DNA of 64,000 bases from contig SHBP01000003.1 in assembly GCA_004211905.1 (NCBI GenBank), positions 144,986 through 208,985 of the forward strand, in the 5' to 3' direction. The position numbers and the translations under genes are program-made. The stretch is from SAR92 clade bacterium. Lineage in GTDB: Bacteria; Pseudomonadota; Gammaproteobacteria; Pseudomonadales; Porticoccaceae. Shown piece after piece: positions 1 to 64,000 of this stretch; within the stretch, counting starts at the first letter, position 1; each line of letters starts with the position of its first letter. Below the pieces are notes generated by a model. It was not told the DNA's origin, ran no database searches, and saw nothing but the letters and a program-made list of their open reading frames with translations.

Positions 1-1206
1 CCCCCGTGGGATGCAGACGTAACTTCTCTTTCAGGTGGTGAAAAGCGTCGTGTCGCTCTCTGTCGCTTGCTACTATCTCGGCCGGATATGTTGCTTTTAG
101 ATGAGCCAACCAACCACTTGGATGCAGAATCTGTCTTTTGGTTAGAAAAGTTTCTAGAGGAATATGCTGGGACTGTAGTTGCCGTAACTCACGATAGATA
201 TTTTTTGGACAATGTGGCTGGCTGGATCTTGGAGCTTGACCGAGGGTATGGTATTCCTTATGAAGGTAACTATTCTGCATGGCTAGAAGGGAAAAATAAG
301 CGACTAGAAACAGAATCTAAGCAAGAGATTTCCCGTCAAAAGGCGCTCAAACAAGAGCTAGAATGGGTTAGGCAAAATCCAAAAGGGCGACAAGCGAAAA
401 ACAAAGCGCGGATTGCCCGATTTGATGAGCTAAATTCACAAGAATTCCAATCTCGCAATGAGACTAATGAAATCTATATTGCTCCAGGAGAGCGCCTTGG
501 CGACAAGGTGATCGTTTTAGATAAAGTTAGCAAAGGATATGGTAATGAGCTGCTTATCGACCAGTTGTCGCTATCCATTCCCAAAGGGGCTGTGGTAGGT
601 ATTATTGGTGGTAATGGCGCTGGAAAATCAACTTTATTTAGGATGATCGCGGGCACCGAGAAACCTGACAGCGGCTCAATTGATCTCGGGGAATCGGTCA
701 AAGTTGCCTACGTGGAACAAACCCGAGACTCTCTTGATGATAATCACACTGTGTGGGAGGCTATATCAGGCGGCCATGATATGCTGAAGATTGGCAATTA
801 TGAAGTTTCATCTAGGGCTTATGCAGGACGCTTTAACTTCAGGGGTACTGATCAGCAAAAACGGGTAGGACAACTCTCAGGTGGTGAAAGAGGTCGTTTG
901 CATCTAGCTAACACGTTAAAGCAAGGTGCTAATGTACTACTTCTTGATGAGCCCTCCAATGATTTAGACATTGAAACCCTTCGAGCACTAGAAGAGGCCG
1001 TTCTATCTTTCCCTGGTTGTGTGTTGGTTATCTCTCACGATCGTTGGTTCTTAGATCGTATTGCGACTCACACTCTGGCCTATGAAGACAATGGAGAAGT
1101 GGTTTTCTTTGAAGGCAGTTACAGCGAGTATCACGAGGACTTTGTTAAACGCAGCGGCGGAGATGCCTCACCAAAGCGGGTTAAGCATAAACGACTAAAA
1201 TCCTAG
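1..1206 (+). CDS. ettA: Energy-dependent translational throttle protein EttA (ABC-F ATPase), 5' truncated by window edge
   Basis: Open frame continues upstream of the listed ATG to base 1 ([23 protein letters not shown]...); LSGGE signatures, [11 protein letters not shown] and [11 protein letters not shown] Walker B motifs of tandem ABC-F domains. Confidence 0.93.
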
Positions 1207-1230
1207 TTCGTTAACATTTAAGGATTAATC

Positions 1231-1665
1231 ATGGCTAGTATTTGGTATCAAACGCCTGATCCAGCACTAATTGATGCAATGAGTGAAGGCACTATTGACG
1301 AACATCTTGGGATTAAAATCACCAAAGTGGGTGATAATTATCTCACTGGCACCATGCCTGCTGATAAACGCACCTTTCAACCGTACGGTGTTGTTCATGG
1401 CGGAGCCAATGTCGTTCTAGCTGAATCTTTAGGTAGTATTGCTGGAGCTCATGTAATTGACACGAATTCGTTGCTTTGTCTGGGGCAAGAAGTGAGCGCC
1501 ACGCATTTGCGTCCAGTCTCCTCAGGTATTGTGACAGGCACAGCACGGCCAATCCATTTAGGTAAGCGATCTCATGTTTGGGAGATACGATTAGAAAATG
1601 ATCAAGGCAAATTGAGCTGTATCGCTAAGTTAATTCTAGCTATTGTGCCTAAAGATCCAGCGTAG
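1231..1665 (+). CDS. PaaI/MenI-like hotdog-fold acyl-CoA thioesterase
   Basis: 144 aa; HGGANVVLAESLGSIAG motif typical of hotdog thioesterases (YdiI/YbdB/MenI type). Confidence 0.85.
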   Translation: MASIWYQTPDPALIDAMSEGTIDEHLGIKITKVGDNYLTGTMPADKRTFQPYGVVHGGANVVLAESLGSIAGAHVIDTNSLLCLGQEVSATHLRPVSSGIVTGTARPIHLGKRSHVWEIRLENDQGKLSCIAKLILAIVPKDPA

Positions 1666-1666
1666 A

Positions 1667-2569
1667 TTATCCAATATTTGGTTCCGCCTGATCATCCTTA
1701 AATAGATTCATTTCAATGAAGAAGAATGCCACTAACCACATAAAGGCATCCCAAAAATCGAGAAAGTCCCCCAGAAAACCCCAATAAGTGGCAGCAGCGA
1801 ATAGGATTGTGTACAGCAAGATCTTAATTAGCTTGCTCACTGAAACCAGAGTACCTTCAAAACGACTTTGCTGCTGCAATCTCACATCTGCCTCAAGTAC
1901 CAATACCACCATAATCCAGGTGATAGAATTAATCACATCTACCCGCGCCAACCATTGGATTGCTGACCATTGATCAGCTGTACCAATAATCTTCTGACCA
2001 TTCAATTTGAATAATTCTTGGTTGTTAAGAGGGCTGCAGCTATCCGCAACCAGCATTGGATATTCATCTAAGTTATCAATTGTTGAAAAATTCTGTGTGA
2101 TGAGAGCGCAAACATCTTCAATCGGATATGGTGAAATACCACTAATCAGCAGCATTTTAGAAATATAACCGTAAAAAGCATAAATAATAAATCCATAACT
2201 GAACACACGAATCAAAGTAAAACTTATTTTTACACTCGGTTTGGACAAAGTATTTGGCTGCAGAGCAGCTGTTTCAAGCTCAAACAAGAACAATAACAAT
2301 ACCCAAGCAGCCGTATCAATAGTAGCTGCAAACCCCTGAATAATGTCTTCTAGTGTAATGCCCTGACTAAAGGTTTGTTGCGTCGCTAAAGATTCTTCCT
2401 GAAAAAACAAACCGATATTGAGCGTCAGTAACCCATAGACAAAATATTTAAAAGCCCTATAGAGTAAATCGAATTGAACTGATGAAAACGCCTTCATACT
2501 CTCCCCTAGAAAATGTTTACTTGCCCATACTGAGGTATAACTATTAGTGTCACGCCGATTAAAGTTCAA
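1667..2569 (-). CDS. Hypothetical multi-pass membrane protein
   Basis: Long ORF with several hydrophobic segments; true start may be the internal Met at MKAFSSVQ; no family recognised. Confidence 0.65.
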   Translation of the reverse strand: MNFNRRDTNSYTSVWASKHFLGESMKAFSSVQFDLLYRAFKYFVYGLLTLNIGLFFQEESLATQQTFSQGITLEDIIQGFAATIDTAAWVLLLFLFELETAALQPNTLSKPSVKISFTLIRVFSYGFIIYAFYGYISKMLLISGISPYPIEDVCALITQNFSTIDNLDEYPMLVADSCSPLNNQELFKLNGQKIIGTADQWSAIQWLARVDVINSITWIMVVLVLEADVRLQQQSRFEGTLVSVSKLIKILLYTILFAAATYWGFLGDFLDFWDAFMWLVAFFFIEMNLFKDDQAEPNIG

Positions 2570-2588
2570 TCTAATTTTTACCGCAACT

Positions 2589-5216
2589 TTACCCTGTATT
2601 TCGTAATCCCGCGGATACTCCTGCTATGGTCACCATAATAGCTTGCTCTAGCATCGCATCAGGATTTTTTCGATTACGCAACAGTAATTCTGCTTGAAGC
2701 ACATTCAAAGGGTGAATATAAATATTGCGCAGATCAACCGACTCTTTTGGCCACGCTTGTTTTGCTAGCAATTGCTGATCTCCGTTTATTGCCATAATAG
2801 TGCCTGAGTCTTTAGCTAACTGCTCACGTAATGTTTGTCCAATGACCTTCAATGATTGAGGCACCAGTAAATCATCATAGTAAGCGGAGATCCATGCATC
2901 TGATTTTGCAAAAACCATTTCTAGCATAGACAGTCGAGCCGCAAAAAATGGCCATTGATCCGCCATTTCTCGAACTAAATCAGTTCGATCAGAATCAATC
3001 AGTTTTTGTAACCCTTCTCCTGCCCCTAACCACGCGGGCAACATTAACCGGTTTTGACTCCAAGCAAAGATCCATGGGATAGCACGTAAGCTTTCAACCC
3101 CACCTCCTTTATTGCGTCGTGCGGGTCTAGACCCCAATGGCAATTTTGTTAACTCCTGCTCAGGCGTTGCATGACGAAAATAAGAAACGAAATTTGCATT
3201 ATTTTTAACATATTCTCGATACCTAGAGCAGGACAGTTCTGATATCTCATTCATTGCATCACGCCAATGAGGCTGAGGCCTTGGTGGTTCAAGAAGATTA
3301 GCCTTTAGAACAGCATTGGTATAAAGGGCGAGTGTTTTAATCGCTATCGCACTTAAACCTAACTTTGCTCGAATTGTCTCGCCCTGCTCTGTTACTCTCA
3401 ACCCTGCTTTAAGAGAACCAGGAGGTTGAGATAATAATGCTGCCTGCGCCGGGGCTCCTCCTCGACCTATACTTCCTCCCCGCCCATGAAATAACGTCAG
3501 TTTAATATCTTCATCATGGCAAATATCTAACAGCTTCTCTTGCGCTGTATATTGTGCCCAAGATGCGGCCATAACTCCGGCATCCTTGGCGGAATCTGAA
3601 TAACCTATCATCACCATTAATTGACTATCAATGTGCTTTTTAAACCAGCTTTTACCCAATAAGGTTTTAATCACCAGTGGCGCACGATTGAGATCATCAA
3701 GTGTTTCAAACAGAGGCACGACAGGAAGTGAATAATCACAACCCGTTTCTTTTAATAGTAATTGCACAGCTAATACATCTGAGGGTTGCCTAGCCATGGA
3801 TATAACATAGCCGCCAAAAGCCTGTTTGGGTTGCTGGGCGATCACATTAAAGGTCGCCACCACCTCACGTGCGTCCTCAGAAAATTTACAGTCCCTTCCT
3901 ATTAATGGCCGATGACTATCGAGCTCTGCCAATAAAAATTGTTGTTTTTTAGCCTCGTCCCACTGCTCATAATCACCCAACCCTAGATGGCTACAAATTT
4001 CGGACAAAACTTGTGTGTGACGCCCACTATCCTGACGAATATCATGGCGTACTAAGTGAACTCCAAAGCATTGGATACACCTCAATAAATCGACTGTTGC
4101 TCCATTAGCGACAGACTCCATCCCCGATTCAATCAACGATTGATAACAACTGTGAACCGGCAACCAAAGCTGCTGTTGATGTGTAATTATGCCTTCGACA
4201 GAGGATTCACCATGCTTTAGCATTTCCTCAATATACTGCAAAGTACACTGCAACCGATTTCTCAAATCACGCAGAACACTCCTATAGGGTTCATGGGTAT
4301 CTCCCGACATTGTTTTTAATGTCTCATTGCAAGCAGTCATGGATAATTCGTCGATCAACTGATTTACTGCTTGAAGATAGAGATGGGCGGCTTGCCAGCG
4401 ACTGAGTAACAAAACTTCTTGGGTCACCACAGAGGTCACGTTAGGATTGCCATCGCGATCACCTCCCATCCAAGATGTAAAAGATACTGGCGTGGCGTCC
4501 AATGCCAATCTCTCACCCGTTGCTTCAAATAACGTTGTATCCAGCCTTCGCAAGAAGTCTGGAACAGCGCGCCAGAGTGAGTTTTCAACCACTGCAAATC
4601 CCCATTTAGCCTCATCAACCGGAGAGGGGCGTGCAACTCGGAAATCGTGACTAAACCAAATTTGAGTAATCAATTCTCTTAGACGACGGTAAACCTGCTC
4701 TTTCTCGCGCTGCGTCTGTCCCTGAAGTTCAAGCTGTCCAAGGCATGCATCAATCGCGTCGTATTTGTGGATCAACGAACGACGTGTGATTTCAGTTGGG
4801 TGCGCGGTCAACACCAAGTCTATGGTCAAAGCCTTAACGGACTCGTTAATCGTCTCTGTGGATATATTGTTAGCCTGTAATTCATTAAACACGGTCTTTA
4901 GTGTTTCAGTGGCAGAGAAAATATCGTCCATCTCACGTGAATGGCTATGCTGTTGATCAGCTATATTGGCAAGATTTAAAAATTGACTGAATGCGCGAGC
5001 AACAGGTACTAGCTCTTCGTTTTTTAGAGCCCGAATAATCTCCAAAAGACTCTCTCCATCCTCAGCATTCCCAGCCTTAGCAGATTTAGACAACAATCGA
5101 ATTTTTTCAATCTTTTCGAGAAATTGAGCTCCCTCAGCATCACTGATGATTTCACCCAAAATTGTGCCAAGCAGACTAACATTAGCTCGCATTCCTTCGT
5201 AGTTAACTTCGCTCAT
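2589..5216 (-). CDS. ppc: Phosphoenolpyruvate carboxylase
   Basis: 875 aa; LTAHPTEITRRS, GGDRDGNPNVT, FHGRGGSIGRGG, IGYSDSAKDAG motifs and C-terminal NTG. Confidence 0.98.
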   Translation of the reverse strand: MSEVNYEGMRANVSLLGTILGEIISDAEGAQFLEKIEKIRLLSKSAKAGNAEDGESLLEIIRALKNEELVPVARAFSQFLNLANIADQQHSHSREMDDIFSATETLKTVFNELQANNISTETINESVKALTIDLVLTAHPTEITRRSLIHKYDAIDACLGQLELQGQTQREKEQVYRRLRELITQIWFSHDFRVARPSPVDEAKWGFAVVENSLWRAVPDFLRRLDTTLFEATGERLALDATPVSFTSWMGGDRDGNPNVTSVVTQEVLLLSRWQAAHLYLQAVNQLIDELSMTACNETLKTMSGDTHEPYRSVLRDLRNRLQCTLQYIEEMLKHGESSVEGIITHQQQLWLPVHSCYQSLIESGMESVANGATVDLLRCIQCFGVHLVRHDIRQDSGRHTQVLSEICSHLGLGDYEQWDEAKKQQFLLAELDSHRPLIGRDCKFSEDAREVVATFNVIAQQPKQAFGGYVISMARQPSDVLAVQLLLKETGCDYSLPVVPLFETLDDLNRAPLVIKTLLGKSWFKKHIDSQLMVMIGYSDSAKDAGVMAASWAQYTAQEKLLDICHDEDIKLTLFHGRGGSIGRGGAPAQAALLSQPPGSLKAGLRVTEQGETIRAKLGLSAIAIKTLALYTNAVLKANLLEPPRPQPHWRDAMNEISELSCSRYREYVKNNANFVSYFRHATPEQELTKLPLGSRPARRNKGGGVESLRAIPWIFAWSQNRLMLPAWLGAGEGLQKLIDSDRTDLVREMADQWPFFAARLSMLEMVFAKSDAWISAYYDDLLVPQSLKVIGQTLREQLAKDSGTIMAINGDQQLLAKQAWPKESVDLRNIYIHPLNVLQAELLLRNRKNPDAMLEQAIMVTIAGVSAGLRNTG

Positions 5217-5397
5217 AACGTGTAATTCTCCTTTTCTCTGTATAGTTTCCAGACCCCGCCAAGGAGGATCAAAGCCGAGGAATTATATAGTGAACTTAGA
5301 AATTCGCTAGTCGTCTGTTAATGCTAATGGCTTGCTTAATTCTAATATAACCATTCAAAAGTCACACACGCTCTGTATTACATGTATTGACCACAAA

Positions 5398-5414
5398 TGC
5401 CCCTAGCAGGTGCA
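5398..5414 (+). promoter_or_regulatory. Possible NtrC binding site upstream of amt
   Basis: TGCCCCTAGCAGGTGCA resembles the NtrC dyad TGCACC-N5-GGTGCA with one mismatch. Confidence 0.4.
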
Positions 5415-5426
5415 GGCGCACCTTTA

Positions 5427-5442
5427 CGGCACGGTTATTGCT
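5427..5442 (+). promoter_or_regulatory. Putative sigma54 (-24/-12) promoter of amt
   Basis: CGGCAC-GGTTA-TTGCT matches TGGCAC-N5-TTGCW with one mismatch and exact GG/GC spacing. Confidence 0.65.
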
Positions 5443-5565
5443 TTCATTGCTATATAAGTCGATCTAGACCAGTTTCTGCCATCTTTTATGGAAGATAATG
5501 GTGCGATTTTAAATACGCAATAACACTTTTTGCACTTATTTGGTGCTTATTCCTAGGGGAAAATT

Positions 5566-6876
5566 ATGTTCTTTCAGTATCAGCGGGCAAATATAACCGC
5601 ACTAGCAATAATACTTACTTTACTTCCTATACAAGCTTTCGCAGATGATTTAAATGCTGCGAATACATCATGGATTCTCACTTCAACAGCGCTTGTTCTG
5701 TTTATGACCATTCCCGGCCTTTCTCTGTTTTATGGTGGTTTAGTTCGATCTAAGAACGTTCTGTCAGTTCTAATGCAATGCTTTGCTATAACCTGTTTAG
5801 CATCCATTGTTTGGTTTGCTTTTGGATACAGTGTTGCTTTTGGTGACGGCGGATCGATGAATGCTTACATCGGGAATTTAGACAATTTATTCCTTGGAAA
5901 AGTTACCGAAGGAAGTATGTCTGGAGATATCCCTGAATCAGTTTTTGCTATGTTTCAAATGACCTTTGCTATTATTACCCCTGCACTCATTGTCGGAGCG
6001 TTTGCTGAGCGTATGCGTTTTAGTGCAATGCTATTGTTTAGTGGGCTTTGGTTAACCTTAGTTTATGCTCCTATCACTCACTGGGTCTGGGGCGGTGGTT
6101 GGTTAGGTGAGATGGGGCTATTAGATTTTGCTGGCGGGACCGTCGTACATATTACTGCGGGTGTCGGTGCCCTTGTTGCAGCTTTAGTATTAGGTAATCG
6201 TAAAGGATTTCCGCGTCAGGCTATGCCCCCACACAACCTTACAATGACCGTAACTGGCGCAGGTATGCTTTGGGTTGGTTGGTTTGGTTTTAATGGAGGC
6301 TCCGCATTAGCAGCTAACGGAGATGCTGGAATGGCTATGTTAGTGACTCATATATCCGCAGCAGCAGGCTCACTCGCCTGGATGATGATGGAGTGGACTA
6401 AGCATGGTAAACCTTCAGTTCTAGGTATCGTGACTGGCATGGTTGCGGGTCTGGGCACTATCACTCCAGCATCGGGATTTGTGGGGCCAGCAGGTGCGCT
6501 CATCATCGGTCTCAGTGCCGGTGTCATATGTTATTACGCAACCCAAGCGATCAAACAACGTTTTAAAATTGATGACTCTCTAGATGTTTTTCCAGTCCAT
6601 GGTGTTGGAGGCATGCTTGGCACTCTTCTGGCTGGCGTTTTTGCCTCAGATGCTCTTGGTATATTTAGCGGTCAAGGTTATAACGAGGGAATGAATATGG
6701 CTAGTCAGGTCTCTGTTCAGCTAGTCGGTATTATCGCTACGTTTACCTATACAGCTATTGTCTCCTATATACTCTTGAAACTCGTCGATAAACTGCTAGT
6801 ATTACGGGTAGATGAGGAAGAAGAAGTGCGAGGTTTAGACCTCGTTGAGCATGATGAGAGGGGCTACGACTTATAA
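5566..6876 (+). CDS. amt: Ammonium transporter (Amt family)
   Basis: 436 aa; N-terminal signal-like segment, GLSLFYGGLVRSKNVLSV, FAERMRFSAML, DVFPVHGVGGMLGTLLAGVFA motifs. Confidence 0.96.
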   Translation: MFFQYQRANITALAIILTLLPIQAFADDLNAANTSWILTSTALVLFMTIPGLSLFYGGLVRSKNVLSVLMQCFAITCLASIVWFAFGYSVAFGDGGSMNAYIGNLDNLFLGKVTEGSMSGDIPESVFAMFQMTFAIITPALIVGAFAERMRFSAMLLFSGLWLTLVYAPITHWVWGGGWLGEMGLLDFAGGTVVHITAGVGALVAALVLGNRKGFPRQAMPPHNLTMTVTGAGMLWVGWFGFNGGSALAANGDAGMAMLVTHISAAAGSLAWMMMEWTKHGKPSVLGIVTGMVAGLGTITPASGFVGPAGALIIGLSAGVICYYATQAIKQRFKIDDSLDVFPVHGVGGMLGTLLAGVFASDALGIFSGQGYNEGMNMASQVSVQLVGIIATFTYTAIVSYILLKLVDKLLVLRVDEEEEVRGLDLVEHDERGYDL

Positions 6877-6962
6877 TAATAAGATTTTCAGGAGAATTAT
6901 AAGGCTCAACTGTCACTGCAAAATATAGTAATATAAAAATATTGCAGGACAATTAAGAGCTT

Positions 6963-6992
6963 AAGCCGTTGGTTTGTATCAGCGGCTTTTTT
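6963..6992 (+). terminator. Rho-independent terminator downstream of amt
   Basis: AAGCCGTTG-GTTTGTAT-CAGCGGCTTTTTT hairpin (one G-U pair) plus T-run; overlaps the 3' end of the convergent gene. Confidence 0.75.
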
Positions 6993-7902
6993 ATGTCTGC
7001 GGCATTATTGATTTTTCAATCCTAGATTTATCAAGGAAATTACACACATAAGTGGCACCATCTAAAATTCGACTAGATTGCCTCTGCATTAAATCGGGAG
7101 GAATAAGGTACAGATGACCCTTGTCTACGGCAGAAATACTCGGCCAACGGCCCCATTTTTTTCTCCAGCCCGCAATACGCTCCTCAGATCCACTAGATAA
7201 AATAACTTCTGGATCGGCATTTATAATTGCCTCTATATTGACCCGAGGAACTAAAGGTTGCGCCTCTGCAAACACATTGACACCTGCACATAGATCTATC
7301 ACATCACTGACTAAATGCTTTCCATTTAAAGTCATTATGGGATCATCCCAAATCTGATAAAACGTTTTTACTTTCTTTTTGTCCACATAAAGTGACTGAA
7401 GCCTACCTAACTTTTCTGAGAATTCAGATGCAACCTGAATACTTTGCTTATCATTACCAGTAATTTTCCCTAATCGTTTAAATAGATCGGGAATCTCTTT
7501 AATCTTCGTTGTTTCAATGACAAAGACAGGCAATCCTAATTCCCGCAATCTATTAATAACCTCGACTCCATTTCCCGAGTGCCACGCTAATATGACATCC
7601 GGCTTTAAAGAAAGAATAAGCTCATAATTGACTATTGAATGATTATTTACACGAATGATTTTTTTTGCGGCTTCAGGATAATTACTGTATTCATCAACGC
7701 CGATTATTTGGCTACCAGCACCAATATGAAAAAGTATTTCAGTGATATTTGGAGCTAAACTAATGATCTTCATCGCAGGTTCTGATAACACTATTTCCTT
7801 CTCTAGATCATCCATTACACTGATCGCAGCATGCGAACACAGTGCCAATGAAGTTATAAAAGTAGTGAAGGCAAAGCGTAAGAATACAAATTTAGTCTGC
7901 AT
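6991..7902 (-). CDS. btuF: Vitamin B12 ABC transporter periplasmic binding protein (BtuF-like)
   Basis: 303 aa; signal peptide; IISLAPNITEILFHIGAGSQIIGVDEYSNYPEAAKK typical of BtuF/HmuT; B12-operon context. Confidence 0.82.
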   Translation of the reverse strand: MQTKFVFLRFAFTTFITSLALCSHAAISVMDDLEKEIVLSEPAMKIISLAPNITEILFHIGAGSQIIGVDEYSNYPEAAKKIIRVNNHSIVNYELILSLKPDVILAWHSGNGVEVINRLRELGLPVFVIETTKIKEIPDLFKRLGKITGNDKQSIQVASEFSEKLGRLQSLYVDKKKVKTFYQIWDDPIMTLNGKHLVSDVIDLCAGVNVFAEAQPLVPRVNIEAIINADPEVILSSGSEERIAGWRKKWGRWPSISAVDKGHLYLIPPDLMQRQSSRILDGATYVCNFLDKSRIEKSIMPQT

Positions 7903-8675
7903 TAGTTGACCACTAAAGGTTTACCAGTCACTGGGTGTTTTAATATCAGCGGTGTGATACCAAAAACATCAGATATAAGTTGCTGATTAAGGACCTCATC
8001 AGGACTTCCTTGGGCGACTATAGTGCCTTTGTCAAATACAATAATATTATCTGCACACCGAGCTGCCAAGTTTAAATCGTGTACAACCATGATGACACCG
8101 ACACCACGCTCAGCTAACTCTGAAACAATCTTTAAAGTAAGGACTTGATGTGAAAGATCCAATGCAGATGTTGGCTCATCAAGAACTAAAAACTGATTGC
8201 CAGTAGTGATTGGCTCCCATATCTGCGCCAACACTCTGGCCAGTTGAACCCGCTGTTTTTCACCCCCAGACATCTGAGTGAAAAAGCGGCTTTCCAAGTA
8301 GTTGGCATCCACTGCGGTCAATGCCTCCCTAACTATATGAGTATCTCTCACCTTCCCTGATTGATGCGGAATGCGCCCAAGAGCAACAATTTCAGAAGCA
8401 TTAAACGGAAAATTCAGCGAGCTGTGCTGGGGCAACACACTGACCATTCTTGCTCTTTGGTCAGGACTCCAATCACTCAACGCTTTATCATTGAGTACAA
8501 CTTGCCCCCGTGTTGGCAAAATGTCACCGCTGAGTACTTTTATGAAGCTTGATTTCCCCGCGCCATTAGGCCCCACAATAACAGTAATCTGTCCTGCATT
8601 TATCGCAACATTAACGTCTCTAAGGATATTAAATCCCGACATGTGAAGCGAAATATTATCCGCTAAAAACGCCAT
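7902..8675 (-). CDS. btuD: B12/hemin-type ABC transporter ATP-binding protein
   Basis: Walker A GPNGAGKSS, MSGGEKQRVQLARVLAQ, LVLDEPTSALDL; HmuV/BtuD family. Confidence 0.85.
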   Translation of the reverse strand: MAFLADNISLHMSGFNILRDVNVAINAGQITVIVGPNGAGKSSFIKVLSGDILPTRGQVVLNDKALSDWSPDQRARMVSVLPQHSSLNFPFNASEIVALGRIPHQSGKVRDTHIVREALTAVDANYLESRFFTQMSGGEKQRVQLARVLAQIWEPITTGNQFLVLDEPTSALDLSHQVLTLKIVSELAERGVGVIMVVHDLNLAARCADNIIVFDKGTIVAQGSPDEVLNQQLISDVFGITPLILKHPVTGKPLVVN

Positions 8676-8678
8676 AAA

Positions 8679-9722
8679 CTAGAGCTCTCTTCGCTGTTGT
8701 ATGAGCAACATAATAAAGAATGGTGCACCCAAAATAGCGGTTAAAATACCGGTAGGCAGCTCCACTGGCGCTATAATAACCCGAGCAAGAGTGTCAGCTA
8801 TGAGCAGTAAAATACCTCCAGCTAAGGCGGATACTGGCAACAACCAACGATGATCGGGCCCAATTAACAGACGCACTATGTGCGGCACTATTAAGCCGAC
8901 AAATCCAATCATCCCTGCAACTGCAACCGCTGTGCCTATTCCCAGAGTAGTCAGTAGAATTAGTTTTTTCTTCACGCGCTGAACATCTATACCCAAATGT
9001 CGGGCTTCTGATTCTCCCAGCAGTAATGCATTGAGGGACTTACTTTCTCTGGGAAAAAGAATGAGTACAACAACGGCTACTACCGCAACAATAGACACGC
9101 GGGTCCAATTGGCTGTGCTGAGATTCCCCATTTGCCAGATACTGATTTGCCGAAGCATTTCGTTGTCGGCAAAGTAACTGAGTAAACTATTAACTGCACC
9201 TCCTAGAGCACTGATAGCTATTCCTGCAAGTAGCATAGTAGTTACTGACGTGCCAAGAGTGGAAGTCGATAACTTAAAGACTAGAAGAGTTATTAAAAAA
9301 CTGCCAATAAAGGCTCCTATAGCAACCACTGACAATCCAAGCACAGCATTATTTTGTAGCCACGTTCCTGTCAGAACGATGACGATACTTGCTCCCACCG
9401 ACGCACCACTGGATACACCGATAAGTGAGGGTGCAGCTAACGGATTCCTAAACAGCCCCTGCATAACAGCACCACTTATCGCAAGTATCGCTCCAATCAA
9501 AAATGCCAGACAGATGCGTGACAAACGGATATCAAACAATATAGTGTTAATTTGGTTGGTGTGAATATCAGTGGTCGATGATTGTAAGAAGAGACTAGTA
9601 CTCTGCTGAATAATTACATCAATAGGAATATTGACGGTACCTGCGTTAAGTCCCAGTATTACCGCTACAGGTAGAGAAACCCATAGCAAAATACTAAGAC
9701 CTTGCGCAGATATCCTGCGCAA
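8679..9722 (-). CDS. btuC: B12/iron-type ABC transporter permease (FecCD family)
   Basis: 347 aa; GLFRNPLAAPSLIGVSSGASVGAS, GFVGLIVPHIVRLLIGPDHRWLLP, ELPTGILTAILGAPFFIMLL. Confidence 0.88.
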   Translation of the reverse strand: MRRISAQGLSILLWVSLPVAVILGLNAGTVNIPIDVIIQQSTSLFLQSSTTDIHTNQINTILFDIRLSRICLAFLIGAILAISGAVMQGLFRNPLAAPSLIGVSSGASVGASIVIVLTGTWLQNNAVLGLSVVAIGAFIGSFLITLLVFKLSTSTLGTSVTTMLLAGIAISALGGAVNSLLSYFADNEMLRQISIWQMGNLSTANWTRVSIVAVVAVVVLILFPRESKSLNALLLGESEARHLGIDVQRVKKKLILLTTLGIGTAVAVAGMIGFVGLIVPHIVRLLIGPDHRWLLPVSALAGGILLLIADTLARVIIAPVELPTGILTAILGAPFFIMLLIQQRREL

Positions 9723-10337
9723 TTAAAAGTCCACGCCCTTACGAGCCTTGATACCTGAATGATAGGCGTGCTTTATATCTTTAACTTCAGACACTGTATC
9801 AGCAATATCTCTAATGGCACTTCCACCGCCACGTCCTGTTAAAACAACGCTCTGATTTGTGGGTCGTGCTTTTATGGCATTAATTATCCTATCTTCATCC
9901 AGATATTTAAAACTCAGCATGTAGGTAATTTCGTCTAAAACCACCAAATGGTAACGTTCATCTTTTAACATAGGCTCAACTACGGCCCACGTCTTTTCTG
10001 CAGCTGCAATATCACCTGAGCGATCCTGAGTATCCCAGGTAAACCCCGTCCCCATTTGATAAAAGTCTACTTCTGGCAATTCATTTTTAAGAAATAATTC
10101 TTCTCCTGACAACTGCTCTCCCTTTATAAACTGAACTACGCCAACTCTATACCCATATCCAAGAGCTCGCAAAACCATACCAAACGCAGAGCTAGTCTTG
10201 CCCTTGCCATCGCCAGTGAGCAAAATAACGACTCCTTGTTCTTTAACTGCAGAGGCGATTGTTGCATCAATGCTCTGCTTTTGCTTTTGCATCTTTTTCT
10301 TATGTCGCTCTTCTTTCTCACTATTTTTGTCTGTCAT
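9723..10337 (-). CDS. cobO: Cob(I)yrinic acid a,c-diamide adenosyltransferase
   Basis: 204 aa; LLTGDGKGKTSSAFGMVLRALGYGYRVGVVQFIKG; VVLDEITYML; TGRGG. Confidence 0.95.
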   Translation of the reverse strand: MTDKNSEKEERHKKKMQKQKQSIDATIASAVKEQGVVILLTGDGKGKTSSAFGMVLRALGYGYRVGVVQFIKGEQLSGEELFLKNELPEVDFYQMGTGFTWDTQDRSGDIAAAEKTWAVVEPMLKDERYHLVVLDEITYMLSFKYLDEDRIINAIKARPTNQSVVLTGRGGGSAIRDIADTVSEVKDIKHAYHSGIKARKGVDF

Positions 10338-10372
10338 ATCAAAAAACCTTATTCATTCAAAAGAGGAGTGGT

Positions 10373-12283
10373 TTACATACTATAGCGTAATCCCAAGCTA
10401 GCACCGAAACCTAACGTCTGATAACCAAATACTTCCTCATAGTTTTCATTTAGAGCATTTTCTAGCTTAATATACATCTCAAGCTTGTCAGTCGCCGAGT
10501 AATTAAGATTAATGTTCAGTAAAGTATGGTTACTCAAATCAACAACCTGTGATGGCTCAGGGAAAGGTGGGAAGTAAATATCAGTCTGCTCTCCAGTAAA
10601 CTGAATATTGGTATTTAAATGAAGATTATCAGCTGCCTGCCATCCTAAATTTAGACTTGCAATATGTCTCGGTCTTCGCACTTCTCTAACAGCATCATCG
10701 CCTATTGAATCAGTATAGGTATAAGCCGCCGACAGCGACAATGATTCAGATATATTACCCACAGCACTTAGTTCAGCGCCTTTCCGCTCACTTATACCGT
10801 TAATATTACTAGAAGTATATGCAAAGGTCGCCGGGTCATATACAAATCCATCTATTTCATTCTCTAGTTCTGCATCGAATGCGGTGAGTGATAAAGTCAC
10901 TCCTCCGTCCATCATTTCCCGATCAATACCCAACTCCCAACTTTTGGATTCCTCAGGAATAAGATTTGGGTTGCCAATAAAATTAGTATAAAAACCGAAT
11001 CGCTCAGTAAATGTTGGATTTTTTACTGCCGTACCCACGGCACTTCGAAGACGAGTTGCGTCTGATAATTGATAAACCACCTCTGCTCTGTATGTATTTG
11101 CGCTGTCAAACTCAGAATTATCATCACGTCTGCCACTAACAGCAAACGTTAGCTGATCACTAACATCAGTGCGGTACTCAACCGCCACACTATCAGTATC
11201 ACGCTCACGATTTTGATTAGGATCATAAATTCCCCATGATATCTCGCCGCGTTGCATCCAATCTTCTTCCTCGCGCTCAACTAAAACCGCAATATTCTGC
11301 GCGCCCTGATCCCACGAGAAAGATCCAACATATTGATATTGATCTTTTGTTGAAGCGGTTACGTTACCCTTAACCTTATCTGCAAAAGCGACATTATCGC
11401 TTTCAGATCGGCTTATCAAAACTTTATGTTGCCAGGCACCATCTTGGGAGGAATAGTCGCCCTGTAAACGCATCGTGTTATTTTCAAACTCTGACACTCT
11501 GTCTTGATCTTCAATTAAACCATCAAAATCACTGTCAGCATCAAATTGATTCATACCGTCAGACTCTCGCGCAGCAAATGAGATACTCATCTGATCACTC
11601 AATCTCAAACCTGATTTAAGATTAAAAGTAGTGTTACGATAACCGTCGTTTTCATCACCTGTACGAGCAATATTGTCTCCCTCCGACTCAATATGGCTAA
11701 GGCCAAAGCGAATATCGAAATCACCTTGCTTGTGACCAATGCTAAATCCACTGTGGTGAGTAGCCCAGCTGCCAGTTTCTAGAAACAAGCTGACGCTAGA
11801 TTTATCAGCGCTTCGGGTAATAATATTCACTACGCCTGCCACAGCATCGCTGCCTCGCAGTGAACTCTGTGGTCCACGAATAATTTCAATACGTTCTATG
11901 TCCGACGCAGTTAGGGTTCCCCAGCTAAATTCATCGCCCTGAGAAGGATCGCTAGCTTCAACTCCATCAATTGTTACGAGCAGATGATTGGCTTCTGCCC
12001 CACGCACACGAATTTGAGTTTGTGATCCTAAGACTCCAACTTGGCTCACTGAGAACCCAGGGACATCGCGAAGAATGTTACTAAGACTAACCGTTGCTCG
12101 ATTTTTTAATTGCTCTCTGCCAATCACGGTAACAGCATTGGCTGAACGTGAAGCTAAAATAGGTATAAGAGACGCAGAGACAAGAATCTCTTCTATTTCT
12201 GCATTAGTGTCTGACATTACGTGCGTACTTAAGGGGCTAACCGCCAGCGCAAATGCTGCGGCATAATGTATGTTTAACTTCAT
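10373..12283 (-). CDS. btuB: TonB-dependent vitamin B12 receptor
   Basis: 636 aa; signal peptide, plug-domain motifs (RVRGAEANHLLVTIDGVEASDPSQGDEF, IERIEIIRGPQSSLRGSDAVAGVVNIIT), C-terminal beta-barrel; directly downstream of B12 riboswitch. Confidence 0.93.
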   Translation of the reverse strand: MKLNIHYAAAFALAVSPLSTHVMSDTNAEIEEILVSASLIPILASRSANAVTVIGREQLKNRATVSLSNILRDVPGFSVSQVGVLGSQTQIRVRGAEANHLLVTIDGVEASDPSQGDEFSWGTLTASDIERIEIIRGPQSSLRGSDAVAGVVNIITRSADKSSVSLFLETGSWATHHSGFSIGHKQGDFDIRFGLSHIESEGDNIARTGDENDGYRNTTFNLKSGLRLSDQMSISFAARESDGMNQFDADSDFDGLIEDQDRVSEFENNTMRLQGDYSSQDGAWQHKVLISRSESDNVAFADKVKGNVTASTKDQYQYVGSFSWDQGAQNIAVLVEREEEDWMQRGEISWGIYDPNQNRERDTDSVAVEYRTDVSDQLTFAVSGRRDDNSEFDSANTYRAEVVYQLSDATRLRSAVGTAVKNPTFTERFGFYTNFIGNPNLIPEESKSWELGIDREMMDGGVTLSLTAFDAELENEIDGFVYDPATFAYTSSNINGISERKGAELSAVGNISESLSLSAAYTYTDSIGDDAVREVRRPRHIASLNLGWQAADNLHLNTNIQFTGEQTDIYFPPFPEPSQVVDLSNHTLLNINLNYSATDKLEMYIKLENALNENYEEVFGYQTLGFGASLGLRYSM

Positions 12284-12407
12284 TTTAGATATCTCTTACA
12301 CTCACACCCGAGTGATTCCGTTTAAAAAGATGCGAGGAGCAATAGAAGAGCGGAACGACAGAAACTGTCAATCAGCACAAGACCACACCCCGCGGTTTGT
12401 CTGCATA

Positions 12408-12625
12408 GCGACAGGCCGGTCTCCGGACTCATAAGTGAGCAAACTGCTCTATTCGATAACCTTCCCATGCAATTGCACAGTGGCATTACTATCGAACATT
12501 CTTATTTACCGTTGCGGGGGCAGTATCGGGATGGCTTTTACAATAATAGATCTAGCGCACCGATTTCCCGTTTAACTTTCAACTAAAGTTTCTAGTATCC
12601 AGAACCTGTTGCCGAAGCAAGAGTG
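12408..12625 (-). ncRNA. Cobalamin (adenosylcobalamin) riboswitch
   Basis: Reverse strand has the ordered conserved elements: CGGCAACAGGTTC, GGGAAATCGGTG, CTGCCCCCGCAACGGTAA, GCCACTG, GCATGGGAAGG and the B12 box AGTCCGGAGACCGGCCTG; sits in the btuB leader. Confidence 0.95.
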
Positions 12626-12729
12626 GGAAATGTACGCTCGAGATACTTAGATGTCAAACAACTTTAAGCAGAAATTAATATTTGTTTTGATAATGACGAA
12701 TTGATCATAACTCATCATTAGAGCAGAGC

Positions 12730-14100
12730 TTAAGACAAAGCCTCAAGAGCTTCAGTTACCCTTCGAACAGGTACTATGCTCATACCTTTGATGGGTTGTT
12801 TTGGCATATTCCCTGCAGGTACGATAGCTCGACTAAAACCATGCTTAGCGGCTTCTCGCAATCGCTCTTGACCATTTGCGACGGGTCGAATTTCTCCGGC
12901 CAGTCCAACCTCACCAAAAACAACGAGATCTTTGGGTAAGGGACTATCTCGAAAACTAGATATCACTGATAGTATCAAGGCCAAATCGGCGCTGGTCTCA
13001 AGCACTTTGACCCCACCCACTACATTCACAAAGACATCTTGGTCACCTACCATGATACCGCCGTGACGATGCAGAACCGCCAATAGCATTGATAATCGAT
13101 TATGATCTAATCCAACTGTGACTCGGCGTGGATTGCCTAAATGGCTGTCATCGACTAATGCCTGAAGTTCCACTAGAAGAGGTCGTGTGCCCTCCCAAAC
13201 CACCATTACAACACTACCAGATGACACTTCCTCTCCACGCTGCAAAAATATCGCTGAAGGATTTGGTACTTCACGCAAACCTTTGTCAGTCATCGCGAAT
13301 ACGCCAAGCTCATTCACCGCACCAAAACGATTCTTATTACTGCGAAGTGTCCTAAAATGGCTATCACTGGAGCCCTCTAGCATTAAGGAGCAATCAATCA
13401 TATGCTCCAATACTTTAGGACCTGCTAAGGAGCCATCTTTGGTCACATGACCCACCATAATGAGTACTGTTCCGGTTTGTTTGGCAAATCTTACTAACAT
13501 TGCCGCACTTTCGCGGACCTGAGAGACACTGCCCGGCGCAGAGGCTACTTCTTCCAAGTGCATCACTTGAATAGAGTCAATAACTAGTACTTTGGGGCGC
13601 TTCTGCTCGGCAATAGCACAGACCGTCTCCACCGATGTCTCTGCCATAATTTCGAGCTTGTCAGTAGGTAAATCTAGTCGAGCTGCACGCATAGCCACCT
13701 GCTGCGGTGATTCTTCGCCAGTCACATATAGCGCACTGTTGCTGTTAGCCATGGTACAGAGGGTCTGCAACAAAACTGTACTCTTACCAGCACCAGGCTC
13801 CCCCCCGAGTAGCACACAAGATCCAGGCACAAACCCACCGCCCAGCACCAAATCCAGCTCGCCAGTTCCTGAGCTTATTCTTGGGATTTCATCGAGGGCA
13901 ATCTCAGACAAAGTTTTAACGGCACTATCTACACTCCCAGCGAAGCCCGGACGCAGAACAACTCCACCTCTTGATGACGTGCCTAAACGTACCTCAGACA
14001 ATGTGTTCCATGCATTGCATTCGCTGCATTGCCCTTGCCATTTCCGATAATCAGCTCCACAGTCATTGCAAACGAAAGCTGATTTAGTCTTGCTCGCCAA
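12730..14100 (-). CDS. radA: DNA repair protein RadA/Sms
   Basis: 456 aa; N-terminal C4 zinc motif CNDCGADYRKWQGQCSECNAWNT, GEPGAGKST, KNRFG motif, Lon-like C-terminal domain. Confidence 0.97.
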   Translation of the reverse strand: MASKTKSAFVCNDCGADYRKWQGQCSECNAWNTLSEVRLGTSSRGGVVLRPGFAGSVDSAVKTLSEIALDEIPRISSGTGELDLVLGGGFVPGSCVLLGGEPGAGKSTVLLQTLCTMANSNSALYVTGEESPQQVAMRAARLDLPTDKLEIMAETSVETVCAIAEQKRPKVLVIDSIQVMHLEEVASAPGSVSQVRESAAMLVRFAKQTGTVLIMVGHVTKDGSLAGPKVLEHMIDCSLMLEGSSDSHFRTLRSNKNRFGAVNELGVFAMTDKGLREVPNPSAIFLQRGEEVSSGSVVMVVWEGTRPLLVELQALVDDSHLGNPRRVTVGLDHNRLSMLLAVLHRHGGIMVGDQDVFVNVVGGVKVLETSADLALILSVISSFRDSPLPKDLVVFGEVGLAGEIRPVANGQERLREAAKHGFSRAIVPAGNMPKQPIKGMSIVPVRRVTEALEALS

Positions 14101-14139
14101 GTAACTCTCCTATTCCTAATAAGTTGTATTTAAACTTAT

Positions 14140-14159
14140 TACTGTTGTTATGTACAGTA
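14140..14159. promoter_or_regulatory. Putative LexA (SOS) box between radA and the DnaT-like gene
   Basis: TACTGTTGTTATGTACAGTA matches TACTGT-N8-ACAGTA (gammaproteobacterial CTGT-N8-ACAG) in the divergent intergenic region. Confidence 0.7.
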
Positions 14160-14273
14160 CTAATGGTATTCAAAATAATGAAGGGTATGGTGATTTTTTG
14201 GTAGGTAAATATACATACACCATTGTGTTAGGTTTATCTCGTCCAATCGGTGGCTTTCTGATACAGTAATATC

Positions 14274-15392
14274 ATGTCGTTAATTCCGGAAAAACCTATT
14301 GTTATTTCGCCCACTTTGGCTGCTACTATCGGTCTTGAAGAGACCGTGTTGTTGCAGCTTTTGCAGGAATGTAGCACCCATGGAAACCCTGAGACCAGTA
14401 ATGGTTTTAATTGGATTACACTGCCAAGTGAAAAGCTCCTCAGACTATCACCTTTCTGGGGACAAGATGATATTCGTCGGCTGTCAGCAAGCTTGCATGA
14501 AAAAGGACTGCTTTTGATTAGCGGCGGCCCATTCACAGCCAGTCAGCCTTTTAAATTCGCCTTTAATGAAACATGTGGATCACAATCCACATTAGCCAGT
14601 TCCTCGACTGTCAATCGTTCGATGGTTACGGAAAATCAACCAAAATCAGCAAAGACTATTGGCAGCAGCTGGCAACCAAGTGAGGATGCATTGCGGCAAT
14701 TGGCTCAGTTGGGGGTGACTAAAGAATTTGCACAACAGCAAATCCCACAATTCGTATCCTATTGGCGCGACAGAAATGTACCGCGCCATAGTTGGGAATC
14801 AAAATATATCAAAGAAGTATGGAGGCAGTGGCAACAAGCTCAGGCGACTCAAAATAGAAAAAGCAAAGAAGTCTCCCTAACAGGAGCCTGGAGACCCTCA
14901 ATTGATGCTTTGGATATTCTCATCACCAAAGGTGGTATCAGTGGTAATTTTGTTGACGATGCCATACCAGAGTTTATTCTATACTGGCGTGATCGAGGAG
15001 ATGTCTCTAGCACTTGGGACTCTAAATTTATTCATCATGTACGGCGCCAATGGCAGTTCTTTACTGGAATCATGGACCAAGACAGTATGCCACGAATAAT
15101 CACTTCCCAATGGAAACCCAAGGAAGCGGTATATGATGTATTACAGATGGCTAATATAGAACGTTCCTTTGCTGAAAAAATTGTTCCTGAGTTTGTTTTA
15201 TACTGGCAGGAGAACGGCACACCACAATGTTCGTGGAGTACCAAATTTTTGCAGTATGTGAAACGACAATGGGCGTACCAAAGTAAATTAACAACGGAAT
15301 CTTCAAATGGCAAACAGCAAGGACATTCAAAAGGTCGCATCCGAGATCGCAGCATCATCGACGCGCTCTCCGACCGCAGCTGGGCGTCCTAA
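14274..15392 (+). CDS. DnaT-like primosomal protein with three tandem DnaT-C-like domains
   Basis: 372 aa; N-terminal winged-helix-like region followed by three repeats of W-x-P...F(V/I)xYW(R/Q)(D/E).....W.(S/T)KF(I/L)..V(W/R/K)RQW resembling the E. coli DnaT C-terminal domain. Confidence 0.75.
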   Translation: MSLIPEKPIVISPTLAATIGLEETVLLQLLQECSTHGNPETSNGFNWITLPSEKLLRLSPFWGQDDIRRLSASLHEKGLLLISGGPFTASQPFKFAFNETCGSQSTLASSSTVNRSMVTENQPKSAKTIGSSWQPSEDALRQLAQLGVTKEFAQQQIPQFVSYWRDRNVPRHSWESKYIKEVWRQWQQAQATQNRKSKEVSLTGAWRPSIDALDILITKGGISGNFVDDAIPEFILYWRDRGDVSSTWDSKFIHHVRRQWQFFTGIMDQDSMPRIITSQWKPKEAVYDVLQMANIERSFAEKIVPEFVLYWQENGTPQCSWSTKFLQYVKRQWAYQSKLTTESSNGKQQGHSKGRIRDRSIIDALSDRSWAS

Positions 15393-15969
15393 GGCTTCGC
15401 CAATAAACCCTAAACTGGTTGATGCCATCAATCAGGTTTTTGCTTTGTTTCAAGTGAATTATCACAACCAGTACTACAGTGCATTCGGCGACAACACAAA
15501 GTCTGAAAATCTTGCCAAGAAACTCTGGTTGAATAAACTAGACCACTTCTCTTCCGAGACTATCTGTGGTGCCGCAGAGAAAATTATCGCCGAGAGTGAA
15601 TACCTTCCTACACTGCATAAAATGCTAAGTGCCTGCCGTCAGGTTGGCATGCCCGCTGGGCTGCCTAATCCGAGAAAAGCCTATCAAGAAGCCTGCAACA
15701 AACGCAGCCCTAAAGCTAAACAGCAATGGTCTCATCCCGCGGTGTACCTCTCAGGTCGTGATGCTGGCTGGCACATGTTAGCCAACGAAATTGAGTCAAA
15801 GGCGCTTCCTGCCTTCGCTGAAATTTATCAACAATACTGTGATCGTGTTTTGGCTGGAGAGAAACTTATTGTTGATACAGCAGCCTCAGAGGCTGAATTG
15901 ACTGAACTACCAGCAACTAAAAAGCATAATCAACAGCAACTTGATAATCTAAGGAAACTGTTAGATTAA
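15307..15969 (+). CDS. Phage lambda replication protein P-like helicase loader homologue
   Basis: 220 aa; similarity pattern to lambda P (INxVFxxF..., ...LPTLHKMLSACRQ...AGLPN..., W.HPAVYLSGRDAGWHMLANEI...). Start overlaps the upstream gene by 86 nt in another frame. Confidence 0.7.
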   Translation: MANSKDIQKVASEIAASSTRSPTAAGRPKASPINPKLVDAINQVFALFQVNYHNQYYSAFGDNTKSENLAKKLWLNKLDHFSSETICGAAEKIIAESEYLPTLHKMLSACRQVGMPAGLPNPRKAYQEACNKRSPKAKQQWSHPAVYLSGRDAGWHMLANEIESKALPAFAEIYQQYCDRVLAGEKLIVDTAASEAELTELPATKKHNQQQLDNLRKLLD

Positions 15970-15988
15970 GGCCTGCGAGATCTAGTTT

Positions 15989-17758
15989 ATGGCACTGCAA
16001 CCGCTAATACACAATTCTACGGCGCGGCGTATGGCCAAAACCATACTCAATGGATTTCGCAGTTATTTTGCTGACTATCTCAATTCAACACTAACCGCGA
16101 AAGCGCGATTTGAGAAGGCCGACTGGCATGGTGTGCGCGAGGCTAACGTCGAGCGCCTGGAGCTATATAAAGACAAGGTAGCGCAGACAGTCCAATACCT
16201 TGGTATGGTCACTAACAAAGATTTAGAAAATCTTACTCTTTGGAGAGAGGCCAAAAAGGCCTATACCCAATTGGTATTCAATTTTCCTAATTTTGAAATC
16301 GCAGAAACATTTTTTAATTCTGTGTTCAGCGATATTCATGATCATGACAAGATCAGTGACGATATTATTTACGTGATCTCTTCCCAGTTAATCGAGGCGC
16401 CCGAGGCTGAGTACAGTATTTATGTTCGATACGAGGGGGAGAGTTTCCGAGATACATTTAAACGTATTCTCGAAGAGGCAGAATTTTCCTTGCCAATGGA
16501 AGATCTGTCATTAGATTTAGATTGCATTATGGACGTATTTGCAAAAGAAGTAGCCCCACATCTCAATAATACACCTGAAAAGATTAAATTTGATTTACTT
16601 GAATCAACCTTTTACCGCAGCAAAGCTGCATACATGGTAGGTCGAGTAGTCGATGGAAATAAAACTTTTCCAATGGCTCTAGTGATTCTAAATAATGAGC
16701 AAGGTGGACTCTACGTCGATACTGCTCTCTTTGATGCCGATGAACTCAGCGTGGTATTTAGTTTTACTCGTAACCACTTTATGGTCGATGCTCCTCTTCC
16801 ATATCAATATGCACATTTCCTGAAACATTTGATGCCTAACAAACTTGATTATGAAATCTACAACTCACTGGGGTTCCCAAAACATGCCAAGAGTGAGTTT
16901 TATCGCCAACTTGTAGGTCACCTAAACAACTCATCTGATGAGTTTGTGGTTGCACCTGGCATCAAAGGTATGGTGATGTCTGTATTCACCCTACCCTCTT
17001 ATAATATTGTATTTAAAATTATCAAAGACAAGTTCGCGCCTCCCAAAGAGGTGACTCATCAGATAGTTCGTGAAAAATACCGGCTGGTTTCTCGCCATGA
17101 TCGTATTGGCCGTATGGCAGATACTCAGGAATTCGACAACCTTATATTTCCGCTTAATCGATTTTCAAAGGAACTTTTAGACGAATTACAGAAGGTTGCC
17201 CCATCGCAAATAGAAATTCGTGATGACAAACTTTTGATAAGGCATCTATATACTGAGCGATACATGACGCCCTTAAATATTTTCCTTGAAAGCGCCAGTG
17301 ATAAGGAAATAAAAAGTGCGATGGAGGAATATGGCAATTGTATCAAGCAATTAGCAGCAGCTAACATATTCCCAGGGGATATGCCTCTAAAAAACTTTGG
17401 TGTTACACGTCATGGTCGTGTGGTGTTTTATGATTATGACGAAATTGCCACACTCACCAAATGTAATTTTCGCCAAATTCCCGAACCTCGCACTGAACAA
17501 GAGGAAATGCAATCAGGAACTTGGTACACGGTAGATCCCAATGATATCTTTCCAGAAGAGTTCAGACTATTTTTCTCAGGCAACACCAAAGCAAGAAAAA
17601 TGTTTGAGTCCATGCATAGTGAGCTTTATGACGTCAATTTCTGGATCGATCTACAGGAGCGAATTCGTGAGGGTTATGTAGTTGATGTCTTCCCCTACCG
17701 GCGAGCGAAGCGCTTCGATCGCGGCAAGGTGTCTCAACTAGAAGTCTTTGCGGATTAA
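15989..17758 (+). CDS. aceK: Isocitrate dehydrogenase kinase/phosphatase
   Basis: 589 aa; FVVAPGIKGMVMSVFTLPSYNIVFKIIKDKFAPPKEVT, NIFPGDMPLKNFGVTRHGRVVFYDYDEI. Confidence 0.97.
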   Translation: MALQPLIHNSTARRMAKTILNGFRSYFADYLNSTLTAKARFEKADWHGVREANVERLELYKDKVAQTVQYLGMVTNKDLENLTLWREAKKAYTQLVFNFPNFEIAETFFNSVFSDIHDHDKISDDIIYVISSQLIEAPEAEYSIYVRYEGESFRDTFKRILEEAEFSLPMEDLSLDLDCIMDVFAKEVAPHLNNTPEKIKFDLLESTFYRSKAAYMVGRVVDGNKTFPMALVILNNEQGGLYVDTALFDADELSVVFSFTRNHFMVDAPLPYQYAHFLKHLMPNKLDYEIYNSLGFPKHAKSEFYRQLVGHLNNSSDEFVVAPGIKGMVMSVFTLPSYNIVFKIIKDKFAPPKEVTHQIVREKYRLVSRHDRIGRMADTQEFDNLIFPLNRFSKELLDELQKVAPSQIEIRDDKLLIRHLYTERYMTPLNIFLESASDKEIKSAMEEYGNCIKQLAAANIFPGDMPLKNFGVTRHGRVVFYDYDEIATLTKCNFRQIPEPRTEQEEMQSGTWYTVDPNDIFPEEFRLFFSGNTKARKMFESMHSELYDVNFWIDLQERIREGYVVDVFPYRRAKRFDRGKVSQLEVFAD

Positions 17759-18300
17759 CGGAAGGGAATCGTCTCAACCCGATTACCCGCACGAATCATA
17801 AAGCTATCGGAATTAATGACCACGAGGGTCCAGACCGAATCAATTGCATCGCCTTCACGGAAGCTACTTTCACCAATAAATAGTCGGTTCGACGAGGAGC
17901 CTTGATTGAGATACATATGCCCAGCAATAATCAAGTCAGGTACAGCTAGAGTTTCGCTTTCAATAGGTAAAGGATCAACCGGTAAAGGTTGCATCTCTAT
18001 TGTCTGCGACGGTTCATCTGAGATTAAAACCGAGGATTCAACGACTTTGGCTATTGAATCATTCATCGCAGATGGTATTTTTGGTGCTTCGACTTGGGAT
18101 AACTCAGCGCCACCAAAATAAATTCCGATTAACACAGCCAATGGTACCAACACTACCGTAACTTTTAACCAAGACTTATCTTTCACCGGTTCAGGTTGAT
18201 AGGGGTCCCAATGGGCACTTGCAAAATCGTCCAATTCTTTTGGATCCTCTCGAAGACGGTCTCTCTCAGCTTTTTTAAGAGCACTCAAAATATATGACAT
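17755..18300 (-). CDS. gspB: T2SS GspB-like protein
   Basis: MSYILSALKKAERDR N-terminus, one TM segment, C-terminal GspB-type domain; adjacent to gspA. Confidence 0.8.
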   Translation of the reverse strand: MSYILSALKKAERDRLREDPKELDDFASAHWDPYQPEPVKDKSWLKVTVVLVPLAVLIGIYFGGAELSQVEAPKIPSAMNDSIAKVVESSVLISDEPSQTIEMQPLPVDPLPIESETLAVPDLIIAGHMYLNQGSSSNRLFIGESSFREGDAIDSVWTLVVINSDSFMIRAGNRVETIPFR

Positions 18301-20036
18301 TAGTTATCGGTTCCTACTAATCTGGGAATCTTTTGGTCCGTCAACTGATTCAATCTCATCAGGGTCTGATGACCAACGATGCCATCAGCTAAGATATTCT
18401 GCTGGCGCTGGAACTCGGTCACCTGTTGCTGAACAGCTTCAGTGTAGCGCCCGCCACTAATGATGTTAGATGACTCCTCAGACAATTCTCCAAGCTTTGC
18501 TTGCAACCAACTTAAAGCAGGCTTATTGATATCACCAGCTTGAAGAACAAGAAAGTCCTTTGGAGGCTGCCAAAGATACACATAAGTACCTGTCCATCGC
18601 TCTTCAAAAATTTTCTTATCCAATAAGACGATTTCGCCACCCTCCAACAAATATACTGTTGTCTCATCTACATTAATTAACAGCTGGCTTTTTGTTAATC
18701 CCGAAGGCTTTTGCAGCACTACAATACCAGGTCGATCAACTACAGTAAGGTTGTAGATAGTCGCCTGACCAAGCGTTTCCGCGCGCAATCCATTGTCTTC
18801 AGCCAGAGCCGACAGTTCTTCAAAAGTATATACCTCAGGGACCTCTACGCCCCAAAGTGCGAATAGGTTAACCAAAGGGTTAGTGGGTACGCTAACTGAT
18901 TTTTGAATCAATTTTTGTTCAACAAGAAAGGTCTCTTCAGTTATTACTTCAATATCAAACTCTTTTTCTGGAACAACACCTTCGCTATCTTTGAGATTAG
19001 CTGGGAGAGAAACGGCAGTAACGGCCAACGCCTCTTGTTCGATCACTCTAGGCTCTTCAATATCCAGACCCACTGACTCTGCGGGGAGCCCAGCGTCTGT
19101 GACAAGATCGGGAACAATCATTTCTTTGAATAAAGGTACGTTGAGACTCACCACTGCTACTAGCGTCAATACAAGCAACCCTAGAATGGGCTTGTTCGAC
19201 CCTCCAGAGTCTCCCAAATCCCCCATAATTTCTGATGCTGCATCTTTTACCAGGGCCGCCGATACTTTCCTATCTCCCAAAGAGTAAGCAGCTAGCAATG
19301 CCTGATGGCAGATTAAATTAATCAATCGCGGAACGCCCTTGGTTAATTTAAAGATGACACTGATACAACCAGCATCAAAGATAGGCCCGCCAGCACCGGC
19401 ATGATGCAGTCTATGATTAATATAATTTGCTACCTCAGCTTTATCTAAGGGCAGCAAATGAAACCGTGATACTACTCTCTGATTCAGCTGCCGAAGATCT
19501 TGCTGCCCTAGTATTTCAATCAACTCTGGTTGAGCCACTAAAAGTATATGCAGTAGTTTTTGCGTATTAGTTTCTAGATTGCTCAACAACCTTAGGGTTT
19601 CTAATACGTCATTGCTAAGGTTTTGCGCTTCCTCGATAACAATTAGGGTTTTTTTTCCCTCCGCATGACTTGCCAGCAGGTTTTGGTTCAATGCATCAAT
19701 GCAAATCTTGGAAAAAGACAGGTCTTTTTTTTCTGGTAACTTAATTGATAATTCGTGACAGATGCTGGCAAGAAGATCTGTTTCATTGAGTTTACTATTT
19801 AATACGTAAGCAACCCTAACATGGGCTGGAATGCGTTGTAGCATGGTGCGAGTAAGGGTAGTTTTACCCGTCCCCACCTCACCGGTCAGCAAGATAAAGC
19901 CACCCTCTCGATCAAGCCCGTACTTTAGGTGCGCAACGGCCTGACGATGCTGGTGGCTAGGATATAAAAATCCTGGATCAGGAACAATCGAGAACGGCTC
20001 TCGCTTAAGGGCAAAATGCTGCAAATAAATACTCAT
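18300..20036 (-). CDS. gspA: ExeA/GspA-family AAA ATPase with C-terminal peptidoglycan-binding domain
   Basis: MSIYLQHFALKREPFSIVPDPGFLYPSHQHRQAVAHLKYGL...GEVGTGKTT; C-terminal VQQQVTEFQRQQNILADGIVGHQTLMRLN (PG_binding_1). Confidence 0.9.
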   Translation of the reverse strand: MSIYLQHFALKREPFSIVPDPGFLYPSHQHRQAVAHLKYGLDREGGFILLTGEVGTGKTTLTRTMLQRIPAHVRVAYVLNSKLNETDLLASICHELSIKLPEKKDLSFSKICIDALNQNLLASHAEGKKTLIVIEEAQNLSNDVLETLRLLSNLETNTQKLLHILLVAQPELIEILGQQDLRQLNQRVVSRFHLLPLDKAEVANYINHRLHHAGAGGPIFDAGCISVIFKLTKGVPRLINLICHQALLAAYSLGDRKVSAALVKDAASEIMGDLGDSGGSNKPILGLLVLTLVAVVSLNVPLFKEMIVPDLVTDAGLPAESVGLDIEEPRVIEQEALAVTAVSLPANLKDSEGVVPEKEFDIEVITEETFLVEQKLIQKSVSVPTNPLVNLFALWGVEVPEVYTFEELSALAEDNGLRAETLGQATIYNLTVVDRPGIVVLQKPSGLTKSQLLINVDETTVYLLEGGEIVLLDKKIFEERWTGTYVYLWQPPKDFLVLQAGDINKPALSWLQAKLGELSEESSNIISGGRYTEAVQQQVTEFQRQQNILADGIVGHQTLMRLNQLTDQKIPRLVGTDN

Positions 20037-20045
20037 AGCCTGCCA

Positions 20046-21965
20046 TTACTCAGTGGTTTCTGATGCTTTCCCTTGATTGATAAATTCTTTGATTTGCTTG
20101 GTCACAGCGCCCTCTTCATCTCCTTCGAAATCTCGGGTAATTAGATGGTCAAATTTAGACTTAGATAATGCCTTCGCATCTTCTGCGGTGCGGATAATCG
20201 TCGGTCTAATGAACATCATGAGGACTTTTTCTCTGTCATTCTTATTTGAGGACTTAAATAGATTACCTATTAGTGGAATATCCCCTAAGATCGGAACCTT
20301 CGACGCACTATTGCCGCTAGTTCCTTCAATTAAACCACCGAGAACAAAGATTTCACCATCTTGGATCATCACATTGGTTTGCATAGTACTTTTTGTGGTA
20401 GTGGCTCCCAACTGGGAGTCCGCAGTACCAGTTTTAACAGCGGACGATTCCTGCTCGATCTCTAACCGAACCGCATTACCTTTACTAATTTGTGGTTTGA
20501 CCTTGAGCATCACCCCCACCTCTTCACGATTAACCGTTGTGAAAGGATTGACACTATTGGAATTATTGGTATTGGCATAACTACCCGTAGGGAAAGGCAC
20601 CTCCTCACCTACTGTGAGAGAGGCTTCTTCGTTATCAAGAGTAATCACCGAGGGTGTAGAAAGAATCTTAGTACGCCCATCGGTCTTCAGAGCCTGAACC
20701 AATAATCCAATACCTCGATTGGTGTCAGTATCGAAGTCTCCTACCACACCGATAACACTTTGAGGTAGCACTTGAGCAGCACTGGCACCATCCGCACTGC
20801 CGCTCAAAGCAGTACCTAATAAACCTGCTAGCACGCCATCAAAATTAGAGATATAACCACCTCGGTTCTTACCGGTAATCACTAATTGTGAGCTAAGGTC
20901 TCGAGCCTGCTCTTCTGACAATTCAGCAATAACCGCCTCTATGAGAACTTGTGGTCGCGCCCGATCTAATTTTTTCACCACATTTTGAATTTCACGCACT
21001 AACGCGGAGGGCGCGGCCAAAATCAATGCATTATTAAGCTCATCAATTTCTACTTGGTAGGTGGCTTTTCCTTTTGTATCGCCGGTTGACTCACCCGCTA
21101 AGCGCAAGAAAACATCCGACCCAAGCATGCCATCAATAATTGGTTTGATCTCTGCTGCTCGTGAGTAATCCAAATAAATAACTTCTACGCTACCTTTTTT
21201 CGCAGAGGGCAGATCCAATAGTTTAAGCATATTTTTAAAGGCAGTCCGAGCCATACCCGGACCACTTACAATTACTCGATTATTCAGTCCATCCTCAACC
21301 AAAGACAATTCTTGCTTTTGCAACTGTTTAAGTTGGCCCGCGATGTGCACTGCCTCACCGGCAGAAATATGATTCAAAGTAATGACTTCTACTGCATTTT
21401 GATCGGGATCATCCATCTCTTGCAAAATGGTTTTCACTTTTTTAACGTTGCTTTTAATATCTGAGATCACCAGATAATTACTTTGAGCGTATGCCAGTAA
21501 TCTGGCTCCATTGCTAAGAAGAGGCTTGATTACTGGCACCAAGGTCGCTGCCTGGACATGGTTAATTTTAATGATTTCAGTCACTAGTTTGTTATCACCA
21601 TCTCCACCAGCGAAATTAAAAGCCTGGGTAAAAGGAATAATTCGAGTGATAGCGCCATCTTCAACCGCCTGAAACCCGCCAACCTGAAGTGCGGAAATGA
21701 TAGCCTCATAGAGTAAAGTCGAATCTATTGGCCCCGGAGAAATAATAGTAACCTTACCTTTAACTCTCGGATCCAGAACAAATGATTTACCAGTGACCTC
21801 TGCAGCACTCTCAATCACACTGCGGATGTCTGCGTCTCGAAAATTAATCTGTACCGTTTCAGCAGCAAAGGCCTCTGACATCAGAGACCAAAAAAGACAT
21901 ACAGTGATGCCGATTCTAGTCAAAGAGCGATTCTTACCTTTTGCTTTGTAGGTATTAACTATCAT
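20046..21965 (-). CDS. gspD: Type II secretion system secretin GspD
   Basis: 639 aa; N0-N3 domains and secretin domain (VPILGDIPLIGNLFKSSNKNDREKVLMMFIRPTII). Confidence 0.96.
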   Translation of the reverse strand: MIVNTYKAKGKNRSLTRIGITVCLFWSLMSEAFAAETVQINFRDADIRSVIESAAEVTGKSFVLDPRVKGKVTIISPGPIDSTLLYEAIISALQVGGFQAVEDGAITRIIPFTQAFNFAGGDGDNKLVTEIIKINHVQAATLVPVIKPLLSNGARLLAYAQSNYLVISDIKSNVKKVKTILQEMDDPDQNAVEVITLNHISAGEAVHIAGQLKQLQKQELSLVEDGLNNRVIVSGPGMARTAFKNMLKLLDLPSAKKGSVEVIYLDYSRAAEIKPIIDGMLGSDVFLRLAGESTGDTKGKATYQVEIDELNNALILAAPSALVREIQNVVKKLDRARPQVLIEAVIAELSEEQARDLSSQLVITGKNRGGYISNFDGVLAGLLGTALSGSADGASAAQVLPQSVIGVVGDFDTDTNRGIGLLVQALKTDGRTKILSTPSVITLDNEEASLTVGEEVPFPTGSYANTNNSNSVNPFTTVNREEVGVMLKVKPQISKGNAVRLEIEQESSAVKTGTADSQLGATTTKSTMQTNVMIQDGEIFVLGGLIEGTSGNSASKVPILGDIPLIGNLFKSSNKNDREKVLMMFIRPTIIRTAEDAKALSKSKFDHLITRDFEGDEEGAVTKQIKEFINQGKASETTE

Positions 21966-21999
21966 CTATTTATTCCGTTTTTCTATTAAATTCGCCGTT

Positions 22000-22806
22000 T
22001 TAGGGTTTTAGTCCCAAAGTTGGTAGTATTTTAGCCGACAGACTGGCCGCATTGACATAAATAGTTTCTTCTTGACCATTTCTCATTACCGTGACCGGCA
22101 AACTATTTGCCGCACTGTAACTCATCATCTTTATAGGATTAGCCATTAAGTCCTGCACGGATAAACCGTCAACCTGAAGTACAACGTCACCATCACGGAT
22201 ATCCGCCATCATCTTCACCTCTGTTGAAAGATTATTTATCTTAAACCCTGTATCACCTGAAACGTTTACAGGTACTGCCCCAAACATGTTCGCTAGAGCA
22301 AAACCTTGGGTTTGAATATCACGACCTGATGTATCAGGCACAATCTCGGTCTGCATAATGACATCGGGCTTTTTCATTAAGACCTGTTTCCTCACACCAT
22401 TCTCAAGGACGATAATCCGAAAAGCCTGGATTTCCACTAACTCTAATGAACCGCTAAGCTTATCGCCAACTTGGTATACCTTTTCTGCTTGCCCTTTAAA
22501 TTTAAGAGTGGCAGAAGCGTTCTGAGCAGATAGCATAACCCCTAACAAGTCTGCATTGATCTTAGCATCTTGCAAGGATTGTCCCGGCTGAGCAACTTGG
22601 GTGACAATGGCAGCTTTCTCTCCACCAAACCAGTTCCATTGTATTATTTTTCCTGAAGCCACTCTTTTTAGCTGCGTTGGCTGAGGCTCAGAATCTTCAA
22701 CTAGAATATCTGTAATTATTAATAAAAGATAAACTCCCAACAAACCCATAAGCCCGAGGAGAGTTGCTCGAATAACGCTCTGAGAATTGTTTAGATCAAC
22801 TTTCAA
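22000..22806 (-). CDS. gspC: Type II secretion system protein GspC
   Basis: 268 aa; single TM, HR domain (LLGVMLSAQNASATLKFKGQAEKVYQVGDKL), PDZ-like C-terminus. Confidence 0.85.
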   Translation of the reverse strand: MKVDLNNSQSVIRATLLGLMGLLGVYLLLIITDILVEDSEPQPTQLKRVASGKIIQWNWFGGEKAAIVTQVAQPGQSLQDAKINADLLGVMLSAQNASATLKFKGQAEKVYQVGDKLSGSLELVEIQAFRIIVLENGVRKQVLMKKPDVIMQTEIVPDTSGRDIQTQGFALANMFGAVPVNVSGDTGFKINNLSTEVKMMADIRDGDVVLQVDGLSVQDLMANPIKMMSYSAANSLPVTVMRNGQEETIYVNAASLSAKILPTLGLKP

Positions 22807-23284
22807 TGGCTACAACCTCCATAGAACCCTTCAACTCTGTGCCAGAGGATGTCGTTACATTTAAGGATTTAATAGCATAACCAGCACAAGCAATCTGATG
22901 CGCCAGATGCATCACACGATTAGCATCTGACCCACTAAAGACCAACCGCTGAGTTCCATTATTATTTTGTAATGAGTTAAAGCGAAGTTGGTTACGACGG
23001 ACCAGTCTAGTTAGCTGATCTCTATCAGAGCTTTTATCAACATCCCGATTAGCACAACCATTTTTAAGGCGAACCACAACCTCACGTTGCTGCTCCAACC
23101 ACCTTAGGTCTGCATTTAATTGCTCAGCCTGCTCAGACAGCTCGCTATGTTTAGCCACCATAGGTGAAATAAGCGTGACTATTGCAGTTATAATTATGAT
23201 AATCCCCCCACCTGAAGCAAGTTGCTTTTCTCGAGATTCTAACCCATTAAATGTTGATCGAAGCCTGGCAATGATCTCGTTCAT
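22796..23284 (-). CDS. gspM: Type II secretion system protein GspM
   Basis: 162 aa; short N-terminal cytoplasmic tail, single TM; position after gspL. Confidence 0.8.
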   Translation of the reverse strand: MNEIIARLRSTFNGLESREKQLASGGGIIIIITAIVTLISPMVAKHSELSEQAEQLNADLRWLEQQREVVVRLKNGCANRDVDKSSDRDQLTRLVRRNQLRFNSLQNNNGTQRLVFSGSDANRVMHLAHQIACAGYAIKSLNVTTSSGTELKGSMEVVAIES

Positions 23285-24414
23285 CAGTTGCTCCTCCCTT
23301 TCACTACGGGTCTGATGGACAAGACAAACAGCTCAGAATTATCTTGTTGCTCCTGTTTTAAACTTGTTTGGTACCCAGGGATATTCAGTGATTTTTTCGT
23401 TAGCTTGGAACCATTAGTCACTTTCATTTCCAATCCCTCACCATCAACATTAATGCTCTTTAGCTCGCATTGGCAGGCGACCATGATCGAATCTAAAGCA
23501 GACAGCACTGCAATCGGTGTGGATTGCAAGCTCTGTTGCTGCTTAAACAGCTGTTCAATTTTTGCTTCAACCAGCTCTTTAATTTTAGACGGTTTTGGTT
23601 TTGGCCCAGAAAATAGCTGACTGTAACTAGTCACATAGACTTTCTCTCTAGACTCTACTTGTTTCTCAAGGTCTTTGCTGGCAATTTGAAAATACCCTGC
23701 AAGTATAAACAACAGAACCGCCGCCGCCGCCGCGGTCGGCCACCAGAAAGTCCAAGCCGTTTCCCTGGCCTTTGGTTTAAAATCTCCCTTCATTAAATTT
23801 ACCGCGGGAAAATGAGCAAACTCCCAATCAACCGTTGAGTCATTGATATCGGCCCCACTTCGCAAATACTCGGGAACCATGCCCTCATCAGGTAGAGAAA
23901 TAGACAGTCGCGGAGGAACGGTGGCGTCGTTTAAAATAGAGTCTACCAACGTCCAGGCAACTTCTGGGGTTGCCGCAAATCCGTCATTGCTAGACTGTCG
24001 CACTAACAATATCCCATCACGCCAGCCAATACTCAAAATTCCTGGCTCCCAAGGAAGCGCCATAAAATCTGGCGCCATGGCTTGAGCAGAAACACCAGCA
24101 TTTTCCGCAACACGAATCCACTCAAGCATATCTTGCCGGCTCACAGCCATTATCTGTATTTTTTTGTCATCTCGACCTGCAACAACAAAATGCATCTCAT
24201 CTACTGGCTGCAAAACTCTGTCTTCAAGCATCCATGGAAGCAGTTCTGCCCACTTGCGTTGGGGTGCCGTTGGAATATCCACAGAATGTAGACTAATAGC
24301 CTCCGATGGTACCCACAAGGTCAGAGGCTCAGCATTAGATCCAGCCACGGACTTCAAAGGATCAGTGAGGTCACTGAAACGTTGATCAAGGTTGAAGAGG
24401 TGGTCGACACTCAT
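23284..24414 (-). CDS. gspL: Type II secretion system protein GspL
   Basis: 376 aa; RKWAELLPWMLEDRVLQPVDEMHFV cytoplasmic domain, TM, periplasmic ferredoxin-like domain. Confidence 0.88.
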   Translation of the reverse strand: MSVDHLFNLDQRFSDLTDPLKSVAGSNAEPLTLWVPSEAISLHSVDIPTAPQRKWAELLPWMLEDRVLQPVDEMHFVVAGRDDKKIQIMAVSRQDMLEWIRVAENAGVSAQAMAPDFMALPWEPGILSIGWRDGILLVRQSSNDGFAATPEVAWTLVDSILNDATVPPRLSISLPDEGMVPEYLRSGADINDSTVDWEFAHFPAVNLMKGDFKPKARETAWTFWWPTAAAAAVLLFILAGYFQIASKDLEKQVESREKVYVTSYSQLFSGPKPKPSKIKELVEAKIEQLFKQQQSLQSTPIAVLSALDSIMVACQCELKSINVDGEGLEMKVTNGSKLTKKSLNIPGYQTSLKQEQQDNSELFVLSIRPVVKGRSN

Positions 24415-24420
24415 TTTAAA

Positions 24421-25635
24421 TTATATCTCCATCATCATACAGGCAGGCTGTACTATATTACGTTCAATGTCGATTTGCTGATCTAGAGCGTTCTCTTTAT
24501 CTTTTGCAGCCAACATTTTTTCAATTTCAGATAAATCAGTCTTGCTGGGTACTACAGAGGGAACCACCGTTATTTCTCGAGCAATAACGTCTAGCTTAAA
24601 TGACGGCCAGTTTCCAGACCTCTTCATTATACTGGTTACTTCGATCTCTGCCTCACCAATTTCCGCCTTTAGATAAAGCTTAAAGTGCGCTGTAGCAACC
24701 GAAACTAAATCTTGAGGCCAAATCTGCTTAGCCTTTTCAATCGCCTTGCCTTTGCTATCTATAACAACCAGTCCTAGGTAATTTTCGACGTGATCTTCGA
24801 AAGTATCAATATCACTAAAAGGTCGACCTTCAACCACGGCATCTACAAACTGTTGGCCGAAGCTTCCACCCAGGGCCAATAATAGTTCGTTAGATGCAGT
24901 ATTAATATTGATGGGGGTATTCACCATAGGACCCGAATTCTGGGGACCCGTAACCGGCAGAGCGGAAATCCAAGGCAATAACATTTGAACTTCCTGAACA
25001 TTATAACCCGCTATATCCGCTAGCTCGGAGGCATCACTAATTTCATCATTTAGCACCATCCGCGGGGGTTCGAAACCCTCATAATCAGGCTGCTCAGCAC
25101 CCCAACTGCTGGTAACTGCTGAGTCCCCATCAACCCAATCGATAATAGTCGCTGCCCGAGCTGGACTGGTTGGAACTTCAAACAGATTGAGCAGATTTAA
25201 CCATGTCTTAACAATATTCATGTTTTCTAACTGGTTAAGGTCTGCTTGCAATGATCGTTTTGAGCCTTGTCCTTGAGTGCCATAGAATCGAAAATTATTT
25301 ATGTTAATCTTGCTCTGCAAGTCACTAATACAGCCTGTGAGTGTACCACCCTCAACTGGCAGTAGCGGCAAAGCTTGAGCCCAAATTTCGCCATAGTGGT
25401 CTGATTGATTGGGTTGCCCGCCTTTTGGATCTTCAGCTAACAACTCCATTGCCCAGCCCTCTCCGCTCAGAGCAATCAGCAGCGCTTGATCACTATGCAA
25501 TGATGCCATAGCCTGAGAGACTTCAATTTGATGGCGATAAAAGATATTTGCCAGAATCATGGTAACCGCAAGAACCAGAATCATTGCCGCAAGAAGAGCA
25601 ACACCCTGTTGCTTTTCAGCCTTGGCACTAATCAC
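24421..25635 (-). CDS. gspK: Type II secretion minor pseudopilin GspK
   Basis: QQGVALLAAMILVLAVTMILANIFYRHQIEV prepilin N-terminus; LQSKININN, PININTAS motifs. Confidence 0.93.
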   Translation of the reverse strand: MISAKAEKQQGVALLAAMILVLAVTMILANIFYRHQIEVSQAMASLHSDQALLIALSGEGWAMELLAEDPKGGQPNQSDHYGEIWAQALPLLPVEGGTLTGCISDLQSKININNFRFYGTQGQGSKRSLQADLNQLENMNIVKTWLNLLNLFEVPTSPARAATIIDWVDGDSAVTSSWGAEQPDYEGFEPPRMVLNDEISDASELADIAGYNVQEVQMLLPWISALPVTGPQNSGPMVNTPININTASNELLLALGGSFGQQFVDAVVEGRPFSDIDTFEDHVENYLGLVVIDSKGKAIEKAKQIWPQDLVSVATAHFKLYLKAEIGEAEIEVTSIMKRSGNWPSFKLDVIAREITVVPSVVPSKTDLSEIEKMLAAKDKENALDQQIDIERNIVQPACMMMEI

Positions 25636-26245
25636 TTACCACTCCAGGAAATAGCCTCGAGGTCGTTAGTTCATTTTCAGTAGTTATGGTTACGCTGATC
25701 ATACGAGGTAAAGCTTTGTTCGTTTGACTTGAGTTCAGTGGAGGCCAGTCAACCGAATAATTACCATTTCCATCCAGATGATTAAACTCTACGTCTTTAA
25801 CTTTATCTAACAGGATTAATGTCGTTCCATCACTCTGCCGAGGAGATTCAGTAATCGCCCATGATGTCCGTATCAACTGATCATCTTTATTAATTGTATA
25901 ATTAACTCGTCTCATGCCGCTGGGGTTTGTTCTAAGCATTGGGCCGCCACCGCGACTAAAACGAACACCAAAATCACTAGGATTAGTCAGGTAAGCGCCC
26001 TCTATATCACCCAATCCGTCATGGAAACGTCGTGGTCTTATATGCATTAAATCTCGGCCAATAATTTGCCACGCCCGTTGTAACTGCGCATCACTCGCCA
26101 CGCCGCTTCGACTGCGCTCATTAACTTTTGTTACCACCTCTACCGCTTGATAAGACATCACTGAAATAATAGCTAACAAGGCCAGTGACACGATCGCTTC
26201 AATCAACGTGAATCCGGACTCCTTGTTAACCATTATTTTTATCAT
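25628..26245 (-). CDS. gspJ: Type II secretion minor pseudopilin GspJ
   Basis: ESGFTLIEAIVSLALLAIISVMSYQA; RDLMHIRPRR.. domain. Confidence 0.92.
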   Translation of the reverse strand: MIKIMVNKESGFTLIEAIVSLALLAIISVMSYQAVEVVTKVNERSRSGVASDAQLQRAWQIIGRDLMHIRPRRFHDGLGDIEGAYLTNPSDFGVRFSRGGGPMLRTNPSGMRRVNYTINKDDQLIRTSWAITESPRQSDGTTLILLDKVKDVEFNHLDGNGNYSVDWPPLNSSQTNKALPRMISVTITTENELTTSRLFPGVVSD

Positions 26246-26629
26246 TTACTCTCCAACCAGATAGACCGCAAGAGACGATTGAAAGCTGTCGCGGCCGTCC
26301 AAACCAACCTCAACTTCATGGCGGTAAAGATCCTGGCCCATGGCTTTTTCAACTTTCATTTCCCAACGCCACTCCTGCCCTCCTTGGGTGTCGACGCCTT
26401 TAGTTTTGCGCTGGCTCCCTGGAGCCCTAGATGCCAAATTTTGGGAGTACTGGTAACTGTCCATTAAATGATTCCATGCCACCTGATTAGCCAAAATACG
26501 GTCTCTAATACGCAGTCTTTCATCAGCGTATTGATGCACCGCAAAAAGCGCACTGCTAAGAACAAGGCTGAGTATAAAAAGCGCCATGACTACCTCAATT
26601 AATGTGAATCCACGGTTATGAGTTCTCAT
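26246..26629 (-). CDS. gspI: Type II secretion minor pseudopilin GspI
   Basis: NRGFTLIEVVMALFILSLVLSSALFAV; ANQVAWNHLM. Confidence 0.92.
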   Translation of the reverse strand: MRTHNRGFTLIEVVMALFILSLVLSSALFAVHQYADERLRIRDRILANQVAWNHLMDSYQYSQNLASRAPGSQRKTKGVDTQGGQEWRWEMKVEKAMGQDLYRHEVEVGLDGRDSFQSSLAVYLVGE

Positions 26630-27201
26630 CGGGACGACTCCACCAATTCCATAATCATTCTGTTTGTACTGTCATCCCACTGGTAATTGAAAGCATTTTT
26701 ATAGGCATTAAAAGACAACTGCATTACCCCTTCAGGCTCAACATACCCATCGGGAAGAAAAGCGATCTCGGGTAGTAGCAAAACCTCCTCCTCTTCAACC
26801 TCTCCACGCTGATCAATTTGAGGACGCACCGACCGACTTTGTGCCATTAATTCATCCCCGTCAATGGATTCCATATCCCACGTAATAATGCCATTGTGAT
26901 CTATTACAAAGGGCTCAGGTGACGACACTTCAAGCCAGCGTTTACGGTAATAAATCACCGGTTGTAATTCGATGGTAGCCTGAGAGTCTTCTTCAATTTT
27001 AGCGACAAGCCCATAGGCAGCTCCTTCAAGAGAAGATCGCTGAGCTATCTGTTGCAACCAAATAAGGAGCTTCTCAGCCTCTGCAGGATAACGACGATCG
27101 GCTGATTGATTGACCGCTATTATGCTTGCTAAAGCTAAGATGACAACAATTGCCACAACAACAAGTAGCTCGATCAGGGTAAAACCCTTGGAGTATTTCA
27201 T
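26626..27201 (-). CDS. gspH: Type II secretion minor pseudopilin GspH
   Basis: SKGFTLIELLVVVAIVVILALASIIAV prepilin N-terminus; position between gspG and gspI. Confidence 0.88.
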   Translation of the reverse strand: MKYSKGFTLIELLVVVAIVVILALASIIAVNQSADRRYPAEAEKLLIWLQQIAQRSSLEGAAYGLVAKIEEDSQATIELQPVIYYRKRWLEVSSPEPFVIDHNGIITWDMESIDGDELMAQSRSVRPQIDQRGEVEEEEVLLLPEIAFLPDGYVEPEGVMQLSFNAYKNAFNYQWDDSTNRMIMELVESSR

Positions 27202-27243
27202 AGGTCGCTCTTTTGAAGGTTTTGATCCTAAACTATCAAAGCC

Positions 27244-27678
27244 TCATTCATTGACATTCCAACTGCCCCAATCTGCATTGGAATCTGTGCCACCCTGCGC
27301 ATTATCGGCTCCAAGAGTATAAACCTCCACTGGCTTGCCGTGGGTACCAGGATTTGCGTATCTATAGTCCTGTTTCCAGGCATCTTTCGGTACAGACTCA
27401 AGGTAGGGTCCATTCCAACTCGTCGCCTCAGACCCTGAAGGGGCTGTTACCAGAGCCTGTAGCCCTTGAGATTGCGTTGGGTAACGATAGTTATCCAAAC
27501 GGTAAAATTTCAGCGCACTTTCGATCTGACGAATGTCTGAGGCGGTTCTAGCTTTCTCCGCCTTAGACACCTGATTAAACAAAGTAGGAGCCAACATAGC
27601 GCTCATGATGGCCATGATGGCAACAACAATCATCATTTCAATAAGCGTAAAGCCAGTTTGTTTGTTTGACGTATTCAT
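27244..27678 (-). CDS. gspG: Type II secretion major pseudopilin GspG
   Basis: QTGFTLIEMMIVVAIMAIMSAMLAP; LDNYRYPTQSQGLQALV. Confidence 0.96.
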   Translation of the reverse strand: MNTSNKQTGFTLIEMMIVVAIMAIMSAMLAPTLFNQVSKAEKARTASDIRQIESALKFYRLDNYRYPTQSQGLQALVTAPSGSEATSWNGPYLESVPKDAWKQDYRYANPGTHGKPVEVYTLGADNAQGGTDSNADWGSWNVNE

Positions 27679-27703
27679 TTTATATCCTCTTAACCAGACC
27701 TTT

Positions 27704-28915
27704 TTATATCGTATTATTCATGTCCATTATGGGCAACATAATGGCGGCTACAATACCCAAAATCATTGCTCCCATTATTAAAATCAGGATGGGGTTTAAT
27801 AGCTTTAAAAACACTTCCACGGCATTATTTAAACGTGCTGAGTAATATTCTGCGACGCGCAACAACATTTTATCAAGTTCGCTAGAGGCCTCTCCACTGC
27901 CCACCATGTGCACTAAAAATCCACTACCTTCTAAGTTATCTTCTAGGGCTTTATGTAGACTGGTTCCCTGTCGCATAGCTTCAGTTATACGATCAAATTT
28001 ACCTTGTAGTGCAATATTACTGACTACCGCAGAGGATATTTTTAAAGCGGCCAACGCTGGTACACCACTACTGAGGAGCACCCCTAGATTACGAGACCAG
28101 TCAGAGATGTCAGCCATACGCACCCAACGCCCCATGCCCGGCGTGCTCAGAATCATTGAGTGCCAACGTAATTTTAACTCCGGCCTTTTCATTGCCTGAT
28201 TAAAGAACAGTATTGCCAACACCACAAACCCCGCAACGTACAAACCATAGGTCTGAGTAAAATTACTAATATCGACGACGACCTCAGTAATCCAAGGCAA
28301 TTCACGTTTTGAGCTTGCAAAAACCGCTGTAATTTTTGGTACTACCCAGACCATCATAATCGACACCATAATGATCGACACACTGATTAAGGTCACCGGA
28401 TAAATCAACGCGCGAGTGACCGTTTTACGATTTTCGGCGCTGGTTTCTAACTCTTCAGATAGACGTAACAGAATTTTGTATAAATGTCCTGTCTCTTCAC
28501 CCACCCCCACACCAGCAACGATACTTTCAGGTATTCTATAGGGCGAGCGTCTGAGGGCCTCAGAAAAACTGCGCCCCTCAGTAATTTCACTCCGCCAGCT
28601 CTCCACTAACCGTCTTTGCTTGTCAGTTTCCGCCTGCTCTATGGTCATGCGGAGGGATTCTTCAAGGGGCAACCCTGATTGAATTAAAATTGCCTGCTGG
28701 TGAAGCAGTAGTGAAAGGTCAAGATTATCAACCTTGGCCTCGCGCCCTCGTCTTGAACTCTTCCCGCTAGACTTTTTACTGACCTCCTCCAAAGTAGAAG
28801 GCAATAATTTCTTATCTTTTAGCTGTCTTCGCGCCTGGCGCTCAGAGTCCGCCGAGATAACCCCATTAACCAATTTACCGGCAATGTTATACGCTGAATA
28901 ATCAAAAGTTGGCAT
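27704..28915 (-). CDS. gspF: Type II secretion inner membrane protein GspF
   Basis: 403 aa; T2SSF domains, GVGEETGHL, VGSGEASSELD. Confidence 0.96.
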   Translation of the reverse strand: MPTFDYSAYNIAGKLVNGVISADSERQARRQLKDKKLLPSTLEEVSKKSSGKSSRRGREAKVDNLDLSLLLHQQAILIQSGLPLEESLRMTIEQAETDKQRRLVESWRSEITEGRSFSEALRRSPYRIPESIVAGVGVGEETGHLYKILLRLSEELETSAENRKTVTRALIYPVTLISVSIIMVSIMMVWVVPKITAVFASSKRELPWITEVVVDISNFTQTYGLYVAGFVVLAILFFNQAMKRPELKLRWHSMILSTPGMGRWVRMADISDWSRNLGVLLSSGVPALAALKISSAVVSNIALQGKFDRITEAMRQGTSLHKALEDNLEGSGFLVHMVGSGEASSELDKMLLRVAEYYSARLNNAVEVFLKLLNPILILIMGAMILGIVAAIMLPIMDMNNTI

Positions 28916-28920
28916 TTTAG

Positions 28921-30384
28921 CTACACGCTGGTGACACGAAGAACTTCTTCGATAGTAGTCATACCGTCACGGACAAGACTAAATCCCGCCTCACGAATAC
29001 TTGGGACATGCTCTCGAATTTTAGCTTCTAATTCGATTTCGCCGGCATTCTCATGGATGAGAGTCTGCAACTGCGCATCCACGGAGACTAGCTCAAACAG
29101 CGCTTGGCGGCCTGCATAACCAGTGCTGTTACACTTTTCACAACCAGCAGCCTCATATATTTTTTGACCTGGTTTCAATTTCAACAGATCTCGATTAAAT
29201 TCATTAGGCTCAATCGGTCGGCGGCAGTGATGGCAGAGTTTTCGCAACAAACGTTGAGATAAAATCCCGCGGATGGTAGATGCCAGCAAAAAGCTGTCTA
29301 CGCCGAGATCTTGAAGTCGTGTTATAGCGCCAGCCGCTGTATTGGTATGCAGGGTCGATAGCACCAGATGACCTGTTAAACTTGATTGAGTGGCTATCTC
29401 AGCTGTCTCTCCATCACGGATCTCACCAATCAGAATAACATCTGGATCCTGTCTTAGAATCGCCTTTAAACCACGAGCAAAGGTCATACCTGCGCGCAAA
29501 TTAATTTGCGTTTGGCTAATCCCAGGAAGATCATATTCAACGGGATCCTCAACCGTCATGATGTTGCGTCCCTGACGATCCATTTGCTGTAGCGCAGCAT
29601 ACAAGGTGGTGGTCTTTCCGGAGCCTGTTGGCCCTGTCACCAAAATAATACCGTGGGGTCGACGAATTAAATCATCTAACTGTGCAGAGGTTGCGGATGG
29701 CATGCCAAGATCATCCACCTGGAGTTTACCTGCGTCTTTATCCAGTAGGCGCATTACCACGCGCTCGCCGTGACTCGAAGGCATGGTAGAAATCCTTAGA
29801 TCAATACTGCGGCCGCCCAATTTTACGCTCATCCGACCATCTTGGGGTAACCGCTTCTCAGCAATATCTAATTTTGACATCACCTTGATACGAGAAATAA
29901 GTAAGGGGGTAATTTGCGCGGATGGACTCAGAACAGTACTCAAAACACCGTCCAGTCGAAAACGCACCAAAGACTCTTTTTCATAGGGTTCAATATGAAT
30001 ATCCGAGGCATTTTCTTTTAATGATTCGGCCAAAATCGCGTTAAGTAGTCGAATGATAGGAGCATCGTCTTCGGAATCTAATAGATCACCCGTATCTTCA
30101 AGATCGGCCGCAGCTGACTCCATATCAACAAAATCTTTAATATCCTCCATCACCGATTCTGAAGAATTCTTCCTGCCACTATAGATGTCTGACAGCATTT
30201 TATCGAAAGCCTTGCTATCAACCCTGCTGATCGAAGAGAAACCATTATTTATGCGGCTAACTTCAGTAATTGCCCACTGACTAGCATCAGGTGACAGCAC
30301 AAGATCACCCTCAAATTCACGCACTAACAGACCGTTACTCCGAGCAAATTCGAAAGGTAGTAGCTTAGTGTTTGATTGTGACAT
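28921..30384 (-). CDS. gspE: Type II secretion ATPase GspE
   Basis: 487 aa; GPTGSGKTTTLYAAL, VEDPVEYDLPGISQTQIN, CHHCRRP...CEKCNSTGYAGR zinc motif. Confidence 0.97.
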   Translation of the reverse strand: MSQSNTKLLPFEFARSNGLLVREFEGDLVLSPDASQWAITEVSRINNGFSSISRVDSKAFDKMLSDIYSGRKNSSESVMEDIKDFVDMESAAADLEDTGDLLDSEDDAPIIRLLNAILAESLKENASDIHIEPYEKESLVRFRLDGVLSTVLSPSAQITPLLISRIKVMSKLDIAEKRLPQDGRMSVKLGGRSIDLRISTMPSSHGERVVMRLLDKDAGKLQVDDLGMPSATSAQLDDLIRRPHGIILVTGPTGSGKTTTLYAALQQMDRQGRNIMTVEDPVEYDLPGISQTQINLRAGMTFARGLKAILRQDPDVILIGEIRDGETAEIATQSSLTGHLVLSTLHTNTAAGAITRLQDLGVDSFLLASTIRGILSQRLLRKLCHHCRRPIEPNEFNRDLLKLKPGQKIYEAAGCEKCNSTGYAGRQALFELVSVDAQLQTLIHENAGEIELEAKIREHVPSIREAGFSLVRDGMTTIEEVLRVTSV

Positions 30385-30478
30385 CTTTACATCCTATTGA
30401 AATCAGCGGCCGCTAGCCTAACATCTTGCTGCTCACCATACATCGCTGGTCTTTACTGAACCTATCAGCTAAAAAGCA

Positions 30479-30817
30479 TCACACATCTGCAGAGGGCTTC
30501 CCACCAACCATCGATGGGAAAGGGAACTGACTCACATTACCCCCGTTGGCCTGCGTAATTTTCCCAGCACCTTCTTTTTCAACCTCATCAATACGAACAA
30601 TGGATTGCATAGGAATAAAACTTCGCTTTATATCCGAAAATTCACTCTTAAGCTTCTCCTCAGCCGGGTCCACTATCATCTGAGATCGCTCACCGAAGAT
30701 AAATTCCTCGACCTCCAAAAAACCCCAAAGATCGCTTTGAAAGACGTGACGAGCATAAATCTCGTAAACTTCACCTTGGTTAAAAAAAGTTATTTTATAA
30801 ATAGGTTCACTGGCCAT
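30479..30817 (-). CDS. DUF1820 family protein
   Basis: 112 aa; IYKITFFNQGEVYEIYARHVFQSDLWGFLEVEEFIFGE. Confidence 0.8.
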   Translation of the reverse strand: MASEPIYKITFFNQGEVYEIYARHVFQSDLWGFLEVEEFIFGERSQMIVDPAEEKLKSEFSDIKRSFIPMQSIVRIDEVEKEGAGKITQANGGNVSQFPFPSMVGGKPSADV

Positions 30818-30891
30818 TAATTTTCTCTGTATTACACCACTAAAAAGAGGAATGATAATATCATAATCATCTCTAATAGCATCGCAAAATG

Positions 30892-30919
30892 TTGCGCAAT
30901 AAGCGCTCAGAGCTATAAT
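30892..30919 (+). promoter_or_regulatory. Putative sigma70 promoter of miaB
   Basis: TTGCGC-N16-TATAAT upstream of miaB. Confidence 0.55.
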
Positions 30920-30949
30920 GCGCGCTCTTTATAGACAAAAGCGTTAGCA

Positions 30950-32287
30950 ATGCAGCAAAAGCCTGTTAAAAAACTCCATATCGTCACTCATGGCTGTCAG
31001 ATGAATGAGTATGATTCTGCTCGCATGCGAGACTTGCTCGGTGAAAGCCACCATATGGTGGCAACAGATAATGCCCAAGATGCTGATGTTATTCTGCTTA
31101 ATACGTGCTCGATAAGAGAAAAGGCGCAGGAAAAAGTTTTTCATCAACTTGGTCGATGGAAACACCTTAAAGAAGCCAATCCTGATCTGGTGATTGGTGT
31201 TGGTGGTTGTGTCGCCAGCCAAGAAGGTGAGGCCATAGCTAAAAGAGCACCCTTTGTGGATGTTGTATTCGGCCCACAAACCCTGCATCGACTACCTGAA
31301 ATGATGGAATCACAGAAATCTGATGGCACTGTAATTGTGGACATCAGTTTTCCTGAAATCGAAAAATTTGATCGCCTCCCTGAGCCTGAAGCTGATGGTG
31401 CCAGCGCCTTTGTTTCCATTATGGAAGGTTGCTCTAAATACTGCACATTTTGTGTAGTACCCTATACACGAGGAGAAGAAGTCAGTCGCCCCATTGCAGA
31501 TGTTCTCGCTGAGATCACCTCACTTGCCGATCAAGGTGTGCGGGAAGTTAACCTCCTAGGCCAAAATGTGAATGCCTATCGCGGAGACATGCCAGACGGA
31601 AGCATCTGCGATTTTGCCGAATTGATTCCTTTTGTCGCCAGTATCGACGGCATAGATCGTATCCGCTATACAACGTCCCACCCTGTGGAGTTTTCTGATG
31701 CTTTGATTGATGTTTATGATCAAGTACCAGAATTAGTTAGCCACCTGCACTTGCCGGTGCAAAGTGGATCAGACAAAATCCTCATGGCAATGAAACGAGG
31801 CCATACAGCTATCGAATATAAGTCTAAAATTAGGCGTTTAAGAGAGTTACGACCAGATATAAGCATTTCTTCTGACTTTATCATCGGCTTCCCTAACGAG
31901 ACTGATGAAGACTTTGCTGCAACAATGAAATTAATCGAACAAGTCGGTTTCGATACGTCGTTTAGCTTCATCTACAGCGCCAGACCCGGCACACCCGCAG
32001 CTGATATGGAAGACAATATTTCTGATCAGGTAAAAAAGGATCGATTAAAAATTCTCCAAAGTCGTATTAGTCAAAATGCATTTGAAATCAGCCGGAGAAT
32101 GGTGGGTTCTAAACAAAATTTGCTAGTGACCGGTATTTCAAAAAAAGACCCTGGACAACTCCAAGGGCGAACTGAGAACAATCGCGTGGTTAATTTTCGC
32201 AGTTCCGATCAGAGCCTTATTGGGCAATTTGTGGAAACAATTATTACCGAGGCTTTACCTAACTCCCTCCGAGGGCAATTGAAATAA
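30950..32287 (+). CDS. miaB: tRNA-2-methylthio-N6-dimethylallyladenosine synthase
   Basis: 445 aa; [37 protein letters not shown] radical-SAM motif, TRAM domain. Confidence 0.98.
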
Positions 32288-32451
32288 GAATATTTGATCA
32301 ACTTTAGGCTTGAGAAATAATCTATTCGCTTGGTGTAACTCACTATCTTCTCGAGCTTTACATTCCAATCCACTAAAAAAGAGTTTACGCTGATCCCTTG
32401 ATCAAGCTATGCTAATAACAGTTAATAATTATATAGGCGCCAACACACCCC

Positions 32452-33456
32452 TTGAAACAACTGAAAAGTCAGCCTTCTGCTTTTAATATCACCCTTGAGC
32501 CAAATGATGCTCACCGGCTTGCCTCAGTCCGCGGTCAATTTGATGATAATTTGCACCTAATCGAGCAGCGACTTAACGTCGAAATACGCTCTCGAGATAA
32601 CTTCTTTGCTGTGTTTGGTGATGAAGACGATGCAAAGCATGCTGTGGATGTCATATTTAACCTTTACCAAGAAACAGCCCACTACAGCGATGTAACACCT
32701 GAAGAGGTTCACCTGCATCTCCGACAATTTGAGAGACCAAAACCTATGGATCAATCAGCAAACAGCATTCAATCAGTCAATGATATTGATAATTTTTCGA
32801 TTATTCGTACTAAAAAAGGAAATATTAAACCTCGAGGCATTAACCAGCAGCGTTATGTTCGGTCGATACAAACCCATGATATTAACTTCGGTGTTGGTCC
32901 AGCGGGCACTGGCAAAACATACCTAGCAGTCGCCTGTGCCGTAGAAGCATTGCTTAGAGATGAAGTAGAGCGCATTTTGTTAGTACGACCAGCGGTAGAG
33001 GCCGGTGAGAGATTGGGATTTTTGCCTGGTGATCTAGCACAAAAGGTAGACCCATATTTAAGACCACTTTATGACGCTCTACATGAAATGCTTGGCTTTG
33101 AGACGGTTGCAAAGTTGCAGGAGAGAAATGTTATTGAGATTGCTCCATTAGCCTATATGCGGGGACGCACATTAAATGGTGCTTATATTATTTTGGATGA
33201 GAGTCAAAACACCACGCGCGAACAAATGAAAATGTTTTTAACGCGCATTGGGTTTGGCTCCACGGCGGTCGTCACTGGGGATATGTCGCAAATTGACTTA
33301 CCTAAGGGTGTTAGCTCGGGTCTTGCTCACGTTTGTGATGTTTTAAGAGATGTTGAAGAAATCAGCTTCACTCACTTTGAATCGCGAGATGTTGTTCGCC
33401 ACCCCATAGTGCAAAGTATTGTCGATGCATATGATTCCTTTGAAAAGGACCACTAA
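32452..33456 (+). CDS. ybeZ: PhoH-like ATPase (YbeZ)
   Basis: 334 aa, TTG start; [56 protein letters not shown]. Confidence 0.95.
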
Positions 33457-33467
33457 CTAATCTAACT

Positions 33468-33935
33468 ATGGCTATTTTAGTTGATATTCAAAGAGCCTGG
33501 ACGTTGCAGGAAACACCTGGTGCCACAAGCATTGAATCTTGGGCTAATGCCGCTCTAGGTAATCGAAAAGGTCCATTTGAACTCAATATTCGAATTGTTG
33601 ATCAACAAGAAAGCGCCAAATTAAATCTTCAGTATCGCGGAAAAGAAGGGCCTACGAACGTACTTTCATTCCCCTTTGATGCAGTCACCCCTGAGCCTAT
33701 GCCAATACTCGGCGATCTAGTTATCTGTGGACCCGTGGTGTTAAAAGAAGCCAAAGAGCAGAACAAGAAAAATGATGCTCACTGGGCACATATGGTTGTG
33801 CACGGCGTATTACACTTGTTAGGCTATGACCATTGCGTAGATAATGAAGCAGAAGAAATGGAAACTTTAGAGAGAGCGATTTTGCTTGGCCTAGATTATC
33901 CAGATCCCTACACTGAAACAACTGAGCATAATTGA
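33468..33935 (+). CDS. ybeY: rRNA maturation endoribonuclease YbeY
   Basis: 155 aa; [33 protein letters not shown] zinc motif. Confidence 0.96.
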
Positions 33936-33942
33936 GTTAACC

Positions 33943-34785
33943 ATGAACGACGAATCTTCATCGACGAACATTTCAGAAACGTCATTGCTGAAAAAAATTA
34001 CTCGGATATTCTCTCCTAATCCAACTAGCAGTGATGAAGTCGCTGACATGCTGCGAAGCGCTGAGAACGAGTCTATTATTGATGCTGGTGCACTGCAAAT
34101 TATGGAGGGTGCTCTAAAAGTATCCGACCTTCAGGCTCGGGAAATTATGATCCCCCGCTCACAAATGAAGTTTATCGAAGCTGATCTTTCTTTAGAAGAA
34201 ATACTCAATATTGTCATTCAGTCACAGCACTCACGATTCCCTGTGGTTGGCGAATCGTCTGATGACATTCAAGGAATTCTCCTCGCCAAGGAGCTCCTTC
34301 CTCTGCTCTTATCCGGCAAAGAATCTTTCAATCTGAAAAGCATGTTGCGTCCAGCGACTATTATTCCTGAGAGTAAACGTATTAATGTCCTGCTTCAGGA
34401 GTTCCGAGAGCAACGCTATCATATGGCCATTGTTATTGACGAATATGCTGGAGTTTCCGGCCTACTTACCATTGAAGATGTCTTGGAAGAAATTGTTGGC
34501 GAAATTGAAGATGAAACCGATGAACATGAACCCGAGCAAATTCGAAGAATAGACGTTAATCGTTACACCGTGGATGCTATTACAGACATTGCTGGATTCA
34601 ACGAATATTTTGATGTTGGCTTATCTGATGATGAGTTCGATACTATCGCTGGTCTTATCATACACGCGCTGGGGCGTCTACCTGAGGTGTCTGAAACTGT
34701 AGAAATTGATAACTTCCTCTTTACTGTGACCGCAGGAGATAGTCGAAAAATAACCCTTCTGGAAGTATCCAAAAAGACTCCATGA
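33943..34785 (+). CDS. corC: Magnesium/cobalt efflux protein CorC (CBS domain)
   Basis: 280 aa; IMIPRSQM, CBS pair, IDEYAGVSGLLTIEDVLEEIVGEIEDE, CorC_HlyC C-terminus. Confidence 0.94.
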   Translation: MNDESSSTNISETSLLKKITRIFSPNPTSSDEVADMLRSAENESIIDAGALQIMEGALKVSDLQAREIMIPRSQMKFIEADLSLEEILNIVIQSQHSRFPVVGESSDDIQGILLAKELLPLLLSGKESFNLKSMLRPATIIPESKRINVLLQEFREQRYHMAIVIDEYAGVSGLLTIEDVLEEIVGEIEDETDEHEPEQIRRIDVNRYTVDAITDIAGFNEYFDVGLSDDEFDTIAGLIIHALGRLPEVSETVEIDNFLFTVTAGDSRKITLLEVSKKTP

Positions 34786-36302
34786 GGCTTACCAACAAAC
34801 TCCAACATCGCTGTATTCTTCTTGTTGGAGGCGCTATCTTCCCTTTGGGCTTAGCTCCCTTTGATATTTGGCCCGCGGTTATGATCAGTATGGCCATATT
34901 GTTTCAATCGCTCACTCATACAACAGCCAAACAGGCCTTTTTCAATAGCCTAGTCTATGGCTTTGGTCTTTTCATTGCAGGTGCCAGTTGGCTCTATATC
35001 AGTATTCATGAGTATGGATTTATTCCCGCCCCCTTAGCAATTTTAGCAACAACTTTATTCTGTCTGTTTTTAGCCCTTATCTTTGCCGCTCCCTTTGCGG
35101 TTTCTTCATTGATACCACAGACACCCCTCTCCTGGATACTTGGCCTCCCGGCGATATGGGTCATCAGCGAATGGGTGAGAACTTGGATGCTAACTGGGTT
35201 TCCATGGCTCTATGCAGGTTACAGTCACACCTCCACTTGGTTAAATGGCTGGGCACCAATAGGTGGCGTGCTATTGTTAAGCTTTATATCGGCCCTAGGC
35301 GCTATGCTCTTAGTGTCAATATTTAACGGTCGAGTAAAACTTCGTACAACTCAACCTCTTATGGCTTCTATTGCGATTTTGGTGGTATCAGGATATTTTT
35401 TCCAGAGCGTCGAATGGACTGAAAGCACAGACGAACTCCTAACGGTTACTCTAATACAGCCCAATATTCCTCAAAATGAAAAATGGTCCCCTAAAAAGCA
35501 GCAACTAATACTCAGACAGTTATCCACTCAGACTGAAGCTCATTGGGGTAGTGATATTATTGTTTGGCCTGAGGCTGCTGTACCCACTCTGCCTCAACGC
35601 ATCCCTAACTTCATGAGCCAGATGACAGATCGAGCCAATGATAGTGGTTCCACATTATTAACTGGCATAATCACTTATGACATCAACAACAAAAAGTACC
35701 ATAACTCGGTTCTGGCCATTGGTGAGAATAGTGGGCTGTACAACAAAACCCGCCTAGTCCCTTTTGGGGAATACGTTCCTCTGGAATCAGTTCTAAGAGG
35801 TTTGATAAAATTCTTTGATCTTCCTATGTCCTCTCTCGCTATTGGAGCCTCCAACCAGCCTCTGTTCTCTATTAAAGAGCAGCTAATATCAACAGCAATA
35901 TGCTATGAAGTGGTCTACCCAAACCTTGTGGCGCGTAATAGTAGAGGCGCTTCGTTAATATTGACCGTTAGCAATGATACTTGGTTCGGTAATTCAATTG
36001 GTCCACTGCAACATATGCAAATGGTCCAGATGCGTGCGCTGGAGAATGAAAAGCCAATCATACGTGGTACCAATAATGGTATTTCTGGGCTAGTAGACCA
36101 TAAAGGGCAAATATATAAACGTCTTGAGCAGCACAGCATCACAGAACTCTCTGGCGTTGTTCAAGCTAGAAAAGGTAGCACCCCTTTTTCTACAACCGGA
36201 TCATGGCCGACTGTTCTAATTTCATTGCTACTTTGCGCTTGGTTAATCATTAAAGGAATAAAAACTAATATCTTAGAGGACCCTAGACATGACAATAAGT
36301 AA
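34782..36302 (+). CDS. lnt: Apolipoprotein N-acyltransferase
   Basis: 506 aa; [54 protein letters not shown]. Confidence 0.96.
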
Positions 36303-36819
36303 GATTTTATTAGCCCTCGCGGCTAACCTAACAATTTCATTTTCTTTAGTTGCTCTTGAAGTCGGTGATCCAGCACCAGATTTTGAACTCCAAGCTACTG
36401 ATGGTAAAACTTATACATTGAGTCAATTTAAAGACAAAGAAGCGGTTGTTATCGCCTGGTATCCAAAAGCTTTTACCAGCGGATGTACCATAGAATGTAA
36501 ATCACTTGCGCAAAATGGTCATTTATTGAAAGGCTTAGAAGTAGCTTACTTTATGGCTAGTGTCGATCCTTTGGAAACAAATAAAGAGTTCGCAGAAGAG
36601 AATGATGCTGATTTTCCTCTGTTGAGTGATCCATCAAAGAGCGTCGCTGAAGCCTATGATGTACTCGCTTTTTATGGTGTTCCTAAGAGACACACTATTT
36701 ACATTGGTAAAGACGGCAAAGTGCTATTTGTTGACCGCAAGATTAATTCGTCCACATCAGCTGAAGATATAGCGGCTAAACTCCTTGAATTGGGTATCCC
36801 TGCCCGCCAAGCTAGTTAA
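36289..36819 (+). CDS. PrxQ/Bcp-type peroxiredoxin with N-terminal signal-like segment
   Basis: 176 aa; hydrophobic N-terminus then [51 protein letters not shown]. Confidence 0.88.
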
Positions 36820-36901
36820 TTGCCTACTTCAAAACACTGCATTTCTATCAGAGTAGCGGCCTAATATACTCTAATGGGTGTTAGAGCGACTCACATTCCC
36901 C

Positions 36902-36907
36902 TATAAT
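36902..36907 (+). promoter_or_regulatory. Possible -10 element of leuS promoter
   Basis: TATAAT 39 nt upstream of the leuS ATG; -35 is weak. Confidence 0.35.
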
Positions 36908-36945
36908 TCACGCTGTTAACCAAACCCTAAAAGCAGTGAATATTA

Positions 36946-39543
36946 ATGGCCTCTGAAGAAACCTATGATCCCGCAACAATAGAGCGGGAAGCGCAAAAGT
37001 TTTGGAACGACAACAAGACATTTGAGGTCACCGAAGACCCTAACAAAGAAAAGTTTTATTGTCTCGCCATGTTCCCCTATCCAAGTGGAAAGCTGCACAT
37101 GGGTCACGTCCGAAACTATACGATTACCGATGTTATTGCTCGGTATCAAAGGATGCAGGGCAAAAATGTTCTTCACCCAATGGGTTGGGATGCCTTTGGT
37201 TTGCCTGCAGAAAATGCGGCTATTCAGAACAATACTGCGCCTGCCAAGTGGACACATGAAAATATTGCCTATATGAAGGCCCAACTTAGAAGCTTGGGCT
37301 TTGGTATTGACTGGTCTCGAGAACTGGCCACATGTGAACCTGATTATTACAAATGGGAACAGTGGTTTTTTACCAAACTTTATGAAAAAGGCTTGGTATA
37401 TAAGAAGACAAGCGCAGTAAATTGGTGCCCACATGATGCCACCGTGCTTGCTAACGAACAGGTAGTGGACGGTTGTTGTTGGCGTTGTGACACTCCAGTA
37501 GAACGAAAAGAAATTCCACAATGGTTTATCCGAATTACTGAATATGCAGAGCAATTACTCGAAGATCTAGAGGATTTGGATCATTGGCCTCAGCAGGTCA
37601 AGACCATGCAACGCAACTGGATTGGCAAGAGCCGCGGGGTAAATGTGGTGTTTGATTTATCTCAACCTACTGCCGAGTTCCAGCACTTTGAAGTTTATAC
37701 TACTCGCCCCGACACTTTGATGGGAGTCACCTATTTAACCCTTGCTACCCAACACCCAATTGCTCTCAAAGTTGCCGAGACCAACCGTGTTTTGGCGAGC
37801 TTTATTGAGAAATGTCAGGTCCAACAGGTCTCTGAAGCGGAAATGGCGACCATGGAAAAAGTGGGTATGGACACAGGTATAACCGCAGTCCATCCACTAA
37901 CTGGAGAGATGGTTCCCGTCTGGGTGGGCAATTACGTGCTGATGGATTATGGGTCTGGTGCTGTAATGGCTGTGCCGGGGCATGATCAAAGAGATTTTGA
38001 ATTCGCCAAAAAATACGACCTGCCTATTACTCAGGTTGTTCTTGCCAATAATAGTCAAGAATGTTCAATCAATACTGAAGCATTTACCGAAAAGGGAGTA
38101 CTAACGAATTCAGGTAAATATGATGGTTTAGACTTTAGGTCTGCCTTCGATGCTATTTCTACCGATCTTGAAAGTTCAAACCACGGTTCAGTCGCCACCA
38201 ATTATCGCTTGCGTGACTGGGGTGTCAGTCGCCAACGCTACTGGGGGACACCAATCCCTATGTACAACCTCGCTGATGGTGGAGAGATTGCCGTTCCTCT
38301 GGATAAGTTGCCAGTGATCTTGCCTACTGATGTAGAAATGGATGGCATACAGTCGCCAATAAAGGCTGATGGAAATTGGCGCATGGCTGAACTCAATGGG
38401 CATGCAGTTGAGCACGAAACTGATACCTTCGATACTTTTATGGAATCATCTTGGTACCACGCCAGATTTACTTGCTCTGATCTTGATAGCGCAATGCTTG
38501 ATCCTGCGCGCGCCGATTATTGGCTCCCCGTAGATCAGTATGTAGGTGGGATCGAACACGCTATTCTGCATCTTCTTTATGCTCGCTTTTACCACAAACT
38601 ATTACGTGATGAAGGACTAGTTAGCAGTAGCGAGCCATTTAAGAGCTTACTCTGCCAAGGGATGGTGTTAGCTGAATCTTTTTACACGGAGGATGCAGGT
38701 CGCAAAACATGGATATCACCCGATGACGTTACTGTTGAACGAGATGATAAGGGTCGCACAATAACTGCTGTTGAAACTAAAACTGGCAAAAGCGTCATCA
38801 GTGATGGCATTACTAAGATGTCAAAATCAAAAAACAATGGTGTTGATCCGCAAACTACTATTGATAAACATGGTGCGGATACGGTTCGATTATTTACCAT
38901 GTTTGCTGCCCCTCCCGAACAGACTCTGGAGTGGAGTGACGAAGGGGTTTCGGGCGCCCACCGCTTCTTGAGAAAACTATGGAAGATGGTGCACGATCAC
39001 GTCAAGATTGGCTCAATTGATGATCTTAACGTTGACAAGCTTAGTGACGCTCAGAAAGATCTGCGCCGTAAAACTCATGAGACAATCCGAAAAGTGAGCG
39101 ATGATTATGGCCGTCGCAATACCTTTAATACTGCCATCGCGGCGGTTATGGAGTTGTTGAATGAAGTTGGGAAGCATAACAATAAAGACCAACAGACTCT
39201 CGCCGTGCGTCACGAAGCCTTCACCACTGCAGTTTTGTTGCTCTCCCCTGTGGCTCCTCATATTTGTCATAGTTTATGGCATGTCTTAGGACACTCAAAT
39301 TCAGTGACAGACGCAAGTTGGCCTGTACTGGATGAAGAAGCCTTAGTACGTAGCACTATTACATTGGTTCTTCAGGTGAACGGCAAGGTTCGTGGGAAAA
39401 TCGAGGTTGCTGCAGATATCTCAAAAGAAGACATAGAAAAAATTGCACTTGCTGATGAAAACGTGCAACGATTTGTGGAAGGAAACACTATCCGTAAAAT
39501 TATTATTGTTCCTAGCAGGCTGATTAATATAGTTGCTAATTGA
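36946..39543 (+). CDS. leuS: Leucyl-tRNA synthetase
   Basis: 865 aa; [37 protein letters not shown], editing domain. Confidence 0.98.
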
Positions 39544-39553
39544 GAGGCTACTG

Positions 39554-40054
39554 ATGAAATATAGAGTGTTGATGCTGAGTATGCTTTTTGTGCTCCCATC
39601 CTGTGGATGGCAACTTCGTGACACACAATTAGTCCCCTCAACTCTAGGGACACTGTATCTCTCCTCAAGCGACCGAAACAGTGCGCTTATTACAGAACTA
39701 CAAAGAGCTCTGAATATTAATGGTATTAAAGTTATCGGTAATAAGGCGGTGGCAGATTATTCTGTAATTATCGTCGACCATCGTCAAAGCTCTCGTACTG
39801 CCAGTATTAACCCAAGCGGCAGAGTTGCAGAATATCAGCTAAATGAAGATGTTGATTTCATTATTACTGACGCTCAAGGCAATGAGATGATTCCACTCTC
39901 AACAGCGTCAGTAGAACGAGTTTATGAATTTAACGAGGACGATATACTTTCCTCAACTAATGAATCAAGATCAGTTCGAAATCGCATGCACGAAGAAATT
40001 GTTCGCCAAATCTTAAACCGACTACGTATATTTTCTGACAATGCAGCGCCCTAG
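39554..40054 (+). CDS. lptE: LPS-assembly lipoprotein LptE
   Basis: Likely start ATG 39554 (MKYRVLMLSMLFVLPSCGWQLRD lipobox); between leuS and holA. Confidence 0.9.
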   Translation: MKYRVLMLSMLFVLPSCGWQLRDTQLVPSTLGTLYLSSSDRNSALITELQRALNINGIKVIGNKAVADYSVIIVDHRQSSRTASINPSGRVAEYQLNEDVDFIITDAQGNEMIPLSTASVERVYEFNEDDILSSTNESRSVRNRMHEEIVRQILNRLRIFSDNAAP

Positions 40055-40074
40055 CGCCAATTATTAGGCAACCT

Positions 40075-41121
40075 ATGAAGATAAGACCTGAACAGCTTAA
40101 AGGCCACCTGTTAAAAGAGCTCTTACCTGTTTATGTTATAAGTGGTGACGAACCACTATTGGCTCAAGAGTCTGCTGATGCTGTTCGCCATGAGGCGAGA
40201 AAGCAAGGCTTTAGTGGCAGAGAAGTATTTCATGGAGACGGGAATTTTGATTGGGGTAGTCTCCACAACGCAGCAAGTGCCCTGTCATTGTTCGCTGAAA
40301 AAAAAATTATTGAAGTTAATATTGCCAATGGCAAGCCTGGCGATAAAGGTAGCAAGGCTCTTTGTGAGCTCTGCGCCAACCCTAATCCAGATAACTTGTT
40401 ACTGATTATCCTGCCAAAGCTTGAACGTGCTGCACAAAACAGTAAATGGATGAAGACCCTTGAATCCTTGGGTGTGCATATTCAAGTTTGGCCTGTCACA
40501 GGCGATCAACTCCCACGCTGGATTAAACAAAGGCTGCAACAATCAGATATCAATGCTAATCAGGAAGCAGTAGAAATATTGGCAGAGCGAGTCGAGGGTA
40601 ATTTACTAGCAGCGGTTCAAGAGATTGAAAAACTCAAGTTACTTGCCACTGACGGCAAAGTTGATGCTATTAAGATGTCATCGGTAGTCGCTGATAGCGC
40701 TCGGTATAACGTTTTTGAATTTGTCGATAAAATTCTCATTGGAGATGCTACGTCTGCTGCGCGCTCTCTAAGAGGCCTTCACAGTGAAGGGACTGATGCA
40801 ATTCCTTTACTTTGGGCTATAACTCGAGAGCTCCGCATCTTGGTCAAAGCCAGTGAGCAGGTGTCACATGGAGAGCAGCGGGACTGGGCTCTCAAAAATG
40901 CCGGTGTTTGGGAAAAACGCATGCCTTTGTTCCGCAAGGCGCTGCAACGTTGTAGCGCAGCCCATTTAAGAATGCTTTTATATCAAGCTGGTGCTATTGA
41001 TCGAGGAATAAAAGGCATGCGCAAAGCTGATGTATGGGATGAAATAACGACTCTAGTACTATCTTTTGCCGGTAGCCAAACGCTAAGGCCAAGTAATATA
41101 AAACTGCTCATCGATCACTAG
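40075..41121 (+). CDS. holA: DNA polymerase III delta subunit
   Basis: 348 aa; MKIRPEQLKGHL..LPVYVISGDEPLLAQES. Confidence 0.95.
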   Translation: MKIRPEQLKGHLLKELLPVYVISGDEPLLAQESADAVRHEARKQGFSGREVFHGDGNFDWGSLHNAASALSLFAEKKIIEVNIANGKPGDKGSKALCELCANPNPDNLLLIILPKLERAAQNSKWMKTLESLGVHIQVWPVTGDQLPRWIKQRLQQSDINANQEAVEILAERVEGNLLAAVQEIEKLKLLATDGKVDAIKMSSVVADSARYNVFEFVDKILIGDATSAARSLRGLHSEGTDAIPLLWAITRELRILVKASEQVSHGEQRDWALKNAGVWEKRMPLFRKALQRCSAAHLRMLLYQAGAIDRGIKGMRKADVWDEITTLVLSFAGSQTLRPSNIKLLIDH

Positions 41122-41130
41122 GCGTTGCAA

Positions 41131-42522
41131 TCAACCTAACCAGTAATAAACGACGCTACTGATCACTAATACGCCAATTATATTCAAAGCTAAGCCCTCT
41201 CTGACCATCTGTTTTACTGTGATTTTTCCGGTTCCAAAAACTATGGCGTTAGGTCCAGTGGCCACAGGTAACATAAAAGCACAACTTGCTGATAGCGCTG
41301 CAGGTAACATTAGCAATGCAGGTTCAAATCCAGCACCAAGAGCAGCGGCTGCGAGAATCGGCATTAACAAAGCTGTTGTTGCGGTGTTACTGGTAATTTC
41401 GGTTAAAAATGTTACCGCAAAGGCAATAATGGCAATGACTACAATCAACGATAACCGGGTTACTCCTGATAGAGATCCTCCAATAGCTTCACTAATCCCA
41501 GTCACAGCAAAAGCTTTTGCAATTGCAATACCGCCTGCGAATAACAAAAGTACGCCCCAATGAATACCTGAAGCAGTATGCCAATCCAATAATCTTGCAC
41601 CCTTGCCGTCAGGAATAATAAACATAAGGATCACAGACGTTAAAGCAACTGCGGCATAATTCGCTGATGGTACCCCCAGCCAAGAAGTCCAACCACCAAA
41701 AGGCTCTCGCAATGTGATCCAAGCTAGAGCTGTTAGACCAAAAACCAAGATTACCCTGAACTCTTCTTTACGCCACTGCCCAACTTCGGGAATTTGAACT
41801 CCTTGGGTACGACTGAGGTTTCTAGTTAGCCAAAGTCCTGCAATCGGAATCATAATGAGTACCACTGGCAATGCCCATATCATCCATTGGCTAAAACTGG
41901 GCACAGTGCCCGTAGCTTCGCCATAGACTTTTAGAAATATTACATTTGGGGGTGAACCAATCGGCGTCCCCAAACCTCCGATACTAGCGGAGTAGGCTAT
42001 TCCCAAAAAAAGTGGCACAGCTAATTTAACGCTATCATCTGAATTCTTAATACTATCCAATACCGCGTAAGCCACAGGCACAAGCATCAACGTTGTAGCC
42101 GTATTTGAGACCCACATACTCAATGCAGCGGAGGCTACCATAAATCCAAAAACCAAATTTCTAAAACTATCGCCGCCAAAAAGATTCACCATAGCCAAAG
42201 CTAACCTGCGATGAGCTCCACTTTTCTCCATCGCCTTGGATAACATTGCTCCCCCCATAAGCAGAATAATAAGAGGATCACCGTAGGCCTGAGCGACCTG
42301 CTTGCCATCCAAAATACCTACCAATGGCATCACTCCGAGAGGAATCATCGAAGTCGCGGGAATAGGAATCGGCTCAAATATCCACCAAAGCGCACATAGA
42401 AGAGTAAGGCCTGCTGTCAAGGCACCCTCTAATGCCCAGCCATAACTTAGCATGACGCCACTCATAATGGCCCCTGCACAAGGCCCTATCCACAGCATAT
42501 GTTGCTTAGAGTTTTGAATCAT
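41131..42522 (-). CDS. SLC13/DASS-family anion (dicarboxylate) transporter
   Basis: 463 aa; WWIFEPIPIPATSMIPL, SNTATTLMLVPVA, GSPPNVIFLK, TEITSNTATTALLMPI. Confidence 0.9.
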   Translation of the reverse strand: MIQNSKQHMLWIGPCAGAIMSGVMLSYGWALEGALTAGLTLLCALWWIFEPIPIPATSMIPLGVMPLVGILDGKQVAQAYGDPLIILLMGGAMLSKAMEKSGAHRRLALAMVNLFGGDSFRNLVFGFMVASAALSMWVSNTATTLMLVPVAYAVLDSIKNSDDSVKLAVPLFLGIAYSASIGGLGTPIGSPPNVIFLKVYGEATGTVPSFSQWMIWALPVVLIMIPIAGLWLTRNLSRTQGVQIPEVGQWRKEEFRVILVFGLTALAWITLREPFGGWTSWLGVPSANYAAVALTSVILMFIIPDGKGARLLDWHTASGIHWGVLLLFAGGIAIAKAFAVTGISEAIGGSLSGVTRLSLIVVIAIIAFAVTFLTEITSNTATTALLMPILAAAALGAGFEPALLMLPAALSASCAFMLPVATGPNAIVFGTGKITVKQMVREGLALNIIGVLVISSVVYYWLG

Positions 42523-42752
42523 CTTTCATCCTCCAAGATAAAATCTCCACGCTCATAGGCTGTAACAACATCTTTAGCTTTAGATTGATCAGCATCTTTT
42601 ACCATAATTGAAAGGTGATCTAATGCCGACAGTTCGCCCACACCACCTTGAAGGGCAGCGCCATGTAAAAATACCTCTAGGCCTTCCATCTCTATTAGAT
42701 TAACAAGTAGTTGTGCTTCAAAATAATTACTGCTGCGATACACAGAAATCAT
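42519..42752 (-). CDS. DUF2007 family putative signal-transducing protein
   Basis: 77 aa; ISVYRSSNYFEAQLLVNLIEMEGLEVFLHGAALQGGVGELSA.DHLSIMVKDAD. Confidence 0.85.
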   Translation of the reverse strand: MISVYRSSNYFEAQLLVNLIEMEGLEVFLHGAALQGGVGELSALDHLSIMVKDADQSKAKDVVTAYERGDFILEDER

Positions 42753-43096
42753 AGCTTGTTCCTTTGGTTGCGGAGAAATACCCCAGCAACAATGATACCC
42801 AATGTATTGGCAGCTAGGTCAATGGGATCGCCGAATCGATAACCAGTTAAAGATTGAGCAAACTCAATTACCAGACCAAAAACCACTAATACAAATCCGA
42901 TTATCCACACTGAATAATTCTGTCCATAGGCCTGGATTCCCAAAAAACATAATGCACTATAGGTTATAAAGTGATGGAGCTTGTCCTGCCAATGGAAGAG
43001 CTCAAGCTCAGGCGCAGAAATTGGAAGTAGTGACAGTAATAGAACAGCTACCATGGCGTACCAAAAGATCAATCTATATGTTTTATCAGACAGCAT
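42749..43096 (-). CDS. VanZ-like family membrane protein
   Basis: 115 aa; WQDKLHHFITYSALCFLG...VFGLVIEFAQSLTGYRFGDPIDLAANTLGIIVG-like pattern. Confidence 0.85.
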   Translation of the reverse strand: MLSDKTYRLIFWYAMVAVLLLSLLPISAPELELFHWQDKLHHFITYSALCFLGIQAYGQNYSVWIIGFVLVVFGLVIEFAQSLTGYRFGDPIDLAANTLGIIVAGVFLRNQRNKL

Positions 43097-43781
43097 TAAA
43101 TGTCTCTAAAAGTCGTTTATTTAAATTATCGTAGCGTCCTACAGTCCCCACATCGCACCAATCACCTGCATAAATTTCACCGGTAACTTGACCGGACAAA
43201 ATCGCCGGTTTAAGTACCTCTCTTAATGGAAATACTTTAGAGGTGGTCTTGAGAGGTTTAAACAATTGACTCGATACGATGCCAATTCCACTGTATGTGT
43301 AGCGCTCTTGCCCATATCCCACAATATGATTTTCTAACGAAAAATCACCACCACTGTTATGCTCGGGATTCTGAACCAGCACCAAGTGCGCACTAGGTAT
43401 TTGGTCTACATCCTTTTCAGTAAAAATTTCAAGAGGAAAGTCAGTCCAAATATCAGCACTCATCAGAATAAACGGATCATCTCCCAATAAATGTAAAGCC
43501 TTATAAATGCCACCCCCAGTTTCTAAAGGCTCGACTTCTGACGACCAGGTTATGGCGATCCCAAAGTCCTCACCTGTACCAAAGTAATTCTGTATTTGCT
43601 CACCTAACCAGGAAGTATTCACTACAACCTCTCTGATTCCAGCACTAACTAATCTTTCAATATGCCATTGCAACAAGGGCTTTCCACGTAACAAAAGCAT
43701 TGGCTTTGGAACTGTCTTTGTCAACGGTTGTAATCGAGACCCCAAACCTGCAGCTAAAATCATTGCTTTCATATTAGTCAA
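43086..43781 (-). CDS. murU: N-acetylmuramate alpha-1-phosphate uridylyltransferase
   Basis: 231 aa; MKAMILAAGLGSRLQPLTKTVPKPMLLLRGKPLLQW; adjacent to amgK. Confidence 0.9.
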   Translation of the reverse strand: MTNMKAMILAAGLGSRLQPLTKTVPKPMLLLRGKPLLQWHIERLVSAGIREVVVNTSWLGEQIQNYFGTGEDFGIAITWSSEVEPLETGGGIYKALHLLGDDPFILMSADIWTDFPLEIFTEKDVDQIPSAHLVLVQNPEHNSGGDFSLENHIVGYGQERYTYSGIGIVSSQLFKPLKTTSKVFPLREVLKPAILSGQVTGEIYAGDWCDVGTVGRYDNLNKRLLETFNAV

Positions 43782-44815
43782 TCCAGTTTAGGTGCTTCTT
43801 TGTACCACTTTTGCGTTAGCAATGCAGGGGTTATACTAGAGTCAAACCACAGGGAAAATTCCTGTGTTTCAGTGTATTGGTTGGATACATCTAAAACATA
43901 AGCAATCACCAACGGTAGATTCTGTAAGTATCTATGTTTCTCGTCTCTCAGAGCCAATCGAGCAAAGATTCCCATGACTTTGATATGCCTCTGCAATCCC
44001 ATTAGGTCAAACCAGCGTAAAAAAACCCGATCATCAACGGACGTTATCAGGGCTTCTGCCTCTAGACGTCTTTTATAGTTTAGGGCTCTTGACGCAGTCA
44101 TTCCCCGTGGTAATAAGTGGTAGCAGTCTTTTAGTAGAGACACCAAATCATAGGTAATGGGCCCAAAAACCGCGTCTTGAAAATCGATGACTCCCATTTG
44201 ACCATCATTTAGGATCATCAAATTTCGCGAATGATAGTCCCTATGAACCACGACTTGCGGCTGACATAGAGCATTTTCTATTAACACGTCAGCAAGATTT
44301 TCTAGTATGACCTTAGCTTGATCACCCATCGCTACACCTAATAGCTCGGTGACAAACCAGCTGCTGAATAAGTCTAATTCTTCCTTCAACCGCCCTCTAT
44401 CGTAAAGTGGAAAGATCTCGGAATTAAAGATCATTTTTTGTATGGAAAACAAAGTTGATTCAGCTTGGTCATAACTTTCCTCCAAGGCTCCACCCTCTAA
44501 GAGAGGCTGCAAGAGTTGCCCCCCAAAGTCCTCCAATAATAGAAACCCTTGAGTAAAATCCACCGCGTGTATTTGGGGTCTTTTTATTCCCGCAGATAAG
44601 AGCGCTAAGGAAATAGATACGTAAGCGGGGATATTTTCTTGAAGAGGCGGTGAATCAACAGCAATTAAACTTGGAATGGTATTCAGTCGATAGTAACGAC
44701 GAAAACCAGCATCGCCATCTAAGGGATCAAGAGTTAGAGCGCCCGCCGCTTTATTCGATTCAGGTAGGTATCTCATTATCCAATCTATAAACTGTTTATT
44801 TTGTTTATCCGCCAC
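43778..44815 (-). CDS. amgK: N-acetylmuramate/N-acetylglucosamine anomeric kinase
   Basis: 345 aa; aminoglycoside-phosphotransferase fold, VVHRDYHSRNLMILNDGQMGVIDFQDAVFGPITYDLVSLLKDCY. Confidence 0.9.
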   Translation of the reverse strand: MADKQNKQFIDWIMRYLPESNKAAGALTLDPLDGDAGFRRYYRLNTIPSLIAVDSPPLQENIPAYVSISLALLSAGIKRPQIHAVDFTQGFLLLEDFGGQLLQPLLEGGALEESYDQAESTLFSIQKMIFNSEIFPLYDRGRLKEELDLFSSWFVTELLGVAMGDQAKVILENLADVLIENALCQPQVVVHRDYHSRNLMILNDGQMGVIDFQDAVFGPITYDLVSLLKDCYHLLPRGMTASRALNYKRRLEAEALITSVDDRVFLRWFDLMGLQRHIKVMGIFARLALRDEKHRYLQNLPLVIAYVLDVSNQYTETQEFSLWFDSSITPALLTQKWYKEAPKLD

Positions 44816-45002
44816 TGATTTCTGACCTTATTCTAGTACTCTGTACCTTTTAACACTGCAGTATTAATTATTCTGTTGTAAAAAACCGTAATTTTAGCTT
44901 ATTTCCATCAAATCATCCCGCTACACTCCAAATATATCAGGTAAAATGTGGTTTAGTTTATAACTCTAATGGACTCTGGTCCCATCGCCAGATGATCGAT
45001 AT

Positions 45003-47459
45003 ATGTCTATTGAAAAAAGAGGCTATTTTTTATTTCCCTTGACTATGGTTGCAGGCCTCTATGGCTCTGTATTTGCTATGGATAACGAGGTTATACCTGA
45101 ACAAAAAGAGGTATCTCCTAACACTGCGCTTCTTAAGACTCTGGACTGGGTTCATATTGAAGACATGACCGAATCACAAAAAGCAGAAATGAGTAGTTCT
45201 TCTTGTGGTGCATATATTGACCCGCACCGCCGAGATAGAGAGGCAACAATCGAAATGGAAGCTGCCCCCTTGTTAGTCTACTCTGAGGATTCAGAGGCTC
45301 CTTCGGAGTCATCGGTTACTTTACGGGGAGATGTCCAGATTTCGCAGGGTAATAGAGAGGTCCGAGCAGATAAAGCTCAGGTAAACAATGACACAAGACA
45401 GGTGTCTTTTCAGGGTAATGTCCAATTCCGTGAACCAGGCCTATTGCTCGTCGGAGAACAAGCAAATATCGATATCGATAATAGAAAAGTAACGATGAAC
45501 AATGTGACTTATGTGATTCATGAGGCCTCGCTGCGAGGCACCGCGGAGAAACTAGATAGAACAGATCAGGGTACGATCATTATTAACGAGTCATCTTACT
45601 CAACATGTGAACCAAGTGATTCCAGTTGGCAGTTGGTGACCAAACAAATAGAAATTGATCAAGACTCAGGTTGGGCAACTGTCAAAAATGCCCGCTTAGA
45701 AGTAAAGGATATCCCAGTTTTTTACTTTCCTTACTTGAAGGTGCCCATAGATGATCGACGCTCCTCAGGACTTTTGATTCCAAATATCGATATCAACCAA
45801 AAAAATGGACTGGATTATACCCAACCAATCTATTGGAATATCGCTGCAAATTACGATGCTATTATTGCACCTCGTTATATCCAGCATAGAGGCGTGGGCT
45901 TGGAAGCCGACTTTAGATACCTCAACAACTGGTCAAAGACTGATTTTTCAACTGGTTTCCTGCCAAACGATAAAGGTGGTAATGACACAGAAAAAGTTGA
46001 TCCAATCACCGGACAGTATCGAAACCAAGATGAAGATCGATACATGTTTAAGTTAAATCATATCGGTGGAGTCAATCAACCCTGGTCTACTTTTATTGAC
46101 TACAATAAAGTCAGCGATTTGGACTATGTTCGAGATTTTGGAAATCTAACAATTGATGAAACGAGCCGTACCCATCTACAACAAACCGCCCATGCGAGCT
46201 ATAAAACCTCTCACTGGAGTTATCGTCTTGGAAGTCAAGATTTCCAAGTAGTAACCCAAGGTCTCAAGGATCAGTACTCAGTTCTACCTTATATCTCAAT
46301 TGAAGGTTATTATCGGTTTGACAATAATTTAGTCGTCGATCTTAACAATCAGTATGCTAAATTTAAGCATAACGACCCAGGTAAAGTTGAGGGTAGTCGC
46401 TCCCGTATCGACTACGGGATAACCTGGGATCAAAGATGGAGCTGGGGTTATTTAAGGCCCAAAGTTCAACTTAAACACTTAGCTTATGGGCTTGATGATA
46501 ATCATGAGTCCTCCATCAACTTTAATGATACAACTCCAGAAATTACTGTTCCCGTATATAGTTTCGATACTAGTATCTTCTTGGAGAGAAACGCCAATTG
46601 GCTGCATGGCCATACTCAAACCTTTGAACCAAGATTGTTTTATGTAAAATCAACCTATAAAGATCAATCAACATTGCCTGACTTTGATACTAGAGAATTC
46701 ACGCCCTCATACGACTTACTTTTCGAAGACACCCGCTTTGTTGGCGGCGACCGCATTTCTGATGACGAGCGCTTAACAGTTGGGTTCACGACACGCTTCC
46801 TTGACCAAGAGTCCGGCCAAGAGAAATTTAGAGCCAGCATCGCCCAATCTATTTACTATGCCGATCGACTAGTGTCCTTAGCCGTTGATCCAACAGCTGA
46901 AGAACTGGCTAATATGGGCCGGGACAAGTCTCTTCTTGCAATGGAACTGGCCGCTCGCATTAATAATAATTGGCGTCTCAACAGCGACATAGTCTACAAC
47001 GATGTTGATCATCACATGGAAAAAGGCAGCTTAAGTCTCCGTTATAACGACCGAAAAAAACGGCTTTTTAATCTCACTTATAGATATACTAGTAGAATAG
47101 CTCGAGCATACGATGGACAAATGATCAATCAAGATATAAAACAAGCAAATGTATCGGCTTTTGTTCCATTAGCGAATAATTTTAATCTGGTTGGCCGTTG
47201 GAATCATGATTTTACCAATCAAAGGGAACTTGAGGTCTTTGCTGGGTTCGAATACAACAACTGTTGTTGGCGAGCCTCTCTTGTAGCTCGGAGATGGCTG
47301 GATAGGAATGATGAGTTATTATTTCCAGAAGAGGATTTGAAAGCTAAAAATGGCGTGGTTTTTAAAATAGAATTTAAGGGTTTAGCAGGCACTGGTCGCC
47401 GGCTAGATGCAATGTTAAAAAATGGTATTTATGGTTATGAGCATAATGAACAATTTTAA
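45003..47459 (+). CDS. lptD: LPS-assembly protein LptD
   Basis: 818 aa; OstA-like N-domain, SSYSTCEPSDSSWQL, FPYLKVPIDDRRSSGLLIP, FEYNNCCWRASL. Confidence 0.97.
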   Translation: MSIEKRGYFLFPLTMVAGLYGSVFAMDNEVIPEQKEVSPNTALLKTLDWVHIEDMTESQKAEMSSSSCGAYIDPHRRDREATIEMEAAPLLVYSEDSEAPSESSVTLRGDVQISQGNREVRADKAQVNNDTRQVSFQGNVQFREPGLLLVGEQANIDIDNRKVTMNNVTYVIHEASLRGTAEKLDRTDQGTIIINESSYSTCEPSDSSWQLVTKQIEIDQDSGWATVKNARLEVKDIPVFYFPYLKVPIDDRRSSGLLIPNIDINQKNGLDYTQPIYWNIAANYDAIIAPRYIQHRGVGLEADFRYLNNWSKTDFSTGFLPNDKGGNDTEKVDPITGQYRNQDEDRYMFKLNHIGGVNQPWSTFIDYNKVSDLDYVRDFGNLTIDETSRTHLQQTAHASYKTSHWSYRLGSQDFQVVTQGLKDQYSVLPYISIEGYYRFDNNLVVDLNNQYAKFKHNDPGKVEGSRSRIDYGITWDQRWSWGYLRPKVQLKHLAYGLDDNHESSINFNDTTPEITVPVYSFDTSIFLERNANWLHGHTQTFEPRLFYVKSTYKDQSTLPDFDTREFTPSYDLLFEDTRFVGGDRISDDERLTVGFTTRFLDQESGQEKFRASIAQSIYYADRLVSLAVDPTAEELANMGRDKSLLAMELAARINNNWRLNSDIVYNDVDHHMEKGSLSLRYNDRKKRLFNLTYRYTSRIARAYDGQMINQDIKQANVSAFVPLANNFNLVGRWNHDFTNQRELEVFAGFEYNNCCWRASLVARRWLDRNDELLFPEEDLKAKNGVVFKIEFKGLAGTGRRLDAMLKNGIYGYEHNEQF

Positions 47460-48753
47460 AAAATTAATAGTGACTGTAATTATGATCACTATTGGAGCGG
47501 TGTTACCTCTTTCGGGGTTAGCTCAAGTCAAAGTTTTGGATAAAATAGTCGCTATCGTTGATGATGATGTTGTGCTTAGAAGCGAACTAGAACAAAGGAT
47601 AGATGCGGTTCGTATCCAAATATCTCAATCTGGCACTCAAGCCCCGCCTCAAGATGTATTACAGCAGCAAGTGTTAGATAGACTAATCTCTGAACGCTTG
47701 CAACTGACAATTGGCTACAACGCCGGTGTTAGAATCACTGACGAGGAGCTTAATCAGGCCATCGCCCGGATTGCATCAAGCAATAAAATGTCTGTAGAAC
47801 AATATATAACTCAAATGATGGCGGAAGGATCTAATATACAAGCTATCCGCGAAGAGATAAGAAATGAACTTATCATTATGCGAGTTCAACAAGGTAGCGT
47901 TATGCGGAGGATTAGAATTAGCGCTCAGGAACTTGATAATTTTTTAACCTCTGAGGAAGGTCGCTTCGTTACATCACCAGATGTAAATATTGGACAAATT
48001 CTTCTCTCTGTACCCACCGGTTCAAATACGATGGCTATCGAAGCCATCGCAGAGCGCGCTGAAAGCCTCTATCAACAAACTAAGGACGGAAATGATTTCA
48101 GGGCGCTAGCGATCGCCAACTCAGCAGATCAGTCTGCTCTTCAGGGAGGTGATCTAGGATGGCGTAAAATGGCTCAACTACCCGGCGTCTTTATTGAGGC
48201 TGTAGAGAAGTTAAGTATTGGTGAGGTATCTAATCCTATCCGCAGCGATGCTGGTTATCATTTGATTAAGCTTTATGAGCGTCGCGGTGGTGAAGAACAA
48301 CTGATCGAGCAACACTTCGCAAGACATATATTATTGAAACCAAACCAAATTCGAGACCAACTAACAACGATTGAGCAACTTAACTCCCTCCGAGAGCGAG
48401 CAATTGCTGGGGAGGACTTTGGTATTCTAGCGAAGGAATTCTCTGAAGACCCAGGATCAGGCTTAAACGGAGGAGAGTTGGGGTGGTCAACTCCAGGAAT
48501 GTTTGTACCAGAGTTTGAACAGACAATGGATACTATTGTAATAAATGATATTAGTGCACCCTTCGAGACCCAATTTGGCTGGCATATTCTTCAAGTTACT
48601 GAGCGGCGTCAGCAAGATTTCAGTGAAGAGATACTCAAAAATAGAGCGGAGAACATGTTGCGCCAAAGAAAGTATGAAGAAGAACTGCAAGTATGGCTTC
48701 AAGAAATTCGCGATGAAGCATTTATCGAAATAAAAGAGTCCAGCAAATCATGA
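47446..48753 (+). CDS. surA: Periplasmic chaperone / peptidyl-prolyl isomerase SurA
   Basis: Two parvulin domains, [23 protein letters not shown]; likely start MNNFKK (47446); the ORF extends to an ATG at 47422. Confidence 0.95.
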
Positions 48754-49724
48754 CTCTGAATTTGGCCCTGACGCCTGGGGAACCCGCAGGTGTCGGTCCA
48801 GATATCCTTATCCAACTGGCCCAGACGGTGCATAACCAGCAATTAATTGTCTTTGCCGACCCAGACATGCTCATGAGCCGGGCTAAACAGTTGAATCTGC
48901 CGCTGAGCCTGGTGGATATTTCAGATCACTTTATTGCTTCTGCCCCTTCCAAGTTAGCTATAGCACCCGTTAAGTTGAGAAAGGCAGCTGAGCCGGGAGT
49001 ATTAAACAAAGCTAATGCAGGATATGTCATCGATTGCTTGGATGCTGCAATCGAAGCATGTCAGAGTGGACTCTGCCAGGGAATGGTCACCGGTCCAGTG
49101 CAAAAATCAGTTATCAATGACGCGGGAATTAAGTTCAGCGGCCATACTGAATATTTAGCGCTAAAGACGCAGGCCAAAACCGTCGTCATGATGCTCGCTA
49201 CAGAAGATCTTCGGGTTGCTCTGGCAACCACGCATCTTCCTCTCCGGGAAGTTGCTGGGGCTATCAATCAAGATCTGCTCACATCAATAATTGATATTTT
49301 GCACAGTGACTTACGAAACAAATTTGGGCTAAAGCAGCCAAAAATTCTCGTCAGCGGCCTGAATCCTCATGCTGGAGAAGGTGGTCACTTAGGTTCCGAG
49401 GAAATTGATATAATCCAGCCCGTCATAGGTCGATTCCAAGATGCAGGTATGGACCTAGTTGGCCCTTTGCCTGCTGATACTCTTTTTACGCAAAAATATC
49501 TCAAGAACGCTGATGCTGTATTAGCTATGTATCACGACCAAGGTCTGCCAGTATTGAAATATCAAGGTTTTGGCAAAGCCGCTAACATTACCCTTGGGCT
49601 GCCTATTATTAGAACATCGGTTGATCATGGTACCGCCCTTGATTTAGCTGGAACCGGCGCTGCAGACGCGGGTAGTTTGCGTACTGCGATTAACGTTGCC
49701 GCACAGATGGCCGGCACTCAATGA
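48750..49724 (+). CDS. pdxA: 4-hydroxythreonine-4-phosphate dehydrogenase
   Basis: 324 aa; [51 protein letters not shown]. Confidence 0.97.
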
Positions 49725-50521
49725 GTATAGAGCATAAGGCGCGAAAGCGATTTGGGCAAAACTTTCTGGTAGATCAGCAGATTATCGGTCGCATAGTCGC
49801 AGCGGTTGGAGCCCAGCCAGACGATAATCTCATCGAAATCGGACCCGGCACCGCAGCTATTACTGAGCATCTTGTAACACACTGCCCAGCTATGACTGTG
49901 ATTGAGTTAGATCGGGATTTAATCAAATTTTTAACAGCAAAGTTTTCACAGTTCCCTGAGATGAAGATCGTCAACGGAGATGCTTTAACAACAGATTTCT
50001 CGCAATTTTACGGGGGGCGTGAATTACGACTAGTTGGCAATCTTCCCTACAATATTTCCACGCCACTGCTGTTCCATCTGCTTGGTATTGAGCACTTGAT
50101 TAAAGATATGCACTTCATGCTACAACGGGAAGTGGTGGATCGCTTAGGCGCATCTCCAGGTGCCAAGAGCTACGGCCGACTTTCTGTAATGATTCAATAC
50201 CATTGCAGAGTGATGCCACTTATTCCCGTTCCCCCCGAGTCCTTCCGGCCAGCCCCAAAGGTTCAATCTGCAGTAGTAAGGCTAAAACCTCATAAAATTA
50301 AGCCATTTGTTGCAACAAATGAGTTGTTGCTTGGCAAGATCGTCAATCTGTGTTTCCAGCAACGTCGTAAAACTTTAAAAAACTGTCTGAAGCAATATTC
50401 AGACTATTTAGTCGATATAGAGAATCTGGTTGATCTGACAATGCGCCCAGAACGACTCGCAGTGAGTGACTTTGTCGCTATTACTAATGCTATCGATCAA
50501 CTCATGGAGACCAGTTTATGA
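49721..50521 (+). CDS. rsmA: 16S rRNA dimethyladenosine transferase
   Basis: 266 aa; [36 protein letters not shown]. Confidence 0.98.
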
Positions 50522-50898
50522 CTCAATCTAGAACTTCCATTGACGTAACGGTCGTATCTGAATATTTACATCAACAGTCCTTACCAGAGGAAGGCAGATA
50601 TGCCTTTGCCTACCATATAACAATTACAAACCAGACGACCCTAGCGGCAAAACTGCTAACCAGACACTGGATTATTGTTGATGCTAATCAGGAACGACAA
50701 GAGATTCATGGCTCTGGGGTAGTCGGGGAGCAACCTATTATTGCTGCTGGTGATTATTACCAGTACACCAGCGGGGTCATCTTAGAGACCCCAATTGGTA
50801 CCATGGAAGGATCCTACCAGTTGCTTGATGATAATGGTGTTGCGTTTGATGCTCCAATTCAACCATTCCTGCTCTCTGCCCCAAACGCTGTGCATTAG
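50518..50898 (+). CDS. apaG: ApaG protein
   Basis: 126 aa; [10 protein letters not shown]...[43 protein letters not shown]. Confidence 0.96.
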   Translation: [126 protein letters not shown]

Positions 50899-51696
50899 AT
50901 GACTGATTATGTTGTAGGGGATATTCAGGGATGCTTCGAAGACTTAATCTCGTTACTAGATAAGATTGACTTCGATCCAAGTAAAGACCGACTCATCGCG
51001 GCAGGGGATATAGTTAATCGAGGCCCCAAGTCACTAGAGACTTTACGATACTGTATGGCGTTGGGTGACGCATTCGCTATGGTGCTGGGTAATCACGACT
51101 TACACTTACTTGCTATTGCTCACGGGGTTAGAGATCCAACACCAAAGGATACAATTAGTGAGATCCTTGAAGCGCCAGAAGCTGAAGAGTTGTTAGACTG
51201 GTTGCAGCGACAACCGCTTCTGCTGAACATTAATGAATATACTATTGTTCACGCAGGCATCCCCCCTCAATGGAACTTGATGAAAGTTCAGTCATTGGCA
51301 GAGGAAGTGCACCAAGCACTGATTTCAAATCGAGCCGGCGACTACTTTCATCAAATGTATGGCGACTATCCAGACAAGTGGTCTGAAGATTTGGAGGGAT
51401 CATCCAGACTTAGGGTAATTACAAACTATCTTACGCGGATGCGTTTTTGCACATCAGATGGAATATTAGATCTTCAAACTAAGGACTCCCTATCGCCACC
51501 AACATCCTATAGGCCTTGGTACGATCATCCCTTACGTAAAACTGCGAGTCAGAAAATAATTTTTGGCCACTGGGCGGCACTCAAAGGCCGATACTGTGGT
51601 CCCAATCTATTCCCGCTGGATACAGGCTGTGTTTGGGGCGGCCCCCTAAGAGTCATGAACTTAACCAATCAAGTCTATACTGAATACTCAAAATAA
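50899..51696 (+). CDS. apaH: Bis(5'-nucleosyl)-tetraphosphatase, symmetrical
   Basis: 265 aa; YVVGDIQGCFEDL, GDIVNRGPKSLETLR, LGNHDLHLLA. Confidence 0.97.
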   Translation: MTDYVVGDIQGCFEDLISLLDKIDFDPSKDRLIAAGDIVNRGPKSLETLRYCMALGDAFAMVLGNHDLHLLAIAHGVRDPTPKDTISEILEAPEAEELLDWLQRQPLLLNINEYTIVHAGIPPQWNLMKVQSLAEEVHQALISNRAGDYFHQMYGDYPDKWSEDLEGSSRLRVITNYLTRMRFCTSDGILDLQTKDSLSPPTSYRPWYDHPLRKTASQKIIFGHWAALKGRYCGPNLFPLDTGCVWGGPLRVMNLTNQVYTEYSK

Positions 51697-51733
51697 GAGC
51701 CCTGAACACCCCGCGATAAAGGCAACCAGACAC

Positions 51734-51763
51734 AAAAAAGCCGAGCAGTAACTCGGCTTTTTT
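51734..51763. terminator. Bidirectional Rho-independent terminator between apaH and rplQ
   Basis: AAAAAAGCCGAG-CAGTAA-CTCGGCTTTTTT perfect stem with A/T tracts on both sides, between convergent genes. Confidence 0.9.
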
Positions 51764-51783
51764 GTAATCTCGTACGGGAGGAC

Positions 51784-52182
51784 TTACTCGACTGTTTCCA
51801 GAACGTCTTCCTCGACCTCGGTTATCTCTCGACCAACGAGCTCTACATATGCCATGGGGGCTTTGTCTCCGGTACGGTAACCGCACTTGAGGATCCTCAT
51901 ATAACCACCTGGCCGCTCCTGATAGCGAGGCCCTAGGTCAGAAAACAACTTTCCTACAGCAGCTTTATTGCGCAGACGATCAAACGCTAGTCGACGATTA
52001 GCAACGCTATCCTCTTTCGCTAGAGTTATAAACGGCTCAGCAAAACTACGAAGTTCTTTTGCTTTTGGAAGAGTGGTTTTAATCAACTCGTGCTCAACTA
52101 GCGATGCCGTCATATTGCGGAACATTGCTCTTTTGTGAGTACCTGTTTTATTCAGCTTGCGGCCACTGTAACGATGACGCAT
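51784..52182 (-). CDS. rplQ: 50S ribosomal protein L17
   Basis: [24 protein letters not shown]. Confidence 0.98.
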
Positions 52183-52236
52183 GATTCTTTTCCTTAATTC
52201 GTTGCCTTATGAGCAAAGATTTCTAAATGTAATAAC

Positions 52237-53232
52237 TTAACCTAGTTCGCGATCGCTTTTGATACTAGCCGGTGGCCAGTTCTCAAGACGCATACCTAGT
52301 GAGAGTCCTCGTGAAGCCAACACATCTTTAATTTCAGTAAGTGATTTTTTACCTAAATTAGGCGTCTTTAACAACTCGACTTCAGTGCGCTGAATCAAAT
52401 CACCAATGTAATAAATGCTCTCTGCTTTCAAACAGTTTGCTGAACGCACAGTCAATTCAAGATCATCCACTGGGCGGAGAAGGATTGGATCAATTTCTTC
52501 CTCTTTCTCTTCAGGCTCTGCCGCAGTTTCGCCTTGTAAATCAACAAATACCGCCATCTGCTGCTGGAGTATTGTTGCTGCACGACGAATGGACTCTTCA
52601 GGATCGATTGTACCGTTGGTCTCCAACTCTAGAATCAGCTTATCCAAGTCTGTACGATTTTCAACACGTGCATTATCTACACTGTAAGAGACTTTAAAAA
52701 TAGGGCTGAAAGATGCATCTAACTGAAGACGACCAATAGTACGGCTTTCATCATCAGTTGCTCGAGAGTCCGATGGCTGATAGCCTCGTCCACGCAACAC
52801 TCGAAGCTGCATGTTAAGAGAAGTTTTTCCGGAGATTGTCGCGATAACGTGCTCAGGATTGATTACTTCTAAATGACTGTCACACTCAATATCTGCAGCG
52901 GTAACTACGCCCGGTCCCTTAGCATTAAGAGTTACCGTAGTATCGTCTCTCCCTTCCATAACAACTGCAACACCCTTGAGGTTGAGCAGTATCTCCATCA
53001 CGTCTTCCTGAATACCTTCAATAGTACTGTATTCATGCTCTACACCATCGATTTCAACTTCAACAATCGCACAGCCAGTCATAGAAGACAGTAGAATGCG
53101 TCGCAATGCATTTCCCAAGGTGTGTCCAAACCCTCTCTCGAGCGGCTCCAAAACAACCTTGGCATGTGTAGAATTGTACGATGTTACATCGATATTTCGC
53201 GGTGTAAGCATTTCGGTTGCAGAATTTTGCAT
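52237..53232 (-). CDS. rpoA: RNA polymerase alpha subunit
   Basis: 331 aa; [25 protein letters not shown]-terminal alpha-CTD. Confidence 0.99.
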
Positions 53233-53259
53233 AATATTACCTGTAAGAGCTAACAGCGA

Positions 53260-53880
53260 TTATTTAGAGTAAAGTTCAACGATCAAATTTTCGTTGATTT
53301 CTGACGGTAAGTCAGATCGATCTGGATTACGCGTGTATGTGCCTTCCATCTTATTCACATCAACACTAATCCACTCAGATTCCCCTCGTTGCGCAGCCAA
53401 CTGCAAAGCAGTTTGCACACGAAGTTGCTTTTTCGACTTCTCACGCAGACTAACTACATCACCTTCTTGAATGCGGTAAGAAGCGATATTTACTTTCTGG
53501 CCATTAACCAAAATAGCATTATGAGCCACTAACTGTCTTGATTCAGCACGGGTCGAACCAAACCCCATTCTGTAAACGACGTTATCTAAGCGTGTCTCAA
53601 GAAGAACAAGCAGGTTTTCCCCAGTATTGCCTTTGATCCGAGCAGCAGCTTTGTAATAGTTTCTAAACTGCTTCTCTAGCACACCATAGATACGACGTAC
53701 CTTCTGCTTTTCACGCAACTGCACACCATAATCTGATAAACGTCCTCGACGCTGACCATGTTGACCAGGCGCGCTCTCTGCGCGACATTTTGATTCTAAG
53801 GGGCGCACGCCACTTTTGAGGAACAAATCAGTTCCTTCGCGGCGTGACAGTTTACAAGTTGGTCCAAGATATCTAGCCAT
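53260..53880 (-). CDS. rpsD: 30S ribosomal protein S4
   Basis: [25 protein letters not shown]4 domain. Confidence 0.99.
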
Positions 53881-53892
53881 TATTGTTCTCTC

Positions 53893-54285
53893 TTACACGC
53901 GGCGCTTTTTAGGAGGACGGCAGCCGTTATGAGGCACTGGAGTCACATCCGTGATGTTTGTAATTTTGTATCCGGCATTATTCAATGCTCGAACAGCGGA
54001 TTCACGACCTGGCCCTGGACCCTTAACTTCGACATCAAGGTTTTTAAGACCATAATCCTTCGCTGCCTCACCGGCTCGCTCAGCAGCTACCTGTGCTGCA
54101 AATGGCGTGCTTTTACGCGAACCACGGAATCCAGATCCACCAGAGGTTGCCCAGGAAAGAGTATTTCCTTGGCGATCAGTGATAGTCACAATAGTATTGT
54201 TAAATGATGCATAAATATGTGCTACACCATCTATAACTGTCTTTTTGACTTTTTTACGAGTCGTTTTAGTTGCTGTTTTTGCCAT
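53893..54285 (-). CDS. rpsK: 30S ribosomal protein S11
   Basis: [43 protein letters not shown]. Confidence 0.99.
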
Positions 54286-54301
54286 TACAAACCGATCCTA
54301 A

Positions 54302-54658
54302 TTATCGTTTAATCGGACGCTTGGGACCTTTGCGGGTGCGTGCGTTCGTTTTGGTACGCTGTCCACGTACCGGCAAATTACGTCGATGACGCAGGCCTCT
54401 ATAACAACCCAAATCCATCAACCGTTTAATGTTCATGCTAGATTCTCTACGTAGATCACCTTCCACCTCGTTCTGCCCTACGGCAGCACGCAACTGGTCA
54501 AGTTGACCTTCGTCTAATGCAGAAATTTTAGTGTCTTCTGCAATGCCCACATCCGCACAAATCTTCTTTGCGGTTGGGCGCCCGATACCGAACACATAAG
54601 TCAGTGAAATCACTGTGTGCTTGTTATCAGGAATGTTGACACCGGCAATACGGGCCAT
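54302..54658 (-). CDS. rpsM: 30S ribosomal protein S13
   Basis: [27 protein letters not shown]. Confidence 0.99.
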
Positions 54659-54766
54659 TCACATTACTCCACTTATACTAAGGGTTTAATCAGTAAACTC
54701 ACACCCTGCAGTAACACTGCAAAAAGGCGCGGTAGAATACCGATAGATCTGTCAAAAATCAACCAA

Positions 54767-54883
54767 TTATCCTTGACGCTGCTTATGACGTGGTTCAACA
54801 CTACAGATAACACGAACCACACCTTTACGGCGGACAACTTTACAATTTCGACAAATCTTTTTAACCGATGCGCGTACTTTCAC
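54767..54883 (-). CDS. rpmJ: 50S ribosomal protein L36 (GTG start, not in ORF track)
   Basis: Reverse-strand translation [38 protein letters not shown] from GTG at 54883. Confidence 0.97.
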
Positions 54884-54895
54884 AGCATCACCTCT

Positions 54896-56215
54896 CTATC
54901 GACGGCCAACGTTTTTAAGGTTGGCCTTTTTCATCAGCGAATCATATTGTTGAGACATTAGATGTGACTGCACTTGAGCCATGAAATCCATTGTTACAAC
55001 AACCGCAATTAACAGTGACGTTCCACCCAGATAAAACGGTACATTAAAGTACACATTCAAGAACTGTGGCATCAGACAAATCAGGGTAATATATATACCG
55101 CCGATCAACGTCAACCTCGTGGTGACACTATCAATATATTTAGCCGTGTGCTCCCCAGGACGTATCCCAGGTAAAAATGCACCGCCTTTCTTCAGGTTAT
55201 CAGCTACTTCTCTGGGGTTATACATCAACGCCGTGTAGAAGAAACTGAAGAAAATAATCAAACTTGAGAACAGCAAAATATAAAGCGGCTGTCCTGGCCC
55301 TATCAATAGAGCAACATCTTGTAACCAAGCTGGAGCATTAACTCCCTGTCCAAACCATGTACTTATTGACGTTGGAAACAGCAACAAACTACTGGCAAAG
55401 ATCGCCGGAATAACGCCGGCCATATTCACTTTCAACGGTAGGTGAGACGTTTGAGCGTTATAAGCCTGCCGTCCTTGCCGCTGTGCGTAGTTCACTGTCA
55501 ATCGACGCTGACCACGCTCTATAAACACCACGAAGTAAACAACTGCAACGCCAATGATCAATACAAATATCAACATCAACGGATTCAGATCTCCCTGCCT
55601 AGCTGACTCTAGAGCTTGACCAGCTGCCCCTGGCATACCAGCAACGATGCCAGCGAAGATCAGCATTGAAATTCCATTTCCTATACCGCGCTCGGTAATC
55701 TGCTCTCCTAGCCACATTAAAAATACAGCTCCTGCAACCAATGAAGATATAGCTACTGCGTAAAACATCGGAGTAACTTCAAAAGCTAGCCCCTGGGATG
55801 CAAAACCAACTGCCATCGCAGTACCCTGGACCGATGCTAAAGCTACTGTTCCGTAGCGTGTGTAGCGGTTTATCGTGCGCCTGCCACTATCACCTTCTTT
55901 CTTTAACTGCTCTAAACTTGGTACCGTAGCTGACAACAACTGCATGATGATAGATGCAGAAATATACGGCATGACCCCTAGGGCCAATATCGATAGCCTC
56001 TCAAGAGCACCACCGGAAAACATATTAAACAGGCCAAGGAACGTCCCTTGATTCTGATTAAACAGCTCCGCCAGCCTATCTGGGTCAAACCCAGGAACTG
56101 GAATATGCGTTCCAATTCGATAAATTATGATGGCCAAAAACAAAAAGCGCAGACGAGCCCAAAGCTCCCCAAGTCCTTTTTGATTGCCTACAGGCATGCC
56201 ACCAGGTTTCGCCAT
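54896..56215 (-). CDS. secY: Preprotein translocase subunit SecY
   Basis: 439 aa; [37 protein letters not shown]. Confidence 0.99.
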
Positions 56216-56220
56216 TATCT

Positions 56221-56655
56221 TTACTCTTCTACCTTTCCGCCAGCTGCTTCAATTGCGGCAATCGCACCTTTGGTAGCACCAATACCCTTCAAGGTAACTG
56301 CTTTAGTCACTTCGCCTGAAGCAAAGACTTTGGCACGTAAAATATTGTTATTAATAAGGCCAGCATTGCGAAGTGCATCTATATCAACTATTTCGCCCTC
56401 TACTAGATCTAATTCTGACAATCGGATTTCAGCAGTTACTGCAGCTAGTCGAGAGGTGAAACCAAACTTAGGCAACCTCTTTTGCAATGGCATCTGTCCG
56501 CCTTCGAAACCTGGACGGATACTGCCGCCAGTTCGAGACGCTTGGCCTTTATGGCCACGGCCCGCAGTTTTACCAAGCCCACTACCAATTCCACGGCCAG
56601 CGCGCTTACCTTCTTTAATTCGTCCCGGTGCCGGGCTAAGGGTATTCAGTCGCAT
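56221..56655 (-). CDS. rplO: 50S ribosomal protein L15
   Basis: [38 protein letters not shown]. Confidence 0.99.
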
Positions 56656-56656
56656 C

Positions 56657-56851
56657 TTAAGCTTCCTCTACCTGTAACATATAGTTAACTGTATTAATCA
56701 TTCCTCGTACTGAGGGAGTATCTTCTACCTCAACCGTGTGGCCAATGCGACGTAAACCCAAGCCACTGATACAGGCCTTATGGTTCTTTAAACGTCCAAT
56801 CGAACTCTTTGTCTGAGTTACTTTTACTTTTTTAACTTTAGCTTTTGCCAT
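56657..56851 (-). CDS. rpmD: 50S ribosomal protein L30
   Basis: Likely start [41 protein letters not shown] (internal to listed ORF). Confidence 0.96.
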
Positions 56852-56891
56852 GATCCATTTCCAATAACTGAGGAGCTTTCGCAACCATCGC

Positions 56892-57401
56892 TTAGTTCAG
56901 AATTTCTTCTACAGATTTTCCACGTTTTGCCGCAACATCATCCGGCGAGCTCATCGCCTCAAGTGCTTTAAAAGTAGCTCGTACAACGTTCACTGGGTTA
57001 GTTGACCCGTAACACTTGGCCAAAACATTTTGAACGCCAGCCAGCTCCAGAACAGAACGCATCGCTCCGCCTGCAATAACTCCAGTACCTTCAGACGCCG
57101 GCTGCATGTAGATCTTAGAAGCAGCATGAATTCCTTTGGTGGGATATTGGATGGTTGTTCCATCAAGAGCTACGTCAATCATATTTCTACGCGCAGCTTC
57201 CATCGCCTTCTGAATCGCCATGGGCACTTCACGAGCTTTACCACGACCAAATCCAACCTTTCCATTCCCGTCGCCAACAACAGTAAGCGCAGTAAATGCA
57301 AAAATTCGTCCGCCTTTAACCGTTTTAGCAACACGGTTAACCTGAACTAGCTTTTCCATCATGCCTTCAGCAGCTGCATCTTTTTGATCTGTAAGAGCCA
57401 T
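56892..57401 (-). CDS. rpsE: 30S ribosomal protein S5
   Basis: [37 protein letters not shown]. Confidence 0.99.
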
Positions 57402-57413
57402 ATTTTCTACCTA

Positions 57414-57764
57414 TTAAAATTCGAGGCCGGCTTCACGCGCGGCGTCTGCCAGTGCTTTAACACGGCCATGATATTTAAAACCACTACGATCGAATGCAAC
57501 CGAAGTAACGCCCGCAGCAACTGCGCGCTCTGCTACTAGCTTACCGACCGCTGACGCTGCATCAATATTGCCAGTACTACCTTCACGTAAATCTTTTTCT
57601 AACGTAGAGGCTGTTGCAAGGACTTTATCCCCTTCAGCAGCAATAATCTGCGCATAAATATGGCGTGGAGTTCGGTTGATACACAAACGTGTAACACCCT
57701 GCTCTCGGATTCTCATCCTTGATCGCTTAGCTCTGCGCTGGCGTGAAACTTTTTTATCGTTCAT
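57414..57764 (-). CDS. rplR: 50S ribosomal protein L18
   Basis: [43 protein letters not shown]. Confidence 0.99.
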
Positions 57765-57776
57765 CGTTTTACCCTG

Positions 57777-58310
57777 TTACTTCTTCTTGGCTTCTTTACG
57801 TCTTATGTACTCGCCAGATATCCTAACGCCCTTACCTTTATATGGCTCTGGTGGACGGAAGGCGCGAATTTCAGCAGCAACTTGTCCTAACTGCTGCTTG
57901 TCCGACGACTTCAACAAAATCTCTGTCTGACTTGGTGTTTCAGCAGATACACCCTCAGGCAGGTCATACACTACCGGATGGGAAAAACCCAACGTCAGAT
58001 TAATTTTTTTTCCTTGAACCTGGGCTCGATAACCAACACCTACCAGGTCTAACTTCTTCTCAAAACCTTGAGATACACCGGTCACCATATTGTTAACCAA
58101 CGCTCTGGTCGTTCCAGACATAGCCTTGGCGAAGGCATCCCCAGTACGCGCGGAAAAAGTAAGCACATTCTCATCTTGCTTAATTTCTACTTTCTCATTA
58201 ACTGACATAGCTAAGGTACCTTTGGCACCCTTCACTGAAATCTCAGACCCACCTAGTGTGACTTCTACGCCGCTAGGTAATTCAACTGGATTATTTGCAA
58301 CTCTAGACAT
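57777..58310 (-). CDS. rplF: 50S ribosomal protein L6
   Basis: [43 protein letters not shown]. Confidence 0.99.
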
Positions 58311-58322
58311 TACTAATTCCTA

Positions 58323-58715
58323 TCAGAATACTGTGCAAAGCACTTCGCCACCGATACCGGCTGCTCTTGCTGCACGATCAGTCATTACGCCTTGGCTTGT
58401 GGAGACAATTGCTACACCTAGACCACTACGTACTTTTGGCAGATCTTTTGTGCCTGCATAAACGCGCAAGCTTGGCTTACTAGCTCGGTTGATCTCTTCA
58501 ATAACCGGCTTGCCTTCAAAATACTTTAACTCGACCGTTAAACTTGGCTTTATTTCGTCACTAACACTAAAGCCACTAATATAACCTTCATCTTGCAACA
58601 CCTTTGCCAACGAAGCCTTAAGCTTGGAAGACGGCATGACAACGTCTGGCTTACTGCGGTGATGCGCATTACGAATGCGGGTCAACATATCTGAAATTGG
58701 ATCTTGCATACTCAT
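58323..58715 (-). CDS. rpsH: 30S ribosomal protein S8
   Basis: [42 protein letters not shown]. Confidence 0.99.
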
Positions 58716-58733
58716 CGTGTTTGGCTCCTTAAC

Positions 58734-59039
58734 CTACCAACTGGATTTAACCAGTCCCGGAACTTCACCACGCATAGCTGATTCGCGTAGCTTGTTTCGG
58801 CACAGGCCAAACTTGCTGTAAACACCATGTGGGCGACCAGTGACACGACAGCGATTACGCTGACGGCTAGGGCTCGCATCACGCGGCAACTTTTGTAACT
58901 TCTGCTGAGCTTCCCAACGATCTTCATCCGAAGCTTCCACATTACTAATAATAGCTTTGAGCGCAGCACGTTTCGCAGCGAACTTAGCAACTGTTTTGGC
59001 GCGCTTATGCTCACGCTGAACCATCGATACTTTAGCCAT
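58734..59039 (-). CDS. rpsN: 30S ribosomal protein S14 (long, zinc-independent form)
   Basis: 101 aa; [41 protein letters not shown]. Confidence 0.99.
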
Positions 59040-59051
59040 TAATCTCTATCC

Positions 59052-59591
59052 TCAACCTTTCAACGGAAAGTTAAAGGCACGCAGTAGCGCGCGGCCTTCA
59101 TCGTCATTTCGTGCGGTAGTGGTAATCGTTATATCTAAACCGCGCAACTTATCAATTTTTTCGTAATCAATCTCAGGGAAGATAATTTGCTCAGTTACAC
59201 CCATAGAGAAATTACCACGCCCATCGAACTGCTTGGGGCTTATACCTCGGAAGTCACGAATTCGTGGAATCGCAATACCGACCAAACGCTCGAGAAACTC
59301 ATACATTCTGTCTGAACGCAATGTAACTTTCGTACCAATCGGCCAACCCTGGCGGACTTTAAATCCAGCGATAGACTTACGCGCATTATTGATCACTGGC
59401 TTTTGTGCCGAAATCAACGTCAAATCTGCGACTGCATTTTCGAGGGCCTTCTTATCACCGATGGCCTCGCCAACACCCATATTCAAAGTGATCTTAGTAA
59501 TGCGTGGAACCTCCATCACATTGGCCAAGTTCAGCTCTTTCTTGAGCTTAGGGGCTAACTCGTTCTTATATACTTCTTTCAACCTTGCCAT
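59052..59591 (-). CDS. rplE: 50S ribosomal protein L5
   Basis: 179 aa; [38 protein letters not shown]. Confidence 0.99.
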
Positions 59592-59608
59592 TAGGGTTAC
59601 CTATTTAC

Positions 59609-59932
59609 TTAAGCGTCGACGACTTCGCCGCTAGACTTAAAGACACGAATCTTTGTGTTATCTTCCTGGACCTTAAAACCAACTCGATCCGCCTTGTTTG
59701 TCGCGCTATTAAAGATAGCAACGTTAGAGACCTGAATCGGTGCTTCTTTCTCTATAATTCCACCGGGAATACCTGCATTAGGGTTGGGCTTCTGATGCTT
59801 TTTAATCATCTGAATACCTGACACTAAAACACGGTTGTTCTCCAAAACCTTAAGAACTTTTCCCCGTTTTCCTTTATCTTTTCCAGCGATAACCACAACT
59901 TCGTCATCACGCTTTATTTTCAGCATTACCAT
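59609..59932 (-). CDS. rplX: 50S ribosomal protein L24
   Basis: [22 protein letters not shown]. Confidence 0.99.
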
Positions 59933-59946
59933 TTCTTAATCCTCGC

Positions 59947-60315
59947 TTACAGCACTTCAGGCGCTAGGGAAATAATTCGCATAAACCGCTCAGTCCGCAA
60001 TTCACGAGTTACAGGCCCAAAAATACGCGTACCAATAGGTGCAAGGTTGGTGTTCAACAAGACAGCAGCGTTGTCATCAAACTTAATCAAGCTACCATCC
60101 TGTCGACGCAGACCTTTCTTAGTGCGCACAACTACCGCACTCATCACCTGACCTTTCTTTACCTTGCCACGAGGAATAGCCTCTTTAACGGTAACCTTAA
60201 TAATGTCACCAACCCGCGCATAGCGACGGTGAGAACCGCCCAACACTTTAATGCACATCACGCGACGTGCACCGCTGTTGTCTGCTACATCAAGATAACT
60301 TTCTGTTTGAATCAT
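59947..60315 (-). CDS. rplN: 50S ribosomal protein L14
   Basis: [28 protein letters not shown]. Confidence 0.99.
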
Positions 60316-60348
60316 TTTCTTACCCCGAACCGATCACTAATCACAGCG

Positions 60349-60615
60349 TTACTCTGCAGCAGCGCGCTCGTCAATATTAACTAATTTCCACGCCTTATCT
60401 TTCGATACAGGGCGGCATTCTGCGATTGTTACTAAATCGCCCGCATGTGCGTCGTTGCTTTCATCATGCGCTTTAATTTTAGTTGACTTGGTTAAAATCT
60501 TCCCATAAACAGGGTGCTTAACTCTACGCTCAACCAAAACCGTAATAGTCTTGTCCATCTTGTCGCTAACAATTCGACCGGTTAACGTTCTTGAACTGGT
60601 TTTTAACTCCGACAT
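60349..60615 (-). CDS. rpsQ: 30S ribosomal protein S17
   Basis: [32 protein letters not shown]. Confidence 0.99.
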
Positions 60616-60617
60616 AT

Positions 60618-60809
60618 TTATTCTCCGGCCTTCTGAGCCATGGCAGTCTTGATGCGAGCAATATTCCTACGAGTTGCTTTCACCAGATGACTTTCATTGA
60701 GCTGTCCAGTCGACAACTGCATGCGTAACTTAAACTGCTGCTTGAGCTCATCGCCCAACACTGCCTGTAACTCTTCAACAGACTTTTCACGTAATTCACT
60801 TGCTTTCAT
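60618..60809 (-). CDS. rpmC: 50S ribosomal protein L29
   Basis: [37 protein letters not shown]. Confidence 0.98.
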
Positions 60810-60811
60810 AG

Positions 60812-61225
60812 TTACATCACCGTCCGCTTAACAAAGGTTGTAGAAATTGGCAGCTTGGCCGCTGCTAACGCAAATGCTTCGCGCGCTAACTCTTCACTAA
60901 CACCTTCCATTTCATAAAGAACCTTGCCAGGCTGGATTAAAGCAACCCAGTACTCGACGTTACCTTTACCTTTACCCATTCTCACCTCAAGCGGCTTATT
61001 GGTTATCGGCTTATCTGGAAACACACGAATCCAAATTTTACCACCACGCTTGATATGTCGGGTCATAGCACGACGAGCTGCCTCAATCTGTCGAGCAGTC
61101 AATCGACCGCGCCCAGATGCCTTGAGACCAAACTCACCAAAGCTGACTTTGCTGCCGCGCTGTGCTAGACCACGATTTCGGCCCTTGTGCATTTTGCGGA
61201 ATTTTGTACGTTTCGGTTGCAGCAT
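60812..61225 (-). CDS. rplP: 50S ribosomal protein L16
   Basis: [21 protein letters not shown]. Confidence 0.99.
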
Positions 61226-61244
61226 TTCGCTTTACCCTTATCGC

Positions 61245-61922
61245 TTAATTCTTGTTTCGTTTTTCTTTAGCGGGCGCCTTTACAGGCTCCTCACCACCCA
61301 GAACTTCACCCTTAAAGATCCAGACCTTCACACCAATAATCCCGTAAGTGGTATTAGCTTCAGCAGCAGAATAATCAATATCCGCTCGAAGTGTGTGTAA
61401 TGGGACTCGACCTTCTCGATACCACTCAGATCGTGCGATTTCAGCACCACCTAAACGACCACCGACCTGAATCTTCACTCCTAACGCTCCACCACGCATC
61501 GCATTTTGCACTGCGCGCTTCATAGCGCGTCGAAACATCACTCGACGCTCTAACTGTTGAGCGACGTTCTGACCTACTAGGGATGCATCAAGATCAGGTT
61601 TGCGGATCTCTTCAATATTGATATTCACAGCACAACCCATGACCTTACCAATCTCGTTACGCAAACGCTCAACATCTTCACCTTTCTTGCCAATCACAAT
61701 ACCTGGACGAGCCGTGTGAATAGTAATTCGCGCACTATCTGAAGGACGCTCAATATCGATGCGGCTCACCGAGGCATGAGAAAGCTTCTTTTGTATAAAT
61801 GCTCTCACCGCCAAATCTTGGTTTAGCTTATCGGCATAGTCTTTGTTACCGGCGTACCAGGTAGAGCTATGCTTTTTTACTATCCCTAAACGGATACCGG
61901 TTGGATGTACTTTTTGACCCAT
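61245..61922 (-). CDS. rpsC: 30S ribosomal protein S3
   Basis: [26 protein letters not shown] domain. Confidence 0.99.
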
Positions 61923-61945
61923 TACATGGTCTCCTGAACCTAATT

Positions 61946-62278
61946 CTACTTTTCAGCGACTTTTACAGTTATGTGACAGCTGCGTTTAAAAATTCTATCT
62001 GCACGACCTTTAGCACGTGGTTTAATACGCTTCATAGTCATACCTTCATCAACAAAAATTGTTGATACCTTTAACTCATCGACGTCTGCACCATCATTAT
62101 GCTCAGCATTAGCAATAGCTGACTCAAGCACCTTCTTAATGATATCTGCACCCTTCTTAGTACTGAACTGCAATATCTCTAAAGCAGATTCAACAGACTT
62201 TCCACGAATCTGGTCGGCAACTAGCCTAGCCTTCTGAGCCGACATCCTAGCGCCTTTTAATTTTGCTACTACTTCCAC
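61946..62278 (-). CDS. rplV: 50S ribosomal protein L22
   Basis: 110 aa; [24 protein letters not shown]. Confidence 0.99.
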
Positions 62279-62309
62279 AATTAACTACCTCTTTCAATAA
62301 AACCCAAGC

Positions 62310-62585
62310 TTAGCGCTTGGCTTTTTTGTCTGCAGCATGCCCACGATACGTACGAGTTGGAGAAAACTCCCCCAACTTATGGCCTACCATTTCTTCATTA
62401 ATGGTGACCGGGATATGCTGGCGACCGTTGTGAATAGCAATGGTTAGACCAACCATATCAGGCAGTATCATCGACCGACGCGACCAAGTCTTAATTGGGC
62501 GTCGCTCATTATTAGCTACTGCAGTCTCAACCTTCTTAGCAAGGTGAAGATCTACGAATGGTCCTTTCTTTAGAGAGCGTGGCAC
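62310..62585 (-). CDS. rpsS: 30S ribosomal protein S19
   Basis: [20 protein letters not shown]. Confidence 0.99.
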
Positions 62586-62621
62586 GTTTGCTATCCTCTT
62601 TTAATCTGGTTAAATGGCCGC

Positions 62622-63443
62622 TTACTTGCGACGACGTATAATGTATTTGTCAGTACGCTTGTTCTTGCGTGTCTTGAAACCTTTCGTTGGCATTCCCCAT
62701 GGAGACACTGGATGACGGCCACCGGACGTTCGTCCTTCACCACCACCATGCGGATGGTCAACTGGATTCATGGCAACACCACGAACTGTAGGTCGAACTC
62801 CACGCCATCGAGCTGCACCTGCCTTACCTAATGAGCGCAGACTATGCTCGCTATTACAAACTTCACCAAGAGTTGCGCGACAATCAATCGGAAGTCGACG
62901 CATTTCTCCGCTACGTAAGCGAACCGTTGCGTAAACCCCTTCCCGAGCGACCAACTGGACTGATGCGGCAGCACTTCGAGCAATTTGAGCACCCTTACCT
63001 ACTTTCATCTCAACGCAATGAACCACTGATCCCACCGGAATTTTTCTCAACGGCAGGCTATTACCTACTTTGATCGGCGCATTTTCGCCAGACACTAAGG
63101 TATCACCAGCAGAAACACCTTTAGGAGCAATAATGTATCTACGTTCTCCATCTGCATAACACAATAGCGCAATGTGCGCGGTGCGGTTTGGATCGTACTC
63201 TAATCGCTCAACTTTCGCAGGAATTCCATCTTTGTCACGCTTAAAATCGACAATACGATAGTGCTGCTTATGTCCACCGCCAATGTGTCGCACAGTAATT
63301 CGACCACTACTGTTTCGACCGCCTGAGCGCTTTTTAGGTGCAAGAAGCGGCGCATGAGGTGCACCTTTGTGCAAATCCGGATTGACTACGCTAACTACAA
63401 AGCGACGACCCGGAGAGGTTGGTTTTCTTTTAATAACTGCCAT
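62622..63443 (-). CDS. rplB: 50S ribosomal protein L2
   Basis: 273 aa; [49 protein letters not shown]. Confidence 0.99.
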
Positions 63444-63453
63444 AACTAACCCC

Positions 63454-63750
63454 TTACTCCGCTACTGAAAAGTCAATATCTTGACCTTCCGCCAGTCGAA
63501 CATAGGCTTTCTTCCAATCGCTCCGCTGACCCATTCCAGTCCGGGTGCGTCGGGTTTTGCCCTTCATATTAACAACACGAACATCATCAACCTTAACCTC
63601 AAACAGCTGCTCAACAGCCTTTTTGATCTCAAGCTTATTGGCGTTCGATGCCACTTTAAATACTACCTGCGTCGCTGCGCCAGAAGGCATCGCCGATTTC
63701 TCAGTAATGTGCGGCCCTAACAACACTTTGAAGAGTCTCTCTTGGTTCAT
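63454..63750 (-). CDS. rplW: 50S ribosomal protein L23
   Basis: 98 aa; [15 protein letters not shown]. Confidence 0.98.
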
Positions 63751-64000
63751 GCCAAAATCTCCTCAATTTTCTTAAGCGCTGCAACAGTCACCAAAACCTT
63801 GTCTGAATTAATCAAACTAACTGGATCAATGGCAGCTGCATCACGAACATCAACCTTGTGCAGGTTGCGTGACGATAAATACAAGTTCTCGCTTACATCT
63901 TCAGTAACGATTAACGCTTCCTGTAAACCATACTCAGCAAGCTTAGAGATAAGACCTTTGGTCTTGGGCTCTTTAAGCTCAAAATCTTTAACAATGACTA
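63747..64000 (-). CDS. rplD: 50S ribosomal protein L4 (partial; 5' end beyond window)
   Basis: Reverse-strand frame ends ...[14 protein letters not shown], overlapping the rplW start by 4 nt (ATGA); position expected in S10 operon. Confidence 0.93.

Follow-up and report, generated by a model that had tools for sequence, protein, structure and literature searches.

A conserved LexA-type operator at the radA promoter probably makes radA a DNA damage-inducible gene in SAR92/HTCC2207-group bacteria

A 20-nt palindrome at positions 14140 to 14159 of the window, a 64,000-nt stretch of DNA from a SAR92 clade bacterium, is with high probability the LexA operator of radA, a gene that would be derepressed by DNA damage together with the SOS genes. 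The divergent DnaT-like operon probably lies outside this switch. In the mechanism that we propose, the predicted core promoter of radA overlaps the 20-nt site, on which LexA would sit to keep radA expression low. DNA damage would give rise to RecA filaments on single-stranded DNA, and these would trigger LexA self-cleavage. The radA gene would then be derepressed alongside recA, lexA, imuA and dnaE2, and the induced RadA would aid RecA-mediated recombination through branch migration. That LexA binds at radA, occludes its promoter and releases it upon damage is inferred from sequence comparisons across the host genome, its genus and the order.

Results

A LexA-type palindrome lies between radA and a DnaT-like gene

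The palindrome (TACTGTTGTTATGTACAGTA, no strand assigned; TACTGTACATAACAACAGTA when read towards radA) matches the LexA operator, including its TA flanks, exactly as an earlier note on this DNA had described. It sits between two divergent transcription units. On the minus strand, radA (sms; 12730 to 14100; TIGR00416, 673.8 bits, cut-off 403) has a TTG start and a ribosome-binding site, AGGAG, at 14107 to 14111. On the plus strand, a DnaT-like gene encoding three DnaT domains (14274 to 15392; PF17948, 8.6e-62) overlaps a lambda P-like gene (15307 to 15969; PF06992, 2.5e-08). The box is separated by 39 nt from the radA TTG (14100) and by 114 nt from the DnaT-like ATG (14274), in agreement with the distances of 40 and about 115 nt given previously. 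Neither the DnaT-like nor the lambda P-like product matched an NCBIfam family. As an overlapping chromosomal pair, their genes resemble the dnaT-dnaC layout.

Promoter predictions placed a possible radA -35 element (TGTACA, 14151 to 14156, minus strand) within the box and a possible -10 element (TTAAAT, 14128 to 14133, minus strand) just past it in the direction of radA. The 17-nt spacer between these two elements is conserved across the genus, and no stretch flanking the box other than TTAAAT is strongly conserved. An alternative -10 (CATAAC/T) is found inside the box in several species. At only 33 of 45 loci do the top sigma-70 promoter prediction and the box overlap. As either the -35 or, alternatively, the -10 falls inside the box, bound LexA is predicted to block RNA polymerase in either case. 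The position of the box relative to the radA start varies: it is about -58 for most genus members, -34 for a small-genome branch and -84 for one group where the promoter reads TTGACA-N17-TATAAA and its -10 falls inside the box. Retention of an operator while the surrounding promoter shifts is the pattern expected from selection for repression.

The extended motif marks SOS genes in the genus

The host genome is a 2.28-Mb metagenome-assembled genome (MAG) of a SAR92/HTCC2207-type Porticoccaceae. The core CTGT-N8-ACAG occurs twice in the window against 0.84 expected, and the genome has 24 copies of it compared with 25 of the reversed control. The bare core is thus not significant alone, and discrimination comes from the extended motif only. 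The full motif, TACTGT-N8-ACAGTA, has only two copies in the whole genome, upstream of recA and of radA, and its reversed control has none; near-perfect copies lie upstream of imuA and dnaE2. Apart from these, the only intergenic sites among the 24 core matches were one at 53241, before an RNA polymerase alpha-like gene, and a second elsewhere in the genome, before an htpG-like gene. Both were set aside as chance matches, as they lack the TA flanks and score low.

We also scored sites with a matrix built solely from the lexA operators of the order. The radA site obtained the top score of the window (16.8; runner-up 9.4). The best site per random 64-kb window scored 11.6 on average (n = 30) with a maximum of 18.1, so the matrix score alone is suggestive, and conservation decides.

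The full 20-nt motif was then scanned in 50 genomes of the genus, with the reversed motif as a control. It was found in 44 of them at about two sites per genome (mostly two or three), and the reversed control gave zero in most genomes. Thirty-one of these sites were fetched and assigned by homology. Directly upstream of SOS-type genes were 29 of the 31: nine at recA, seven at imuA, seven at dnaE2 and six at radA. The two remaining sites comprise one adjoining an ORF that resembles UmuD, as judged from its sequence (L239), and one at a contig edge with radA-type sequence (L222). With 29 of 31 sites at recA, imuA, dnaE2 or radA, the full motif marks a predicted SOS regulon of the genus, and radA is a member of it.

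The box is conserved with radA

All radA promoters that we examined in the genus have kept the box, including 28 of 28 further radA loci. We also looked at the 80 closest radA loci from named genomes, mostly Porticoccaceae and including SAR92/HTCC2207. Of these, 45 carry the box, and they belong to the clade of the window, its small-genome branch, one neighbouring clade and LSUCC0057. Two changes on a RadA tree account for this distribution. The box is absent at three long-branched loci beside the neighbouring clade (L190, L197 and L199), two of which are titled SAR92 cluster. Cultured members with the box at radA include HTCC2207, MOLA455 and H921. In an alignment of 29 sequences on the box, the information content reached 1.81 bits per column, against 0.44 in the upstream flank and 0.94 in the downstream flank; some species have CCAG instead of ACAG as the right half-site. 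The box accompanies radA regardless of whether the DnaT-like gene adjoins.

Genus LexA retains the recognition-helix region

In the genus, lexA itself is preceded by a similar operator, of the type TACTGTATATAATYACAG, 40 to 56 nt upstream. The LexA protein of the genus shares 131 of 202 residues with that of E. coli, and the recognition-helix region is kept. Conservation, genus-wide motif occupancy and the LexA protein strongly support the reading of the palindrome as a LexA box linked to radA.

A search of the MAG itself did not find lexA, a gene found in 54 of the 56 relatives searched. Its neighbour in relatives, topA, was likewise unrecovered, and the only DNA match was an aldo-keto reductase-like paralogue. 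Since topA is missing too, an assembly gap is the likely explanation for the absence of lexA. On the same two grounds, the missing topA and the paralogue as sole match, we set aside the idea of a LexA-less genome with relic boxes. The recA, imuA, dnaE2 and radA boxes are all retained in this MAG despite no lexA being found.

Other regulators and chance

A repressor other than LexA that recognizes a similar dyad, such as another S24-family or phage-type regulator, might bind the palindrome. The N8 centre of the radA box (TTGTTATG or CATAACAA) is indeed unlike that of the lexA operators (ATATAATC), and the palindrome scores only middling with the lexA-derived matrix. However, recA, imuA and dnaE2 carry the identical motif type in the same genomes, and the recA site scores even lower than the radA site with this matrix (7.3 versus 16.8), so that such N8 centres are normal for the regulon. 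The radA box of the small-genome branch, TACTGTATATAAAAACAGTA, resembles the lexA operators closely. We therefore consider a different repressor very unlikely. Still less credible is a functionless chance match: the core CTGT-N8-ACAG is expected about once per window, but the full motif is rare and is conserved across the genus and neighbouring groups, and the conservation data contradict chance to the point that we give it almost no weight. A LexA operator of radA is the reading that we retain.

The DnaT-like operon is probably outside the switch

It had been proposed that this single operator makes radA and the divergent DnaT-like/lambda P-like pair inducible by DNA damage together. The layout is suggestive, as the two genes diverge from a region that holds the box in the window and in several relatives. 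Yet the box follows radA: in relatives where dnaT lies 698 to 1471 nt away, the box is at radA and there is none at dnaT. A further gene intervenes between radA and the DnaT-like gene in many species of the genus, and at genus loci where the two are not neighbours the DnaT-like promoter lacks a box. In 19 further loci with dnaT near radA on the opposite strand there is no box at all.

The DnaT-like gene has instead a strongly conserved promoter-like element of its own (14233 to 14268, plus strand), which stays clear of the box by about 74 nt. Its consensus over 30 loci is approximately TTTATCTCGTyCA-N8-GCTTTCTGATAAAGTA and ends a few bases 5' of the ATG. The element is conserved without the box, and is retained at loci where radA lies elsewhere. 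The absence of the box at separated dnaT genes and the conservation of this element leave the joint switch unsupported, and we regard it as improbable; the DnaT-like operon probably has its own promoter outside LexA control. Where the two genes are adjacent, an effect of the box on both is possible. No clear ribosome-binding site precedes the DnaT-like ATG in the 30 aligned loci (14233 to 14276), and the DnaT-like mRNA may be leaderless.

LexA boxes at radA, recN and ruvCAB in the order

The survey was widened to the order with one representative from each of 87 further genus samples, counting as strong a box that scores at least 22 within 400 nt of radA. Six of the 87 have a strong radA box, one of them within Porticoccaceae, against 0.08 expected from shuffling and none with the reversed motif. 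In other genera of the order, radA-associated LexA-like boxes were seen at loci L242, L255, L256, L263, L307 and L312. Such isolated boxes in scattered genera suggest either repeated recruitment or scattered retention. A strong radA box was found in none of 60 other gammaproteobacterial families. In E. coli, there is no box at radA or at serB, located ahead of radA, which bears out the statement in the earlier note that radA is not a classical LexA target in that species.

The other recombination genes show a different picture. In the genus, the 200 nt preceding recN yielded no good box (17 genomes, best scores 15 to 19), and neither did the up to 1500 nt available before ruvA (best scores at most 20 among 19 genomes, of which a few had little upstream sequence). 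The same holds for the window genome at recN (L436, G000:C23:81497-83152; score 15) and at ruvA (L397, G000:C18:16545-17126); the recN and ruv loci of this genome and its relatives are within L395 to L446. The recN gene of several genus members retains the left half-site only (TTCTGTATAAA). In other families of the order, recN boxes score 21 to 25 (G035, G037, G039, G040 and G041), and ruv-region boxes occur further upstream (G035, G043 and G044), a contrast that sets one genus against ten other genomes with no tree.

RuvAB is a branch migrator. In E. coli, RadA stimulates branch migration during RecA-mediated strand exchange (PMC4786428). Both being branch-migration factors, RadA may have assumed the inducible role. 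Both recN and ruvAB/ruvCAB belong to the canonical SOS genes of E. coli and Vibrio (PMC3323433). We tentatively put forward, as a scenario with somewhat less than even chances, that the genus lost LexA control of recN and ruvCAB and gained that of radA, with RadA replacing RuvAB as the damage-inducible branch-migration factor beside recA, imuA and dnaE2.

Discussion

In the SAR92/HTCC2207 group, DNA damage probably turns on radA expression, in contrast to the situation in E. coli. We consider it highly probable that LexA acts on radA through this site in the SAR92-type genus and also in some relatives. We found no paper dealing with SAR92 and LexA together in a partial coverage of the literature. 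Judged on this partial literature, what is new is very probably the target, radA, whereas its regulator and the kind of system are well known. The gene is a widespread recombination gene that lies outside LexA control in E. coli, and its entry into the core LexA regulon in one lineage would illustrate the turnover of SOS regulons. The SAR92 case offers a natural setting to ask whether RadA can act as an inducible branch-migration factor. As this marine group has cultured box-bearing members, the prediction is directly testable.

The predicted regulon resembles the LexA regulons of E. coli and Vibrio in its operator type, in the recognition-helix region of LexA and in the membership of recA and lexA. 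It differs from both in that recN and ruvCAB lack a good box in the SAR92 genus. The radA gene is a member in the genus, whereas it is boxless in E. coli and goes unmentioned in two Vibrio SOS papers (one of them PMC3323433). The boxes at imuA and dnaE2 in the host genome are shared with the LexA-controlled imuA-imuB-dnaE2 genes of Proteobacteria; unlike in that arrangement, about 5.8 kb separates the two boxed starts in the MAG, so that dnaE2 appears to have its own operator.

Outside Proteobacteria, radA of Mycobacterium tuberculosis is induced by moxifloxacin (PMC7911356), and a precedent for LexA control comes from Corynebacterium. In C. glutamicum, as predicted for the SAR92 genus, radA is counted as a member of the LexA regulon. 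Corynebacterium belongs to a distant phylum with another LexA motif, and for this reason LexA control of radA there would be either independent or very old. The C. glutamicum gene (cg2950) is counted in the LexA regulon and is raised by ciprofloxacin (PMC5055667).
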